A DNA stretch of 64,000 nucleotides, from positions 1,054,001 through 1,118,000 of the forward strand of contig NZ_CP042906.1 in assembly GCF_008728855.1 (NCBI RefSeq). The letters are read 5' to 3'. Every line of letters begins with the position of its first letter. The stretch's first letter is position 1. Shown piece by piece: positions 1 to 64,000 of the stretch. This DNA is from Hypericibacter terrae (GTDB lineage: Bacteria > Pseudomonadota > Alphaproteobacteria > Dongiales > Dongiaceae). Position numbers and translations under genes: made by a program. The notes under the pieces were generated by a model. That model was not told the origin of the DNA and searched no databases. It worked only from the letters and a program-made list of their open reading frames with translations.

Positions 1-104
1 AGGTCGCGGATGAAGAGGCGCATGGGAACGGGTTCGGACCGGCGCGCCGGGAACGCGCTCACCACCTTCTTCGTCGTCGCGCTCTTGGGCTTGGTGATGG
101 CCAT
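1..104 (-). CDS. folB: Probable dihydroneopterin aldolase, N-terminal part only (runs off the window)
   Basis: The minus strand opens at an ATG at 104 and is still open at base 1. The 34 visible residues begin MAITKPKSATTKK and reach MRLFIRDL. An (I/V)FIRDL-type opening is typical of dihydroneopterin aldolase, the folate-pathway enzyme that splits dihydroneopterin into hydroxymethyl-dihydropterin and glycolaldehyde. The gene follows a pteridine-reductase-like SDR on the same strand, which fits a pterin/folate pair. The catalytic residues lie outside the window, so the call rests on the short opening motif and the neighbour. It could be another small enzyme. Confidence 0.5.
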   Translation of the reverse strand, partial: MAITKPKSATTKKVVSAFPARRSEPVPMRLFIRD

Positions 105-250
105 GGCGTTCGCCTTGTCTGTCAGAGAGATCGTCAATCGAAGAAGGTGCGCCAAGTCTCAAACCGGGCGCCGGGTCCTGTCAAAGTTGGGGAGCCGGCA
201 GGGTCTCGGAAAGCCCCATGCCCGACGCTCGGAAACTGTAGCGCCGCCGC

Positions 251-1030
251 TCATTCTTGCGCAACAAAGCCGCGCGACGGCACGGCCCAGCCCAGATGCT
301 CGCCGCCGTCCAGCGCGATCATCTGGCCGGTCATCGCCGGCGCCGCCAGGATGAAGCGGAGCGCCTCGCAGATTTCCTGAGGCGTGGTGCCGCGCCCCAG
401 CGGCATGGCGGCGCATTGGCGCTCGAACTGCTCGGCGCTCTGGCGCGGGCTCGGCAAGGTCGGGCCCGGCCCGATGCCATTGACGCGAATCCGCGGTGCC
501 AGGGCCAGCGCCAGGGTCCGCGTCAAGGTCCAGAGTCCCATCTTGCCGACCGTGTAGGAGAGGAAATAGGGCGTCGGCTTCCACACCCGCTGGTCCAGCA
601 TGTTGACGATGTTGCCCGGAACGCCCGCCGGGAGCTGGCGCGCGAAGGCCTGGCAGAGCACCAGCGGCGCCCGCAGATTGGTCTCGATATGCGCGTCCCA
701 GGATTCGCGCGTGGCCGTGTCGATCTTGTCCATCTCGAACAGCGAGGCGTTGTTGACCAGGAGCGAGAGCGGGCCCAGGGCCTTGGTCGCGCGTGGCAGC
801 AGGCTCTCGACCTCGGCCTCGCGCTGCAGGTCGGCATGGAGCGCCACCGCGCGCCCGCCGCCGCGCTCGATCGTCTGCACCAGCGCCTCGGCCTCGGCCT
901 GAGAGCTGTTGTAATGGATGGCCACGGCCCAGCCCTGCTGCACCAGGTCCTCGGCAATGGCGCGGCCGATGCGCTTGGCGGCGCCGGTTACGAGCGCAAC
1001 ACGAACGGGCGTGGGGGCGGATTTCGTCAT
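251..1030 (-). CDS. SDR family oxidoreductase, pteridine-reductase-like
   Basis: A 259-residue short-chain dehydrogenase. The start is placed at ATG 1030 (MTKSAPTPVRVALVTG) because the Rossmann fold begins directly after it; the 12 residues upstream in frame look non-coding. Visible family marks are the cofactor loop TGAAKRIGRAIA, the NNAS motif, the catalytic YTVGK (Y-x-x-x-K) and a C-terminal IRVNGIGPGPT. An arginine-rich NADP-type cofactor loop and an adjacent probable folB suggest reduction of a pterin, as in FolM/PTR1-like enzymes, but many SDRs share these marks. It is probably co-transcribed with the downstream folB fragment. Family assignment is firm; substrate is inferred. Confidence 0.85.
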   Translation of the reverse strand: MTKSAPTPVRVALVTGAAKRIGRAIAEDLVQQGWAVAIHYNSSQAEAEALVQTIERGGGRAVALHADLQREAEVESLLPRATKALGPLSLLVNNASLFEMDKIDTATRESWDAHIETNLRAPLVLCQAFARQLPAGVPGNIVNMLDQRVWKPTPYFLSYTVGKMGLWTLTRTLALALAPRIRVNGIGPGPTLPSPRQSAEQFERQCAAMPLGRGTTPQEICEALRFILAAPAMTGQMIALDGGEHLGWAVPSRGFVAQE

Positions 1031-1259
1031 GGCCGGGAGAATGACCCGGGTCCCCGCCGGTGGCAACCCTGCAAACCCCTGATGGGACCGCGAGATTCGG
1101 GCCTGCCCCGCGACAAAACGATCATGGTATAAATCCTTCAGGGAGTGAGACGGTCGGGACGGGAGGCGACGGACGCGCCGCCGTCATGCCGAACGTCGGC
1201 GGGCCTCGATGTTCCGCGCCCTCGGGCCGCGGGAAAATTCTGCAGGAGGGTTTGGACGC

Positions 1260-1634
1260 ATGCGACGCGTGGCTTCACTGGCGCTAATCCTCATCCTTGC
1301 CGGCTGTGCCCAGTCCTACCAGCCGGTGGTGGATACCAAGGGTGTCGACAACGCCAAATATCAGCAGGATCTTTCGGAGTGCCGGCAATATGCCGAGCAG
1401 GTCAGTCCCGCGGGCGAAGCGGCGACGACGGGTTTGCTCGGGGCGGCGGGCGGTGCCGCGCTGGGAGCCATCGTCGGCGCCTTCTCCGGCGGTGCCGGAA
1501 CGGGTGCGGCCATCGGTGCCGCGACGGGCGGTGCGGTGGGCGCCGGTGCCGGCGGCGTCAGCGGCGTCAGCGAGCAGAAGCGCATCATCAACAACTGCCT
1601 GCGCGGGCGCGGCTACAACGTCTTGAACAGCTGA
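1260..1634 (+). CDS. Small lipoprotein with glycine-zipper domain
   Basis: A 124-residue protein. ATG 1260 is chosen because AGGAGG lies at 1244-1249 and a lipoprotein signal (MRRVASLALILILAGC, lipobox LAGC) starts there. After a short linker comes a strongly repetitive Gly/Ala segment (about residues 55-105, with GAAGGAALGAIVG and GAAIGAATGGAVGAGAGG), the pattern of glycine-zipper outer-membrane-associated lipoproteins such as the 17-kDa-antigen/YmgG families. Two cysteines (in LSECRQY and NNCLRGRGY) flank the zipper and could form a disulfide. It is probably an envelope protein; no enzymatic role is visible. Confidence 0.8.
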   Translation: MRRVASLALILILAGCAQSYQPVVDTKGVDNAKYQQDLSECRQYAEQVSPAGEAATTGLLGAAGGAALGAIVGAFSGGAGTGAAIGAATGGAVGAGAGGVSGVSEQKRIINNCLRGRGYNVLNS

Positions 1635-1755
1635 CGTTCCGCCGGCGGTTTTGCTTGGGTCCGGCGAAACAATCCCTCGCTTGCCTTGGCCCCGGGCGCC
1701 GGCCCACGATGTCGAGCTTGCCGGATATCTTGCGCGCATCGAGAAGGAGCCGCCC

Positions 1756-2232
1756 ATGACCGAGACGCCCGCCAGGACCTGGCGCACCGACGGCGTGCAG
1801 GTCATCCCCGGTTCCTCGCTCGATCCGAACACCGCGCAGACGCCGGGCATGTCGCGCGCGACCGCGATCAATTTCGCGCGGGCCGGCGCGCAGAAGATCT
1901 GGGCCGGTACCGTCACCATCGCGCCCAACGCCAAGACCGGCGCACATCATCACGGCGCCCTCGAGAGCGTGATCTATGTGGTGCGCGGCCGTGCCCGCAT
2001 GCGCTGGGGCGAGAAGCTGGAGTTCGTGGCGGAGGCGGGACCCGGCGATTTCATCTTCATCCCGCCCTATGTGCCGCATCAGGAAATCAACGCCGATCCC
2101 GGCGAGCCGCTCGAATGCGTGCTCGTGCGCAGCGACCAGGAACCGGTGGTGGTCAATCTCGACATCGAACCGGTCGAGCGCCCGGAGTCCGTCGCCTGGA
2201 TCGATCCGATCCACCGCCATCCGCATAAGTGA
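1756..2232 (+). CDS. Cupin domain-containing protein
   Basis: A 158-residue single-domain cupin. ATG 1756 (MTETPARTWR) has a purine-rich GAAGGAG just upstream. Cupin motif 1 is visible as GAHHHGALESVIYVVRG (metal-binding His-x-His and Glu) and motif 2 as GDFIFIPPYVPHQ with the fourth metal-ligand His. Proteins of this size and arrangement are usually metal-binding small enzymes or sugar-binding proteins. The substrate cannot be told from sequence. It stands alone between a lipoprotein and an ene-reductase on the same strand. Confidence 0.85.
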   Translation: MTETPARTWRTDGVQVIPGSSLDPNTAQTPGMSRATAINFARAGAQKIWAGTVTIAPNAKTGAHHHGALESVIYVVRGRARMRWGEKLEFVAEAGPGDFIFIPPYVPHQEINADPGEPLECVLVRSDQEPVVVNLDIEPVERPESVAWIDPIHRHPHK

Positions 2233-2399
2233 GCTCGGCAGCGATTGTCGGGCGATCTCGTCCCTTACCCCACGCACATATCTGATGCCCTCCGTGAAAG
2301 CGGGGTTACTTCCGCGGTGCTTGAGAAAATCTCGTGGCGCCCCAAATGGGCGGAAAGCGCTACAAAGAGAGGCCGCGCCGCATCCCAGAGACCGTGACG

Positions 2400-3491
2400 A
2401 TGGATCTTTTCACGCCGATCACGATCGGCCCCTTGCGTCTGCCGAACCGCATCGTCATGGCGCCGATGACGCGCAACCGCGCGAGCGACGATCAGGTGCC
2501 GACGCCGGCCATGGCCACCTACTACGCGCAACGGGCCAGCGGCGGCCTGATCGTGACCGAGGCCAGCCAGATTTCGCACCACGCCGTCGGCTATCCCCGC
2601 ACACCGGGCATCCATAACGAGGCCCAGATCGACGGCTGGCGCCGCGTCACCGACGCCGTCCATGCGGCGGGGGGCCGGATCTTTCTGCAGCTCTGGCACG
2701 CGGGCCGCGCGTCGCACCCGTCGTTGCTGCCGGAGCGGGCCCTGCCGGTGGCGCCCTCCGCCATTCCGGCCAATGGCAAAGCCTTCACGGCCGATGGGTT
2801 CCTGCCCTTCCCGACGCCCCGAGCGCTCGAGGCGGGCGAGATCGCCGAGATCGTCGCCGACTTCAATGCGGCGGCCTGGCGTGCCTGCATGGCCGGTTTC
2901 GACGGGGTCGAGATCCATGCCGGCAATGGCTATCTCATCGATCAGTTCCTGCGCGACGGGTCGAACCGGCGGACGGATCGATATGGCGGCAGCGTCGCCA
3001 ATCGCGTCCGCTTTCTGCGGGAGGTCACGGAGGCCGTCATCGGCGGCTGGAGCGCGGAGCGCGTCGGCGTGCGGCTGTCGCCGACGCAGAGCTTCAACGA
3101 TATGAGCGATTCCGATCCGGCCACCACCTTCGCCCATGCGGCGCGCGAACTGTCGCCGCTCGGGCTCGCCTATCTTCACGTCGTGGAAGCCGTGACCGGC
3201 AGCGAGGCGGGGCAGGCCCCGCTCATTGCGCCGCTGCTGCGGCGCGCCTTCCAAGGGCCGCTGATCCTGAACGGGGGATACACCCACGCGCTGGCCCAGG
3301 CGGCGATCGCGTCCGGCGAGGCCGATCTGATCTCGTTCGGGGCGGCCTTCCTCGCCAATCCGGATCTTCCCGAGCGGCTGCGCCGCCAGGCGCCGCTCAA
3401 CCCGGCGGACCGCAAGACCTTCTATGGCGGCGACGAGCGCGGCTATACCGACTATTCCACCCTGTCGGATCCGACGGCCGCCGGGCGCTGA
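2400..3491 (+). CDS. Old Yellow Enzyme family NADH:flavin oxidoreductase (ene-reductase)
   Basis: A 363-residue FMN-dependent TIM barrel, full length for the NemA/OYE class. The start at ATG 2400 gives the classic opening MDLFTPITIGPLRLPNRIVMAP. Visible landmarks: the FMN-contacting MAPMTRNRA, the LWHAGR segment whose His/Gln region binds flavin, the GVEIHAGNGYLIDQFL barrel strand, and RTDRYGGS. The family reduces activated C=C bonds and nitro groups using NAD(P)H. It converges on a quinone-reductase-type gene 13 bp downstream on the other strand. The physiological substrate is unknown. Confidence 0.92.
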   Translation: MDLFTPITIGPLRLPNRIVMAPMTRNRASDDQVPTPAMATYYAQRASGGLIVTEASQISHHAVGYPRTPGIHNEAQIDGWRRVTDAVHAAGGRIFLQLWHAGRASHPSLLPERALPVAPSAIPANGKAFTADGFLPFPTPRALEAGEIAEIVADFNAAAWRACMAGFDGVEIHAGNGYLIDQFLRDGSNRRTDRYGGSVANRVRFLREVTEAVIGGWSAERVGVRLSPTQSFNDMSDSDPATTFAHAARELSPLGLAYLHVVEAVTGSEAGQAPLIAPLLRRAFQGPLILNGGYTHALAQAAIASGEADLISFGAAFLANPDLPERLRRQAPLNPADRKTFYGGDERGYTDYSTLSDPTAAGR

Positions 3492-3504
3492 AGCCGCTCG
3501 GAAA

Positions 3505-4092
3505 TCACGAGGGCTCGACCGTCTCGCGGGCGAAGTCGCGACCCAGCGCCCGCGCGCGCAGCAGCAGTTCCGCGCGCATCGCATCGGACTCCTTCGAATT
3601 TATCAGCAGCTCCAGCCGGCCGTTCCGGACCTTGCAATAGTCCAGCACGCCCTGGACCAGCTGGATCTCCATGGCGCCGCGATAGCCGCGGGGTCCGTCA
3701 TAGTTCTTGGCCGTGCCCGCGGCGACGCCGATGAGCAATCCCTGCTCCAGCCGGAGCTGGCTCTGGCTATAGGCCCAGCCGCGATTCCAGACGCGGTCGA
3801 TCCACCCCTTCAGCATCGCCGGGACCGACCACCACCAGACGGGGAACACCATGGCGATGGCGTCGTGGCGTTCGACCCGGGCCTGTTCCGCCAGGACCGC
3901 ATCGGAAAAGCGCTTGGGCTGATACCAATCGGGCTCGTCGGGCGGGAAGACCAGAGGATCGAAGCCCTCGGCATAGAGATCGGCCAGCTCGCCGCCATGG
4001 CCGCTCTCCGCCAGTCCCGCGCGGAATTCATGCGCGACGCCGGCCGTGAAGGAATCGGAGCGCGGATGGCAGAGAACGGTCAGCACTTGCAT
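3505..4092 (-). CDS. NAD(P)H-dependent oxidoreductase, flavodoxin-like fold
   Basis: A 195-residue protein of the Flavodoxin_2 family (MdaB/KefF/NQO type). The N-terminus MQVLTVLCHPRSDSFT is the phosphate-binding strand-loop seen in these enzymes, and the segment MVFPVWWWSVPAMLKGWIDR is the hallmark aromatic motif near the flavin. Members carry out two-electron reduction of quinones with FAD or FMN. It is on the minus strand, convergent with the ene-reductase; no partner such as a kefC antiporter gene is visible nearby, so a general quinone or electrophile detoxifying role is the safer reading. Confidence 0.88.
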   Translation of the reverse strand: MQVLTVLCHPRSDSFTAGVAHEFRAGLAESGHGGELADLYAEGFDPLVFPPDEPDWYQPKRFSDAVLAEQARVERHDAIAMVFPVWWWSVPAMLKGWIDRVWNRGWAYSQSQLRLEQGLLIGVAAGTAKNYDGPRGYRGAMEIQLVQGVLDYCKVRNGRLELLINSKESDAMRAELLLRARALGRDFARETVEPS

Positions 4093-4117
4093 CGAGACTT
4101 CCCCCAGGCGTGGTGAT

Positions 4118-4237
4118 TTATTTCTTCTCGTCCTTCGAATCGAAGGGGAGGGAAGCCGAGTTGATGCAGTCGCGCAAGCCCGTTGGCACCGGGCCGTCGG
4201 GGAAGATGTGGCCCAGATGCGCCGCGCAGCGGGTTCC
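4118..4237 (-). pseudogene. C-terminal fragment of methionine-(R)-sulfoxide reductase B
   Basis: Minus-strand translation gives [14 protein letters not shown], then [14 protein letters not shown] and a lysine-rich end before TAA at 4118-4120. This matches the C-terminal third of MsrB ([10 protein letters not shown]...[11 protein letters not shown] in the intact copy at 58.5-59.0 kb), including the catalytic Cys of the CINSASL motif. The first two thirds are missing: the preceding bases belong to the end of the MAPEG gene (stop at 4241-4243) and no start codon or upstream MsrB sequence is seen. I read it as a truncated remnant, probably left when the neighbouring MAPEG gene arrived or by deletion. 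Confidence 0.75.
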
Positions 4238-4240
4238 TCG

Positions 4241-4645
4241 TCAAGACAGGACGGCGAGCCGGCAGATCACGCCGATCAGCGCGCCCGCCAGCAAGGCGAT
4301 CCAGGCTGCCGCGGCGAGCACGAAGCCGGGTCCGCGTTTCGCGGGATCGCGAAAATAGCTGACCATGTAAAAGACACGGCCGGCGATCCAGACCGCGCCC
4401 AGGGCCGCCGCCCAGAGCGGCGAGACATTGATCGCGAACAGCCAGAGCGAGGCCAGGAACGGCACGATCTGCTCGAGCGTGTTGGCCTGAATCCGCTGGG
4501 CCCGCTTGAACTCCTCGGGTCCGTCTGTAGAAGGCGCGACGACGCGATGCTTGCCTCGCATCCGTCCGGCCAGCACGAAACTCGCGAGATAGACGGCCAG
4601 CGCGGCGATCGTCGCCAAGGCGGGCCAGGCATAGAGGTCAGCCAT
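4241..4645 (-). CDS. MAPEG family membrane protein
   Basis: A 134-residue integral membrane protein with about four hydrophobic segments. The loop after helix 1 carries FKRAQRIQANTLEQIVPFL, which fits the MAPEG signature (R-x-x-x-N-x-x-E) that contacts glutathione or lipid substrates in the eukaryotic family. Bacterial members are of unknown function or act as glutathione transferases. The stop codon directly abuts the msrB fragment. The start at 4645 (MADLYAWPALATIAAL) places the first helix correctly. Confidence 0.85.
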   Translation of the reverse strand: MADLYAWPALATIAALAVYLASFVLAGRMRGKHRVVAPSTDGPEEFKRAQRIQANTLEQIVPFLASLWLFAINVSPLWAAALGAVWIAGRVFYMVSYFRDPAKRGPGFVLAAAAWIALLAGALIGVICRLAVLS

Positions 4646-4741
4646 CGGGGTGGGGTGCTCGGGGGTGCGGGATTGCCAGGGACGGATGATGGGCCGGCGG
4701 GAGGATTCGGGTCACGAGGGGCTGAGCAGCCCCCTTCCTAA

Positions 4742-4764
4742 CCTTCCCCCGTTCCGGGGGAAGG
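4742..4764. repeat. GC-rich intergenic hairpin, possible uvrB 3' end signal
   Basis: A perfect 10-bp inverted repeat, CCTTCCCCCG and CGGGGGAAGG around a TTC loop, sits 28 bp beyond the uvrB stop. Similar CCCTC/CTTCC-flanked hairpins occur near 22.5, 23.3 and 39.0-39.1 kb, so this looks like one member of a dispersed family. There is no T-tract on the minus strand, so a role as terminator or RNA-stabilising end is only possible. Confidence 0.5.
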
Positions 4765-4792
4765 GACATATCTCTGATCTCACGTCTCCAAT

Positions 4793-7057
<2,265 letters not shown>

Positions 7058-7184
7058 GGCCCCAGATATAGCGAGCCGCTCCGACCCTGGGTAGGGGTGG
7101 GGCCCGCGACCCAGCCATGTTCCTGGCCAGGCGGCGGGCGGGCTCCGCCGGCGGGCAAAATAAACCCGGCGATTCCACGGGAAA

Positions 7185-7208
7185 GGCCGGGCAAAAAGAA
7201 ACCCGGCC
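7185..7208 (-). terminator. Possible terminator hairpin
   Basis: GGCCGGG and CCCGGCC form a 7-bp stem with a 10-base loop. On the minus strand the loop is T-rich and the stem is followed by TTTCCC. It lies about 75 bp past the end of the small membrane-protein gene on the same strand and upstream of uvrB. The short T-run makes this a weak candidate. Confidence 0.35.
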
Positions 7209-7283
7209 CCTGATGAAGGAGGCCGGGAGGGCGGATGGGACCGCTCTAAGGGGAACCGACTGTCATGAACGGGTCGGGCCCTG

Positions 7284-7529
7284 TCACCGGCCCGGCTCAT
7301 TCGGGTGTTGCGACCAAGCCGGAACCGAGGGTCCCAGCTGGGCCACGCTGACGAGACCCGGCGGCGGTTTCAGGCCGAGAGACTCGGCCACACGCGGAAC
7401 CGACAGCACGAGCAGCGCCAACAACATGGCGCCCGACATCAGACCGACCCGGATGCTGGCGATCAGCTTGCGGCCCTTGCCGCCCGGGATCGACCCGTTG
7501 TCCTGCGCAAACCTGGCATTACCGCGCAT
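7284..7529 (-). CDS. Small single-pass membrane protein, unknown function
   Basis: An 81-residue frame opening [17 protein letters not shown], then a basic stretch ([12 protein letters not shown]) and one hydrophobic helix ([17 protein letters not shown], about residues 28-45), followed by a Pro-rich tail. A G-rich stretch GGGGGTGCAGG sits just before the ATG. The positive-inside charge pattern and helix look real rather than like a shadow frame, and no competing gene occupies the stretch. No family recognised. Confidence 0.4.
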
Positions 7530-7933
7530 CCTGCACCCCCTAATCCTTCGGCATTCTCCGTCGCGACCCCCTTGGTCGCTCGGACAATGCAGATATGGTC
7601 AGTCGCTGTGGCGAGACACGCCCCCTCCTGGGGCGTTTCCGTGATTCTTTGCGGCGGAAATGTGGCGCCCATCCTGCCATGCGTTGGATCCGTCGCCCGC
7701 CGTCACCTCGCCCAGCCGTTCCGCTGGAGTCTCATAATTGCGGCCAATGCTGTTTCGGCCGCGTTAAGGGCCGTGGTTAACGCGCGGGATTTTTTCCTGG
7801 GCATTGCAACCGATGCATTTGCCGCGAATGCAGGACGACCCTCCGGCGTCGTGGGCTCCGCCAAAAGAAAACCCCGCTCTCTCGACCGCAGGCGAGAGCG
7901 GGGCTGGCTGCATCTGCGAAGACGGCGCGGCCG
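7530..7933. other. Intergenic stretch without a recognisable gene
   Basis: About 400 bp between the small membrane-protein gene and the cytochrome c gene. The only structured element seen is the minus-strand terminator at 7872-7903. Short frames here on both strands are arginine- or proline-rich and look like shadows. The small membrane-protein promoter should lie at its left end. Confidence 0.5.
7872..7903 (-). terminator. Rho-independent terminator of the cytochrome c gene
   Basis: CCCCGCTCTC and GAGAGCGGGG form a perfect 10-bp GC-rich stem; read on the minus strand the stem is followed by TTTTCTTTT. It starts 30 bp after the cytochrome c stop codon in that direction, the expected place. 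Confidence 0.85.
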
Positions 7934-8449
7934 TTATTTCGGGACCGCCACCGTGAAGTAGGGCGCCGTGGGCGTCTGGCCGGGGCCGAAGGGTCCCGGC
8001 ACCTTATGCGAGAAGGCCGGCAGGCTCTTGATGAAGGCCGCCAGCGCCTTGGCGTCCGCATCGGTGAGCGCGCCATAGGAGTGCCAGGGCATGACCGGTG
8101 CCAGCTCGCGGCCATCGGGCCGCACACCGGTGCGAACGGCCGCGACGATCTCCGCCGCGCTCCAATTGCCGAGACCGGTTTCCTTGTCCGAGGTCAGATT
8201 GGGCGGATAGAAAATCCCCATTCCCGGGATCTCGAAGCCGATATCCGAGCCGCCCAGCGCATGGGCCATGTCGGGCTGACCGGTCATCGCGCCCGGCGTA
8301 TGGCAGCCGCCGCAATCCATGATGGTCGCCAGATAGCGGCCGCGTTCGTTCGTGCCTTCGGCCAGGGCCGGTGCGGCGCCGAAGCCGGCCAGGGTCACGA
8401 TCAGCGCGCCGAAGACGGCGCCACGAGCCAGAGACGGTGTCTTGGTCAT
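7934..8449 (-). CDS. Periplasmic mono-haem cytochrome c
   Basis: A 171-residue class I cytochrome c. Residues 1-30 are a Sec signal peptide ending PALA. The haem site CGGCH is at 46-50 and the likely axial methionine is Met120 in PVMPWHSY. The protein resembles the small cytochrome domains that serve periplasmic dehydrogenases or copper-linked oxidases. It lies just downstream of a methionine-rich DUF305 protein on the same strand (231 bp apart), so a shared redox or copper role is possible but unproven. It has its own terminator. Confidence 0.9.
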   Translation of the reverse strand: MTKTPSLARGAVFGALIVTLAGFGAAPALAEGTNERGRYLATIMDCGGCHTPGAMTGQPDMAHALGGSDIGFEIPGMGIFYPPNLTSDKETGLGNWSAAEIVAAVRTGVRPDGRELAPVMPWHSYGALTDADAKALAAFIKSLPAFSHKVPGPFGPGQTPTAPYFTVAVPK

Positions 8450-8680
8450 AGTCGGGCTTCTCCCCTCGGACGGATGCGGATCGCGAGATGGATCGCGCCG
8501 CGGACGCGCCTTCTACGGGAAGGAACCTGGTCCTGTCGAGGGGCTGCGAGAAAATTTCGTCGGGTCTCCGCCATCAGGGGGAGACCCGACGCCACGCCGC
8601 TGAAGTCTTCGCAACAATGCGCGAAACAGATGAAACGATCGGCGCCCTTGCGGACGCAATCGCCTCGGCTTTCGATGGCG

Positions 8681-9400
8681 CTATTGCGACGCCGGATGTT
8701 TGGCAAGCCAGTCCTTCATCATGTCCAGCTCCTTCTGCTGGGCCGACACGATGTCCTGGGCAAGCTGCTTGATCTGCGGATCCTTGCCGTATTGCAGCAC
8801 GGCCTGCGCCATCGCCACGGCGCCCTCATGATGGGCGATCATGTGAGCGACGAAATCGCGATCGGCGTCTCCGCTATAGGGCTGGTTCATCGCCTGATGC
8901 ATCTGCATCTCGGCTTGCCACAACGCCTGGGATCCGTGCGCGCCATCGCCGTTCATCATGCCGCCATTCATCATCCCGCCATTCATCATCCCGGGCCCCG
9001 CGTTGTAACTCTGCCTGCCCATCATGCCGCCATACATCATGCCGGGGCCCATGCCGTAGCCGGGTCCGTTCATCATGCCGGGACCGCTGCCATAGGCGCA
9101 GCCCATCATGTTGCAGCCCATCATGCCCGGTCCCATCATCATTCCCGGTCCCCAGCCTTGACGCATCATCGGCATCCCGCCGCCGCTCGTCATCTGCTGC
9201 ATCATGCCGAACATCTGCTGGCGAAGGCCCTGCATCTGCTGCTGCAGGTCCTGAATCTGCTGCTGGGTCTGGTCCTGTTCCGCCGCCGCGGCTCCCGAGG
9301 GCGCCGTCACGGCCAGGCCGAGAACCAAAATGACGACCGCGCCGCAGAGCCTGTGGGTTAGTCGCCGGACGGCGCCTGAATTGATTGGATAATCGGTCAT
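8681..9400 (-). CDS. Methionine-rich DUF305 family periplasmic protein, probable copper binding
   Basis: A 239-residue exported protein. ATG 9400 (MTDYPINSGAV) has AAGGAG just upstream. Order: signal peptide (about 1-40), Gln-rich coiled coil (QQQIQDLQQQMQGLRQQ), then a long Met/Gly region (about residues 63-150) with many MM pairs and tandem GGMMN units, then the DUF305 domain with DFVAHMIAHHEGAVAMAQ and a C-terminal KELDMMKDWL. DUF305 proteins (for example CopM) bind copper via Met/His, and MM-rich stretches are typical of periplasmic Cu(I) binding. The Met-rich insert is unusually large. Copper function is inferred. Confidence 0.85.
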   Translation of the reverse strand: MTDYPINSGAVRRLTHRLCGAVVILVLGLAVTAPSGAAAAEQDQTQQQIQDLQQQMQGLRQQMFGMMQQMTSGGGMPMMRQGWGPGMMMGPGMMGCNMMGCAYGSGPGMMNGPGYGMGPGMMYGGMMGRQSYNAGPGMMNGGMMNGGMMNGDGAHGSQALWQAEMQMHQAMNQPYSGDADRDFVAHMIAHHEGAVAMAQAVLQYGKDPQIKQLAQDIVSAQQKELDMMKDWLAKHPASQ

Positions 9401-9459
9401 GTCGGTCTCCTTGTTGGGGCCGCCCGCCCGCGTGCCCGGGATAACGGCGCTCAGCCTAA

Positions 9460-10869
<1,410 letters not shown>

Positions 10870-10883
10870 GAATCGGCCTTCCG

Positions 10884-10914
10884 CCGCGATCTTCCGGTCG
10901 TTCGGAGATCGCGG
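10884..10914. terminator. Bidirectional hairpin between convergent genes
   Basis: CCGCGATCT and AGATCGCGG pair, extended inward by CCG/CGG with one bulged base. It lies in the 59-bp gap between the ends of the aminotransferase and the RpiR regulator, so it could stop transcription from both sides. No strong T-tract follows, which lowers confidence. Confidence 0.5.
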
Positions 10915-10928
10915 CAGACGAGCTCCCT

Positions 10929-11783
10929 TCAATCCTGGAACGCCTCGAAGCGGTCCTGGAGCTCGCGCATCGCCCGGATGCGCTCCGCCACCTTGTCGCC
11001 GAGCCGCGCGATCAGATCGTCGAACAGCAGATTGACGAGGCTGAGAAACGGCGCCTGTGAGTCCCAGAACAGATGCGAATCGGTGCTGACCGAGAGAACC
11101 TCCTCGGTGTAGTCGCGCGCCCAGTGGCAGTGATTGTCGCAGATGATGATGACCGGGATCCCGGCGTCGACGGCGCTGCGCGCCAGCTGGTGGCTGAGCC
11201 TGGTATAGCGGCGCATTTCGAACAGGACGAGGCAGGGCGCGGAAGCCTGGCCGGCCAGCAATTCGGCGAAGGTGCCGTTGCCGCGGTCGAGCAGGCGCAC
11301 ATTGGGGCGCACATAGTCGAGGCGCGCCGCGAAGTCGGAAGCGATTCCGGCGATCGTCTGGAAGCCGGCGACATAGACGTCCGACCGCTTGGCCAGGATC
11401 TCGATGCTCCGTTTCCAGGCGCGGGTGGCGCGCAGCTCATAGACGCCGATCGTCGCCTGCATCTCGAGCTCGAAATTGTCCCACAGCTTGCTGTCGCGGC
11501 TCGATTGCTTGCGGATCCGGTCGACGCGGTCGGAGATGAGCAGCGGCGTGGTGTCGAGCTCGTTGCGCATCTTGTCCTTGAGATCGCTGAGCCCCCGATA
11601 GCCCAGCGCCCGAAGGAAGCGGCTGACCGTCATCTGGCTGACGCCGACGCTTTCGGCGATCGATGCCGCCGTCTCGAAGGGCAGGCTGCTCATGTTGGTG
11701 AGCATATAGCTCGCCACGGCCTTCTCCGCCTTCGAAAGCCCCGAGAATTCCTTTCGCAGCCGGTTGGTCAGGCCCGCTTTCAT
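10929..11783 (-). CDS. RpiR/MurR family transcriptional regulator
   Basis: A 284-residue regulator. ATG 11783 ([15 protein letters not shown]) overlaps the amidase stop as ATGA, so the two are translationally coupled. The N-terminal HTH_6 domain (about residues 1-80) contains AEKAVASYML and SIAESVGVSQMTVSRFLRALGY. The C-terminal SIS domain (about 125-260) normally binds a phosphosugar or other small ligand. With an amidase and a divergent peptide-type ABC operon beside it, the likely job is control of this uptake locus. Confidence 0.92.
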   Translation of the reverse strand: MKAGLTNRLRKEFSGLSKAEKAVASYMLTNMSSLPFETAASIAESVGVSQMTVSRFLRALGYRGLSDLKDKMRNELDTTPLLISDRVDRIRKQSSRDSKLWDNFELEMQATIGVYELRATRAWKRSIEILAKRSDVYVAGFQTIAGIASDFAARLDYVRPNVRLLDRGNGTFAELLAGQASAPCLVLFEMRRYTRLSHQLARSAVDAGIPVIIICDNHCHWARDYTEEVLSVSTDSHLFWDSQAPFLSLVNLLFDDLIARLGDKVAERIRAMRELQDRFEAFQD

Positions 11784-13213
11784 GAAGGCACCTCGGGCAC
11801 GCGGTGGAACCAGGGCTTCGCGGTTTCGAGTTGTCCCGCGAGGCGGAACAATGTCGCTTCGTCGCCGAAGGGCGCGCTGAACATGATGCCCACCGGCAGG
11901 TTCTGCGCGGTCCAATGCAGCGGGACCGACATGCTCGGCTGTCCCGAGATATTGAAGAGCTGCGTGAAGGGCATGAAGTCGCGCAGAGCGCGGCTGTAAG
12001 CGTCGAGGTCGGGATTGTCGGTGCGCAGGGTCCCGAGCCGGATCGGCGGCTGCGCCAAGGTCGGGCTCATCACGATATCGAACCGGTCGTGGAAATCGGC
12101 CATGCGCCGGCCCTGCAGGTGAATGGTCGCCAGCGCCTCGGGATAGTCCTCGACCTTGAGCGTCCGGGCAAATTCGACCGCGCCCCAGGTGACCGGGTCG
12201 ACATCGCTCGGGACGAGCTCGCGCCCGAGAGAGCGGGCGCGCGCCTGCAGCGAGCGGGACACGTTGCTGGCGACCAGCACCCACAACGCGCGACCGAGCT
12301 CCTCGCTGTCGCCGGGCGGCCGGGCCTCTTCGACGCGATGGCCCAGCGATTCCAGCAGCCGCGCCGCCTCTTCGGCCGCCTGGATGCATTCCGCGGCGAC
12401 GGCGACGCCCGAGAGCGGCTCGTGCTGGAAGGCGATCCTGAGGCTGCCGACCGGCGCGCCGACATCGGCGAGAAAGGGATGATCGCGGTAGGGTGCGCAA
12501 TAGGGATCCCCCGGCGCCGGGCCCTGCGTGGCGTCGAGTGCCGCCGCGCTGTCGCGCACCGAGCGCGAGACCACATGGCTGACCGACAGGCTGCCCCAGC
12601 CCTCGCCGGCGAGGGGCCCGGCCGGGGTCCGGGCGCGCGTGGGTTTCATGCCGAACAGGCCGCAACAGGAGGCCGGAATGCGGATCGAGCCGCCGCCATC
12701 GCTGGCATGGGCCACGGGGACGATGCCGGCGGCGACCGCCGCGGTGGCGCCGCCCGACGAGCCGCCGGCCGTGCGCGACAGATCCCAGGGATTGCGCGTG
12801 GCGCCGCCGAAGCTGCCTTCGGTCGAGGGCGCCAGCGCCATCTCCGGCGTGGCGGTCTTGCCGAAAATGACGAAGCCCGCCTGCTTGTAACGCGCCACCA
12901 GCGTGGAATCGGCCTTGGCGCGCATGCCGGCGAAGAAGCGCGAGCCTTGCGTCGTCACGGTCCCCGCCAGCTGCGCGCCGACATCCTTGAGCAGGAAGGG
13001 AACGCCGGAGAAGGGTCCGTCCGGCAGCGGACGGTCCAACGCCTCGCGGCCATGGTCATAAAGCTTCTGCGACAAAGCGTTGATCGACGGATTGACCCGC
13101 TCCGCCCATTCGATCGCCATCTCGAGCAGTTCTCGCGGCGAGATCGCACGCTTGCGCAGCAAGGCCGCCAGACCAAGGCCGTCATGGTCGCGATAGTCCG
13201 GAAACCGGTTCAC
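11780..13213 (-). CDS. Amidase signature family hydrolase
   Basis: A 477-residue amidase. The Ser-cisSer-Lys triad is visible: Lys76 in FLLKD, the cis-Ser about residue 152 in the GGSSGG motif, and nucleophile Ser176 in [12 protein letters not shown] (24-residue spacing as in GatA and FAAH). It is not GatA itself: there is no gatB/gatC and the opening differs. It probably cleaves an amide imported by the divergent ABC transporter. The gene starts 140 bp from the transporter operon, back to back, and continues into rpiR with a 4-bp overlap. Confidence 0.92.
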
Positions 13214-13230
13214 GATGCCCCCATAAGGTG

Positions 13231-13246
13231 TACTGTTTTGAAAGTA
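13231..13246. promoter_or_regulatory. Candidate operator in the divergent amidase/ABC promoter region
   Basis: An inverted repeat TACT-N8-AGTA with an A/T-rich centre (GTTTTGAA), lying 18 bp upstream of the amidase start and about 107 bp before the binding-protein start. RpiR-type proteins usually bind A/T-rich inverted repeats between divergent genes. This is the only clear dyad in the gap; short length makes it tentative. Confidence 0.3.
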
Positions 13247-13352
13247 CCATAACTTGACTTCATGGGATATTCATAACAGCATCCGTGCCGCGTTCAGTTC
13301 CCGGGAACATAACTCGGGACGTGGAGGAGGAAGCAGGCATGAGGAGGACCCA

Positions 13353-14915
13353 ATGAGTTTCGGAAAGAGAATTGGCGGCATCGCGTTCGCCCTGGCGATC
13401 AGCGTTGCCGGGAGCGCCGGACTGGCGGCGTCGGCCCTGGCCGCCGACGCGACCATCGTCTGGGGAAAACCCGCCGAGATCACCGGGTTCGATGTCCATG
13501 TCGCGGGCACCGTCGCGTCCTGGGAAATGTATCAGATGGTCTATGAGACGCTGCTGACCACGGACGAAAACCTGAAGCTGCAGCCGGGCCTGGCGGAGAG
13601 CTGGCAGCAGACCTCGCCCACGACCTATGTCTTCAAGCTCCGCGCCAACGCCAAATTCTCCAACGGGCGCCCCGTCACGGCCGACGACGTCATCGGCAAC
13701 CTGGAGCGCATCAAGAATCCCGAGACCGCCTCCTATTGGTCGGCGCAGCTCGGCAATATCGCGAAGATGGAGGCGCCCGACGACCATACCGTGACGATCG
13801 AGCTGGAATCGCCCCATCCGGCCCTGCTCGCGGCACTCGCCCACATCACCGCCGCCATCATCCCGATCAAGGAGCTCAAGGACGGCAGCTTCGATCCGAC
13901 CAAGGATCTGCTGGGCTCGGGCCCCTTCATGGTGTCCGAGCATAAGCAGGACGAAAGCTGGACCTTCGTCAGGAACCCCAACTATTGGCAGTCGGGCGAG
14001 CCGGTCGCGGATCGTCTCGAGGTGCCGATCATCCCCGATGAATCGGCGCGCATGGCCGCCTTGCGCGACGGGCGGATCGACTTCACCACCTTCGAGAATC
14101 CGGATGCGGTGCAGATGCTGGGCAAGGACGCCAACATCAAGGTGATCTCGCAGCAGACCACGAACTATTACCGCGTCGACGTGAACGCGCTGAGCGAGAA
14201 ATCGCCCTTCCACGACAAGCGCATCCGGCAGGCGATGAACCTGGCGCTCGATCGCGACGCGATCAACAATCTGGTCTTCGGCGGCACGACGCGGGTGGAT
14301 TATCCGGTGCCGGCCGCTTTCGGCAAGGATGCCTGTCATGCCGATCCGGTCTATGCCCTCTCGCGCGACGAGCGGGTGAAGAAGGCCCAGGCCCTGCTCA
14401 AGGAAGCGGGCAAGGAGCATCCCACGGTGCGGCTGATGGCGACCTCGGCCAATCCGGTGCTGGGACGGATCGCGCAGGTGATGCAGCAGAGCCTTCAGGA
14501 GGCGGGCTTCACCGTCGCTATCGAGCAGCCGCCGACAGCCGAATATCTGCAGAAGGTCTTCACCGACGGCGATTTCGACATGGCTCTTTCCTGGCTTGCC
14601 GGCTACACCGATCCCACCATGGTGATCGCCTGGTGGAATCCGAAGTTCGCGGTGTGGAACCAGGTCTTCCAGGAGGAAGTGCCCGCGCTCAGCGCGGCGC
14701 TGGACGAGGTCAAGACCATGGAGGACGGGCCCGCCCGCGACGGGAAGCTGAAGGAGATCTGCAGTCTGATCGACGACAGCTCGAACCTTCTCGCGCTTGT
14801 GAGCAAGACCGACTACATCGCCTATCGTTCCGACAAGATCGAGTTGAAGGTGCCGGCGCATTCCGGCTCCTCCAACACCTTCCAATACATCGCGGCCTTC
14901 AAGTCGCTCGACTGA
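13353..14915 (+). CDS. ABC transporter substrate-binding protein, family 5 (peptide/opine/nickel type)
   Basis: A 520-residue periplasmic binding protein. ATG 13353 has GAGGAGGA at 13341-13348 upstream and starts a signal peptide (MSFGKRIGGIAFALAISVAG ending ASALA). The SBP_bac_5 fold is recognised from YETLLTTDENLKLQPGLAESW, FKLRANAKFSNGRPVTADDV and the C-terminal NLALDRDAINNLVFGG region. It delivers a peptide-like ligand to the permeases encoded downstream. First gene of a six-gene operon, divergent from amidase-rpiR. Confidence 0.95.
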   Translation: MSFGKRIGGIAFALAISVAGSAGLAASALAADATIVWGKPAEITGFDVHVAGTVASWEMYQMVYETLLTTDENLKLQPGLAESWQQTSPTTYVFKLRANAKFSNGRPVTADDVIGNLERIKNPETASYWSAQLGNIAKMEAPDDHTVTIELESPHPALLAALAHITAAIIPIKELKDGSFDPTKDLLGSGPFMVSEHKQDESWTFVRNPNYWQSGEPVADRLEVPIIPDESARMAALRDGRIDFTTFENPDAVQMLGKDANIKVISQQTTNYYRVDVNALSEKSPFHDKRIRQAMNLALDRDAINNLVFGGTTRVDYPVPAAFGKDACHADPVYALSRDERVKKAQALLKEAGKEHPTVRLMATSANPVLGRIAQVMQQSLQEAGFTVAIEQPPTAEYLQKVFTDGDFDMALSWLAGYTDPTMVIAWWNPKFAVWNQVFQEEVPALSAALDEVKTMEDGPARDGKLKEICSLIDDSSNLLALVSKTDYIAYRSDKIELKVPAHSGSSNTFQYIAAFKSLD

Positions 14916-14927
14916 AGCCAAGGTGAC

Positions 14928-14969
14928 TCCGGGGACGGGCAGGCGATCGAGCCCCCGCCCGTCCCCGGA
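14928..14969 (+). promoter_or_regulatory. Intercistronic hairpin after the binding-protein gene
   Basis: A perfect 13-bp inverted repeat (TCCGGGGACGGGC and GCCCGTCCCCGGA, 16-base loop) fills the 80-bp gap between binding-protein and first permease genes. No T-tract follows. In ABC operons such hairpins commonly protect the upstream mRNA and give the binding protein in excess over membrane parts. Confidence 0.6.
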
Positions 14970-14995
14970 CCCTTCAGGACTCCCGGGACCCGCGG

Positions 14996-15958
14996 ATGCG
15001 CCTTCTCGTCTATTTCGCCCCGAAGCTCGCGCTGGCGCTCGTCACCATGCTGGGCGTCTCGGTGCTGGTCTTCCTGGCGCTGCGGTTCCTGCCGGGCGGT
15101 TACGCCGACATTCTCCTCGGGCCCTTTGCGACACCTGACGCGCGCAAGGTGATCGCGGAGCGTTACGGCCTCGATCAGCCGATGATCGTGCAATATGGGC
15201 GCTGGCTCCTGGCGATGTCGCAGGGCGACTTCGGCGTGTCGATGGTGACGCGCCGCTCGGTCATCGCCGAGTTCCTCCGCCGGGCACCGGTCACGCTGGA
15301 GCTGGCCTCGCTGTCGCTGGGGCTGGTGCTCCTCGTGGGCGTGCCGTTGGGCGTTGCGGCCGGCGCCGCCGCGTCGGACAGGCCGCAGGGCGGCCTGGCA
15401 CGGCTGGTCGGCGCTCTCGGCGCCAGCGTGCCGGATTTCGTCCTCGGCAGCGCCCTGATCTTCGTCTTCTCGGTTTGGTCGCTGTGGCTGCGCGTCGGCG
15501 GCTATGTGCCCTTCTTCGACGATCCGGTAACCAACATGCGGGTGATGATCCTGCCGACGGTCACGCTGTCGGTCTTCGGCATCGCCCTGGTGCTGCGCAC
15601 CACGCGCGACGCGGTGCTGCGGGTCATGACCGAGGGCTATATCACCGCCGCGGTCGCGCGCGGCGAGAATCCCCGCAACATCATCCGCCTGCATGTGCTG
15701 CGCAACGCCGCCATTCCTGTGGTGACCGTCGTCACCACCTATTTCGGCTTCCTGCTGGGCGGCGCCGTCGTGGTCGAAGTCCTCTTCTCCATCCCCGGTG
15801 TCGGCCTCTACGCCTTCAACGGCCTCCTCAATCGCGACTATGCCATCGTGCAGACAGGCGTGCTGCTGGCCGCCGCCGTCTTCATCGCGATCAACATGCT
15901 GGCCGACCTGCTCTATGCCATCATCGACCCGCGCATCGGTTCGGGGAGCGGCCGGTGA
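14996..15958 (+). CDS. ABC transporter permease, DppB/OppB type
   Basis: A 320-residue inner-membrane permease with six hydrophobic segments. The opening helix (LALALVTMLGVSVLVFLALRFLPGG) and the long periplasmic loop after it are typical of DppB-type subunits; the cytoplasmic EAA loop is seen around VARGENPRNIIRLHVLRNA. It overlaps the next permease by GTGA at 15955-15958. Forms the channel with the DppC-like subunit. Confidence 0.95.
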   Translation: MRLLVYFAPKLALALVTMLGVSVLVFLALRFLPGGYADILLGPFATPDARKVIAERYGLDQPMIVQYGRWLLAMSQGDFGVSMVTRRSVIAEFLRRAPVTLELASLSLGLVLLVGVPLGVAAGAAASDRPQGGLARLVGALGASVPDFVLGSALIFVFSVWSLWLRVGGYVPFFDDPVTNMRVMILPTVTLSVFGIALVLRTTRDAVLRVMTEGYITAAVARGENPRNIIRLHVLRNAAIPVVTVVTTYFGFLLGGAVVVEVLFSIPGVGLYAFNGLLNRDYAIVQTGVLLAAAVFIAINMLADLLYAIIDPRIGSGSGR

Positions 15959-16815
15959 GCGTCTGGCGGGACAGCCCCCGGCTTCTGGCGCGGCTCTGGC
16001 GGCGGGACAAGCTTTCCTTCTTCGGCGTCGTCCTGCTGGTGGTCCTGGTCCTGCTGGGCTTGTTCGGCGCCTATCTGCCGCTGGGCGATCCGACAAAGAT
16101 CGGTACCGGGCCTCGCCTGTTCGCACCCTCCTGGCATCTGCCCTTCGGGACCGACGAGCTCGGCCGCTCCTTCCTGCCGCGTGTCGTGCAGGGCATTCGC
16201 TCGACCTTCCTCATTTCGGCGATCGCGGTCGTCATCACCGCCGTGATTGGCACGCTGCTGGGGATGCTGTCGGGCTACTTCCGCGGCGCGTCCGACCAGT
16301 TGATCGCGCGGGGCGCCGACATCCTGTTTGCCTTCCCGGCGCTGCTGCTGGGCCTTCTCATCGCCGCGGTCATGGGCCCGGGCGAGATTTCCGTGGTCGC
16401 CGTGATCTCGGTCGCGACCCTGCCGCTCTTCATCCGGGTGGTCCGCTCGGTCACGCTCGGCGTGGCGGGGCGCGGTTTCGTCACCTCGGCGGAAGTCGCG
16501 GGCGCCTCCTCCTGGCGGGTCATGTTCGTCCATATCCTGCCCAACATCATGGGCGCGGTGGTGGTGCAGCTCAGCTATGCCCTCTCGATCGGGATGATCA
16601 TCGAGAGCGCGCTGAGCTTCCTCGGACTGGGCGTGCAACCGCCCGACGCCTCGCTGGGCTCGCTCCTGCGCCAGGGCAGCGCCTATCTGACGATCGCGCC
16701 CTGGCTGGTATTGTCCTCGGGCGCGGTCCTGTCGGCCGCCATCATGTCGGTCAATCTCGTCGGCGACGCCGTGCGCGACGCGCTGGAGCCGCTCAAGGGC
16801 CGGTCGCTCACATGA
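15955..16815 (+). CDS. ABC transporter permease, DppC/OppC type
   Basis: A 286-residue permease. A GTG start at 15955, overlapping the preceding stop (GTGA), gives the expected short N-terminal tail (VSVWRDSPRLLARLWRRDK) before helix 1. Characteristic features: HLPFGTDELGRSFLPRVVQG, an N-terminal domain of the OppC class, and the EAA loop EVAGASSWRVMFVHILPN. It pairs with the DppB-like subunit. It ends in an ATGA overlap with the first ATPase gene. Confidence 0.95.
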   Translation: MSVWRDSPRLLARLWRRDKLSFFGVVLLVVLVLLGLFGAYLPLGDPTKIGTGPRLFAPSWHLPFGTDELGRSFLPRVVQGIRSTFLISAIAVVITAVIGTLLGMLSGYFRGASDQLIARGADILFAFPALLLGLLIAAVMGPGEISVVAVISVATLPLFIRVVRSVTLGVAGRGFVTSAEVAGASSWRVMFVHILPNIMGAVVVQLSYALSIGMIIESALSFLGLGVQPPDASLGSLLRQGSAYLTIAPWLVLSSGAVLSAAIMSVNLVGDAVRDALEPLKGRSLT

Positions 16816-17795
16816 GCAGCCTGGTCGAAGCCCGGGATCTGGTGATCGGCTACGAGACGCCGCAGGGCCGCGTTCGTGCTCTGGACGAAGCCCGGCTGGA
16901 GATCCTGCCGGGCGAAACCCTGGCCATCGTCGGCGAAAGCGGTTCCGGCAAGACGACGCTCGGCATGGCCGCGGGCAAATTGCTGCCCGCCGAGGCGATC
17001 TGCGAAAGCGGCCGTCTCCTGGTCGATGGCTGCGCCGTGTTCGAGGCCGGCGCCGACGAGTTGCGGGCCCTGCGGCGCGACCGGCTCGGCTTCGTGTTCC
17101 AGAACCCCATGAATGCGCTCGATCCGACCATGCGCACCGGCCGGCAGGTCGCGCGCGCCATGGGCGGTCAGCCGGGCCGGACCGCCATCTCGGCGCTTCT
17201 GGCGCGCGCCGAGCTCCCGGACCCCGAGCGCGTCATGGACAGCTTCCCGCATGAGCTTTCGGGCGGCATGGCGCAGCGCGTGGTGATCGCCATGGCGATC
17301 GCGCGGGGGCCCAGGCTGCTGATCGCGGACGAGCCGACCGCTTCGCTCGACGCCTCGATCCGGGACCGCGTGATGGCGACCTTGCGGCGGCTGCGCGACG
17401 AAACCAAGGCCAGCCTCGTGATCCTGTCGCACGATCTGCGGATGGTGGCCCGCCATGCCGATCGCATCGCGGTCATGTATGGCGGGCGCATCGTCGAGAC
17501 CGGCGAGAGCCGGCGCGTGCTGGCGCAGCCGGCTCATCCCTACACCCGCGCGCTGATGGCGGCGGCCGCCGGCAACGAGCGTCCCGGCCAGAGGCTGGAA
17601 CCGATCCCCGGCTCGCCGCCCGTTCTGATCGGCCGCTGCGACAAATGCGCTTACGAGCCCCGCTGCGGCTTTGCGCAACGCCAATGCGCGGAAGTCCGGC
17701 CGGAGGAACGCGAGGTAGGAGGGCGCCGGGTGGTCTGTCACTTCGCCGAGCGCGTGCTCGAGAACTTGCCGCGGACATCGGGAGCGGCGCCATGA
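16812..17795 (+). CDS. ABC transporter ATP-binding protein, DppD/OppD type
   Basis: A 327-residue ATPase starting at ATG 16812 within an ATGA overlap. Walker A GESGSGKTT, signature LSGGMAQRVVIAMAIARGP, Walker B LLIADEPTASLD and the switch His in ILSHDL are all present. The C-terminal oligopeptide/dipeptide extension has cysteines (CDKCAYEPRCGFAQRQC) typical of the Fe-S-like cluster motif in OppD/DppD proteins. Energises import together with the next gene. Confidence 0.96.
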   Translation: MSSLVEARDLVIGYETPQGRVRALDEARLEILPGETLAIVGESGSGKTTLGMAAGKLLPAEAICESGRLLVDGCAVFEAGADELRALRRDRLGFVFQNPMNALDPTMRTGRQVARAMGGQPGRTAISALLARAELPDPERVMDSFPHELSGGMAQRVVIAMAIARGPRLLIADEPTASLDASIRDRVMATLRRLRDETKASLVILSHDLRMVARHADRIAVMYGGRIVETGESRRVLAQPAHPYTRALMAAAAGNERPGQRLEPIPGSPPVLIGRCDKCAYEPRCGFAQRQCAEVRPEEREVGGRRVVCHFAERVLENLPRTSGAAP

Positions 17796-18550
17796 CGATG
17801 GATCCGGTGGTCCAGTTGAAGGATATCGTCGTGACTTATGCGGCCGGGCCGTTCAAGGGCGGCACCGGCTTCGATGCGGTCCGAAAGGTGAGCCTCGACA
17901 TCGGCGCCGGCGAGACCGTCGGGCTGGTCGGCGAATCGGGCTCCGGCAAGACGACCCTGGGCCGGGTCTGTCTGGGGCTTCTGAAGCCGACGCGCGGCGC
18001 GATGCTGTTCGGCGGCGAGCCCTTCGGATCGCTGCGCGAGCGGCGCGGGCAGCTCTCGGTGGTGCTGCAGCAGCCGGAATGGGCCTTGAACCCGCGGATC
18101 CGCTGCGGCCGCTCGATCGAGGAGCCGCTGCTGGTGCTGGGCCGGCCCGCCAGCGACCGCCGCGACCGGGTGAAGGCGATCCTCGACAGCGTCGGATTGG
18201 ACTCCAGCTTCGCGGAGCGCTATCCCGGTCAGCTCTCCGGCGGCCAGCGCCAACGGGTCGCGATTGCGCGGGCCCTGATCACCGAGCCGCGCTTCATCCT
18301 GTTCGACGAGGCGGTCAGCGCCCTCGACGTCTCGGTGCAGGCCCAGGTGCTCAATCTCATCCTCGACCTGCAGCAGCGGCACGGGTTCGGCGCGCTCTTC
18401 ATCTCCCACGACCTCGCCGCGACCCGTTATGTCTGCCGTCGCATCGCGGTCATGTACAAGGGCGAGCTGGTCGAGGTGGCGCCGTCGGAGCGCTTCTACG
18501 GAACGCCCGAACATCCCTACAGCCGCAACCTTTTGAGCGCGGTCGCATGA
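17792..18550 (+). CDS. ABC transporter ATP-binding protein, DppF/OppF type
   Basis: A 252-residue ATPase, ATG 17792 overlapping the previous stop by ATGA. Walker A GESGSGKTT, Q-loop VVLQQPEWALNPR, signature LSGGQRQRVAIARALI, Walker B FILFDEAVSALD and switch FISHDL are intact. It is shorter than many OppF proteins (about 320 residues) because the cysteine-bearing C-terminal extension is absent, so only the DppD-like partner carries it. Confidence 0.95.
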   Translation: MTMDPVVQLKDIVVTYAAGPFKGGTGFDAVRKVSLDIGAGETVGLVGESGSGKTTLGRVCLGLLKPTRGAMLFGGEPFGSLRERRGQLSVVLQQPEWALNPRIRCGRSIEEPLLVLGRPASDRRDRVKAILDSVGLDSSFAERYPGQLSGGQRQRVAIARALITEPRFILFDEAVSALDVSVQAQVLNLILDLQQRHGFGALFISHDLAATRYVCRRIAVMYKGELVEVAPSERFYGTPEHPYSRNLLSAVA

Positions 18551-18563
18551 AAGGCCAGGGAAC

Positions 18564-19373
18564 ATGAATATGGCGAACCGCGCCTGGGCGGCGCTCTTGC
18601 TGCTGCCGCTGCTGCTGTTGGCATCGCCAGGCGCTCGGTCGGCCGATGCGGAGCTGCAGCGCACCTGGGACAAGGCCTGGGTGTTCGCCCCCGCGACCAG
18701 CAGCATCGGTTACAAGCGGCTCGATACGGCGGGGCTGGCGGCCTATCTCTCGTCGCTGCCGTCGCCCCCGACCGTGGTGGTCGTCTATGCGCATGGCTGC
18801 GACGGACTCAGCGAGATCTCGGCGGCCACGGGGCGGTTCCTCGCCCAGGCCGGTTATCTCATGGTGGCGCCCGACGGCTTCGCGCGCCAGGACAAACCGG
18901 TGAGCTGCAAGCCCATCAGCCATCAAGGCGGTCTGCACCGGGCGGTGCTCGGCTGGCGCCAGGCCGAAATGCAGTTCGCCTTCGATCAGGTCGAGCAGAT
19001 CCCTTCTCTCAAAGGCGTCCCCGTCATTCTGATGGGGCACTCCGAAGGCGCCATCACGGTCGCCACCATTGCCGACGTTCCGGCGGCCGGCCGGGTCATC
19101 GAAGGCTGGACCTGCCATGCGGGCTGGCCGGAATATCGCGGTCTCAATGCGCCACCCGACCAGCCTGTGCTGGCGCTCTCGAGCGAGAAGGACCCTTGGT
19201 TCCGCGATCCCGAACTCGCCGGCGATTGCGGCGCCTTCATGCAGGGCCATCCGGCGCAGCGATCGGTCGTCTATCGCGCTCCCAGCTATCTTGCCGACAA
19301 GCACTGGCTCTCGTCCGACAAGGACGTCCAGAAGATCATTCTCGATTTCATCCGGGAAACGACGGCGCGCTAG
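18564..19373 (+). CDS. Secreted alpha/beta hydrolase, dienelactone-hydrolase-like
   Basis: A 269-residue exported protein (signal peptide MNMANRAWAALLLLPLLLLASPGARS). The nucleophile elbow GHSEG is visible, preceded by VVVYAHGCDG, which would supply the oxyanion hole; an Asp and a late His (DKHWLSSD) fit the rest of the triad. It starts 13 bp after the last ABC gene, so it is probably the operon's sixth gene and may act in the periplasm on the transported compound. Substrate unknown. Confidence 0.8.
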   Translation: MNMANRAWAALLLLPLLLLASPGARSADAELQRTWDKAWVFAPATSSIGYKRLDTAGLAAYLSSLPSPPTVVVVYAHGCDGLSEISAATGRFLAQAGYLMVAPDGFARQDKPVSCKPISHQGGLHRAVLGWRQAEMQFAFDQVEQIPSLKGVPVILMGHSEGAITVATIADVPAAGRVIEGWTCHAGWPEYRGLNAPPDQPVLALSSEKDPWFRDPELAGDCGAFMQGHPAQRSVVYRAPSYLADKHWLSSDKDVQKIILDFIRETTAR

Positions 19374-19386
19374 CGCGCGAGGGCAT

Positions 19387-20082
19387 TCAGCCCGGAACGG
19401 CGGCGGCGACGCCCTTGATCGCGGCCCAGCCGGCGCCGACCGCGAAGATCATCGCGGCATTGCCGAGGAGGGCGGCGATCAACGCGCATAAGCCGTCGCG
19501 TTGGACGAGCGCCAGGCCGAACAGCACGATCGGTATCGCGAGCACCATGCCGGTCAACGGAATGGGCAGGACCAGCAGCAGGCTCAGCACCAGGCAGAGC
19601 CCCGCGATCAGCGACATCGTCAGCGGTTCGAGCATGCTCGGCAGGCGCGGCTTGAGGATGCGCTCGACCTTGGTCAGGGTGGGCGCAGCGCGGCCGATGA
19701 CGCGTTGATAGGCCTCGCGCTTGATGCCGCGCCGGCCGAGCCAGGAGGGCAGCCAGGGACGGGGCTGCTGCAGGACGATCTGGACGCTCAGGATCGCGAG
19801 GGGGATGCCGAAGATCGCCGAGACGCCCGGGATCGGGTTGGGGATCAGGTTCGGCAGCGCGAACAGGATCAGCAGCAGCCCGTAGCCGCGATGCTCCAGC
19901 GCCTGCATCAGATCGCCCAGGGTGATGGTTTCCGACTTCCACTCTTCTCCGAAACCGACCAGCCGTCGCGACACGCTGTCGGTGCGGCCTGTCCCGCGGC
20001 TCCGCGGCGGCCGTTTGCGTTTGGCGCGGCTCTCCCGGCGGGAAGAAGCGCGCGAGCGACGGGCCGTGGAGTCCGCTGTCAT
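19387..20082 (-). CDS. ExoD family membrane protein
   Basis: A 231-residue protein with a basic N-terminal tail (Arg/Ser-rich, about residues 1-45), then the ExoD domain: TLGDLMQALEHRGYGLLLILFALPNLIP followed by several hydrophobic helices and FGLALVQRDG near the end. ExoD was named for an exopolysaccharide and alkali-sensitivity phenotype in Sinorhizobium; its molecular role is unclear. Convergent with the hydrolase gene (13-bp gap) and divergent from the EF-G-like gene. Confidence 0.88.
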   Translation of the reverse strand: MTADSTARRSRASSRRESRAKRKRPPRSRGTGRTDSVSRRLVGFGEEWKSETITLGDLMQALEHRGYGLLLILFALPNLIPNPIPGVSAIFGIPLAILSVQIVLQQPRPWLPSWLGRRGIKREAYQRVIGRAAPTLTKVERILKPRLPSMLEPLTMSLIAGLCLVLSLLLVLPIPLTGMVLAIPIVLFGLALVQRDGLCALIAALLGNAAMIFAVGAGWAAIKGVAAAVPG

Positions 20083-20404
20083 CGGGCGACCCTAATTTCG
20101 GAAAAACTGGTACGGCGGGACAGTTCGAGGGAGCGACCACCAGGGGTCGAGGTCGCGAAGCCGACGGACCCAATAGACAGGGTAAACGCGACATCTTTGT
20201 GTTCGGTTCCCGCGGATTCCCCCCATTTCCGGGAGAGCCGGTCTGTCCGCGATTTAAGCTTGTCACGGGCTGCGGCGGTCCCCCGGGCGAATTCCGCTTG
20301 CCACCGCGCCGCCCACCCCGGAATGATGAGTGCCAACCAAGGGCGGAAGGCCCAGGGCCGAACCGCCCCGAACGCGACAGACACGCGAATCAGGGAGTAT
20401 GGCC
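20083..20404. other. Divergent intergenic region between exoD-like and EF-G-like genes
   Basis: About 320 bp that must hold the promoters of both genes. I see no convincing gene, terminator or long dyad. GC-rich short inverted bits (for example around 20210-20230) are not distinctive. Confidence 0.5.
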
Positions 20405-22453
20405 ATGGGCGAAAAAACGACGGCGGCGCCCCGTTGCGCCGCCTTGGTAGGTCCCTATCTCAGCGGCAAGACGACGCTGCTGGAGAGTCTCCTCTTCGTC
20501 ACCGGTGCGATTTCCCGGAAAGGCACCGTCAAGGAAGGCAATACGGTCGGCGACAGCGCCCCCGAGGCGCGGGCGCGCAAGATGTCGGTCGAAATTTCCG
20601 CCGCGACGACCGAGTTCCTCGGCGAGTCCTGGTGCTTTCTCGATTGTCCCGGCTCCGTCGAGCTCGCGCGCGAAGCGCAGCAGGCGCTGATGGTGGCCGA
20701 TGCCGCCGTCGTGGTGTGCGAGCCCGAGCCGGCCAAGGCGCTGATCCTGGCGCCGCTCCTGAAGTTTCTCGACGACCGCAAGATTCCCCACCTGCTGTTC
20801 ATCAACAAGATGGACATCGCCCCGCACCGCGTCAGCGAGCTGCTGGAGGCGTTGCAGGCGGTCTCGGCGCGCCCGCTGGTGCTGCGCCAGGTGCCGATCC
20901 GCACGCCCGACAAGAACGGCGTCGATCAGGTCACGGGCTATGTCGATCTGGTGAGCGAGCGCGCCTATCAGTACAAGCCGGGCCAGCCGTCGGACCTGAT
21001 GAAGATGCCGGAGACGGTGCTCGAGCGCGAGCAGACCGCCCGCCGCTCCATGCTGGAATCGCTGGCCGATTTCGACGACGCGCTGCTCGAGCAGCTGCTC
21101 GAGGATGCGGTGCCGTCGAAGGACAGCATCTATCAGCAATTGACCAAGGATCTGGCCGCCGACCTGATCGTGCCGGTCTTCATGGGGGCGGCCGATCGGG
21201 ATCACGGCGTGCGCCGGCTGCTGAAGGCGCTGCGCCACGAGGTGCCCGATGCGCGCGAGACGGCGAAGCGGCTGGGGATCGCGGCCGATGCGAGTGATAC
21301 CGTCGCGCAGGTGTTCAAGACCTACCACCAGTCCCACACCGGCAAGCTCTCATTGGCGCGCATCTGGGGCGGCAAGCTCCAGGACGGCATGATGCTCTCC
21401 GGCCTCCGCGTCGGCAGCGTGGCGCGGATGAAGGGGCATGAGCTGGCGAAGCTCGCGGCCGCCGGCCCGGGCGACGTGGTCGCCCTGGGCCGCATGGACG
21501 AGGCCGCCACCGGGATGCTGCTCTCGGCCAGCGGCAAGGCCAAGACCGCGACGCCCTGGCCGGCCAAGCTGGCGCCGCTCTTCTCGCTGGCGATCGACGC
21601 GGAGAATCGCGCCGACGAGGTCAAGCTGACGGCGGCGCTGCACAAGCTGGTCGAGGAGGACGAGGCGCTGACGGTCGAGCACAACCCCGATACCCACGAG
21701 ATGGTGCTGTGGGGCCAGGGCGAGATCCATCTGCAGATCGCGATCGACCGGCTCCGTCTCAAATACAACCTGCCGGTCAAATCGCATCGCCCGCAGGTGA
21801 ACTACAAGGAAACGATCCGCAAGGGCACCAAGCATCACTCGCGCTTCAAGCGCCAGAGCGGCGGTCATGGCCAGTTCGCCGACATCCATGTCGGCATCGC
21901 GCCCCTGCCGCGCGGCAAGGGGTTCGAGTTCCATGACGAGATCGTGGGCGGTGCCGTGCCGCGGCAATACATCCCGTCGGTCGAGGAGGGCGTGCGCGAT
22001 TATCTCGGCCGGGGCCCGCTCGGATTCCCCGTGGTCGATGTGGCGGTGACCCTGACCGATGGGCAGTTCCATTCGGTCGACAGCTCCGACATGGCCTTCA
22101 AGACCGCGGCCCGCATGGCGATGACCGAGGCCATGCCGAGTTGCGAGCCGGTGCTGCTGGAACCGATCTTCGCGGTGACGGTGACGGTGCCGACGGATTT
22201 TACCTCGCGCGTGCACGGGCTCATCAGCGGCCGACGCGGCCAGATCCTGGGCTTCGACGCCAAGGAGGGCTGGCCGGGCTGGGACGAGGTCAGCGCCCAT
22301 CTGCCGCAGTCGGAGCTCCATGACCTGATCATCGAGCTGCGCTCGCTGACGCTGGGCGTCGGCACCTTCGCCTGGAAGTTCGATCATCTCCAGGAGCTGA
22401 TCGGACGGATCGCCGACAAGGTGGTCGAGCAGAGGCTGCAGCCGGCGCATTGA
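20405..22453 (+). CDS. Elongation factor G-like GTPase
   Basis: A 682-residue translational GTPase of the EF-G-like (FusA2-type) group. ATG 20405 (MGEKTTAAPRCAALVG) is preferred over ATG 20399 because AGGGAG at 20392-20397 is correctly spaced only for it. G1 is GPYLSGKTT, the switch II Asp is in DCPGSVE, and G4 is NKMD. Domain II to V features such as HNPDTHEMVLWGQGEIHLQ and SGRRGQILGFDAKEGW are present. This group sits beside true EF-G in many alphaproteobacteria; its specific function is not known. Not in the str operon here. Confidence 0.92.
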   Translation: MGEKTTAAPRCAALVGPYLSGKTTLLESLLFVTGAISRKGTVKEGNTVGDSAPEARARKMSVEISAATTEFLGESWCFLDCPGSVELAREAQQALMVADAAVVVCEPEPAKALILAPLLKFLDDRKIPHLLFINKMDIAPHRVSELLEALQAVSARPLVLRQVPIRTPDKNGVDQVTGYVDLVSERAYQYKPGQPSDLMKMPETVLEREQTARRSMLESLADFDDALLEQLLEDAVPSKDSIYQQLTKDLAADLIVPVFMGAADRDHGVRRLLKALRHEVPDARETAKRLGIAADASDTVAQVFKTYHQSHTGKLSLARIWGGKLQDGMMLSGLRVGSVARMKGHELAKLAAAGPGDVVALGRMDEAATGMLLSASGKAKTATPWPAKLAPLFSLAIDAENRADEVKLTAALHKLVEEDEALTVEHNPDTHEMVLWGQGEIHLQIAIDRLRLKYNLPVKSHRPQVNYKETIRKGTKHHSRFKRQSGGHGQFADIHVGIAPLPRGKGFEFHDEIVGGAVPRQYIPSVEEGVRDYLGRGPLGFPVVDVAVTLTDGQFHSVDSSDMAFKTAARMAMTEAMPSCEPVLLEPIFAVTVTVPTDFTSRVHGLISGRRGQILGFDAKEGWPGWDEVSAHLPQSELHDLIIELRSLTLGVGTFAWKFDHLQELIGRIADKVVEQRLQPAH

Positions 22454-22480
22454 CCGAGCGAAGAAGAGCGGAACGATTCA

Positions 22481-22515
22481 CTCCCTTCCCAGCCGCCAAA
22501 GGCGGCGTGCGGGAG
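22481..22515. repeat. CTCCC-flanked intergenic hairpin
   Basis: GCCGCC-AAA-GGCGGC (22492-22506) framed by CTCCC and GGGAG, 28 bp past the EF-G-like stop. Resembles other intergenic hairpins of this window near 4.74, 23.3 and 39.0 kb. May double as a 3' end structure; no T-tract. Confidence 0.5.
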
Positions 22516-22670
22516 GGGGTGAGATCTTCTTGTCACGTTCACGTCTCTGCGACAGATTGGAAACAATCCAAATCGGACTTGAAGCGCCGATCTAGGCGTC
22601 TATAACTTGCCTGCCGCCCGGTCAGGCTGGCCCATTTGTCATCGTCGATCGATTCTTTCGGAGGGGAAGT

Positions 22671-23156
22671 ATGGGAAAGAAGGGCGAGATGCCGATCGAG
22701 ATCGGCATCGCGGAGAAGGATCGAAAGAAGATCGCCGACGGCCTGTCGAATCTGCTGGCCGACAGCTACACGCTCTATCTCAAGACCCACAATTTTCATT
22801 GGAACGTGACCGGTCCGATGTTCAATACGCTGCATCTCATGTTCGAGGCGCAGTACACCGAGCTCGCCCTCGCGGTCGATCTCATCGCCGAGCGGATCCG
22901 TGCGCTGGGTCATCCCGCGCCTGGCAGCTACAAGGCCTATTCCAAGCTCTCGTCCATCAAGGAAGCGGACGGCGTGCCCGACGCCGAGGAAATGATTCGT
23001 CAGCTGGTCGCCGGCCAGGAGGCCGTCACCCGCACCGCGCGCAGCGTGTTCCCGGTCGTCGACAAGGCGCATGACGAGCCGACCGCCGATCTGCTGACCC
23101 AGCGCATGCAGGTCCATGAGAAGAACGCCTGGATGCTGCGCAGCCTGCTGGATTGA
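22671..23156 (+). CDS. dps: Dps family DNA-protecting ferritin-like protein
   Basis: A 161-residue Dps/ferritin-like protein. The intersubunit ferroxidase centre is visible in [23 protein letters not shown] (His, His, and the Asp/Glu that follow in AVDLIAERI). Dps dodecamers oxidise and store iron with hydrogen peroxide and shield DNA in stress or starvation. The N-terminus is short with a few lysines ([12 protein letters not shown]). Monocistronic, followed by a palindromic repeat. No OxyR or Fur box was recognised. Confidence 0.93.
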
Positions 23157-23175
23157 AGCGGGCGCTTCTATAGTG

Positions 23176-23255
23176 GTCATCCCCGCGAAAGCGGGGACCC
23201 ATCTTTAAGCTTAGTGCGCTGGATCAAAATGGGTCCCCGCTTTCGCGGGGATGAC
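23176..23255. repeat. Long palindromic intergenic repeat, intact copy
   Basis: Two 27-bp arms in perfect inverted orientation (23176-23202 and 23229-23255) around a 26-base loop. Each arm starts GTCATCCCCGC and contains the smaller dyad CCCCGC-GAAA-GCGGGG. A second copy, split by an insertion sequence, is at 33342-34458. The arms suggest a REP/BIME-type element. It begins 19 bp after the dps stop. Confidence 0.85.
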
Positions 23256-23310
23256 ATTTGGGGGCTGGGTGAGGGTGCTCTCGCACGGCTCGCACCGCGC
23301 CCCTCACCCT

Positions 23311-23351
23311 CCCACCGCTACGCGGTGGGGCCCTCCCCACAATGTGGGGAG
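23311..23351. repeat. Double hairpin of the CCCTC-flanked repeat family
   Basis: Two adjacent perfect stems: CCCACCGC-TAC-GCGGTGGG (23311-23329) and CTCCCCAC-AAT-GTGGGGAG (23333-23351), preceded by CCCTCACCCT. Lies in the 323-bp gene-free stretch between dps and msrP, which also holds the palindromic repeat at 23176-23255 and the msrP promoter. Confidence 0.6.
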
Positions 23352-23479
23352 AGGTTTGGTTTTTGAGGATGGCGCTCCCTTTTCGACCCTCGCATGGACC
23401 TCACCCTTTCTTGACTTGAGCGGAGCGGAGGCCGGGCTTAGGTCTGTGGGACGTCGAGAGCCAACAGAGGAGCGTCACC

Positions 23480-24454
23480 ATGCTGATTCGGACCCGACGG
23501 AGCTGGGAATTGCCGGAACGGACGGCGACGCCGGAAGCGGTCTTTCGCGATCGCCGGCGCCTGGTCGCCGGTCTGGCGCTGGGACCGATCCTGCTGGCGG
23601 GCGCCGGCATGGCAGGCCTCCGGCCGGCCCGGGCCGAGGCCATGGCCGATCCCTCGGCCAAGCTCTACCCGTTCCCGCATAACGACAATTACAAGCTCGA
23701 CCGTCCGCTCACCGCCGAGAAATGGGCGACGAGCTGGAACAATTTCTACGAGTTCAACGACAGCAAGGATGTCGTCGCCGAGGCCCAGGCCCTGCCGATC
23801 CGGCCCTGGACCATCAAGATCGACGGCATGGTGGCCAAGCCGGTCGAGATCGGGATCGACGATCTCCTGGCCAAGATGCCGCTCGAGGAGCGGCTCTACC
23901 GCCACCGCTGCGTGGAAGCCTGGTCGATGGCGGTCCCCTGGAGCGGCTTTCCGTTGAAGGCGCTGGTGGCGATGGCGGAACCTTCGGCCGGTGCCACCTA
24001 TCTGCGCATGGAGACCTTCGAGAATCCCGACGTGGCGCCGGGCCAGACTCAGACCTGGTATCCCTGGCCCTATGTCGAGGGGCTGACCATGGCCGAGGCG
24101 ACGAATGAGCTGGCCTTCATCGCGACCGGCGTCTATGGCAAGCCGCTGCCGCCGCAGAACGGATCGCCGCTTCGCCTCACCGTGCCGTGGAAATACGGGT
24201 TCAAATCGATCAAGTCGATCGTGCGCTTCAGCTTCACCGACCAGCAGCCGATGAATTTCTGGCAGTCGCTGCAGGCGAGCGAATATGGCTTCTGGGCCAA
24301 TGTGAACCCGGAGGTTCCCCATCCGCGCTGGAGCCAGGCGCATGAGCGCGTGCTCGGCTCCGACGATGTGGTGGCGACCCAGCTTTTCAACGGCTATGCC
24401 GAGCAGGTCACCGACCTCTACAAGGACCTGCAGAAGGAGCGGCTCTACGCTTGA
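23480..24454 (+). CDS. msrP: Protein-methionine-sulfoxide reductase catalytic subunit
   Basis: A 324-residue molybdopterin enzyme (YedY/MsrP) that repairs oxidised methionines in periplasmic proteins. An arginine run (FRDRRRLVAGLALG, about residues 22-35) followed by a hydrophobic stretch is a Tat export signal. The Mo-coordinating cysteine is Cys144 in YRHRCVEAWSMAVPW. Further MsrP marks are NNFYEFNDSKDVV and WPYVEGLTMAEATNELAF. The usual partner msrQ (haem membrane subunit) is not adjacent: downstream is an unrelated gene on the opposite strand. Confidence 0.95.
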   Translation: MLIRTRRSWELPERTATPEAVFRDRRRLVAGLALGPILLAGAGMAGLRPARAEAMADPSAKLYPFPHNDNYKLDRPLTAEKWATSWNNFYEFNDSKDVVAEAQALPIRPWTIKIDGMVAKPVEIGIDDLLAKMPLEERLYRHRCVEAWSMAVPWSGFPLKALVAMAEPSAGATYLRMETFENPDVAPGQTQTWYPWPYVEGLTMAEATNELAFIATGVYGKPLPPQNGSPLRLTVPWKYGFKSIKSIVRFSFTDQQPMNFWQSLQASEYGFWANVNPEVPHPRWSQAHERVLGSDDVVATQLFNGYAEQVTDLYKDLQKERLYA

Positions 24455-24464
24455 GCCGCCGGCG

Positions 24465-25892
24465 TTAGAGCAGATCCTCCCAGAGCCGCGAGAAGCCTTC
24501 CCCGACCCGGTCCTGGATGGGGCGATTTTCCCAGCTCTGGATGTCGATGGCGGTCGCCTTCTGCTGCTGCGTCTCGAAATGACCTTCGAACTGGCGCGCG
24601 CTGTCGGTTCCCAGGATCACGACGTCGACCTCGTCGTTGAAGAGCACGCTGCGATGATCGATGTTCGAGGAGCCGATCGACGACCAGACTCCGTCGATGA
24701 CGGCGAACTTGGAATGGAGATAGGAGTCGCGGATCTCGTAGATCTTCACCCCGGCCTCCAGCAGATCCTCGTAGTTCGAATGGGCGACGGCGAGCGCCAG
24801 TTGCGAATCGCTGATGCCGGGCAGCAGCAGGCGCACATCGACGCCGCGGCGCGCCGCGGCAACAAGCTCCCGCATCTCCTCCTCTGTCGGCACGAAATAA
24901 CCTGTCACCAGCCAGACCCGCTTCTCGGCGTAGCGAATGGCCGAGAGCAGGGTCGCGTAATAGCGCGGCAGCGGCTCGCTGGGCCCGCTGCCGATGACCC
25001 GCATGATCTGATCGTCCGGCATGGTCGGCTGCGGCAGGGCCTCCGCCGCCAGGATCGGCGGGCCTTTCTGCTGCTGCCAGGTCTTGATGAACAGCTTCTG
25101 AATCTCGGTGACCACCGGGCCTTCGATTTCGACGTCGGTATCGCTCCAGAACTGATGGCTCTGGGGATCGATCGGGCTGGCGCCGCTCAAGGGCGAACTC
25201 TGATAGGACTGGCTCAGATTGACGCCGCCGAGGATCGCGATCTGTCCGTCGGCCACCAGGATCTTGCGATGGTCGCGGTCGTTCGGCGAATCCGTGGCGT
25301 CGATCGGATTGAGAGGGTTGAACTCGACCATGTTGATCCCGGCCTTCTCCAGCCGGTCGATGAAGGCCTGGGGCGTGTTGGCGTAGCTGATCGCGTCATA
25401 GATCACGTTGATTTCGACGCCTTTGCGATGCTGCGCGATCAGCAGGTCGCCGAGCTTCTGCCCGTCGCTCTCCACATCCTCGAAGATGAAATATTCGAGA
25501 TTGACCTGATGCCTGGCGTTGCGGATCGCGGCGAAGATCGCCTTGAAGCTGCTGAGCCCGTCCGGCAGCAGCGTGACCCGGTTTCCCACGGTCATCGGGC
25601 TCTCGGTCACGGATTCTTCGACCGCGAGATGACGGCGCAGGATGTCGCCGCCGGCCTCGGCCTCGAGCTTGGCCAGCACCGCCCGGCTCTGTTCCTCGGT
25701 CAGGGGGCCCCGCGCATCAAAAAGACGCGGCGTCACAGTCGTCGTCGGCGCTTGCGCGATGATACCGTCCATCGGCGGCACGGGCGCGCAGGCCGAAAGA
25801 ACGGCCAGCACGGCGCCGAACAGGAGAGCGAGGAGTTTCTGCTGCGATGGCTCTCGCCGCCACCGCCAAGGGAAAGGGGCTGTTTGCAGCAT
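24465..25892 (-). CDS. Phospholipase D-like / cardiolipin synthase family lipoprotein
   Basis: A 475-residue protein starting at ATG 25892 (MLQTAPFPWRWRREP). A lipobox (AVLSAC) after the hydrophobic segment marks it as a lipoprotein. Two HKD motifs are present: DHRKILVADGQIAILGGVNLS and YLHSKFAVIDGVWSSIGSSNID, with the two-domain layout of cardiolipin synthases/PLDs. True cardiolipin synthases have N-terminal transmembrane helices instead of a lipid anchor, so this may be a periplasmic phospholipid transphosphatidylase (ClsC/YmdC-like). Convergent with msrP. Confidence 0.88.
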   Translation of the reverse strand: MLQTAPFPWRWRREPSQQKLLALLFGAVLAVLSACAPVPPMDGIIAQAPTTTVTPRLFDARGPLTEEQSRAVLAKLEAEAGGDILRRHLAVEESVTESPMTVGNRVTLLPDGLSSFKAIFAAIRNARHQVNLEYFIFEDVESDGQKLGDLLIAQHRKGVEINVIYDAISYANTPQAFIDRLEKAGINMVEFNPLNPIDATDSPNDRDHRKILVADGQIAILGGVNLSQSYQSSPLSGASPIDPQSHQFWSDTDVEIEGPVVTEIQKLFIKTWQQQKGPPILAAEALPQPTMPDDQIMRVIGSGPSEPLPRYYATLLSAIRYAEKRVWLVTGYFVPTEEEMRELVAAARRGVDVRLLLPGISDSQLALAVAHSNYEDLLEAGVKIYEIRDSYLHSKFAVIDGVWSSIGSSNIDHRSVLFNDEVDVVILGTDSARQFEGHFETQQQKATAIDIQSWENRPIQDRVGEGFSRLWEDLL

Positions 25893-26147
25893 GGCGGCCT
25901 GTCTAAAACTTCGTAAAATCATGCCAGCCCTGGGAATGCAGGGAATTCCAGGCGAAACGACAGGAATAACGCCCGACCGGGCCCCGGGGTTCCGGGACCG
26001 GTCCAGGATCCCTGCTTCGGACGGGAGGGCCCGGCTTCCGGCCCGATTTGCCGAAACTTCATTGCCGGTTCGATCGGTACTGGCCAAGGTCGGGGGGAAA
26101 CGTCCCGTTTCCGGGCTTGAGGCCCGGATCCCAGTAAGGATGCCGCC

Positions 26148-27347
26148 ATGACTGCTGCTTTCCTGGCTCACCTCGACAACATCCTGGCGCAGATCCGTGC
26201 CGACGGCTTCTACAAGGCCGAGCGGCGCATCGCGACGCCGCAGAATTCCGCGATCCGGCTGGAGAACGGCGTGGAGGTGCTGAATTTCTGCGCCAACAAC
26301 TATCTGGGTCTGGCGGACGATGCGCGGCTGATCGCGGCGGCGACGCGCGGCCTGGAGGATTACGGATTCGGCATGGCGTCGGTGCGCTTCATCTGCGGCA
26401 CGCAGACGCTGCATAAGGAACTGGAGGCGGCCTTGAGCCGCTTCCTGGGCACCGAGGACACGATCCTCTATTCGAGCTGCTTCGATGCCAATGGCGGGCT
26501 GTTCGAGACGCTGCTGTCGGAAGAGGACGCCGTCATCAGCGATGCGCTCAACCATGCCAGCATCATCGACGGCATCCGGCTCTGCAAGGCGAAGCGCTAT
26601 CGCTATGCCAACAACGACATGGCCGATCTCGAGGTGCAGCTCAAGGCCGCGGACGACGCCGGCGCCCGCTTCAAGCTGATCGCGACCGACGGCGTGTTCT
26701 CGATGGACGGCATCATCGCCAACCTCGCGGGCATCTGCGCGCTGGCCGACCGCTACGGTGCGCTGGTGATGGTCGACGATTCCCATGCGGTGGGCTTCAT
26801 CGGCGAGAAGGGCCGCGGCACGCCCGAGCATTGCGGGGTGGCGGACCGGATCGACATCTATACCGGCACCCTCGGCAAGGCGCTGGGCGGGGCCAGCGGC
26901 GGCTATGTCGCCGGCCGCCGCCCGGTGGTGGAGCTGTTGCGCCAGCGTTCGCGTCCCTATCTCTTCTCCAACAGCCTGGCGCCGGCGATCGCGGCCGCCT
27001 CGCTCGCCTGCCTGGCGCTGCTGGCGACGGAGGAGGGGGCGGCGCTGCGCCGAAAGGTGCGGGCGAACGGCGCCTATTTCCGCGAGCGGATGACCAGGCT
27101 CGGCTTCAAGCTGGTGCCGGGCGAGCATCCGATCATCCCGGTGATGCTGGGCGATGCCCGGCTGGCCGGGGCGATGGCCGAGGCGCTGCTCGAGGAGGGC
27201 GTCTATGTCATCGGTTTCAGCTATCCTGTGGTGCCGAAGGGTCAGGCCCGGATCCGGACCCAGATGAGCGCCGCCCACAGCGAACAACAGATCGATCGCG
27301 CCATCGCGGCGTTCGGCAAGGTCGGCAAGGCGCTGGGCGCGATCTGA
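26148..27347 (+). CDS. kbl: Glycine C-acetyltransferase (2-amino-3-ketobutyrate CoA ligase)
   Basis: A 399-residue PLP enzyme of the alpha-oxoamine synthase family. It converts 2-amino-3-oxobutyrate plus CoA to glycine and acetyl-CoA, the second step of threonine breakdown. Landmarks: [42 protein letters not shown] (cofactor-binding Asp/His) and the PLP lysine in [21 protein letters not shown] precedes the ATG. It forms an operon with tdh (39-bp gap). Confidence 0.97.
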
Positions 27348-27386
27348 GACGCCCAGCCTGGTTTTTGAGGACATAAAAGTACGGAC

Positions 27387-28415
27387 ATGCGCGCGCTCGT
27401 GAAGACGGCCCCGAAGCCCGGATTGACACTGACCGACGTGAAAGATCCCGAGGTCGGTCATAACGACGTGATGATCCGGATCAGGAAGACGGCCATCTGC
27501 GGCACCGACATCCATATCTGGAAATGGGACGAGTGGGCGCAGAAGACGATTCCCGTGCCGATGCATGTCGGTCACGAGTATGTCGGCGAGATCGTCGATA
27601 TGGGCGTCGAGGTGCGCGGCTTCAAAATCGGCGATCGCGTGTCGGGCGAGGGCCATATCACCTGCGGCCATTGCCGCAATTGCCGCGCCGGGCGGCGCCA
27701 TCTCTGCCGCCACACGGTCGGTGTCGGCGTCAACCGCGAGGGCGCCTTCGCCGACTTCCTGGTGATCCCGGCCTTCAATGCCTTCAAGATCCCGCCCGAG
27801 ATCAGCGATGACATGGCCTCGATCTTCGATCCCTTCGGCAATGCCACCCACACGGCCCTGAGCTACGACCTGGTCGGCGAGGATGTGCTGATCACCGGGG
27901 CCGGGCCCATCGGCATCATGGCGGCCGCGATCGCGCGCCATGTCGGCGCCCGCCATGTCGTCATCACCGACGTGAATGATTATCGCCTCGGTCTCGCCAA
28001 GAAGATGGGCGCCACCCGCAGCGTCAACGTGACCCGGGAATCGCTCAAGGACGTGATGGGCGAGATCGGCATGGTCGAGGGCTTCGATGTCGGGCTCGAG
28101 ATGTCCGGCGTGCCCAATGCCTTCTCCGACATGCTGGCCGTCATGAACCATGGCGGCAAGGTGGCGCTGCTCGGCATCCCGCCTGCCAACACCGCGATCG
28201 ACTGGAACCAGGTGATCTTCAAGGGCCTCGAAATCCGCGGCATCTATGGCCGCCAGATGTTCGAGACCTGGTACAAGATGGTGGCGATGCTGCAGAGCGG
28301 CCTCGATCTCTCGCCGATCATCACCCATCATTTCAAGGTCGCGGATTACGTCGCCGGCTTCGACACCATGCTGTCGGGCCAGAGCGGCAAGGTGATCCTG
28401 GACTGGCGGACCTGA
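27387..28415 (+). CDS. tdh: L-threonine 3-dehydrogenase
   Basis: A 342-residue zinc alcohol-dehydrogenase-type enzyme, full length for Tdh. It oxidises threonine to 2-amino-3-oxobutyrate with NAD, feeding Kbl. Catalytic zinc ligands are in ICGTDIHI and GHEYVGEI; the structural-zinc cysteines are in [15 protein letters not shown]; the Rossmann loop is [15 protein letters not shown] kbl-tdh is as in E. coli. Confidence 0.97.
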
Positions 28416-28530
28416 AGGATTTTCCGCGACTGGCTTTTCGCGACATCCTCCGGTAGAAACGGGGCGTCGGCCTTCGCGTCCCATGCCGGTGCGTGGACCC
28501 GCCGCGGGACCGAGCGAGCGGGGAGGGACG

Positions 28531-29355
28531 ATGCGGCCTGTCCGGGATGTCTCCTTGTCGCGCAAATTCGGTCGGCCCGCGTTCCTCCTGTCCCTTTCGG
28601 TGGTTGTGGCCTGGGGCTGCCTGGCGCTTGCGGGCTGCGCCAGGACGGCACCCCACACGGCGCCCCTGGCCGACTCCAGCACCGTCATGTCCGTCGACGT
28701 CGGCGGGGAAACGATCCATCTGGCTCCGGTCGAGGGCTGGTGCGTTCTCCCGAAGAAAGATGCGAGAGAGCTCATCGAGGCTGCGGGGCCGGAGGTCGAG
28801 ATTCACGCGATCTTCGCCGGCTGCGCGGAGTTGAAGGCTGGCGTGGCGAAGAAGGACCTGCAGCGCTTTGGCGTCGTCGGCACGCCGAAGGACCTCCTGA
28901 CCCTGGATATCGGCGACGATCGGGCGGCATTCGTTGCCGAGGCCGCCAGGCAGCTCGGCGATTTCGATCTCACCGACGTCTTCCGCGAGGCGCAGGATCA
29001 GGCGTTGTCGGAAATGGACGAAGAAATGGCCGCCCTCAAGAAGGAGGGGCTGACGCTTCATGTCGAGGATCCGGCGAATCTCGGCGAGGTGGCCCAGGAT
29101 TCGGCGGCGGTCTATTACGGCGTGCTGCAGCGCGTTTGGGTCACCGGGCGCGGCCTGTCGGTCGAACGCAGCATCGTCACCCTGTTCGGTGTGACCGAGA
29201 TCGGCCGCAGGACCCTGCTGCTCTGTATCCAGTCGCAGTTCGAGGACGGCGCCCCGAGCCACGATCGCGCCTCGGTCGAGACGGTCCTGTCGCAGGCACG
29301 GGCGCAGATCGCGCGGCTGATCGAGCTCAATCCCGACCGCGGCATGGCAATCTGA
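28531..29355 (+). CDS. Lipoprotein of unknown function
   Basis: A 274-residue protein. ATG 28531 has GGGAGGG directly upstream and starts a lipoprotein signal (hydrophobic core ending LALAGC). The mature part is Ala/Glu-rich with a central stretch of likely helices (EAARQLGDFDLTDVFREAQDQALSEM) and no motif that I can assign. The topic of a signal-anchored, mostly alpha-helical periplasmic protein is as far as sequence goes. Same strand as kbl-tdh but 115 bp away, so probably separately expressed. Confidence 0.7.
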   Translation: MRPVRDVSLSRKFGRPAFLLSLSVVVAWGCLALAGCARTAPHTAPLADSSTVMSVDVGGETIHLAPVEGWCVLPKKDARELIEAAGPEVEIHAIFAGCAELKAGVAKKDLQRFGVVGTPKDLLTLDIGDDRAAFVAEAARQLGDFDLTDVFREAQDQALSEMDEEMAALKKEGLTLHVEDPANLGEVAQDSAAVYYGVLQRVWVTGRGLSVERSIVTLFGVTEIGRRTLLLCIQSQFEDGAPSHDRASVETVLSQARAQIARLIELNPDRGMAI

Positions 29356-29395
29356 TTCGGCGAGGCGCTGCCGCCCGTCACTGCCACGGCGCGCC

Positions 29396-29872
29396 CTATT
29401 TCTCGAACTCGTACTGCGGCCGGAAATAAATCGCGCCGAGGATCATGTTCACATGCTCGCCGTCCTCGGAGAGCGGCAGGAGCAGTTTGCTCTGGCGCGC
29501 GAGCTTGCCTTCGCTGGAGAGGATATCGGACTCGTAATAGGCAGGCCGGCCTTGATCGAACACGCTCTCCCATTGCGGCAGCACGCTCCTGCGTTCGCTC
29601 TCGGCGGTCATGGTTTCGACCCCGCGGCCGGTGCGGCGCGCGTCATAGAACGCCTCGATATTCGTGCCCTCCAGCCGATAGCGGAACTCGATGAACTTGC
29701 CGGTCGGAAACTCGATCAGCATCAGATTGCCGAGCCATTCCTTCATCTCGAGCGGATCGAGATCCTTGCGCGCCGGCATGCGCCGGCCGCCGGCCTTGGC
29801 TTTCCAATAGGCAAAGAGCGCCTTCAGGCGCGGATCGCGCATCTCGGCTTCGCTGTGGGGCGAGTTCGCCAT
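29396..29872 (-). CDS. PAS domain-containing protein (PAS_5 type)
   Basis: A 158-residue protein starting at ATG 29872 (MANSPHSEAEMRDPRLK). The body matches the alphaproteobacterial PAS_5 family: YWKAKAGGRRMPARKDLDPLEMKEWLGNLMLIEF, then FRYRLEGTNIEAFYDARRTG. Members are stand-alone cytoplasmic sensor-like proteins of unknown output. The frame continues upstream without a clear ribosome site, so the start could be slightly earlier. Confidence 0.75.
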   Translation of the reverse strand: MANSPHSEAEMRDPRLKALFAYWKAKAGGRRMPARKDLDPLEMKEWLGNLMLIEFPTGKFIEFRYRLEGTNIEAFYDARRTGRGVETMTAESERRSVLPQWESVFDQGRPAYYESDILSSEGKLARQSKLLLPLSEDGEHVNMILGAIYFRPQYEFEK

Positions 29873-30165
29873 GGCGGTCTGGGGGGCGGCCGATGTCACG
29901 CCAGCGTTCGTCCCGGGTCCGAGGATTGGGTGGGAACGCCAGCCGGCGGCCGGCAGGTCCAGCACTCGTCCCTGATAGTGGGCGTTTCCCGGCAGGGAGC
30001 AAGTGTGCTGCGCGTTAACGATAAGCGCCGGCCCTTGCGTCGCCTGGCCGCGGTTGCTCGATCGTTCGCGCCCGGTTAACCGGCTATGCGTCGGGCAGGG
30101 GGCAAAGAAGCCACTTCGCGCGGCCGGTTGGCGCGGGCCACGGGGCCAATGCGAACAGGGAATGT

Positions 30166-30345
30166 TCAGAAAAGAAAAAGCCGGGCCCAAGGGCCCGGCA
30201 AGTTAAACAGGGAGGCTTCACGTCTGGGAGACGTAAGGGTCCGAAGACCCTCATCCGGGCCTTGCACCCGGATCCGATGTGGCGAAACCAGCGGTTTCGC
30301 CGAAACTCGTCCTGCCACCTCGCGATTGTGCGATGCAGCAGATAT
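30166..30345 (-). ncRNA. Candidate structured small RNA with several hairpins
   Basis: The 649-bp gene-free gap between the PAS and lysR genes holds a run of perfect stems: 30281-30301 (9 bp, GGCGAAACC/GGTTTCGCC), 30253-30273 (7 bp), 30237-30250 (GGGTC-loop-GACCC, a C(UUCG)G tetraloop when read on the minus strand) and 30220-30234 (6 bp), followed by a strong minus-strand terminator. Between the last stem and the terminator is an unpaired GCCTCCC, able to pair with Shine-Dalgarno sequences. Strand, tetraloop and terminator all agree. TTGACT at 30385-30380 is a possible -35. Not a family I recognise; no protein frame is convincing here. Confidence 0.55.
30174..30199 (-). terminator. Rho-independent terminator of the candidate small RNA
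   Basis: GCCGGGCCC and GGGCCCGGC form a perfect 9-bp stem with a 2-base loop (30180-30199). On the minus strand the stem is followed by TTTTTCTTTTC. Nothing protein-coding ends just before it on that strand, which is what points to an RNA gene. Confidence 0.85.
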
Positions 30346-30521
30346 GAGAATAAGTAGCGAAGCTGTCCGCTTGGACCAGAGTCAAAAACACAGGCGAGAT
30401 ATGCGCCAATCGCATACCACTTTCCCAACCCCGAAAGACCGGTGCGGCGAGGTCGGGCCGGAATGTCATCCTATTGACATCAAAGAACGATTGAAGCAGC
30501 GGGCGATTGTTGGTCGGCGGA

Positions 30522-31418
30522 TCAAGCTTCCGTTGCGGCCACTTTTCTCAAGAGAAAATCACGGAAGACCTGGATGCGTTTCGAGTTGCGCAGCTCTTCC
30601 GGATAGACGAAATAGGCATCGACTCGGGGCCCTTCCAGCTCGGGGAGGACCCGCACGACGTTGGGTGTGTCATGGACCATATAGGTCGCAAGGCTGGCGA
30701 TTCCAATGCCGGTCTGCACCGCGCGCAGGATTGCATAGCTGTTATTGACGGTGAGGGCTGCCTGGCGCGGCCGGTCGGGCGGTGTGCCGGCGCGCAGCAG
30801 CCAGTTCACTTCCGGCACGGGTGGGCGGACCTCTTCGCCGAACACGATGATGCGATGCTTGTCGAGATCGGCGGCGCTCTCGGGCGCGCCGAAGCGCTTG
30901 ATATAGTCGGGTGCCGCATAGATCGGCATCCGCACCGTCATCAGATGGCGCTGGATCAGCCCCGGCTGGCGCGGCGGCGCCATGCGGATCGCGACGTCGG
31001 CCTCGCGCATGCTGAGATCGAGCTCGCGATCCTCGAGCACGAGATCGACGCCGACATCGGGATAGAGATCGACGAACTCGGCCATGCGCGGCGTCAGCCA
31101 GGTCGAGCCCAACGCCACGGTGGCCGTGATCTTGAGCCGGCCCTTCGGCCGCTCCTTGCTCTCGGCCAGCTGCGCCTCGGTCATGGCGAGCTTGGCGAAG
31201 ACGTCGTGGGCGGTGCGGTAGAGAAGCTCGCCCTGCTCGGTCAGGATCAGCCCGCGCGCATGGCGATGGAACAGCACGACATTGAGGCTCTCTTCGAGCG
31301 CGCTGATCTGACGGCTCACCGCCGACTGCGAGAGGTTCAGCACTTCGCCCGCATGGGTGAAGCTGCCGGCCTCCGCGACGGCGTGAAAGATCCTGAGCTT
31401 ATCCCAATCCATAGCCAT
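30522..31418 (-). CDS. LysR family transcriptional regulator
   Basis: A 298-residue LysR regulator. ATG 31418 (MAMDWDKLRIFHAV) or 31412 is the likely start; an in-frame ATG at 31442 lacks support. The winged HTH is clear (SFTHAGEVLNLSQSAVSRQISALEESL, about residues 20-46), followed by a LysR substrate domain ending near EELRNSKRIQVFRDFLL. It lies directly downstream of trxB on the same strand (88-bp gap), an arrangement that recurs in Rhodospirillales relatives. Target genes and ligand are not evident. Confidence 0.93.
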   Translation of the reverse strand: MAMDWDKLRIFHAVAEAGSFTHAGEVLNLSQSAVSRQISALEESLNVVLFHRHARGLILTEQGELLYRTAHDVFAKLAMTEAQLAESKERPKGRLKITATVALGSTWLTPRMAEFVDLYPDVGVDLVLEDRELDLSMREADVAIRMAPPRQPGLIQRHLMTVRMPIYAAPDYIKRFGAPESAADLDKHRIIVFGEEVRPPVPEVNWLLRAGTPPDRPRQAALTVNNSYAILRAVQTGIGIASLATYMVHDTPNVVRVLPELEGPRVDAYFVYPEELRNSKRIQVFRDFLLRKVAATEA

Positions 31419-31505
31419 GGCCGGACCGGCCCCCTGACGCAATAGCGATTGACCGGCCGTCGCCCGTCCCTTCGGGTTTCGGCAGGCACCCCTGAACCGG
31501 CCCGG

Positions 31506-32477
31506 CTATTCCGCCGCGGCCGGCTCGCTTTCGGCGGCCTCGAAGGCGAGGAACTTCTCGGCCTCGAGCGCCGCCATGCAGCCCATGCCGGCCGCCGTCA
31601 CGGCCTGGCGAAACACCTTGTCCTTCACGTCGCCCGCCGCGAACACGCCACGGACCGAGGTCTTGGTGCTGTCGGGCCTCGTCACGATGTAGCCTTCCTC
31701 GTCGATCTCGATCTGGCCCTTGAACAGCTCGGTCGCGGGCGTGTGGCCGATGGCGACGAAGAAACCGTCGCAGGCGATCTCGCCCGTCTTGCCGGTCTTC
31801 ACATTGCGCACCCGCACGCCCGTCACGCCCGGCGGGTCGCCGGCGGCGAGGACCTCCTCGACGACGCTGTCCCAGACCACATGGATCTTCGGATTCTTGA
31901 ACAGGCGATCCTGCATGATCTTCTCGGCGCGGAAGCTGTCGCGGCGATGGACCACCGTCACCTTCTCGGCGATATGGCTCAGATAGATCGCCTCCTCGAC
32001 GGCCGTGTTGCCGCCGCCGACCAGCACGACCTCCTTGCCGCGGAAGAAGAAGCCGTCGCAGGTGGCGCAGGCCGAGACGCCGGCGCCGCGCAGGCGCTGC
32101 TCGCTCTCGAGCCCCAGCCAGCGCGCCTGGGCGCCGGTCGCGATGATGATGCTGTCGGCGAGATAGACATCGCCGCTGTCGGCGACGCAGCGGAACGGCC
32201 GGCGCGACAGATCGAGCGAGGTGATGGTGTCGGTGTGGATCCTGGTGCCGACATGGAGCGCCTGCGCGCGCATCTGCTCCATCAGCCACGGCCCCTGGAT
32301 CACGTCGGCGAAGCCCGGATAGTTCTCCACGTCGGTGGTGATCGTCATCTGGCCGCCGGGCTGTATGCCCTCGAGCAGGGTCGGCTTGAGATTGGCGCGC
32401 GCGGCATAGATCGCGGCCGTGAGGCCCGCAGGGCCCGAACCGATGATCAGGAGTTTGACGTGATGCTGCTGCGCCAT
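31506..32477 (-). CDS. trxB: Thioredoxin reductase
   Basis: A 323-residue FAD/NADPH flavoprotein that reduces thioredoxin. FAD loop [18 protein letters not shown], redox pair Cys137-Ala-Thr-Cys140 (CATCDG), NADPH loop [12 protein letters not shown], and FAD-binding [11 protein letters not shown] are all intact. ATG 32477 ([15 protein letters not shown]) is chosen as upstream residues in frame are not conserved. The C-terminus has a short Glu/Ala tail (AESEPAAAE). Divergent from lrp. Confidence 0.97.
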
Positions 32478-32834
32478 GATGGGCCGATCCTTGGGCTCGT
32501 CGTTTCCGGATGGAGGCGAACTTAGCGGGCCGAATCGGCCTCGGGATAGCGGAGCGCCGCTGTTACGGGACCCTGCCTCGAAGGGACCCGCTCGGGCGGC
32601 GCCGGGAGATGCGAAAACCGGTCCCCCCACAATAAGGGTGGGGCACGCGTGGAAACAAGCCATGCCCGGAACGCGGACCTCTGCGAATTTCGGTCAAAAT
32701 CCTTGCTTTCCTCAGGGATAAACGGCGGTTGGCCCTACCGTCCGGGGTCCGTTTTCGGGCGGCGATGGCTGGCGGGCCCGGCCTTTCGGCAATATAATTG
32801 CGCATACCCCGCCACCGCCCGACCGAGGGAAATC
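32478..32834. other. Divergent promoter region between trxB and lrp
   Basis: About 357 bp with no convincing gene. It contains one small dyad, CCCCAC-N7-GTGGGG at 32625-32643. Both promoters must be here; I could not pick out a clear -35/-10 pair or an Lrp box. Confidence 0.5.
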
Positions 32835-33332
32835 ATGCGCCGGGTCAAGCTCGACCGAATCGACCGGAAAATCCTCAACGACCTCCAGCAGGACGGTCGC
32901 ATGACCAATGTGGATCTGGCGCGCCGCGCCGGCATCTCGGCGCCGCCCTGCCTGCGCCGCGTGCGCGCGTTGGAGGAGGCCGGCTTCATCCGCGGTTACC
33001 ATGCCGACCTCAATGCGGAGGCGCTGGGCTATGGCGTGTCGGTGTTCGCCCAGGTCGGGCTGTCGAGCCAGGCGGAGCATGACCTCAAGGCCTTCGAGGC
33101 CTTGACCAACTCCTGGCCGGAAGTGCGGGAGTGCCACATGCTGGCGGGCGAGATGGATTTCCTGCTGAAGGTGGTCGCGGTCGATTGGGACGCCTATCAG
33201 CGTTTCCTCACCACCAAACTCACCGCCGCGCCGAACGTCAGCCATGTGAAGTCGGCCCTGGCCATCCGCACCTGCAAGAACGCACCCGGCGTGCCGATCG
33301 ACGTTGAGGACGAGCTGGTCGCGGCGCAGTAG
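32835..33332 (+). CDS. Lrp/AsnC family transcriptional regulator
   Basis: A 165-residue Lrp-type regulator. ATG 32835 (MRRVKLDRIDRKIL) follows GAGGGA. The HTH is QDGRMTNVDLARRAGISAPPCLRRVRALEEAGFIRGY, and the C-terminal RAM domain (about residues 70-150) would bind an amino acid. The repeat element carrying the IS30 insertion starts 9 bp after its stop. Typically controls amino-acid metabolism; divergent from trxB. Confidence 0.93.
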   Translation: MRRVKLDRIDRKILNDLQQDGRMTNVDLARRAGISAPPCLRRVRALEEAGFIRGYHADLNAEALGYGVSVFAQVGLSSQAEHDLKAFEALTNSWPEVRECHMLAGEMDFLLKVVAVDWDAYQRFLTTKLTAAPNVSHVKSALAIRTCKNAPGVPIDVEDELVAAQ

Positions 33333-33341
33333 CGCCCAAAC

Positions 33342-33363
33342 GTCATCCCCGCGAAAGCGGGGA
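33342..33363. repeat. Palindromic intergenic repeat, left part split off by an IS
   Basis: GTCATCCCCGCGAAAGCGG followed by GGA, identical to the left arm of the intact repeat at 23176-23255. It is cut at GGA (33361-33363), the left copy of the 3-bp target duplication. Continues at 34398 after the insertion sequence. Confidence 0.85.
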
Positions 33364-34353
33364 GATGGATTCACACTCCAAGTGCAACACTTGGCTGCAG
33401 AAGATTTCAGCGGGGCTGTGCCAGTCAAGGCATTTGCGCGGGGTGTTGTTGTAGGCGCGGACCAGATTTGAGAGTTGGCGTGTGGTGAGGGTGTCGAGGT
33501 TGGTTTTTCTGGGGATGTTGCGGCGCAATCGCCCGATGGCGTTTTCGACGCCCCCTTTCTGCCAGGGAGCATAGGGGTCGCAGAAGAAGGTCTGGATATC
33601 GAGGCGGTGGAGCTCGTAGTGACGGGCGAACTCGGTGCCATTGTCGAAGGTGATGGTCTGGCGCAGGGATTGGGGCAGAGGCCCGAGCAAGCTGGCGATA
33701 GCGTCGGCGATCGGCTCGGCATGCTTGCCGTTGGACCGGCCGACGATGAGCAGGCGGGAGGATCGCTCATGCAAGGCGAGGAGGGCCTGGCCGTAGCGGG
33801 TGAACATCATGAGATCGGCTTCCCAGTTGCCGGCGACCGAACGGTCCCCGACGGCGGCGGGTCTTTCTGCAATGGAAACACGATCTTGGATGTGCAGGGC
33901 CGAGCTGCCGCCCTTGCGGCCGCGGCGGCCGCGTTTGCTCTTGGCGCGGGGCAGGTAATGGCGCCAGCGATAGTCCTTGTGGCGGGTGATCTGGGCCTGG
34001 ATGAAGCGGTAGATGCTCTCCGGGCTGATGACGTGCCGGCCCTGCTGGCGTTCGAGCCAGCCGCAGACCTGCTCGGGCGACCAGCCTTTCTTCAGGCCGT
34101 CGAGGACTTGCCGGCGCAACTTGGCGTCACGTTCCAGACGCGAGCCTCGCCAGCGCCGGGCCCGGGTCTGCTGCTGGGCGTAGACGGCCCGATAGCCGAT
34201 CTGACGGCCGGTGTTTCGCTTCAGCTCCCGAGAAATCGTCGATGCTGGGCGATCCAGAGCTGCAGCGATCTGGCGGATCGAGTGGTCTTTGGCCTGAAGG
34301 CTGGCAAGGATGGCGCGCTCTTCGGCCGAGAGCTGAGTGTATTTTGTTCCCAT
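33343..34353 (-). CDS. IS30 family transposase
   Basis: A 336-residue transposase starting at 34353 (MGTKYTQLSAEERAIL). An N-terminal HTH (HSIRQIAAALDRPASTISRELKRN) recognises the ends; the DDE catalytic domain shows Asp in GNWEADLMMF, Asp in ITFDNGTEFARHY and Glu in PWQKGGVENAIGRLRRNIPRK. No frameshift or internal stop, so it could be active. Oddly, the frame has no stop inside the element: it reads through the left inverted repeat and stops in the flanking palindromic repeat (TGA at 33345-33343), adding the residues PLSRG from target DNA. Confidence 0.93.
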   Translation of the reverse strand: MGTKYTQLSAEERAILASLQAKDHSIRQIAAALDRPASTISRELKRNTGRQIGYRAVYAQQQTRARRWRGSRLERDAKLRRQVLDGLKKGWSPEQVCGWLERQQGRHVISPESIYRFIQAQITRHKDYRWRHYLPRAKSKRGRRGRKGGSSALHIQDRVSIAERPAAVGDRSVAGNWEADLMMFTRYGQALLALHERSSRLLIVGRSNGKHAEPIADAIASLLGPLPQSLRQTITFDNGTEFARHYELHRLDIQTFFCDPYAPWQKGGVENAIGRLRRNIPRKTNLDTLTTRQLSNLVRAYNNTPRKCLDWHSPAEIFCSQVLHLECESISPLSRG

Positions 34354-34397
34354 GGCAACACCCTAATCTGGTGTTGCACTTCGTTTGAAAATTCAGC
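33364..34397 (-). mobile_element. IS30-family insertion sequence, complete, 1034 bp
   Basis: The ends are 27-bp imperfect inverted repeats (33364-33390 and 34371-34397, 20 of 27 matching, inner 11 bp AAGTGCAACAC identical). A direct repeat GGA flanks both sides (33361-33363, 34398-34400). Removing the element and one GGA restores a sequence matching the intact repeat at 23.2 kb. One intact transposase gene fills it. Confidence 0.92.
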
Positions 34398-34458
34398 GGA
34401 CCCAACTTTCCACTCGGCGCGCTGGATCGGCATGGGCCCCCGCTTTCGCGGGGGTGAC
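34398..34458. repeat. Palindromic intergenic repeat, right part after the IS
   Basis: Starts with the second GGA, then CCCAACTTT and the loop half GCGCTGGATC shared with the intact copy, then the right arm (34432-34458) ending GGGGGTGAC. The arm differs from the 23-kb copy by a few substitutions. Ends 1 bp before the stop codon of the PNPOx-fold gene. Confidence 0.85.
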
Positions 34459-34459
34459 A

Positions 34460-35164
34460 TCAGGAGCGTGTGCCCTTCAGCCCCGCCACTTCCTCTTCCA
34501 ACTCCTGGATCCGCGCCAGCATGGCCGAGGCAGCGGCTTCGACTTCTTCGGCGCTGAAGAGCTGGGGGATGTGCTGCGGGCAATTGATGTCCCAGCCTTC
34601 GAGACGGAACTTGATGACGCGCTGCGGGCGCAGGCGGGATTTGGGCGGCGTCAGGCGCTCGAGCAGCTCCGCGTCGCCTTCGATCACCTCGGCGCGGCCC
34701 CAGAGCTTGATGCGCTGGCGGTGGGCGTAATCGACCGCGAAGATGATGGCGCGGTCGTTCTCGCTGAGATTGCCGAGCGTGATGTATTGCTTGTTGCCCG
34801 GCAGGTCGGCGAAGGCGAGATGCCGGTCGTCGAGCGCGACGAGGAAGCCCGGCGGGCCGCCGCGATGCTGGATATAGGGGCGGCCATCGGCGCTGGCGGT
34901 GCCGAGGAAGACGCTGTTGCGCTCGGCCAGCCACGCCGCCAGCTCGGGCGTGATCCGGTTGCGGGCGGGGCTCTTCTCGATCTCTTCGTTGCGACCGCGC
35001 GAGCCCAGCCGCGTCTGCACGGTTTTGACCGCATCGGTGAAGGCGATGTCGAAGAAACCGCGCGGCTCCGGCGCCGCGGAACCGTCGGGCGGTTCCGTGT
35101 CCGTTACCGAAGAGGCCGCCTTACTTGAACGCGACCTTGGTGATTTCGTAGGACTTGGACCCAC
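34460..35164 (-). CDS. Pyridoxamine 5'-phosphate oxidase-fold flavoprotein
   Basis: A 234-residue protein with the PNPOx-like split barrel: [43 protein letters not shown] and the Arg/Lys-rich [21 protein letters not shown]. Members reduce or bind FMN/F420 and often act on small electrophiles; this is not PdxH itself. The only in-frame ATG before the conserved [12 protein letters not shown] lies inside greA, giving a 44-bp overlap with its 3' end. A short coiled coil ([27 protein letters not shown]) closes the protein. Confidence 0.82.
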
Positions 35165-35594
35165 CGGGGGTGGTCACTTCGATGGTGTCGCCGACATGCT
35201 TGCCGATGAGCGCGCGCGCGAGCGGCGAGGAGATCGAGAGCCGCTTGGCCGCGATGTCGGACTCATCCTGCCCGACGATCTGGTAGCTGGCTTTTTCCTC
35301 GGTGTCCTCGTCCAGCAACGTAACGGTCGCGCCGAACTTCACTTCCTTGCCGGAAAGCCGGCTGACGTCGATCACCTCGGCGCGCGAGATCTTGTCCTCG
35401 AGCTCCGCCACCCGGCCCTCGATGAAGCTCTGGCGCTCGCGCGCGGCGTGATACTCGGCGTTCTCGGACAGGTCGCCATGTTCGCGCGCCTCGGCGATGG
35501 CGCGAATGACCGCCGGCCGTTCGACCGACTTCAGATGCCTCAGCTCGTCCTCGAGACGGGTGAAGCCGTCCGCCGTCATGGGAATCTTGGTCAT
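35121..35594 (-). CDS. greA: Transcription elongation factor GreA
   Basis: A 157-residue GreA. The N-terminal coiled coil carries [18 protein letters not shown] with the acidic tip (DLSE) that activates RNA-polymerase cleavage of backtracked RNA; the C-terminal globular domain ends [11 protein letters not shown]. It sits between carB and the PNPOx-fold gene on the minus strand, the usual greA-carB neighbourhood of alphaproteobacteria. Confidence 0.97.
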
Positions 35595-35727
35595 GCCATT
35601 CCAACCACGAAATCGAAGAAAAGAACGGTGATGTCAACGGGATGGGGCCATGGCCCGCCGCCTCGGAAACCCGGTTTCCGCAGAGGCAAAAGCACACCCT
35701 CGGCCGCAACCCGTGTTGGGCCGATGA

Positions 35728-38970
<3,243 letters not shown>

Positions 38971-39000
38971 CAGGCAGGACTCGCGTTCAACAAATCATCC

Positions 39001-39021
39001 CCTCCCCCCTTGTGGGGGAGG
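39001..39021. repeat. GC hairpin in the carA-carB gap
   Basis: CCTCCCCC-CTTGT-GGGGGAGG, an 8-bp stem immediately after TCATC, 30 bp before carB. Member of the CCCTC-type intergenic hairpin family of this window. Confidence 0.55.
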
Positions 39022-39086
39022 GTAGGGGACGGGGGAGCGCGGTGCTGAAGCAGCGAGTCTTGCGGCGACACCCCCCTCACCTTGAT

Positions 39087-39115
39087 CCTCTTCCCCCGCT
39101 GCGCGGGTGGAGAGG
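39087..39115. repeat. Second GC hairpin in the carA-carB gap
   Basis: CCTCTTCCCCCGC pairs imperfectly with GCGGGTGGAGAGG across a TGC loop, flanked by CCCCCCTCACC and GGGGGGAGG. Lies 64 bp past the carA stop; with the hairpin at 39001 it separates the two car genes. Confidence 0.5.
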
Positions 39116-39178
39116 AAAGAATGAAGGGGGGAGGGAGAAGAATACCGATGTCGCGATGTTTCAGCATGATCTCTGGAT

Positions 39179-40372
39179 TCAGCTCCGCTGCTTCTTCTCG
39201 ATGAGATCGGCGAAGCGCTTGAAGAGATAGTGGCTGTCTTGCGGTCCGGGCGAGGCTTCGGGGTGGTATTGCACCGAGAAGACCGGCTTGTCCTTGAGGC
39301 GCAGTCCTTCGTTCGACCCGTCGAACAGCGAGACATGCGAGACCTCGACGCCGGCGGGCAGCGATTCCGGCAGCACGCAGAAGCCGTGATTCTGGCTGGT
39401 GATCTCGACTTTGCCGGAGGCGAGGTCCTTGACCGGATGATTGGCGCCGCGATGGCCGATCGCCATCTTTTTGGTTTTGCCGCCCAGCGCCAGCGCGAGA
39501 AGCTGATGGCCGAGGCAGATGCCGAAGAGCGGGATCTCGGTCTTGAGCAGATTGCGGATCACCGGGACCGCATATTCGCCGGTGGCCGCGGGATCGCCCG
39601 GGCCGTTCGAGAGGAAGATTCCGTCGGGCTTGTGCCGCAGGATGTCTTCGGCCGTGGCCGTTGCCGGCACCACCGTCACCTTGGCGCCGATCGAGGCCAG
39701 GCAGCGCAGGATGTTGCGCTTGGCGCCGTAATCGACTGCGACGACATGGAAGCGCGGGTTCGCCTGGCGGCCATAGCCGTTCTCCAGGGTCCAGCGCGTT
39801 TCGTCCCAGCCATAGCTCTGCCGGCAGCTGACCTCGATCGCGAGATCCATGCCATCGAGGCCGGGCCAGGCCTTGGCTTCGGCGACGAGGGCCGCCTCGT
39901 CGAACTTCCTGTCCGGCGCGTGGCAGACCACGCCCGAGGGTGCGCCCGCGTCGCGAATTCGCCGCGTGAGCTGGCGCGTATCGACGCCGGCGATGCCGAT
40001 CAGTCCGCGCGCCTTGAGCCAGCCATCGAGATGCTGCGTCGCGCGCCAGTTCGAGGGCTCGGTGATGTCGGCGCGCAGGATCAGTCCGCGCGCGGCCGGC
40101 GTGGTCGTCTCGATATCCTCGAGATTTGTGCCGACATTGCCGATATGCGGGAAGGTGAAGGTGATGATCTGGCCGGCATAGGAAGGATCGGTGAGGATCT
40201 CCTGATAACCGGTGAGCGAGGTGTTGAAGCAGACTTCGCCGACGGCCTTTCCGACCGCGCCGATGCCGTGGCCCCAAATCAGTTGCCCGTCCGCCAGTGC
40301 GAGCACCGCCGTAGCCCAGGAACGCCGCCCCCCTGACGTGTTCGGGGCAGGCGTGTTTTGGGTCTCGCTCAT
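39179..40372 (-). CDS. carA: Carbamoyl-phosphate synthase small (glutaminase) subunit
   Basis: A 397-residue glutamine amidotransferase subunit that supplies ammonia to CarB. The class I glutaminase domain shows the nucleophile Cys in [18 protein letters not shown] and a His in [15 protein letters not shown]; the N-terminal CarA domain has [22 protein letters not shown] 40372 fits the ordinary length. Divergent from the GatB/YqeY-like gene (281-bp gap). Confidence 0.98.
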
Positions 40373-40653
40373 CGGCGGAAGGATCCTGGCGATCGCGGGG
40401 GAGGAGGTTCGCGGCGCACACCCATATGGTCACGCGCGTCGCGTCGCTCAAGTTGGCCGGGTTATTAAGCAAAGCGGCCGCGCGCGTCAAGCCGGAAGTG
40501 TTTTGTTTCTCCGAGAGAAATCAAGCGTTTGCGAGAGCGCGGCGAAATTGCCTGCGCGGGGCCGATCCGCTACCCTGAACGCTTTCCCGAGATCGGCCGG
40601 AGTCGGGCGTATCGCCCCTGCGTTTCCGCGTCTCCCATCCCGCGAGTGGCTCC

Positions 40654-41112
40654 ATGTTGCGCACCGACCTGAACGAAGCCCTGAAGACGGCCATGAAGTC
40701 GCGCGATCTGCGCGCGGTCTCGACTCTGCGCCTGATCCTCGCCGCCTTGAAGGACCGCGACATCGCGGCCCGGCCGAAGGGCATCACCGACGGCATCGGC
40801 GAGGAGGAGATCGTCGAGATGCTGCATAAGATGGTGCGCCAGCGCCGCGAATCGATCGAGCTCTATGAGAAGGGCGGCCGGCTCGAACTCGCCCAGCAGG
40901 AGCAGGAAGAGATCGGCGTCATCGAGCGCTTCCTGCCCAAGCAGATGACCGAGGCCGAGATGGGCGAGGCGGTGACCGCCGCGATCGCCGAGACCGGTGC
41001 GGCGAGCATCAAAGATATGGGCAAGATCATGGGCTTGCTGAAGCAGCGCTTCGCCGGCCGGATGGATTTCGGCAAGGCCGGCCCGCTGGTGAAGCAGAAG
41101 CTCGGGGCCTGA
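40654..41112 (+). CDS. GatB/YqeY domain-containing protein
   Basis: A 152-residue protein of the YqeY family, equivalent to the C-terminal tail domain of GatB. Visible: MLRTDLNEALKTAMKSRD and ALKDRDIAARPKG, then the helical KMVRQRRESIELYEKGGR stretch and LLKQRFAGRMDFGKAGPLVKQKL. Thought to touch tRNA-dependent amidotransfer; function unsettled. Located between carA and dnaG as in many alphaproteobacteria. Confidence 0.92.
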   Translation: MLRTDLNEALKTAMKSRDLRAVSTLRLILAALKDRDIAARPKGITDGIGEEEIVEMLHKMVRQRRESIELYEKGGRLELAQQEQEEIGVIERFLPKQMTEAEMGEAVTAAIAETGAASIKDMGKIMGLLKQRFAGRMDFGKAGPLVKQKLGA

Positions 41113-41291
41113 CGGCCGCCCTTGAAGCGGGACCCTGCCGGCCCACTTATCAGCCCTACCGCTCTTTCATACGCGATATCCCCGTGACTCAGAGCCCTCC
41201 CGGACCGGTGAGGCTTTGAACGACTCGGGGCTGTGGTCGGATACTGGGCGGCTGCCAGGCCTTCGGCCGCTTCAGGAGTTTCGCGCCGCTC

Positions 41292-43202
41292 ATGGCCTTC
41301 CCCCCACAGTTTCTCGACGAGCTGAGAAGCCGCCTGCCGCTGGCGGATGTGGTGGGGCGCCGCGTGAAGCTGCAGAAGCGCGGCCGCGATTTCGTCGGGC
41401 TCTGTCCCTTCCATAACGAGAAGACGCCCTCCTTCACGGTCAACGAGGAGAAGGGCTTCTTCCATTGCTTCGGCTGCGGCGCCCATGGCGACGCCATGAC
41501 CTTCGTGATGCGGGCCGAGGGGGCGAGCTTCCCGGAGGCGGTCGAGCGGCTCGCCAACGAGGCGGGTCTGCCGGTGCCCCAGCCCGATCCCGAAGCGCGG
41601 GAGAAGGCCGAGCGCCAGAGCACGCTGCTGGGCGCCATGGAGGCCGCCGCCAAGTTCTTCGAGGCCGAGCTCAAAGGCGGACGCGGCCGCGGCGCGCGCG
41701 ACTATCTCGAGAACCGCGCGCTTACCGAAGAGACCATTGCGCGCTTCCGCCTCGGCTATGCGCCGGATTCCCGCGGCAGCCTCAAGGAAGCGCTGACCAA
41801 GCAGGGGTTTCCCGAAGCGCTGCTGATCGAAGGCGGGCTGCTGATCAAGCCGCCGGCCGAGAACGGCGCCGGCGGCGGTGCCTCTTACGACCGGTTCCGC
41901 GGCCGCGTGATGTTTCCCATCACCGACCGGCGCGGCCGCGTGATCGCCTTCGGCGGGCGCGTGATGGGCGAGGGCGAGCCGAAATATCTGAACTCGCCCG
42001 AGACGCCGCTGTTCCATAAGGGCCGCGTGCTGTTCGGCCTCGCCCAGGCCCAGGAATCGATCCGGCAGAAGAACGAGGTCGTCGTCGCCGAGGGCTATAT
42101 GGATGTGATCGCCCTGAGCCAGGCGGGACTGGCCCAGGCCGTGGCGCCCCTGGGCACGGCGCTCACCGAAGAGCAGATCCTGCTGCTGTGGCGGCTGGCG
42201 CCGGAGCCGATCCTCTGTTTCGATGGCGACGGCGCGGGCCAGCGCGCCGCCGCGCGCGGTGCCGATCGCGCGCTGCCCCTGCTCAAGCCCGGCTGCTCGC
42301 TGCGCTTCGCCATGATGCCGAAGGGCGAGGATCCCGACAGCCTGGTGAAGGCCAAGGGGGCCGCGGCGATGGAGGAGGTCCTGTCCCGCTCCATGGGGCT
42401 GGCCGACCTGCTCTGGGAGACCGAGACCGCCGGCCGGCAATTCGACACGCCGGAGCGCAAATCGGGCCTCCGCCAGCATTTGAAGGACCTGGCCGCGCGC
42501 ATCGCCGACCGGACCGTCCAGGAGGATTACCGGCTTGAGTTCGAGCGCCGGCTGGCCGACGCGTTCGGCTATGCCAACCGCGGGTCGGGGGGCAGCCGGG
42601 GGATGGCGGATCGCCGCGGCGGGGCCGCGCGGGGCGCGACCAAGGGCTTCGGCCAGGGCCGCAACGGGGCCAACCGCTATTCCGGGGCACCCCAGGAACG
42701 CGGCGGGGCCGCACTCCGCCAGGGGATTCCGGACCCGGAGCGCCGCCAGCCCGAGATGCTGCTCAGCATCGTCGTGAGCCATCCGCGCATCGCCCATCAG
42801 AGGGCCGAGGAACTGGCACACCTCGTGCTAGCCGACTCCCAACTTGACAAGCTTCGTCAAGCCGTTATAGACCACGCGGCTGGCACGCCGGACCTTGACG
42901 TCGAGGGGTTGAAACGCCACTTGGTGGATACGGGGTTTGGCGGTGTCCTGGACGCGCTAACCACCCGCAACAAGGGTCTGTCTGTCTGTCGCGCCGAGGT
43001 CGAGATGACGGCCGCGGAAGAGGCGTTTGACCATTTGCTCGGTCTGATGAAGGAGAGACAGGCGCGTCTGGAAGCGGATCTCGCAGCCCAAAGACTTGGC
43101 GCGGATGCGACTCCCGAAGCCTGGGCCAGGTTTCAGGCGGCGCAGCGCGAGAGCCTCTCGGGCGAGAGTCGGCGACGCGATATCGATAAACGGGCGAAGT
43201 GA
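41292..43202 (+). CDS. dnaG: DNA primase
   Basis: A 636-residue primase. The CHC2 zinc ribbon has Cys38, His41, Cys59 and Cys62 in GLCPFHNEKTPSF and GFFHCFGCGAHG. The TOPRIM catalytic core contains VVVAEGYMDVIALSQAG and ILCFDGDGAGQRAA. A Gly/Arg-rich linker (about residues 435-475) leads to the C-terminal helicase-binding domain. It lays down RNA primers at replication forks. Followed by rpoD, the classic macromolecular-synthesis pair. Confidence 0.98.
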   Translation: MAFPPQFLDELRSRLPLADVVGRRVKLQKRGRDFVGLCPFHNEKTPSFTVNEEKGFFHCFGCGAHGDAMTFVMRAEGASFPEAVERLANEAGLPVPQPDPEAREKAERQSTLLGAMEAAAKFFEAELKGGRGRGARDYLENRALTEETIARFRLGYAPDSRGSLKEALTKQGFPEALLIEGGLLIKPPAENGAGGGASYDRFRGRVMFPITDRRGRVIAFGGRVMGEGEPKYLNSPETPLFHKGRVLFGLAQAQESIRQKNEVVVAEGYMDVIALSQAGLAQAVAPLGTALTEEQILLLWRLAPEPILCFDGDGAGQRAAARGADRALPLLKPGCSLRFAMMPKGEDPDSLVKAKGAAAMEEVLSRSMGLADLLWETETAGRQFDTPERKSGLRQHLKDLAARIADRTVQEDYRLEFERRLADAFGYANRGSGGSRGMADRRGGAARGATKGFGQGRNGANRYSGAPQERGGAALRQGIPDPERRQPEMLLSIVVSHPRIAHQRAEELAHLVLADSQLDKLRQAVIDHAAGTPDLDVEGLKRHLVDTGFGGVLDALTTRNKGLSVCRAEVEMTAAEEAFDHLLGLMKERQARLEADLAAQRLGADATPEAWARFQAAQRESLSGESRRRDIDKRAK

Positions 43203-43345
43203 GCTTGCCGACAATGCCAGGGGGCGCCGGAGAGTTTTTCGGGCGACCGGGTGAACCATATTTGAAGATCGGGCAGGGATCATCGGGCGGCGGCCCGGGC
43301 GGTCGGCCAGCAACGAACAGAACGACAGCATCGAGGCGATAGCAG

Positions 43346-45331
<1,986 letters not shown>

Positions 45332-45355
45332 TCGAGGTTCCCTTCGCCGGATACC

Positions 45356-45387
45356 AAAAGCCAGAATGACCTGTCATTCTGGCTTTT
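45356..45387 (+). terminator. Rho-independent terminator of rpoD
   Basis: A perfect 15-bp stem, AAAAGCCAGAATGAC and its complement with a CT loop, ends TTTTGCTTT. Begins 24 bp after the rpoD stop and stands directly before the tRNA gene. Confidence 0.9.
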
Positions 45388-45416
45388 GCTTTAGTGCCGA
45401 TCGCTTGCCTGGGATC

Positions 45417-45493
45417 GGGCCCGTAGTTCAGTTGGTTAGAACGCGCCGCTCATAACGGTGTTGTCGCAGGTTCAAGTCCTGCCGGGCCCACCA
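45417..45493 (+). tRNA. tRNA with CAU anticodon, probably tRNA-Ile2
   Basis: A 77-nt cloverleaf with acceptor stem GGGCCCG/CGGGCCC, D-arm GTTC...GAAC, anticodon loop CTCATAA, T-arm GCAGG-TTCAAGT-CCTGC and encoded CCA. The CAU anticodon allows Met or Ile2. Acceptor pairs C4-G69 and C5-G68 are known determinants for lysidine formation by TilS and are present, which favours tRNA-Ile2 decoding AUA over elongator tRNA-Met. Confidence 0.93.
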
Positions 45494-45494
45494 G

Positions 45495-45563
45495 CCTTCG
45501 CTCGCTTCGCGAGCTACGGCTCGGCAAGCCGAGTCGTGTTCTCGGGTGCGAAGCGAGCGAAGG
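45495..45563. repeat. Cruciform repeat, complete copy
   Basis: Perfect 16-bp outer arms CCTTCGCTCGCTTCGC (45495-45510) and GCGAAGCGAGCGAAGG (45548-45563) enclose a second stem CTCGGC-AA-GCCGAG. Starts 1 bp after the tRNA. A 62-bp stretch (45503-45564) recurs exactly 110 bp further on. Confidence 0.85.
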
Positions 45564-45612
45564 CTGCCGCGCCGAAGCCCGGAGGGCGAAGGCGGGCGTG
45601 TGCGAGTTGTAG

Positions 45613-45674
45613 CGCTTCGCGAGCTACGGCTCGGCAAGCCGAGTCGTGTTCTCGGGTGCGAAGCGAGCGAAGGC
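45613..45674. repeat. Cruciform repeat, second copy with short left arm
   Basis: Identical over 62 bp to 45503-45564, including the inner CTCGGC-AA-GCCGAG stem and the full right arm, but only the CGCTTCGC half of the left arm is kept. It ends 13 bp before the GIY-YIG start codon. Confidence 0.85.
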
Positions 45675-45687
45675 CGGGGCAGTGCGC

Positions 45688-45927
45688 ATGATCTATGTTT
45701 ACATTCTTCGCAGCCAGGAAGACGCCGACCGCTACTATGTCGGTGTTACAGCTGATCTGCGTGCCCGTCTGGAGAAGCACAATGCGGGCGACGTGCCTCA
45801 TACGTCGAAATATGCGCCATGGGTCGTCAAGACCTACATTGCCTTCTCGGATGAAAAGCAAGCCTTCGCCTTCGAGAAGTACCTGAAGTCACCGTCCGGC
45901 AGAGCTTTCGCAAAGAAGCGGTTGTAG
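45688..45927 (+). CDS. Small GIY-YIG nuclease family protein
   Basis: A 79-residue protein, start ATG 45688 (MIYVYILRSQEDADRYYVG). The GIY-like YVY and YIG-like YVG strands, the catalytic Arg region (TADLRARLEKHN) and the conserved Glu (FEKYLKS) are all visible. It belongs to the tiny stand-alone GIY-YIG group (YhbQ-like) with no known target. Its position beside two cruciform repeats and a tRNA, plus a decayed second copy downstream, suggests an association with repeat movement. Confidence 0.88.
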   Translation: MIYVYILRSQEDADRYYVGVTADLRARLEKHNAGDVPHTSKYAPWVVKTYIAFSDEKQAFAFEKYLKSPSGRAFAKKRL

Positions 45928-45990
45928 CGGCAGCCGGCGCAATAGCGATCCGATATCGTGCTCTTCCGGATAAAGCCAACGCGCTGGAAG

Positions 45991-46044
45991 GCGACGCATC
46001 TGAAGTCGCATTCCGGAAGAGCGTTCGCGAAAAAGCGACTTTTC
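45991..46044 (+). pseudogene. Decayed fragment of a second GIY-YIG gene
   Basis: The plus frame reads ATHLKSHSGRAFAKKRLF, nearly the same as the C-terminus of the preceding protein (KYLKSPSGRAFAKKRL). DNA similarity is clear across this stretch, but no start or GIY domain is visible upstream and no stop follows in place. A remnant of a tandem copy. Confidence 0.65.
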
Positions 46045-46216
46045 TCCTGGGCTGCGAGGTGCCTACTTCGTAGGCCGGACCACGTTAGTGCCCCTAACTT
46101 GCCAGTGTTCAGGCATGGGAATACTCTCCGCACCGGGAAGGCTGGTTTGCCCTTCACGCGAAGGGGCGGGGGCAAGACTAACAAAAATCAAAATCCGATT
46201 AGATGCGGGGGCGATC

Positions 46217-48403
46217 ATGGACGAACGATCGGTTTGCCGTGGTTTCGGCGGGACCATTCTGGCTGTCATGCTCGCCTGGGGGCAGGCCGCGGTCGCGGCT
46301 CCGCAGATCACCGTGCCGGCTTGCGACGCCCTGAAGGCGTGGTCGGCCACGGTCGTTCCGACCGACAGCTACACCGTCGCCCCTGCCTTGCCGTTGCCGA
46401 AGGCGCTCGCCGACGAGGCGCTCTTGCCGGTCTTCGGCGCGACCGCGCTCTCCTGGAGCGGCGAGGATATCAAGGCGGCGAGTGGCGCCCTCACCTTGTG
46501 TTATCGGGAGGCGAAGAAGGCGGGCGACAAGCCGGCGATGGATGCGCTGGGCGTCGCGAACGCCGCCCTCGTCAAGACGCTCGGCCAGACGCTGGCAGCC
46601 GTCGCCAAGGCACGCCAGGCGGTCGAATCGCAGCGCCCGACCATCGCCGGGCTGCCCGATACGGCCGAGCTCGACCGTGGGCTGGCCGCGCTCATCGACG
46701 CCGATCCGGCCAAGCCGAATCTCCAGGCGGCCGTGGGCCTGCCGCGCGAGATCACCGGTCCCCTTGTTTACATCGCCAAATTCCTTCCTTACCTCCCCGA
46801 CGGCGATCGTCAGCAGCTCATGGCCGAGCTGGCGGACCGCCGCGCGGCCATCCAGGCTGGCGCGGGCCAGGCGATGGGGCAGGAGGTGGCCGCGGCACCG
46901 GCAACCGCCGACGGCGTCATCGGCCTGCAGAAGGTGCGCCAGCGCATCGCCGCGATGGTGCCGAGCGACGCGTTGACGGCGATCGACGGTCAGGCCGCCG
47001 CGCGCGCCGACGAGATCCGCGCCGGGCTGCGACAGGCGACACCCCCCGGCTGGGTACCGCCGGATTGCGTCGAGCTTTATCGCTGGAGCGGTGCGGCCGA
47101 TGCACGGCAGGGGGTGGCGCTCGGCAGCCAGAGCACCTATCGAGCCTTCCTCGACGAGCATGTGGTGCCGGTTTTCGGGATCTCGGTGGCCGCTTGGGGC
47201 GACGAGGACCTGACCCGGTTCCAGACGCTTCGCACGGTGTGCCAGGCGACATGGCGCGCCATGCCGGGCGCCGCCAGGATGCCGAACCCGCCGGCCGAAG
47301 CGCCCGAGCTTCTCAAGCTGGCGGCAAAAGGAAACTGGATCGATGCGGCCGACCCGCAGATCGCGCAGGCGCGCACGACCATTCAGGCCTACAACGCTGG
47401 CCTCGAGGCGCTCGCCGCCGTCGAGGCCAAGATCGCCGCTCTTCCCGACACGTCCGATTCGCTTCCTCAGCTCTATCAGCTCGCCAATGATCCCGCTCAA
47501 AACAGCGTGGATGAGGCCAGGCGCCAGAGCTTCAAGGCCGCCGTCGCTGCCAAGCAGAACGCGATCAACGCGCGGGCCTTGAGCGCGGCGATGGAGGGGC
47601 TGGGCCAGGTGCAGGTCGCGTCGCTCGGCGACCTTGCCAAGCTGGTGAACTATTGGGGCGCGGCGTCCATGACCATCGCCGACCCCAACGATCGGCAGCG
47701 CTTCGGCCAGGCCGCCGAGCAGGCCCTCGACGAGGACATCAACAGATTGCTGCCGGAATTCAAGGCGAAGCTCGACGAGATGCCGGCAACGCTGGCCGGA
47801 CTGGGCCAGGTTCGAACGGCCGTCCTCGACCTGACGGGGGTCAGCGAGACCGAGAAGGCGCCCCCGTTCCAGCCGATGCACGCCGCTATCCATGATCGAA
47901 GCGTCGCGATCATTGAGACCCTGCACCAGGAAAACTGCATGGCGCTGCTGAAGGAGCTCGACATCAGCGGCGATACCGCTGAGCAGCTTGTGTGGGACGG
48001 CAAGACCGGCACGAAGCTCGGTGTCTTCGTCTGCAACCTCACGGCGAGCGGCAGCCCGGTCCATGAATATACCGGGGGCGGCATGTTCTCGGGCGACCAG
48101 AAGCTCAAGGCCACGCTGGCCATGGGAGGCTTGCAGACCGTGTGGCTGCACAAGGCCGAGGTCGCACAGGGCCAGGCGGACATGCTGGTGGGCTTCAAGA
48201 TGGCCGACGCCAACCAGGAACGCCCCATAGCGGTGGAGGAATGGGCGATGTTCACCGCCATGGCAACCGGCGGACAGTTCGTCACTCCGGAAATCTGCAA
48301 CCCGCTGATGAGCAAGCCTGAGGATCAGCTCACCATCGAGGACAAGATGACGGGCGTGGCCTGCGCCGAGGAAGTCCTGAACGGCAGCTGGGGGTTCCAG
48401 TGA
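46217..48403 (+). CDS. Large exported protein of unknown function with internal duplication
   Basis: A 728-residue protein. ATG 46217 (MDERSVCRGFGGTILAVMLAW) begins a signal peptide ending AAVAA. Two related segments of about 80 residues are seen: residues 33-110 (PACDALKAW...LPVFGATALSWSGEDI...LCYREA) and about 281-360 (PPDCVELYRW...VPVFGISVAAWGDEDL...VCQATW). Each has two Cys at nearly equal spacing (36/95 and 284/342), a possible disulfide. The middle and C-terminal parts are helical, Ala-rich. No known domain recognised; probably periplasmic. Confidence 0.8.
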   Translation: MDERSVCRGFGGTILAVMLAWGQAAVAAPQITVPACDALKAWSATVVPTDSYTVAPALPLPKALADEALLPVFGATALSWSGEDIKAASGALTLCYREAKKAGDKPAMDALGVANAALVKTLGQTLAAVAKARQAVESQRPTIAGLPDTAELDRGLAALIDADPAKPNLQAAVGLPREITGPLVYIAKFLPYLPDGDRQQLMAELADRRAAIQAGAGQAMGQEVAAAPATADGVIGLQKVRQRIAAMVPSDALTAIDGQAAARADEIRAGLRQATPPGWVPPDCVELYRWSGAADARQGVALGSQSTYRAFLDEHVVPVFGISVAAWGDEDLTRFQTLRTVCQATWRAMPGAARMPNPPAEAPELLKLAAKGNWIDAADPQIAQARTTIQAYNAGLEALAAVEAKIAALPDTSDSLPQLYQLANDPAQNSVDEARRQSFKAAVAAKQNAINARALSAAMEGLGQVQVASLGDLAKLVNYWGAASMTIADPNDRQRFGQAAEQALDEDINRLLPEFKAKLDEMPATLAGLGQVRTAVLDLTGVSETEKAPPFQPMHAAIHDRSVAIIETLHQENCMALLKELDISGDTAEQLVWDGKTGTKLGVFVCNLTASGSPVHEYTGGGMFSGDQKLKATLAMGGLQTVWLHKAEVAQGQADMLVGFKMADANQERPIAVEEWAMFTAMATGGQFVTPEICNPLMSKPEDQLTIEDKMTGVACAEEVLNGSWGFQ

Positions 48404-48413
48404 GAGGCGCGAG

Positions 48414-48509
48414 ATGAGACTCCGTGCCCCAAGGCTCGCGGGCCTGTTACCGGTCGCCACTGTCCTGGCCACATCCTTGCCGGCGATAGTGGCCGATTCG
48501 AGGGCTTAA
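48414..48509 (+). CDS. Signal-peptide-only mini-ORF, probably a broken exported-protein gene
   Basis: A 31-codon frame 10 bp past the previous stop, with GAGAGGCGCGAG before its ATG. The peptide MRLRAPRLAGLLPVATVLATSLPA is a good signal sequence, cut by TAA soon after. Either a remnant of a longer exported protein or a tiny membrane peptide; nothing homologous follows in the other frames. Confidence 0.35.
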   Translation: MRLRAPRLAGLLPVATVLATSLPAIVADSRA

Positions 48510-48594
48510 GGCGCCGCCGCTCCCGAACCGATGGCCGCTTCGCCTCACGAGCGGCGCGGCACTTCTCATTTGGGCCAGGAGCAGACTTGGCGGT

Positions 48595-50382
48595 TCAGTC
48601 GGGGAGCCCCGCCTTTCGCAGGCCATCGGCGAACGTCGCGAGATCCTTCGGTCGGCGGATGGGGAGCCAATCCGCAAGATTGGAGAGGCGCAATGTGGGA
48701 TCAAGCTGGCGCAAATGATCCATGGCCCGCCGGGCCTTGTCTTGATGGCCCGAAAGCGCATGGCTCGCTGCGATGATGCCGACGGCCATCAGGAAGCTGG
48801 GCATATGCCTCAATGCCTCCTCCGCCAATGAAGACGCGGCATCAAAGCGTCCGGCAAACAGATGTGCCATCGCCATTCCCGCCCGCATTCGATACCTCTC
48901 GGGGTCGAGGGGGCTCAAACGCATCGCGCGCTCGAAGTACTCTGCGGCGGCGTCCGGTTCGCCGTTCCAGATTCTCAGGAACCCGCCGAGGAACCAAGCA
49001 GACGCGAGATTTGGATTCAGCAGATTCGCCCTGTCGGTCAGCGCGATGCCGGCATCGAGGTCGTCGGCAAAGTGGCCGAGCGCGTGGCCGCCTCGCGTCA
49101 GCGCGACGGCATCGTCTTCGCCCAGCTCGACGGCCCGACGGGCCAATCGGGTTCCCTCGGCGATCTCCTGCAATCGATCGGTCATCCAGCCGTTGACCTT
49201 GCGCCAGAAATGGCACCACGCGGCCATCGCGTGCGCCGACGCGAAATCCGGATCGATCTGGATCGCCTGATAGAATTGGTTCAGTGCCTCTTCGGTCGCA
49301 TCCCTGGTTCCCCGATTCAAGTTCGCCCGTCCACGCAGGTAGTAGTCGTAGGCGTCGAGGCTCTCGGTCGGTTTGTGCCGCGCACGCTCGATCTCGGCTT
49401 GCTCCAGCTTCGGTGCGATTTCACCCACGACGCGCGCCGTGACCTGGTCCTGAAGGTCGAAGATGTCCTCCAATCCGCCGTCAAAGCGCTCCGCCCAGAG
49501 ATGGAGCCCGGTTGGCGCATCGATGAGCTGCGCCGTTATACGAATGCGGTTCGCCGCCTTGCGCACACTCCCTTCGAGGACATAGCGCACGCCCAAGTCA
49601 CGGCTGACTTGCTTCACATCGACGGCCCGGCCCTTGTAGACAAACGACGAATTGCGAGCGATCACGAAGAGCTGACGGAATCGCGACAATGCCGTGATGA
49701 TGTCTTCGACCGTCCCATCGGCAAAGTACTCCTGCTCGGGATCGCCGCTCATATTCTGAAACGGCAGGACCGCAATCGAGGGCTTGTCGGGCAAAGACAA
49801 TCCGGGCGCGGCCGCCGTCGCAGTTCCGGCCGACGCAGTCGCCTTTGCCGCAGCCGCACCTCCGAACTGAAGCGAATAAATATGCATAGGCTCCGCGATG
49901 TTCTTGAGCCTGGTTTCGCCAAGATCGCTGATTGCGAGATCGAGCCGCGATCTCACCTGCCGATAGGCATCCTCCGAAAGACATATGGCGCCAGGTTGAG
50001 CAACGCCCTCCAAGCGCGCCGCGATATTGACGCCGTCACCCATCAGGTCGCCATCGCTCTCCTCGACAACGTCACCAAGATGAATGCCGATACGAAATTC
50101 AATGCGCCGCTCCGGCGGCAGCCCGGCGTTGCGCTCGATCATCGAGTTCTGAATCTCAATGCCGCAGCGAACGGCTTCGACGACACTCCGGAATTCCACA
50201 ATGGCGCCGTCGCCGGTTCGCTTCACGACGCGTCCCTTGTGGACGGAGATCGTCGGATCGATCAGGTCGCTTCGAAGCGCGCGCAGCCTTGCCAGGGTGC
50301 GGTCCTCGTCCACCCCGGTCAGCCGACTGAACCCGACGACATCCGCCGCAAGCACCGCAACAAGCTTCCTCGACTCAGTCAT
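48595..50382 (-). CDS. Class III adenylate/guanylate cyclase with TPR repeats
   Basis: A 595-residue protein starting at ATG 50382 (MTESRKLVAVLAADVVGF). The cyclase homology domain (about residues 5-180) has a metal-binding Asp in LAADVVGFSRL, HKGRVVKRTGDGAIVEF and MGDGVNIAARLEGVAQPG. A linker leads to the TolB-like segment (PDKPSIAVLPFQNMSGDPEQEYFADGTVEDI), then TPR-type helices to the end. This cyclase-TolB-TPR architecture is abundant in rhizobia. Ends near the unknown exported protein, transcribed the opposite way. Confidence 0.92.
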   Translation of the reverse strand: MTESRKLVAVLAADVVGFSRLTGVDEDRTLARLRALRSDLIDPTISVHKGRVVKRTGDGAIVEFRSVVEAVRCGIEIQNSMIERNAGLPPERRIEFRIGIHLGDVVEESDGDLMGDGVNIAARLEGVAQPGAICLSEDAYRQVRSRLDLAISDLGETRLKNIAEPMHIYSLQFGGAAAAKATASAGTATAAAPGLSLPDKPSIAVLPFQNMSGDPEQEYFADGTVEDIITALSRFRQLFVIARNSSFVYKGRAVDVKQVSRDLGVRYVLEGSVRKAANRIRITAQLIDAPTGLHLWAERFDGGLEDIFDLQDQVTARVVGEIAPKLEQAEIERARHKPTESLDAYDYYLRGRANLNRGTRDATEEALNQFYQAIQIDPDFASAHAMAAWCHFWRKVNGWMTDRLQEIAEGTRLARRAVELGEDDAVALTRGGHALGHFADDLDAGIALTDRANLLNPNLASAWFLGGFLRIWNGEPDAAAEYFERAMRLSPLDPERYRMRAGMAMAHLFAGRFDAASSLAEEALRHMPSFLMAVGIIAASHALSGHQDKARRAMDHLRQLDPTLRLSNLADWLPIRRPKDLATFADGLRKAGLPD

Positions 50383-50572
50383 GCGAGATGACCAAGCTGC
50401 TCTCGGATCGATTGTTTGTTGCGGCCTGCGCAGCTCTGGCGCGCGCTGCCCAAATCGATCATCGTCTTGCTCCTTCAGGCGTGGGTCGTGAGATTCTCGA
50501 TCGCCTGGACTCACCGTCTCAAAGGGCCAATCAGATGCCGCACATCCGCCGCTTTTCTACGGGGGTGACGCT

Positions 50573-51787
50573 CTATAGGTCCGTGACGCGTTCCGGATCG
50601 GCCGACGCGAGCGCTGCCGCGCGTTCGGCCCGAGGTGGGTAGATCCACACGGTATTGATCTCTTTCTTGGTGGCTTTCGCCTTGGCGCCAATCATCTCCA
50701 CTTTTCGGTCCCAGCCGCGGGTGAAGACCGCGCCGGCTTCGCCCAGGTCCAGGCAGGTGACATAGACCTTCTGGTGGTAGGGGCTCGTCGGGACGCCGAG
50801 CAGTTCGGCGGCCGCGTTGTTGCCGGCAAAGGCCCCCATTCGCGTCGCGTGCTGACACGACATCAGGGCATGCCTACCCTGATCGTCACATGGGACCTTG
50901 GCCGCGTCGCCCGTCGCATAAACGCCGTCGACATCGAGGACGCGCAGCGTGCGATCGACCAGGAGCCGGCCGAAGTTGTCGCGCTCTCCCGGAACCTGCG
51001 CGGTAAGAGGTGCCGCGCGCATCCCCGCCGCCCAGATCACGGTCATGCTCTCGATGCGCGCGCCGTCGGACAGCGTCACACCTGCGTCGTCCAATGCGGC
51101 CACCCCGACGCCGAGCCGGCTTTCGACCCCGCATTCGCGCAGCGCCTTCTCGATGACGGGGCGGGGTTCGGCGCCCATGTCGGGAGCAATGGCCGGACCA
51201 CGCTCGACAATGATGACCCGAATCGTCGCATCCGGCCCCAAAATCCTACGCAGACGCGCCGGCAATTCCGTGGCGACCTCGATACCGGTGAAACCGCCGC
51301 CGGCCACAACCACCGTATCACGCGCCTTGGATGCAGCCCGGCCGGCTAGGCTGTGGAGGTGGCGATCGAGCTTGATCGCCTCGTCGAGCTGATCGACGCT
51401 GAATCCGTGCTCCGCCAGGCCCGGAATGGGCGGACGGAACAGGCGGCTGCCGGTGGCGAGGACCAATCGATCGTACGTCAATCTGTGATGGCGGTCGTCC
51501 GCCTTGCTCACGATTTCCACAGATCGGCCACGCGTATCGATGGTTTCGACGGTACCCTGGACGTAGCGAACGTCGATTGCCTTGAGGACATCGTCGAGCG
51601 GTGCGGTCAGCGTCTCCGGATTGGGTTCATAGAGGCGAGGGCGGACCACGAGTGTCGGTTGCGGAGACACCAGGACGATCTCGAGCTCTTCGATCGAAGC
51701 ACGGGCCGCGTCGCGCAGGCGGGCCGCGGAAAGCGTGGCGTACATTCCGGCAAATCCGGCGCCGATGATGACAAGTCTTTGTGACAT
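50573..51787 (-). CDS. NDH-2-like FAD-dependent NAD(P)H oxidoreductase
   Basis: A 404-residue flavoprotein starting at ATG 51787 (MSQRLVIIGAGFAGMYATLS), GGAGAT upstream. Two Rossmann loops: VIIGAGFAGM for FAD and VVVAGGGFTGIEVA for NAD(P)H, and a terminal VDGVYATGDAAKVP FAD site. This matches type II NADH dehydrogenases (Ndh), but the C-terminal membrane-anchoring region is short, so it may be a soluble relative (such as a ferredoxin or rubredoxin reductase). A 21-bp box at 51936-51956 lies 149 bp upstream. Confidence 0.88.
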   Translation of the reverse strand: MSQRLVIIGAGFAGMYATLSAARLRDAARASIEELEIVLVSPQPTLVVRPRLYEPNPETLTAPLDDVLKAIDVRYVQGTVETIDTRGRSVEIVSKADDRHHRLTYDRLVLATGSRLFRPPIPGLAEHGFSVDQLDEAIKLDRHLHSLAGRAASKARDTVVVAGGGFTGIEVATELPARLRRILGPDATIRVIIVERGPAIAPDMGAEPRPVIEKALRECGVESRLGVGVAALDDAGVTLSDGARIESMTVIWAAGMRAAPLTAQVPGERDNFGRLLVDRTLRVLDVDGVYATGDAAKVPCDDQGRHALMSCQHATRMGAFAGNNAAAELLGVPTSPYHQKVYVTCLDLGEAGAVFTRGWDRKVEMIGAKAKATKKEINTVWIYPPRAERAAALASADPERVTDL

Positions 51788-52228
51788 ATTCAGATCTCCG
51801 TTACCTGCTCTCGGAAATGCCTCTGCCCGATCCCGCGCCGGGCGGTCGGCACGGGGACGAGCCGTGGCTGTCGGCCTGCCCGGAACGGGTGGGATAATGG
51901 CGTAAGCGACCACGGTGCCGATACTCTACGGCGGGATAGGTTCCTATCGCCGATCGCTAGGTGAGTCTAAGCCCCGCGCGATCCTTCGACGCCTCGCGAT
52001 CCTGCGTCCCTTGTGGCCGAGGCCGCCGCCAGGCAGGCGATCGGCGGGCCGGTCACGCAGATGTCGCTCCTCGTGATCGGCGGGTCGATGGAGGGTCTCT
52101 CGCTTCCGGAACGAGATGCCGGCTTGGTTGCCGCCATCGAGCTCATCACCCTCACCGTCACCCTGGGGGCCGGCCATGACGGTCAATTGGCGCCTCGGCC
52201 AGCGCCGCTCCCCTTCAACCGGGCGGTC
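51788..52228. other. Intergenic stretch with a candidate regulatory box
   Basis: About 440 bp between the NDH-2-like gene and the end of the last response-regulator gene. It holds the NDH-2 promoter region and the box at 51936-51956. Remaining small frames (for example minus-strand 51967-52161) show no family or signal and were not called. Confidence 0.5.
51936..51956 (-). promoter_or_regulatory. Shared 21-bp box upstream of the NDH-2-like gene
   Basis: Read on the minus strand: CGATCGGCGATAG, then GA, then ACCTAT. It agrees at 19 of 21 positions with the box at 56611-56631. The right part is within a perfect dyad GATAGG-TT-CCTATC (51935-51948), as expected for a dimeric regulator. Probable binding site of one of the FixJ-type regulators encoded next door. 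Confidence 0.6.
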
Positions 52229-52921
52229 CTAGGCATCCACGCCCTCGCGTACCTCGGCGGGCAGCGCCTCCCAAACGCGAACCAGCTCGCTGATGCAAGT
52301 CAGCTGCATCTTGCGCATGAGGTTGCCGCGGTGGAGCTTGACGGTGATCTCGCTGATGCCGAGGTCGAAAGCGATCTGCTTGTTCACCCGGCCAAGCGCG
52401 ACTTCCCGCAGCACCTGGCGCTCGCGCAGAGTGAGCAGCGTGAACTTGCTCAGGTGGTCCTTCACGACCCGCGATCTCGCCCGCTGCGCGATATCGCGTT
52501 CAATGCCTGTCGCGATCGCATCGAGCAGTGCCTGGTCGCGCACCGGCTTAGTAAGGAAGTCGACGGCGCCTGCCTTCATCGCCTGCACCGACATCTGGAT
52601 GTCGCCATGGGCTGTGAGGAAGACGATCGGCTTGGCGTTTCCGCTTTTCGCCAGTCGGCGCTGGAGATCCAGGCCGCTCACGCCTGGCATCCGTACATCG
52701 GCCACGAGGCAGCCTGGACGATCTGGAAGCTCGGCCGCGAGCAAGTCGCGCGTCGAGCTGAAGCCGATCACATCGAGGCCGACAGAACTCATGAGCTCGT
52801 GCAGCGCCTCGCGGAGGGCGTCGTCGTCGTCCACGAGGATGACCAGCGGGCGATCCGCTTCGACCGAACTGCCCGCGGCCCGAGATTGGTTGAGCACCCT
52901 GCTCTGATCGCTCACGCTCAT
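52229..52921 (-). CDS. FixJ-type response regulator (receiver plus LuxR HTH)
   Basis: A 230-residue regulator. Receiver with Asp75 in CLVADVRMPGVSG as phosphorylation site and the Lys of FLTKPV; C-terminal LuxR/FixJ HTH (LTLRERQVLREVALGRVNKQIAFDLGISEITVKLHRGNLMRKM). ATG 52921 overlaps the preceding stop by ATGA. Last gene of a kinase operon with three regulators. N-terminus has a 25-residue Ser-rich extension. Confidence 0.94.
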   Translation of the reverse strand: MSVSDQSRVLNQSRAAGSSVEADRPLVILVDDDDALREALHELMSSVGLDVIGFSSTRDLLAAELPDRPGCLVADVRMPGVSGLDLQRRLAKSGNAKPIVFLTAHGDIQMSVQAMKAGAVDFLTKPVRDQALLDAIATGIERDIAQRARSRVVKDHLSKFTLLTLRERQVLREVALGRVNKQIAFDLGISEITVKLHRGNLMRKMQLTCISELVRVWEALPAEVREGVDA

Positions 52922-53295
52922 GGTCGGTCCTCCTTTCCAGTCAGAGCGGCGCCGATCGCAGCGAGCAACGCTCGCCCGTCGAAAGGCTTACGGAAAAACC
53001 AGTCGTGCTTTGCCTGCGGCGGCTCGGCGATCTCGTGGCGACCGGTGATCATGATTACCGGCAGGCCCGGGCGCCTCTGCCTCATCACGCGCTGCAACTC
53101 GAAGCCGTCCACGCCCGGCATGCCGATGTCCGTGATCAGACAATCGATCTTTGGAACGGCGTCGCTGTCGAGCAGGGCCTGGGCCGACGCGAATGTCCGG
53201 ACGACGTGCCCCGCTGACTCAAGGAGATCCTCGAGCGATTCGAGCAAGCGCTTGTCATCGTCAACGATCGCCACCACGGACTTCAGTTTGAGCAT
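52918..53295 (-). CDS. Single-domain response regulator receiver
   Basis: A 125-residue stand-alone receiver starting at ATG 53295 (MLKLKSVVAIVDDDKRL); a TTG two codons upstream (53301) is an alternative. Phospho-acceptor is Asp56 in CLITDIGMPGVDG; Thr/Lys switch residues in VIMITGRHE and FFRKPFD. With no output domain it probably works as a phosphate sink or protein-binding switch between the kinase and the two DNA-binding regulators. Confidence 0.92.
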   Translation of the reverse strand: MLKLKSVVAIVDDDKRLLESLEDLLESAGHVVRTFASAQALLDSDAVPKIDCLITDIGMPGVDGFELQRVMRQRRPGLPVIMITGRHEIAEPPQAKHDWFFRKPFDGRALLAAIGAALTGKEDRP

Positions 53296-53297
53296 TT

Positions 53298-53939
53298 TCA
53301 AGAGCTTCCGGTACGTCTGGAATGAGTGATGGGGATCTGCAACCTTTCGGCAATTCTCACCAAGTCGGCAAGCGACGCCGCCGCCATTTTCTGCATGACG
53401 TTCCTTCTATGAATTTGGAGCGTGACCTCGCTGATCCCGAGTTCAGCGGCGGCTTGCTTGTTGAGAAGACCGCTCACCACGAGCGGCAACACATCACGTT
53501 CGCGCGGTGTCAGGTCGAGATAGCGCTGCCTCAATACACCGAGTTCGGCTCGCTCCAATCTTCTTTCCCGGTCCTGGGCGATTGCCGCTCGGATCGCGGC
53601 CATGAGATCCGAATCACTGAACGGCTTGGTCAGGAAATCGACGGCGCCGCGCTTGATCGCACGTACCGAGGATGGGATGTCGCCATGCCCGGTTATGAAG
53701 ACGATCGGCGGATGATCGCCCTCCGCGATCTGTCTCTGCAGATCGAGTCCGTTGATGTCCGGCAGCTCAACATCGAGAATCAGGCACGCAGGGAGATCGG
53801 GCTTCGCATAGGCGACATAGTCCGCGGCCGCGGCGAACGTCTTGGCCCGCCATCCCAAGGACTCCAGCAGTTCGCCGATCGCCTCGCGCACGCTGGCATC
53901 GTCATCCACGACGAAGACGATTTCCTCGCGCTGGCTCAT
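53298..53939 (-). CDS. FixJ-type response regulator
   Basis: A 213-residue receiver-HTH regulator. Asp56 in CLILDVELPDINGLD accepts phosphate; switch residues are in VFITGHGDIPSS and FLTKPFSD; the HTH is LTPRERDVLPLVVSGLLNKQAAAELGISEVTLQIHRRNVMQKM. It overlaps the kinase stop by ATGA, so kinase and this regulator are the likely cognate pair. Highly similar in layout to the third gene, suggesting duplication. Confidence 0.94.
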   Translation of the reverse strand: MSQREEIVFVVDDDASVREAIGELLESLGWRAKTFAAAADYVAYAKPDLPACLILDVELPDINGLDLQRQIAEGDHPPIVFITGHGDIPSSVRAIKRGAVDFLTKPFSDSDLMAAIRAAIAQDRERRLERAELGVLRQRYLDLTPRERDVLPLVVSGLLNKQAAAELGISEVTLQIHRRNVMQKMAAASLADLVRIAERLQIPITHSRRTGSS

Positions 53940-56386
53940 GACGCCTCGCTCGGCGCCAAAGGAAGCCGGAAGGCGACGGTCGCTCCGCGTGTCTCGTTGT
54001 TGGTCGTCCAGAGACGGCCCCCGTGCGATTCGATGATCGAACGGCAGATGGCGAGTCCCATGCCCATTCCGTTCTGCTTGGTCGTGAAGAACGGTTCGAA
54101 GACGCGGTTGGGATCCCGAAAACCAGTGCCGGTATCGCGAACCTCGACGCGGATTGCGTCGCGACCATCACGGCAGGAACATATCTGGAGCACACGTGGA
54201 TCGTCCTCCACGCTGTCCATCGCCTCGATGCCGTTCCGGATCAGGTTCACGAACACCTGCTGCACCTGGACGCGATCGAGCGCAACCGACGGCAGGTCCT
54301 GCTCGAGATCCCTCTGGATACGAATGTCCTTCGCCGCGATCTCGTCAGCCATCAGGCGGCAGACTTCACCGATGAGGCGGTTGACGTCATCGGGCGACCT
54401 GGCGTGCGATGTGTGACTGAATAGGGCGCGGATGCGGCCGACGACGTCCGCTGCCGAGTTGGCGTCGCGGGTGATACGCTCCGCTGTGATCTTCGCGCGC
54501 TCGATATTGGGAGGCTGTGCGGACAGCCAACGGTGGCATGCGTGGGAGTTGGCGACGATCGCGGCCAGCGGCTGGTTCACTTCGTGGGCGATCGAGGCGG
54601 ACAGCTCGGCGAGGCTTGCTGCCTGAGTCGCCTGTGCGAGCCGGTCGGAAGCGCGCCGCAGCGCCTCTTCGGCGTGCACCCGATCGTCTATGTCGTGACA
54701 GAGGCCGAACCACTGGACAATGCGCCCGCTCTCGTCCCGCAGGGGGTCCGCGCGGCCCGACATCCAGCGATACACGCCATCCGCGCGCCGGAGGCGATAA
54801 TTCATGGAGAAGGTCTCGCCTGTGCGAAGACAGCGTCGGAGAACCTGCCACACCGCCTCCGCTTCGTCCGGGTGGAAGATGGTGTCAAACACCGTTTCCA
54901 GTTGTCTCTTGTTCCCCGAGTCCAGTCCGAGAAAGTCCGCCATGCGCTTGTTGACGAGTGTGAGTTCTCCCTCCGGGGTCACACGCCAGAGATGGCTCGG
55001 AACCATATCCACGAGCAGCGAGAGCTCGCGCTCCCGGTTGCGCAGCGCTTCTTCGGCGTGCAGCCGATCGTCAATGTCGATGCTGACGCCATACCACTGG
55101 ACGATGCGTCCGCCGTGGTCTCGCATCGGCTCGGCGCTGCCCTCCATCCAGCGATACATGCCGTCCGCACGACGCAGGCGGTACTTCATCGAGAAGCTCT
55201 CGCCGGTGACGACGCAGCGATTGAGCGCGTCGCCTAAGCTGGTCGCATCGTCGGGATGGGCGACGGTCCCTATGATGGCCGCCAGCCGGCTTTTGTCGGG
55301 CCTGTCCGCATCCGCGATATCCAGGCCAAAAAAATCGGTCAGGCGCTTGTTGAAGAAGTTCGGTTCGCCCTCCGGAGTCAGCCGCCAGAGGTAGACCGGG
55401 ACCATGTTGACGAACTGCGAGAGCTGCTGCTCGCTATGCTGGAGCGCCTCGACGAGTTCTCGCAGCGAGCGCTCACTTTGGCGCAATGTGAGCACTGCCA
55501 GGTGGTGCTGCCGGGATATGGCGGCCACGATGAGCGCCGAAAATGCCGAGATCGCCAGAAAGAGCTGCAGCATAATCTGCTTATGCTTCTGGGACTCGGG
55601 ATCGCCGGCAAATTGGCCGGCGCCGGTTACTGTGAAAATCGCCGTGATCAAAGCGAGGAGGATCAAGGTCACGGCGGCGCCTTTGAACTCAAAGCGCACT
55701 GCGGCCCAAAGAAGAGGCGGCATGATGATGTAAGCGAAGGGCAGGTAGCCGCTCATGGAAAGGGCGGCGACACCAAGAAAGATCAGCCCCAGGACGCAAG
55801 CTTCCATCCATCGCGCGGTCGAGAACTGGGCTTTGCCGCGCCAGTTCTGAAACACGACCAGCGCCAGCGGCGCTACGATCAAGACCCCGGTGGCGTCTCC
55901 GATCCACCATAGCGGCCAAGCCGTCACGAAGGACTGCGATTGGATGCCGAACCACGCAAGCGTCGCACTTCCCACTGTCGCGCTTACGATTGGCGCAATT
56001 CCGGCGGCCAGTACGACGAATGCGAGAACCTCCTGCAAGGTTTCCAGCCGAACCGGGCGCTTGCAAGTCCGGTTCACGAGCCATGCCCCGGCCACTGCTT
56101 CAAGAGCGTTGCCGACATAGATCAGGAAGGCCGCCGGCAGCGGGCTGTGGAACCACAGGAAATTGCTGAACAGTTCCGACAGACAGCCCCCCAGCACCCA
56201 CCACGGCCAGCTTGACCTGGAGGCGAGGACAAGCGTGGCGATGAAAAGCCCGCTCGGGGGCCAAATGGAAATGCCTGTTCCCGGCACGATGGCGAGCAGC
56301 TGGGCGAATCCGCAGCCCAAGACATAGGCCGCAATGAAAAGCCCAAGATGCAAGAGTGGGGGGCGGTGCGCCCAGATGCGCATCAT
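53936..56386 (-). CDS. Membrane histidine kinase: MASE1-PAS-PAS-HisKA-HATPase
   Basis: An 816-residue sensor kinase. ATG 56386 (MMRIWAHRPPLLHLGL) is chosen since AGGAG precedes it; a GTG at 56473 in frame lacks a site. A MASE1 membrane domain (about residues 10-285) is followed by two very similar PAS-PAC units (about 320-435 and 445-560; both contain MVP-WRLTPEGE and YRLRRADG-YRWM). HisKA has His about 600 in SIAHEVNQPLAAIVANSHA, and the ATPase has DTGTGFRDPNRVFEPFFTTK and GMGMGLAI. MASE1 kinases sense unknown membrane-linked cues. Confidence 0.94.
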   Translation of the reverse strand: MMRIWAHRPPLLHLGLFIAAYVLGCGFAQLLAIVPGTGISIWPPSGLFIATLVLASRSSWPWWVLGGCLSELFSNFLWFHSPLPAAFLIYVGNALEAVAGAWLVNRTCKRPVRLETLQEVLAFVVLAAGIAPIVSATVGSATLAWFGIQSQSFVTAWPLWWIGDATGVLIVAPLALVVFQNWRGKAQFSTARWMEACVLGLIFLGVAALSMSGYLPFAYIIMPPLLWAAVRFEFKGAAVTLILLALITAIFTVTGAGQFAGDPESQKHKQIMLQLFLAISAFSALIVAAISRQHHLAVLTLRQSERSLRELVEALQHSEQQLSQFVNMVPVYLWRLTPEGEPNFFNKRLTDFFGLDIADADRPDKSRLAAIIGTVAHPDDATSLGDALNRCVVTGESFSMKYRLRRADGMYRWMEGSAEPMRDHGGRIVQWYGVSIDIDDRLHAEEALRNRERELSLLVDMVPSHLWRVTPEGELTLVNKRMADFLGLDSGNKRQLETVFDTIFHPDEAEAVWQVLRRCLRTGETFSMNYRLRRADGVYRWMSGRADPLRDESGRIVQWFGLCHDIDDRVHAEEALRRASDRLAQATQAASLAELSASIAHEVNQPLAAIVANSHACHRWLSAQPPNIERAKITAERITRDANSAADVVGRIRALFSHTSHARSPDDVNRLIGEVCRLMADEIAAKDIRIQRDLEQDLPSVALDRVQVQQVFVNLIRNGIEAMDSVEDDPRVLQICSCRDGRDAIRVEVRDTGTGFRDPNRVFEPFFTTKQNGMGMGLAICRSIIESHGGRLWTTNNETRGATVAFRLPLAPSEAS

Positions 56387-56510
56387 CGGCTGCTCCTGCC
56401 AGGCAAGGAAAGCATAGGGACCGCGGACGGTTAGTCTATCGCTGGTCGTCAATTTCTGGGCTGGCGAAATCACCGGCTCACCCTACTGCCGCCACGCCCG
56501 AGCCGCACCT

Positions 56511-56524
56511 CATGGAAATCCATG
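56511..56524. promoter_or_regulatory. Small dyad upstream of the kinase gene
   Basis: CATGGA-AA-TCCATG, a 6-bp-arm inverted repeat 125 bp upstream of the kinase start. Could be an operator; short enough to arise by chance. Confidence 0.3.
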
Positions 56525-56610
56525 TATAGCATGCCGGTGCGACCGTCGCGGCGCGCCCATTCCCTCTACGTCAGATTGAATTGCTCACGCCAACGCACAG
56601 GGAGATCTGA

Positions 56611-56631
56611 CGATCGGCGATAGCGACCTAT
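56611..56631 (+). promoter_or_regulatory. Shared 21-bp box upstream of the metallo-hydrolase gene
   Basis: CGATCGGCGATAG, then CG, then ACCTAT; 19 of 21 positions match the box before the NDH-2-like gene, and both are oriented the same way toward the gene they precede. It is 213 bp upstream of the hydrolase start and 225 bp from the kinase start. Confidence 0.6.
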
Positions 56632-56844
56632 ACGCAGGGAGGATATCGATCGTGTTGCTGAATCTGCACCCTTGGTATCGACCAGCGCACTTATCCCAGA
56701 GTGCAGGTCTATCTGCTTCACAGGTGGGCAGTGCCTAGCAGGCTGCACAGTATCGGGGTCTCGGTACGTGCGCGATCATGGTTTCGCCACTAGCGGAGCA
56801 ACAGAAGATACCGCCGTGGGTAAGGCGGTCAGCAGGAGACAAAC

Positions 56845-57774
56845 ATGAGCTTGCTCAACACCTCCATGACCTTGGACAACACCTCGCACCACGGTAGACC
56901 GGCCCTCGACGAGTCGGTTCCGTCGCGCTACGCGATACGGATCGGCGAGATTGACGTGCTGGTGATCAGCGACGGGGTGATGTTGCTGCCAGCCGCAACG
57001 TTGGCCACAAACGCCAAGCCGGCCGACCTCGCGGCCTGGCTGGACGGCATGTTCCTGCCGCCAGTATTCGACTGGCCGGTAAACGTGGGCGTGGTGCGTA
57101 GCGGCGACCGGACCGTACTCATCGACGCTGGGCTAGGGGGAGTGTACAACCACCCGCGGGCCGGACGGTTGGGTCTGCGACTGGAGGCTGCCGGCATCGA
57201 TCCCGAATCCCTGACCGACGTGGTGCTCACCCACATGCACATGGACCATGTGGGCGGGCTGCTCGCCGACGGGTTCAGCGGCCGGCTGCGTTCGGACCTG
57301 CGGGTCCACGTGGCGGCCGCCGAGGTCGAGTTCTGGGCGGCGGGCGCAGATTTGTCCCGCACCTCCATGCCGCCGGGGGTGCAGGACGCGCTTCGGTCGG
57401 TCGCCTCGCGGTTCTTGGACGAGTACCGCAACCGGCTGCAGCTGTTCGAGGCGGAGTACGAGGTGGCGCCAGGGGTGGTCGTCTCTCGCACCGGCGGCCA
57501 CACCCCCGGGCACAGCGTGGTCCGCGTGGCGTCTGGCGGCGACCGGCTCATGTTCTGCGGCGACGCCGTGTTCCCCCCCGGGTGCGAGTGCCCCGAGTGG
57601 CATAACGGCTTCGACACCGATCCCGAGGAGACGGCCCGCGTCCGCGTCGGTCTTTTGCGGGAGCTTGCGGCGACCCGCCAGCCGCTGGTGCCCTGTCACG
57701 TGTCGTTCCCGTACGGCCGCGTGGCGGCCGCCGGCGACGTCTTTCGTTGGGTGCCGGCCTACTGGGATTACTGA
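56845..57774 (+). CDS. Metallo-beta-lactamase-fold hydrolase (lactonase-like)
   Basis: A 309-residue protein, start ATG 56845 after AGGAG. The zinc motif HMHMDH (H-x-H-x-D-H) follows VVLTHMHMDHVGGLL; a further His in TGGHTPGHS and the Asp in FCGDAVFPPG complete the two-metal site. The overall pattern resembles quorum-signal lactonases of the AttM/AiiA class and other small MBL hydrolases. Divergent from the kinase operon and preceded by the shared 21-bp box, so it is a likely target of that system. Confidence 0.88.
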   Translation: MSLLNTSMTLDNTSHHGRPALDESVPSRYAIRIGEIDVLVISDGVMLLPAATLATNAKPADLAAWLDGMFLPPVFDWPVNVGVVRSGDRTVLIDAGLGGVYNHPRAGRLGLRLEAAGIDPESLTDVVLTHMHMDHVGGLLADGFSGRLRSDLRVHVAAAEVEFWAAGADLSRTSMPPGVQDALRSVASRFLDEYRNRLQLFEAEYEVAPGVVVSRTGGHTPGHSVVRVASGGDRLMFCGDAVFPPGCECPEWHNGFDTDPEETARVRVGLLRELAATRQPLVPCHVSFPYGRVAAAGDVFRWVPAYWDY

Positions 57775-58008
57775 CCGCTTGTTGGGTTAGGGCTGAACCA
57801 GACGACCGCATGCGTTTGAACAACTGGTCGATCGCTGCCTCGTGCGACAGCCGCGCCGCTGCGGGCCGGGCTGGAGTGTCTGGTGGACTTCCATCGGCTC
57901 AACTCCAGCGAGGTCAGGGTCAGCGTCGCGGCCGTTAACGTCAGTGTCCGGTGTAGCGCCGGCGAAGCTGGCGGCCGCGAGGAACCTCCCGGCGCTGCGT
58001 GAACTCGT

Positions 58009-58536
58009 CTACTCCGCGGCGTTCGCCTTTGCTTCCGTCTTCCGCGCCGGCAGCTTCCACTCCGGACGGATGAAGTGGCAGGTATAGCCGTAGGGGATGC
58101 GCTCCAGGTAATCCTGGTGCTCGGGTTCGGCCTCCCAGAACGGCCCGGCGGGGACGACCTCGGTGACGACCTTTCCCGGCCACAGGCCCGACGCGTCGAC
58201 ATCGGCCATGGTGTCTTCGGCGACCGCCTTCTGCTCGGGGCTGGTGTAGAAGATTGCCGAGCGGTAGCCCAAGCCCCGGTCGTTGCCCTGGCGGTTCAAG
58301 GTCGTCGGGTCGTGGATCTGGAAGAAGAACTCCAGCAGCCGGCGATAGCTGATCCGCGCCGGATCGAACAGGATCTCGATGGCCTCGGCGTGGCTGCCGT
58401 GGTTGCGATAGGTGGCATTGGGCACATCGCCGCCGGTATAGCCGACGCGGGTCGAGATCACGCCGTCATAGCGGCGAATCAGATCCTGCATGCCCCAGAA
58501 GCAGCCGCCGGCCAGGACCGCGCGTTCCTGCGTCAT
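58009..58536 (-). CDS. msrA: Peptide-methionine (S)-S-oxide reductase
   Basis: A 175-residue MsrA. ATG 58536 overlaps the msrB stop by ATGA. The catalytic motif GGCFWGMQD holds the nucleophilic Cys; further marks are [28 protein letters not shown] and the substrate loop. It repairs the S-diastereomer of oxidised methionine. Second gene of an msrB-msrA pair. Confidence 0.96.
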
Positions 58537-58982
58537 CGCACATCCTCCACCTGGTCGAGATAGGCCCCGTAGCCCTCGGCCTCCATCCGGTCGCGAGGGA
58601 TGAATTTGAGCGAAGCCGAATTGATGCAATAGCGCAAGCCCCCGCGATCCCGCGGCCCGTCGGGGAAGACATGGCCGAGATGGCTGTCGCCGAATTTCGA
58701 ACGGACCTCCGTGCGGGTCATGCCATGGGATCTGTCCGTCAGCTCCTTCACATGGGCAGGCTCGATCGGCTTGGTGAAGCTGGGCCAGCCGCAGCCCGAT
58801 TCGAACTTGTCCGCCGAGGCGAAGAGGGGCTCGCCGGAGACAATATCCACATAGATTCCAGGTTCTTTATTGTTCAGAAGCGGCCCGGTTCCGGGGCGCT
58901 CGGTGCCGCTTTCCTGGGTGACGCGGTATTGCTCCGCGGTCAAGGCGGCGACGGCTTCGGCAGTCTTGCGATATTCCGGCAT
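58533..58982 (-). CDS. msrB: Peptide-methionine (R)-S-oxide reductase
   Basis: A 149-residue MsrB. ATG 58982 ([15 protein letters not shown]) with GGAG before it. The catalytic cysteine is in [22 protein letters not shown] and [13 protein letters not shown] are family hallmarks. The two CxxC zinc-binding pairs of some MsrB proteins are absent. It reduces the R-diastereomer and is translationally coupled to msrA. A broken copy of the same gene type is at 4118-4237. Confidence 0.96.
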
Positions 58983-59161
58983 ACGGTGGCTCCATCCAGC
59001 GAGCGGTTCTCGGTTCACGTGGATATGGCCAGGACCCGGCCGCGATGCAAGCCGGCCGGCTGCGCATCCGAGCGGCGACTGGGCACTTTCCGGCCATGAC
59101 GTCGATCACTTCCTTGTCATCCCGACGAGCGGAATGGTGAGGCCAAGCGCCGGCTGACCGC

Positions 59162-60433
59162 TCACGCCGCTCTCGCGACCACCACGCCCTGTGGAGGCGG
59201 CAGAGGAATGCCGGGATCGCGGCCGTCGACGAGGTCGGCAAGCACGCGCCCCGAGCCGCAGGACAGCGTCCAGCCGAGATGCCCATGGCCGGCATTGATC
59301 CAGAGGCCCTTGATGCGGGTTTCGCCGATCAGCGGCGTGCCCGAGGGGCTGACCGGTCGCAGGCCGGCCCAGACCTTCGACGTCCTGATGTCGAAATGGC
59401 GCGTCATCTCGGGGAAGGTGAAGCTGGCATTGGCGATGATGGCCTCGGCCCGCGCCATCGCAGGCGTGGCGTCATAGCCGGTGATCTCGGCCGAGCCGGA
59501 AATGCGCATGCGGTCGCCGATCGGCACCAGCCCGAACAGCTTGCTGTCGTCGATCACCGGCACCGTCGGCGCGCCGTTCCAGCCGGCGCGCTTGAAGGTG
59601 ATCGAGACGCCCTTCACCGGATAGATCGGCACGCGGATGCCGTTCCGGGCGAGCATCGGCGCCGTGAAGCTGCCCAGGGCGACGACGACGCGGTCGGCCG
59701 CGATCCTCCCCTTGTCGGTGACGACACCCTGCACCCGACCGCCGCCGGTCTCGATCGTCTTGACCGTCTCGTTGAAGCGGCATTGCACGCCGCGCGCAGC
59801 GCAGGCGGCGGCCAGCCCCTGGGCGAACTTGTTGGAATCGCCGACCTCGTCGCGCGCGAAATAGAGCGCGCCGGCGAGGGTGGATCTCGTGTCCTTCAAG
59901 GCCGGCTCGATCGCCACGCAGCGGTCGGCATCGACCCGCTCATAGAGCAGGCCATGTTGCGCCAGGAAGTCGCTGGAGCGCTGCGCGCCCTCGAGCGATT
60001 CCTTCGAACGGTAGATCTTGAGGACGCCGCGCGTGGCGCGGTCGTAATCGATCCCGGTCTCCGCGCCGATCTCCTGCAGGGATTTGAGCGAATGAAGCGC
60101 CAGATGGAGATTCGACTTCGCGTTCTCCCGGAAGCGCTCCGGCGTGCAGTTGCGGGCGAACTCGATGCCCCAGCCTATGATGTGCGGAATGGCGCCGTAG
60201 CGCAGCAGCATCGGCGCATTTTCCTGGCCGAGCCATTTGATGATCTTGGTCGGCATGCCGGGCTGGGACCAGGGCTCGACCTCGCTGGCATGGATGATGC
60301 CGCCATTCCCCCAGCTGGTCTCCATCGCCGCTTCCGCCTGGCGCTCGACCAGCACCACCTCGTGACCGGATTTCCGCAGGTACCAGGCGGTGGCCGTGCC
60401 GACCGCGCCCGCGCCGAGAACAATTGTGGTCAC
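59162..60433 (-). CDS. dadA: D-amino acid dehydrogenase (DadA-like FAD oxidoreductase)
   Basis: A 423-residue DAO-family flavoprotein. FAD site VLGAGAVGTATAWYLRKSGHEVVLVE, then WGNGGIIHASEVEPWSQPG and the C-terminal GLWINAGHGHLGWTLSCGSG, both strongly typical of DadA. It oxidises D-amino acids to oxoacids and passes electrons to the respiratory chain. Adjacent GntR regulator and D-amino-acid-type PLP enzyme point to the same pathway. The specific substrate is inferred. Confidence 0.93.
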   Translation of the reverse strand: MTTIVLGAGAVGTATAWYLRKSGHEVVLVERQAEAAMETSWGNGGIIHASEVEPWSQPGMPTKIIKWLGQENAPMLLRYGAIPHIIGWGIEFARNCTPERFRENAKSNLHLALHSLKSLQEIGAETGIDYDRATRGVLKIYRSKESLEGAQRSSDFLAQHGLLYERVDADRCVAIEPALKDTRSTLAGALYFARDEVGDSNKFAQGLAAACAARGVQCRFNETVKTIETGGGRVQGVVTDKGRIAADRVVVALGSFTAPMLARNGIRVPIYPVKGVSITFKRAGWNGAPTVPVIDDSKLFGLVPIGDRMRISGSAEITGYDATPAMARAEAIIANASFTFPEMTRHFDIRTSKVWAGLRPVSPSGTPLIGETRIKGLWINAGHGHLGWTLSCGSGRVLADLVDGRDPGIPLPPPQGVVVARAA

Positions 60434-60493
60434 CGCCCGTTTCCCCCTGCCTGCCTCAGTCTTCGCCGCCGCGCCGCGCTTCGGCCACGGCTG

Positions 60494-61363
60494 TCACGCG
60501 TCTTTCGACCGCCGGCCCGCCTTACTCTTCCCGGTCACGGCTTCCGGCGGCTTGCCCGGCTCGTTCGCGGCCCTGGGGCCCGAGGCCCACATGGATTCCC
60601 GCTCGCGGTCGATCCGGCCGGCCACGTCGCGCGCGACCTGGCGCAGGATCTCGTCGGAGAGCCGCTTCGATTCGCGATAGAACTCGCTGATCAGCCGCAG
60701 ATGGCTGGTCATCTCGTGGAAGGCGCGCATGGGATCGCGCGCCGCCACCGCCTCGTAGATGGCGGTGTGATCGCGCACCGAGAACCTGTCGGCATCGGGC
60801 ATGTGAATCGTCGTCGTGCGCTGGTCGACCAGCCAGCCGACCAGGGCGTCGTGGACGCCGGAAAACACGGGGTTGCGGGTGATGACCGTCAGCTCGGCGT
60901 GGAACGCCACATCGGTCCGGACGAACAGGCCGGTATTGCCGATGGCCGCGGCATTGGCATCGAGCGCCGCCTTCAGGCGCCGGATATCTTCGTCGGTGGC
61001 GACCCGGGCCGCCTGCCAGGCCACGCCCGCCTCGAAGAGCAGGCGGGTCTGTTCCATATGTTCCTGGCCCTGGCCGGTCGACGTCATGCGGGCGATCAGG
61101 CTGGCCAGCTGGCCGGTGAGGAATTTCCCCGAGGGCGCCGTCACGCGCGCGCGCGTGCCGCTGGTGATCTCGACCAGACCCTGCTGCTGCAGCGTGAACA
61201 GCGCCTGCCTCACCGAGGGGCGGCCGACGCCGAAGCGCTCCGCCAGCTCCTTCTCGGAAGGCATCTGGGCGCCCTCCTTGAACTCGCCGGTGGAGATGGC
61301 GCGCTCGATATGCTCGGCGATCTCGTCCGCCCGCTTTCGCCGGCCCAGAGGCATCGTGGACAT
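60494..61363 (-). CDS. GntR family transcriptional regulator (FadR subfamily)
   Basis: A 289-residue regulator. ATG 61363 (MSTMPLGRRKRADEI) is chosen because GGAGA sits upstream. The winged HTH is FKEGAQMPSEKELAERFGVGRPSVRQALFTLQQQGLVE; the FCD ligand domain (about residues 95-225) has its metal-ligating Asp/His pattern in LFVRTDVAFHAELTVITRN. The C-terminus is a Lys-rich tail. Lies between dadA and the divergent DSD1 gene, probably the local repressor. Confidence 0.93.
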   Translation of the reverse strand: MSTMPLGRRKRADEIAEHIERAISTGEFKEGAQMPSEKELAERFGVGRPSVRQALFTLQQQGLVEITSGTRARVTAPSGKFLTGQLASLIARMTSTGQGQEHMEQTRLLFEAGVAWQAARVATDEDIRRLKAALDANAAAIGNTGLFVRTDVAFHAELTVITRNPVFSGVHDALVGWLVDQRTTTIHMPDADRFSVRDHTAIYEAVAARDPMRAFHEMTSHLRLISEFYRESKRLSDEILRQVARDVAGRIDRERESMWASGPRAANEPGKPPEAVTGKSKAGRRSKDA

Positions 61364-61480
61364 GGGTGTCTCCATTGCGGTCACGCCATCAAAATGATGG
61401 GCATCCCCTCTGGCGACAATTCCGATCTCGCGGGCGCGGGCGTGACCTCGCAGCAATTCGCGCAAAAGAAACAAACTGTC

Positions 61481-61499
61481 AATAGGTATTCAACCTATT
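61481..61499. promoter_or_regulatory. Candidate GntR operator
   Basis: AATAGGT-ATTCA-ACCTATT, a perfect 7-bp inverted repeat with 5-base centre, in the middle of the divergent gap between the GntR gene and the DSD1-type gene. A TTGACC (61505-61510) directly after it could be a -35 element of the rightward promoter. The spacing and position fit a FadR-type operator. Confidence 0.55.
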
Positions 61500-61637
61500 T
61501 ATCCTTGACCCCAACCCCTCGATCCAGTTTACTGAACCGGCGCCATGGGCTTGGCGGCCGAGGGGCATCGGGGCCGGAAGCGGTTGGAAAATCGCCCGCC
61601 GAATCGGTCTCCCGGCATCTGGGGAGGCTGAGCATTC

Positions 61638-62723
61638 ATGCGCCGGTCCGATGTTCCCACGCCTGCGCTCCTGGTCGACATCGATATCCTCGATCGCAAT
61701 ATCGCCTCGATGCGGGACGCCGCCGCCGCCCTGGGCGTCAAGCTGCGACCCCACGCCAAGGCCCACAAATGCGTGGAGATCGCGCAGCGGATCATGGCCG
61801 CCGGCGCGATCGGCGCGTCCTGCGCCACCATCGGCGAAGCCGAGACCATGGCGCTGGGCGGGATCGGCGGCATCCTCGTCACGGCGCCCCTGACCTCGTC
61901 CGATGCGATCGAGCGGTTGCACAGGCTGCTTCTGCGCGGTGCCGATATCGCCGTCGTCGCCGATCATCCGGCGTCGGTCGCGCAGCTCGCGGCCGTGGCG
62001 GCGGGAGCCGGACGAACCCTGGACGTGGTCGTCGACATCGATGTCGGCATGGGCCGCACGGGCTGCGCGGAAATCCCGGATGCGGTGGCGCTGGCGCGGC
62101 AGATCGAGGCGGCACCGGCCCTGACCTATGCGGGGATCCAAGCCTATTGGGGCAATCTCCAGCATGTCAGCCCGTTCGCCGAACGGGCGCGCCTGATCGC
62201 GATCCAGACCGAGCGGGTGCGCGCCGTGATCGCGGCGCTGACTTCGGCCGGCTTGCCGCCGGCGATCGTCAGCGGCGGCGGCACCGGCAGCCACCGCATC
62301 GACGCCGCGACCGGCCTGTTCACGGAAATCCAGCCGGGCTCCTATCTCTTCATGGATTCCTGCTACAGCGCGGTCAGCATTTCCGAGAACGACAATCCCT
62401 TCGTCCCGTCGCTGTTCGTGGCCGCGACCGTCGTGTCGGCGAACAAGCCGGGACGGGTGGTGGTGAATGCCGGCTGGAAGGCCTTCGCCGCCGACAGCGG
62501 CAAGCCCGTCGCGCTGCGCGGCGGCCCGCCCGGGGCCAGCTTCCGCTTCATGGGCGACGAGCATGGCGCCCTGGATTTCGAGGGCGGCGGGGGACCCAAG
62601 CTCGGTGCGACCGTCGAGTTTCTCACCTCGCATTGCGACCCGACCGTCAATCTCTATGGCGCCTTCCATGTGGTGCGCGGAGACGAGGTCGTCGACATCT
62701 GGCCGATCAGGGCCCGCTATTAG
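61638..62723 (+). CDS. DSD1-type PLP enzyme (D-threonine aldolase / D-serine dehydratase family)
   Basis: A 361-residue fold-type III PLP enzyme. The cofactor lysine is Lys41 in LRPHAKAHKC; the C-terminal metal-binding patch (DEHGALDFEGGG and SHCDPTVNLYG) supplies a His and Cys as in D-serine dehydratases and related aldolases. It likely breaks down D-3-hydroxy amino acids. Divergent from the GntR gene; followed by ridA and a PhzF-like gene in a tight cluster. Confidence 0.9.
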   Translation: MRRSDVPTPALLVDIDILDRNIASMRDAAAALGVKLRPHAKAHKCVEIAQRIMAAGAIGASCATIGEAETMALGGIGGILVTAPLTSSDAIERLHRLLLRGADIAVVADHPASVAQLAAVAAGAGRTLDVVVDIDVGMGRTGCAEIPDAVALARQIEAAPALTYAGIQAYWGNLQHVSPFAERARLIAIQTERVRAVIAALTSAGLPPAIVSGGGTGSHRIDAATGLFTEIQPGSYLFMDSCYSAVSISENDNPFVPSLFVAATVVSANKPGRVVVNAGWKAFAADSGKPVALRGGPPGASFRFMGDEHGALDFEGGGGPKLGATVEFLTSHCDPTVNLYGAFHVVRGDEVVDIWPIRARY

Positions 62724-62749
62724 GGGCCCGCCATCAGGGGAATAAAGCG

Positions 62750-63169
62750 ATGAAAAAAGCCTATCCGATCGATCATGCCGTGCCGATCTCGAAGACCATC
62801 CGGGCCGGCGATTTCATCTTCACCTCCGCCTTCGGTCCCTGGCTCTTCAACCCCGCCAATCTCACCTATGACGACGCGGGCAACATCATCGACGACGGCA
62901 CGGGCAACAAGTCGATGGGCCTCGAGGAACAGATTCACCGCACCTTCGGCTTCATCAAGGAAGCGCTGGCGGTCGCAGACTGCACGCTCGACGATGTCGT
63001 CAACTGCGAATGCTGGCTGACCGACCCGCGCGACTTCGTTCCCTTCAACGCGATCTACAAGACCTATTTCAAGGCGGATCCGCCGGTCCGGTCGATCTTC
63101 CCGATGCGCTTCATGTTCGCCTGCAAGGTCGAGATGAAGGTCGTGGCCTATAAACCGCTGAAAACCTGA
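62750..63169 (+). CDS. RidA family enamine/imine deaminase
   Basis: A 139-residue RidA-type protein starting at ATG 62750 (MKKAYPIDHAVPISKTI). Typical elements: AGDFIFTSAFGPW, FGFIKEALAVADCTLDDVVNCECWLTD, and the Arg-containing PPVRSIFPMRFMF near the end. RidA proteins destroy reactive 2-aminoacrylate and imines released by PLP dehydratases, which matches the DSD1-type enzyme upstream. Overlaps the PhzF gene by one base (TGATG). Confidence 0.9.
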   Translation: MKKAYPIDHAVPISKTIRAGDFIFTSAFGPWLFNPANLTYDDAGNIIDDGTGNKSMGLEEQIHRTFGFIKEALAVADCTLDDVVNCECWLTDPRDFVPFNAIYKTYFKADPPVRSIFPMRFMFACKVEMKVVAYKPLKT

Positions 63170-63990
63170 TGGCGTCGAAAGCCAACCTCTTCCAGGTCGT
63201 CACCTTCGCGACGGATGCGCGGCACGGCAATCCCGCTTTCGTGCTGAGCGGCGCGCGCGACGCCTCCGACCAGGTCCTGACGACGGCCTGCGCGATCCTG
63301 CGCACCGACATCGTCGCGGTCCTGGGCGAGCCTTCCGGACTGGATACCCCGCTCCGATTTTTCACCACGGCCGGGCCGCACGCGGGGGCCGGCCACGCGA
63401 CCCTGGCCGCTGCGCATGTCGTCCTCCGGGCCGAACCCGCCGCCGGCAAAGGCCCGCCGCCGCGTTCGGTCATCTTTCATCTGGCCAATGGCGACAGCCG
63501 CGCCGCCCATATCGAAGGCAACCGCATTTCCATCGACTTTCCGGTCATGCCGGGAAGCCGGATCGACCGCGTCGAGGAGATGGCGGCCGCCCTCGGCGCG
63601 CGCCCGCTGGAGACCTGGGTGGCGCCCTTCGGCTATGTCGCGATCTTCGAGGATCCCGCCGTGATCGCCCGGCTGCGGCCGGACCTGGCGCGCGTCTCGG
63701 CCTTCGACCGGAACGCCGTGATCGCCACAGCACCGGGCGATTCCGAGTCCGATATCGTCATCCGCGTCTTCGCGCCGAAGGTGGGCCTGCCCGAGGATCC
63801 CGTCTGCGGCACGGCCCATCGCATCATCGTTCCCTATTGGGCCGAACGGCGGGGCAAGAAGCGGATTCACAGCCGCCACCTCTCGCCGCGGGGCGGCGAC
63901 CTGTGGTGCGAGGACAAGGGCGAGCTGGTCGCCATCGCCGGCGAAAGCAGCCTCGTCATCGACGGGACCATAAGGTTGCCGGACGAATGA
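63169..63990 (+). CDS. PhzF-like isomerase family protein, atypical active site
   Basis: A 273-residue PhzF-fold protein: opening VVTFATDARHGNPAFVLSG, GHATLAAAHVV and DPVCGTAHRIIVPYW fit the family. The usual SETxF motif carrying the catalytic Glu reads RTDIVAV here, and the EV before the GHAT loop reads PH, so isomerase chemistry may be altered. Starts directly at the RidA stop, hence co-translated. Role unknown; perhaps processes a D-amino-acid product. Confidence 0.8.
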   Translation: MASKANLFQVVTFATDARHGNPAFVLSGARDASDQVLTTACAILRTDIVAVLGEPSGLDTPLRFFTTAGPHAGAGHATLAAAHVVLRAEPAAGKGPPPRSVIFHLANGDSRAAHIEGNRISIDFPVMPGSRIDRVEEMAAALGARPLETWVAPFGYVAIFEDPAVIARLRPDLARVSAFDRNAVIATAPGDSESDIVIRVFAPKVGLPEDPVCGTAHRIIVPYWAERRGKKRIHSRHLSPRGGDLWCEDKGELVAIAGESSLVIDGTIRLPDE

Positions 63991-64000
63991 GCCCGCGTTA

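Follow-up and report, generated by a model that had tools for sequence, protein, structure and literature searches.

A conserved promoter element beside a StyR-like two-component operon of Hypericibacter terrae is probably a binding site of the operon's own regulator

The window analysed here, a stretch of 64,000 nucleotides from the Hypericibacter terrae genome, contains a signalling operon flanked by two enzyme genes. Domain searches bore out the gene content of the original prediction, which had described a kinase, two FixJ-type regulators and a lone receiver between an oxidoreductase and a metallo-hydrolase:

50573–51787, minus strand: NDH-2-like FAD/NAD(P) oxidoreductase (P0001), proposed target; Pyr_redox_2 domain, NDH-2 structures among the best PDB matches
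52229–52921, minus strand: RRa (P0002), receiver plus GerE/LuxR-type HTH, proposed binder; domain search and PDB match
52918–53301, minus strand: single-domain receiver (P0003), TTG start; domain search
53298–53939, minus strand: RRb (P0004), second FixJ-type regulator; domain search
53936–56386, minus strand: MASE1-PAS-PAS-HisKA-HATPase sensor kinase (P0005); domain search
56845–57774, plus strand: metallo-beta-lactamase-fold hydrolase (P0006), proposed target; domain, NCBIfam and PDB matches

The four signalling genes are joined by 4-base overlaps, as in a translationally coupled operon. A kinase and a receiver-HTH regulator lie together, with a conserved element at the neighbouring genes, as in a NarL/FixJ-family two-component operon. 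The best PDB match of RRa was StyR (182.7 bits; FixJ scored 133.9), and RRa shares with StyR/TodT-like regulators the receiver and GerE/LuxR-type HTH of the NarL/FixJ type. FixJ was the best NCBIfam family of both RRa and RRb, at scores of 191.7 and 190.5 that lie below the equivalog cut-off of 255, and the kinase scored 242.5 against FixL, far below the cut-off of 850. The kinase differs from StyS/TodS in its MASE1-PAS-PAS architecture with a single transmitter, and the target genes differ as well. For the metallo-hydrolase, the best PDB match was 5hif, a reconstructed lactonase ancestor (125.5 bits), and the best NCBIfam match was to AidB-type lactonases, at 129.2 bits against an equivalog cut-off of 360; the protein resembles the methyl parathion hydrolase/dihydrocoumarin lactonase group. 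Adjoining it are two ORFs at 58009–59018 (minus strand) that we take to encode the methionine sulfoxide reductases MsrA and MsrB, and the product of the large ORF at 48595–50514 (minus strand) presumably combines an adenylate cyclase with TPR repeats.

A near-identical 21-bp box had been predicted before each of the two flanking genes. Both boxes were found as predicted in position and strand, identical at 19 of 21 positions and each upstream of its gene:

51936–51956, minus strand: 21-bp box on the NDH-2 side, CGATCGGCGATAGGAACCTAT
56611–56631, plus strand: 21-bp box on the metallo-hydrolase side, CGATCGGCGATAGCGACCTAT

They were the only two matches in the window at up to three mismatches, and none of 100 dinucleotide shuffles reached two (mean 0.03). 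Searching the whole genome (5,894,118 bases) and relatives, we found the core GGCGATAGNNACCTAT (14 fixed bases) exactly twice, both times at the module, and the box kept in two related genomes, G008 and G014. At up to two mismatches the core had 40 matches genome-wide against 20 for the pattern read backwards, and the looser matches are therefore largely noise. Two further features of the original prediction fared less well. A perfect dyad, GATAGG-TT-CCTATC, is present in one copy but is not kept in the other six promoters aligned below. The TTATCCCA said to follow each box does not form a pair, as the cited copies lie at differing distances from the boxes; the window has three copies of it where shuffles give 0.45, with the copy at 51890–51897 overlapping the candidate −10 hexamer and the copy at 56691–56698 lying within a second predicted dyad (56689–56708). 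Neither this perfect dyad nor the shared TTATCCCA is a conserved feature.

The module is sparsely distributed among relatives. Kinase matches at E ≤ 1e-80 occurred in 4 of 96 genomes including its own, one of them, in G011, with just 39% identity. For RRa, 7 of 17 family genomes had matches at E ≤ 1e-40, which were ortholog-like only in G008 (80%) and G014 (69%). At the limits used, the congener G001 yielded no match to the kinase, the NDH-2-like gene or the metallo-hydrolase, and its best RRa match was 49% identical. G008 retains RRb, the receiver, RRa, the kinase and NDH-2; G014 retains RRa, a receiver, a PAS kinase and NDH-2, with a metallo-hydrolase and an Rrf2 gene nearby and no RRb ortholog. 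The window's box pattern, at up to four mismatches, matched twice at each of these two loci, a count that one shuffle out of 200 reached for G008 and none out of 200 for G014. The elements precede NDH-2 and an NmrA-type gene in G008, and an SDR gene, an NmrA-type gene and NDH-2 in G014, the last of these found by eye. Altogether the element precedes seven genes in 3 of the 17 family genomes (G000, G008 and G014), all of which carry an RRa ortholog, and homologous elements are present in two other genera. G014 also contains, at L037 (G014:C26), a multi-PAS kinase in a 1,711-aa open frame beside more FixJ-type regulators.

The seven promoters align without gaps as nnCACCTAGCGnTTGGCGATnnnAACCTATnCGCAGGnAnAGTATCGGC, with 18 of 49 columns invariant. 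This alignment revealed that the boxes are the core of a conserved element of about 44 bp, with a second conserved block downstream at fixed spacing:

51919–51962, minus strand: 44-bp promoter element of the NDH-2-like gene; seven-promoter alignment, conservation profile, profile match of 46.3 bits at 51918–51964
51894–51899, minus strand: candidate −10 hexamer CATTAT in the second conserved block, at fixed spacing; position counted by hand
56605–56648, plus strand: 44-bp promoter element of the metallo-hydrolase gene; alignment, conservation profile, profile match of 42.4 bits at 56604–56649

Only two regions are conserved: −21 to +22 relative to ACCTAT, and a block spanning +40 to +49, whose information sum of 6.7 exceeds the 99th percentile (4.06) and the maximum (5.64) of 2,000 null values; blocks at −40 (4.1) and +50 (4.6) also slightly exceed that percentile. 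The two window promoters are identical at 31 of 44 positions within the element, whereas their flanks agree only at chance level (11 of 49 and 17 of 67), so the pair did not arise by recent duplication. A profile of the seven promoters, with 150 first-look candidates scored per genome, gave exactly seven matches in the 17 genomes (42.4–47.2 bits), which match by construction; the next best scored 17.6, and no further copy at a comparable score was found in G000, G008, G014 or the other 14 family genomes. A relaxed pattern was discarded, since it gave numerous one-mismatch matches in each of the 17 genomes, mostly noise. The start codons used lie 81–219 bases downstream of the element. The −10-like hexamer of the metallo-hydrolase promoter is poor, and a sigma-70 consensus scan of 51780–52100 gave no match (0.1 expected).

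To place the element more widely, we used one scan of a genome collection with the RRa alignment, which yielded 80 loci. Forty-four loci served as ortholog loci (the window, L036, L041–L081 and L088), extending up to 10 kb to either side and in several cases cut by contig ends. In the 80 loci the strict family motif TYGGCGATNNNNRCCTAT was tried and set aside: at up to two mismatches it had 56 matches against 15–33 for six control patterns, and it was exact solely in L041. These results indicate that the GGCGAT part is family-specific, and with the 44-bp profile none of the other-lineage loci searched scored above 12.4 bits. CCTAGCG..TYGGCGAT, the upstream stretch of the element, occurs in this bacterial family only and probably offers RRa or a partner a second, weaker contact.

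The right third of the box, ACCTAT, forms one half of a dyad, 16 bp long, that also lies close to RRa orthologs of other Alphaproteobacteria. Upstream regions of the neighbouring genes share ACCTAT-N8-ATAGGT, best written CTATNC-N4-GNATAG. An unguided EM motif search, with 7 of 93 upstream regions dropped as redundant, returned G+C-rich words first and the dyad among lower-scoring solutions. At up to one mismatch, the 44 ortholog loci contained 36 sites at spacer 4 (six exact) against 5–18 at nine other spacers. The corresponding counts were 9 against 1–9 in ten plasmid loci, where spacer 9 also gave 9, and 14 against 3–8 in 38 loci around RRa paralogs of about 50–60% identity. Permuted half-sites at spacer 4 gave means of 14.3, 4.9 and 9.7 in the ortholog, plasmid and paralog loci, and their maxima (59, 20 and 63) lie above the real counts; base composition therefore has an influence, and counting by itself is no proof of the dyad. 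The 20-bp form, at up to two mismatches and spacer 8, occurred 23 times in the ortholog loci; because its permuted halves reach 95 and the paralog loci gave 15, we relied on tests of spacer, position and rank. In nine annotated plasmid loci, which had no part in deriving the pattern, 8 of 8 spacer-4 sites were intergenic (one falls in a small annotated hypothetical gene left off the mask, and counting that gene gives 7), against 8 of 32 at other spacers, with 18.6% of the sequence being intergenic. The nearest genes downstream of these sites encode a metallo-hydrolase (4), a PAS kinase (3) and an AraC protein (1).

We then ranked sites with a cross-lineage matrix built from 40 sites, all of them outside the family. 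Within the window it placed the NDH-2 box first and the metallo-hydrolase box 30th:

51922–51941, no strand: 20-bp StyR-layout dyad window, proposed site of phosphorylated RRa, rank 1 of 63,981
51924–51939: 16-bp dyad core, CTATCC-CGCC-GTAGAG on the minus strand, one mismatch to CTATNC-N4-GNATAG
56626–56645, no strand: weak dyad in the metallo-hydrolase element, rank 30 of 63,981
56689–56708, no strand: second predicted dyad, containing TTATCCCA, rank 2 of 63,981, three mismatches to ACCTAT-N8-ATAGGT

At the G008 locus (19,981 positions) the NmrA site ranked first and the NDH-2 site fifth; at the G014 locus the metallo-hydrolase, NDH-2, SDR and NmrA sites ranked first, second, fourth and fifth, and the third-ranked site (L036:9697) lies between the RRa and receiver/kinase genes. 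Seven of eight aligned family sites ranked fifth or better in their locus, against a mean of 0.05 and a maximum of 4 for 500 column-permuted matrices, in a test that was not wholly blind because the dyad form was chosen with the family sites in view. Matrices from nine plasmid sites or 14 paralog sites alone gave similar ranks. Six loci with metallo-hydrolase or NDH-2 homologs remote from the operon (L184–L186 and L188–L190) had no dyad at up to two mismatches, but neither did L187, the window's own metallo-hydrolase locus, so this control does not separate the two kinds of locus. RRa paralog loci in the window's genome reached best scores of 7.1–10.0, with no strong dyad. Computation thus shows the element and its association with genomes that carry RRa, as well as the dyad and its promoter positions. 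We regard the element as genuine and conserved, a control element of a two-component module of the StyR-like NarL/FixJ kind.

Which protein reads the dyad is suggested by the company it keeps. At up to one mismatch, sites occurred in 10 of 10 Rrf2-class loci, which are without RRb (mean at other spacers 1.9), in 15 of 29 RRb-class loci (mean 4.9) and in 1 of 4 loci with neither; L068 and L069 are near-identical among the loci counted, and RRa is in all of them by selection. Since G014 has the element but no RRb ortholog and all ten Rrf2-class loci have the dyad, the pairing favours RRa rather than both FixJ-type proteins. The original pairing of regulators with the box therefore stands in part: the box is a regulatory element tied to the module, and its likely reader is RRa instead of both proteins. 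StyR-like regulators are reported to use the operator ATAAACN4GTTTAT, read through Lys175, Val176 and His179 (PMC5874301). The module's dyad shares this 6-4-6 layout (16 bp), but its half-site is CTATNC, not ATAAAC, and the contact residues proposed for StyR are only partly kept in RRa, with K195 retained and L196 and G199 replacing Val176 and His179. Phosphorylated StyR is described as activating from its main site STY2 at about −40 (PMC2442086); the centre of the module's dyad would lie at about −45 if the hand-counted candidate −10 is right.

The boxes belong to a longer control element, probably the binding place of the operon's own regulator, through which the neighbouring enzyme genes would be controlled. 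We propose that the MASE1-PAS-PAS kinase would phosphorylate the operon's regulators, and that phosphorylated RRa, a StyR-like member of the NarL/FixJ family, would bind CTATNC-N4-GNATAG as a dimer and recruit RNA polymerase at the NDH-2-like and metallo-hydrolase promoters. Phosphate may be shared among RRa, RRb and the lone receiver, and the same dyad before the kinase gene in relatives suggests autoregulation. We put the probability that StyR-like phospho-RRa binds the dyad in the 44-bp element and activates both promoters at roughly 70%. The operator and target assignment is a well-supported prediction from sequence; RRa as the binder, RRa as an activator and the signal sensed are all three what we infer.

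The element might instead be bound by another regulator (RRb, an Rrf2-family protein or one encoded elsewhere), with the two-component operon merely co-inherited. The higher share of dyads in Rrf2-class than in RRb-class loci fits such a protein, as do the 14 spacer-4 sites at the 38 paralog loci. An Rrf2 protein, however, leaves the RRb-class sites unexplained, and RRb has no ortholog in G014, where the element persists. RRa is the sole DNA-binding regulator common to the loci, partly because they were selected by it, and the layout matches that reported for StyR/TodT-like regulators (PMC5874301). We consider binding by another regulator unlikely.

Action at the RNA level, as a leader, riboswitch or attenuator, would be conceivable in that the element lies 81–219 bases before the start codons and might be part of the transcript if transcription began upstream of it. 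No Rfam family reached its threshold in 50500–57900, though, and the element is followed, at a fixed distance, by the candidate −10 block, which makes this reading very improbable. Least credible of all is a chance likeness or a recently duplicated promoter segment: the genome does hold only two copies, but no shuffle yielded two, the flanks of both copies are identical only at random level, and homologous elements occur in two other genera.

Certain kinds of neighbour recur at the 44 ortholog loci. At 40% identity or more, these were, with the number of loci in brackets, NmrA-type (28), alpha/beta hydrolase (21), metallo-hydrolase (20), cupin (15), Rrf2 (10), HlyD (9), NDH-2 (8) and SDR (7) genes. 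Many, though not all, annotated plasmid records have a similar neighbour set, and an RRa-like match at E ≤ 1e-40 was found in 406 plasmid records, only some of which will be orthologs. A reading of the module as self-contained and box-sized is not supported, as its element is about 44 bp long and the dyad recurs near RRa orthologs and distant paralogs across Alphaproteobacteria. We found no name for the module or its half-site in the literature searched, in keeping with the original view that it matches no named system, but its kind, a StyR-like NarL/FixJ two-component system, is known. The lactonase and NDH likenesses, with the recurring reductases, cupins and hydrolases, suggest a chemical-stress or aromatic/lactone response. 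Tentatively, and with somewhat less than even confidence, we suggest a widespread, apparently unnamed alphaproteobacterial module in which a PAS kinase that varies between loci is combined with a single-domain receiver and one or two FixJ-type regulators. RRa would read a StyR-layout operator with a new half-site and control the recurring neighbours (lactonase-like metallo-hydrolase, NmrA-type reductase, cupin, alpha/beta hydrolase and NDH-2) as such a response, while RRb and the additional receiver would make up a phosphorelay branch. If the proposed role of RRa is right, the results would provide an operator sequence and target list for a two-component module of rhizobia and other Alphaproteobacteria that is often plasmid-borne, and would illustrate a half-site change within the StyR-type layout.

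Several loci showed further features. Another conserved block, resembling TCGACCCAATCGACC, is present in several lineages about 40–70 bases before the metallo-hydrolase start, in L046, L055, L061, L062, L063, L068, L079 and L036. Ensifer canadensis pT173c (L201) has a second arrangement, comprising a MASE1 kinase, the flavohemoprotein gene hmpA, an Rrf2 regulator and a metallo-hydrolase. At a paralogous regulator locus in G007 (L039) there are strong dyads, CACTATACCGAGGTATATCG at 8031–8050 and CTCTAAACTTTGGTTTAGGA at 8779–8798, the latter resembling the StyR half-site, and the L039 sequence CTAAAC-TTTG-GTTTAG, between two regulator homologues, is near the StyR half-site.
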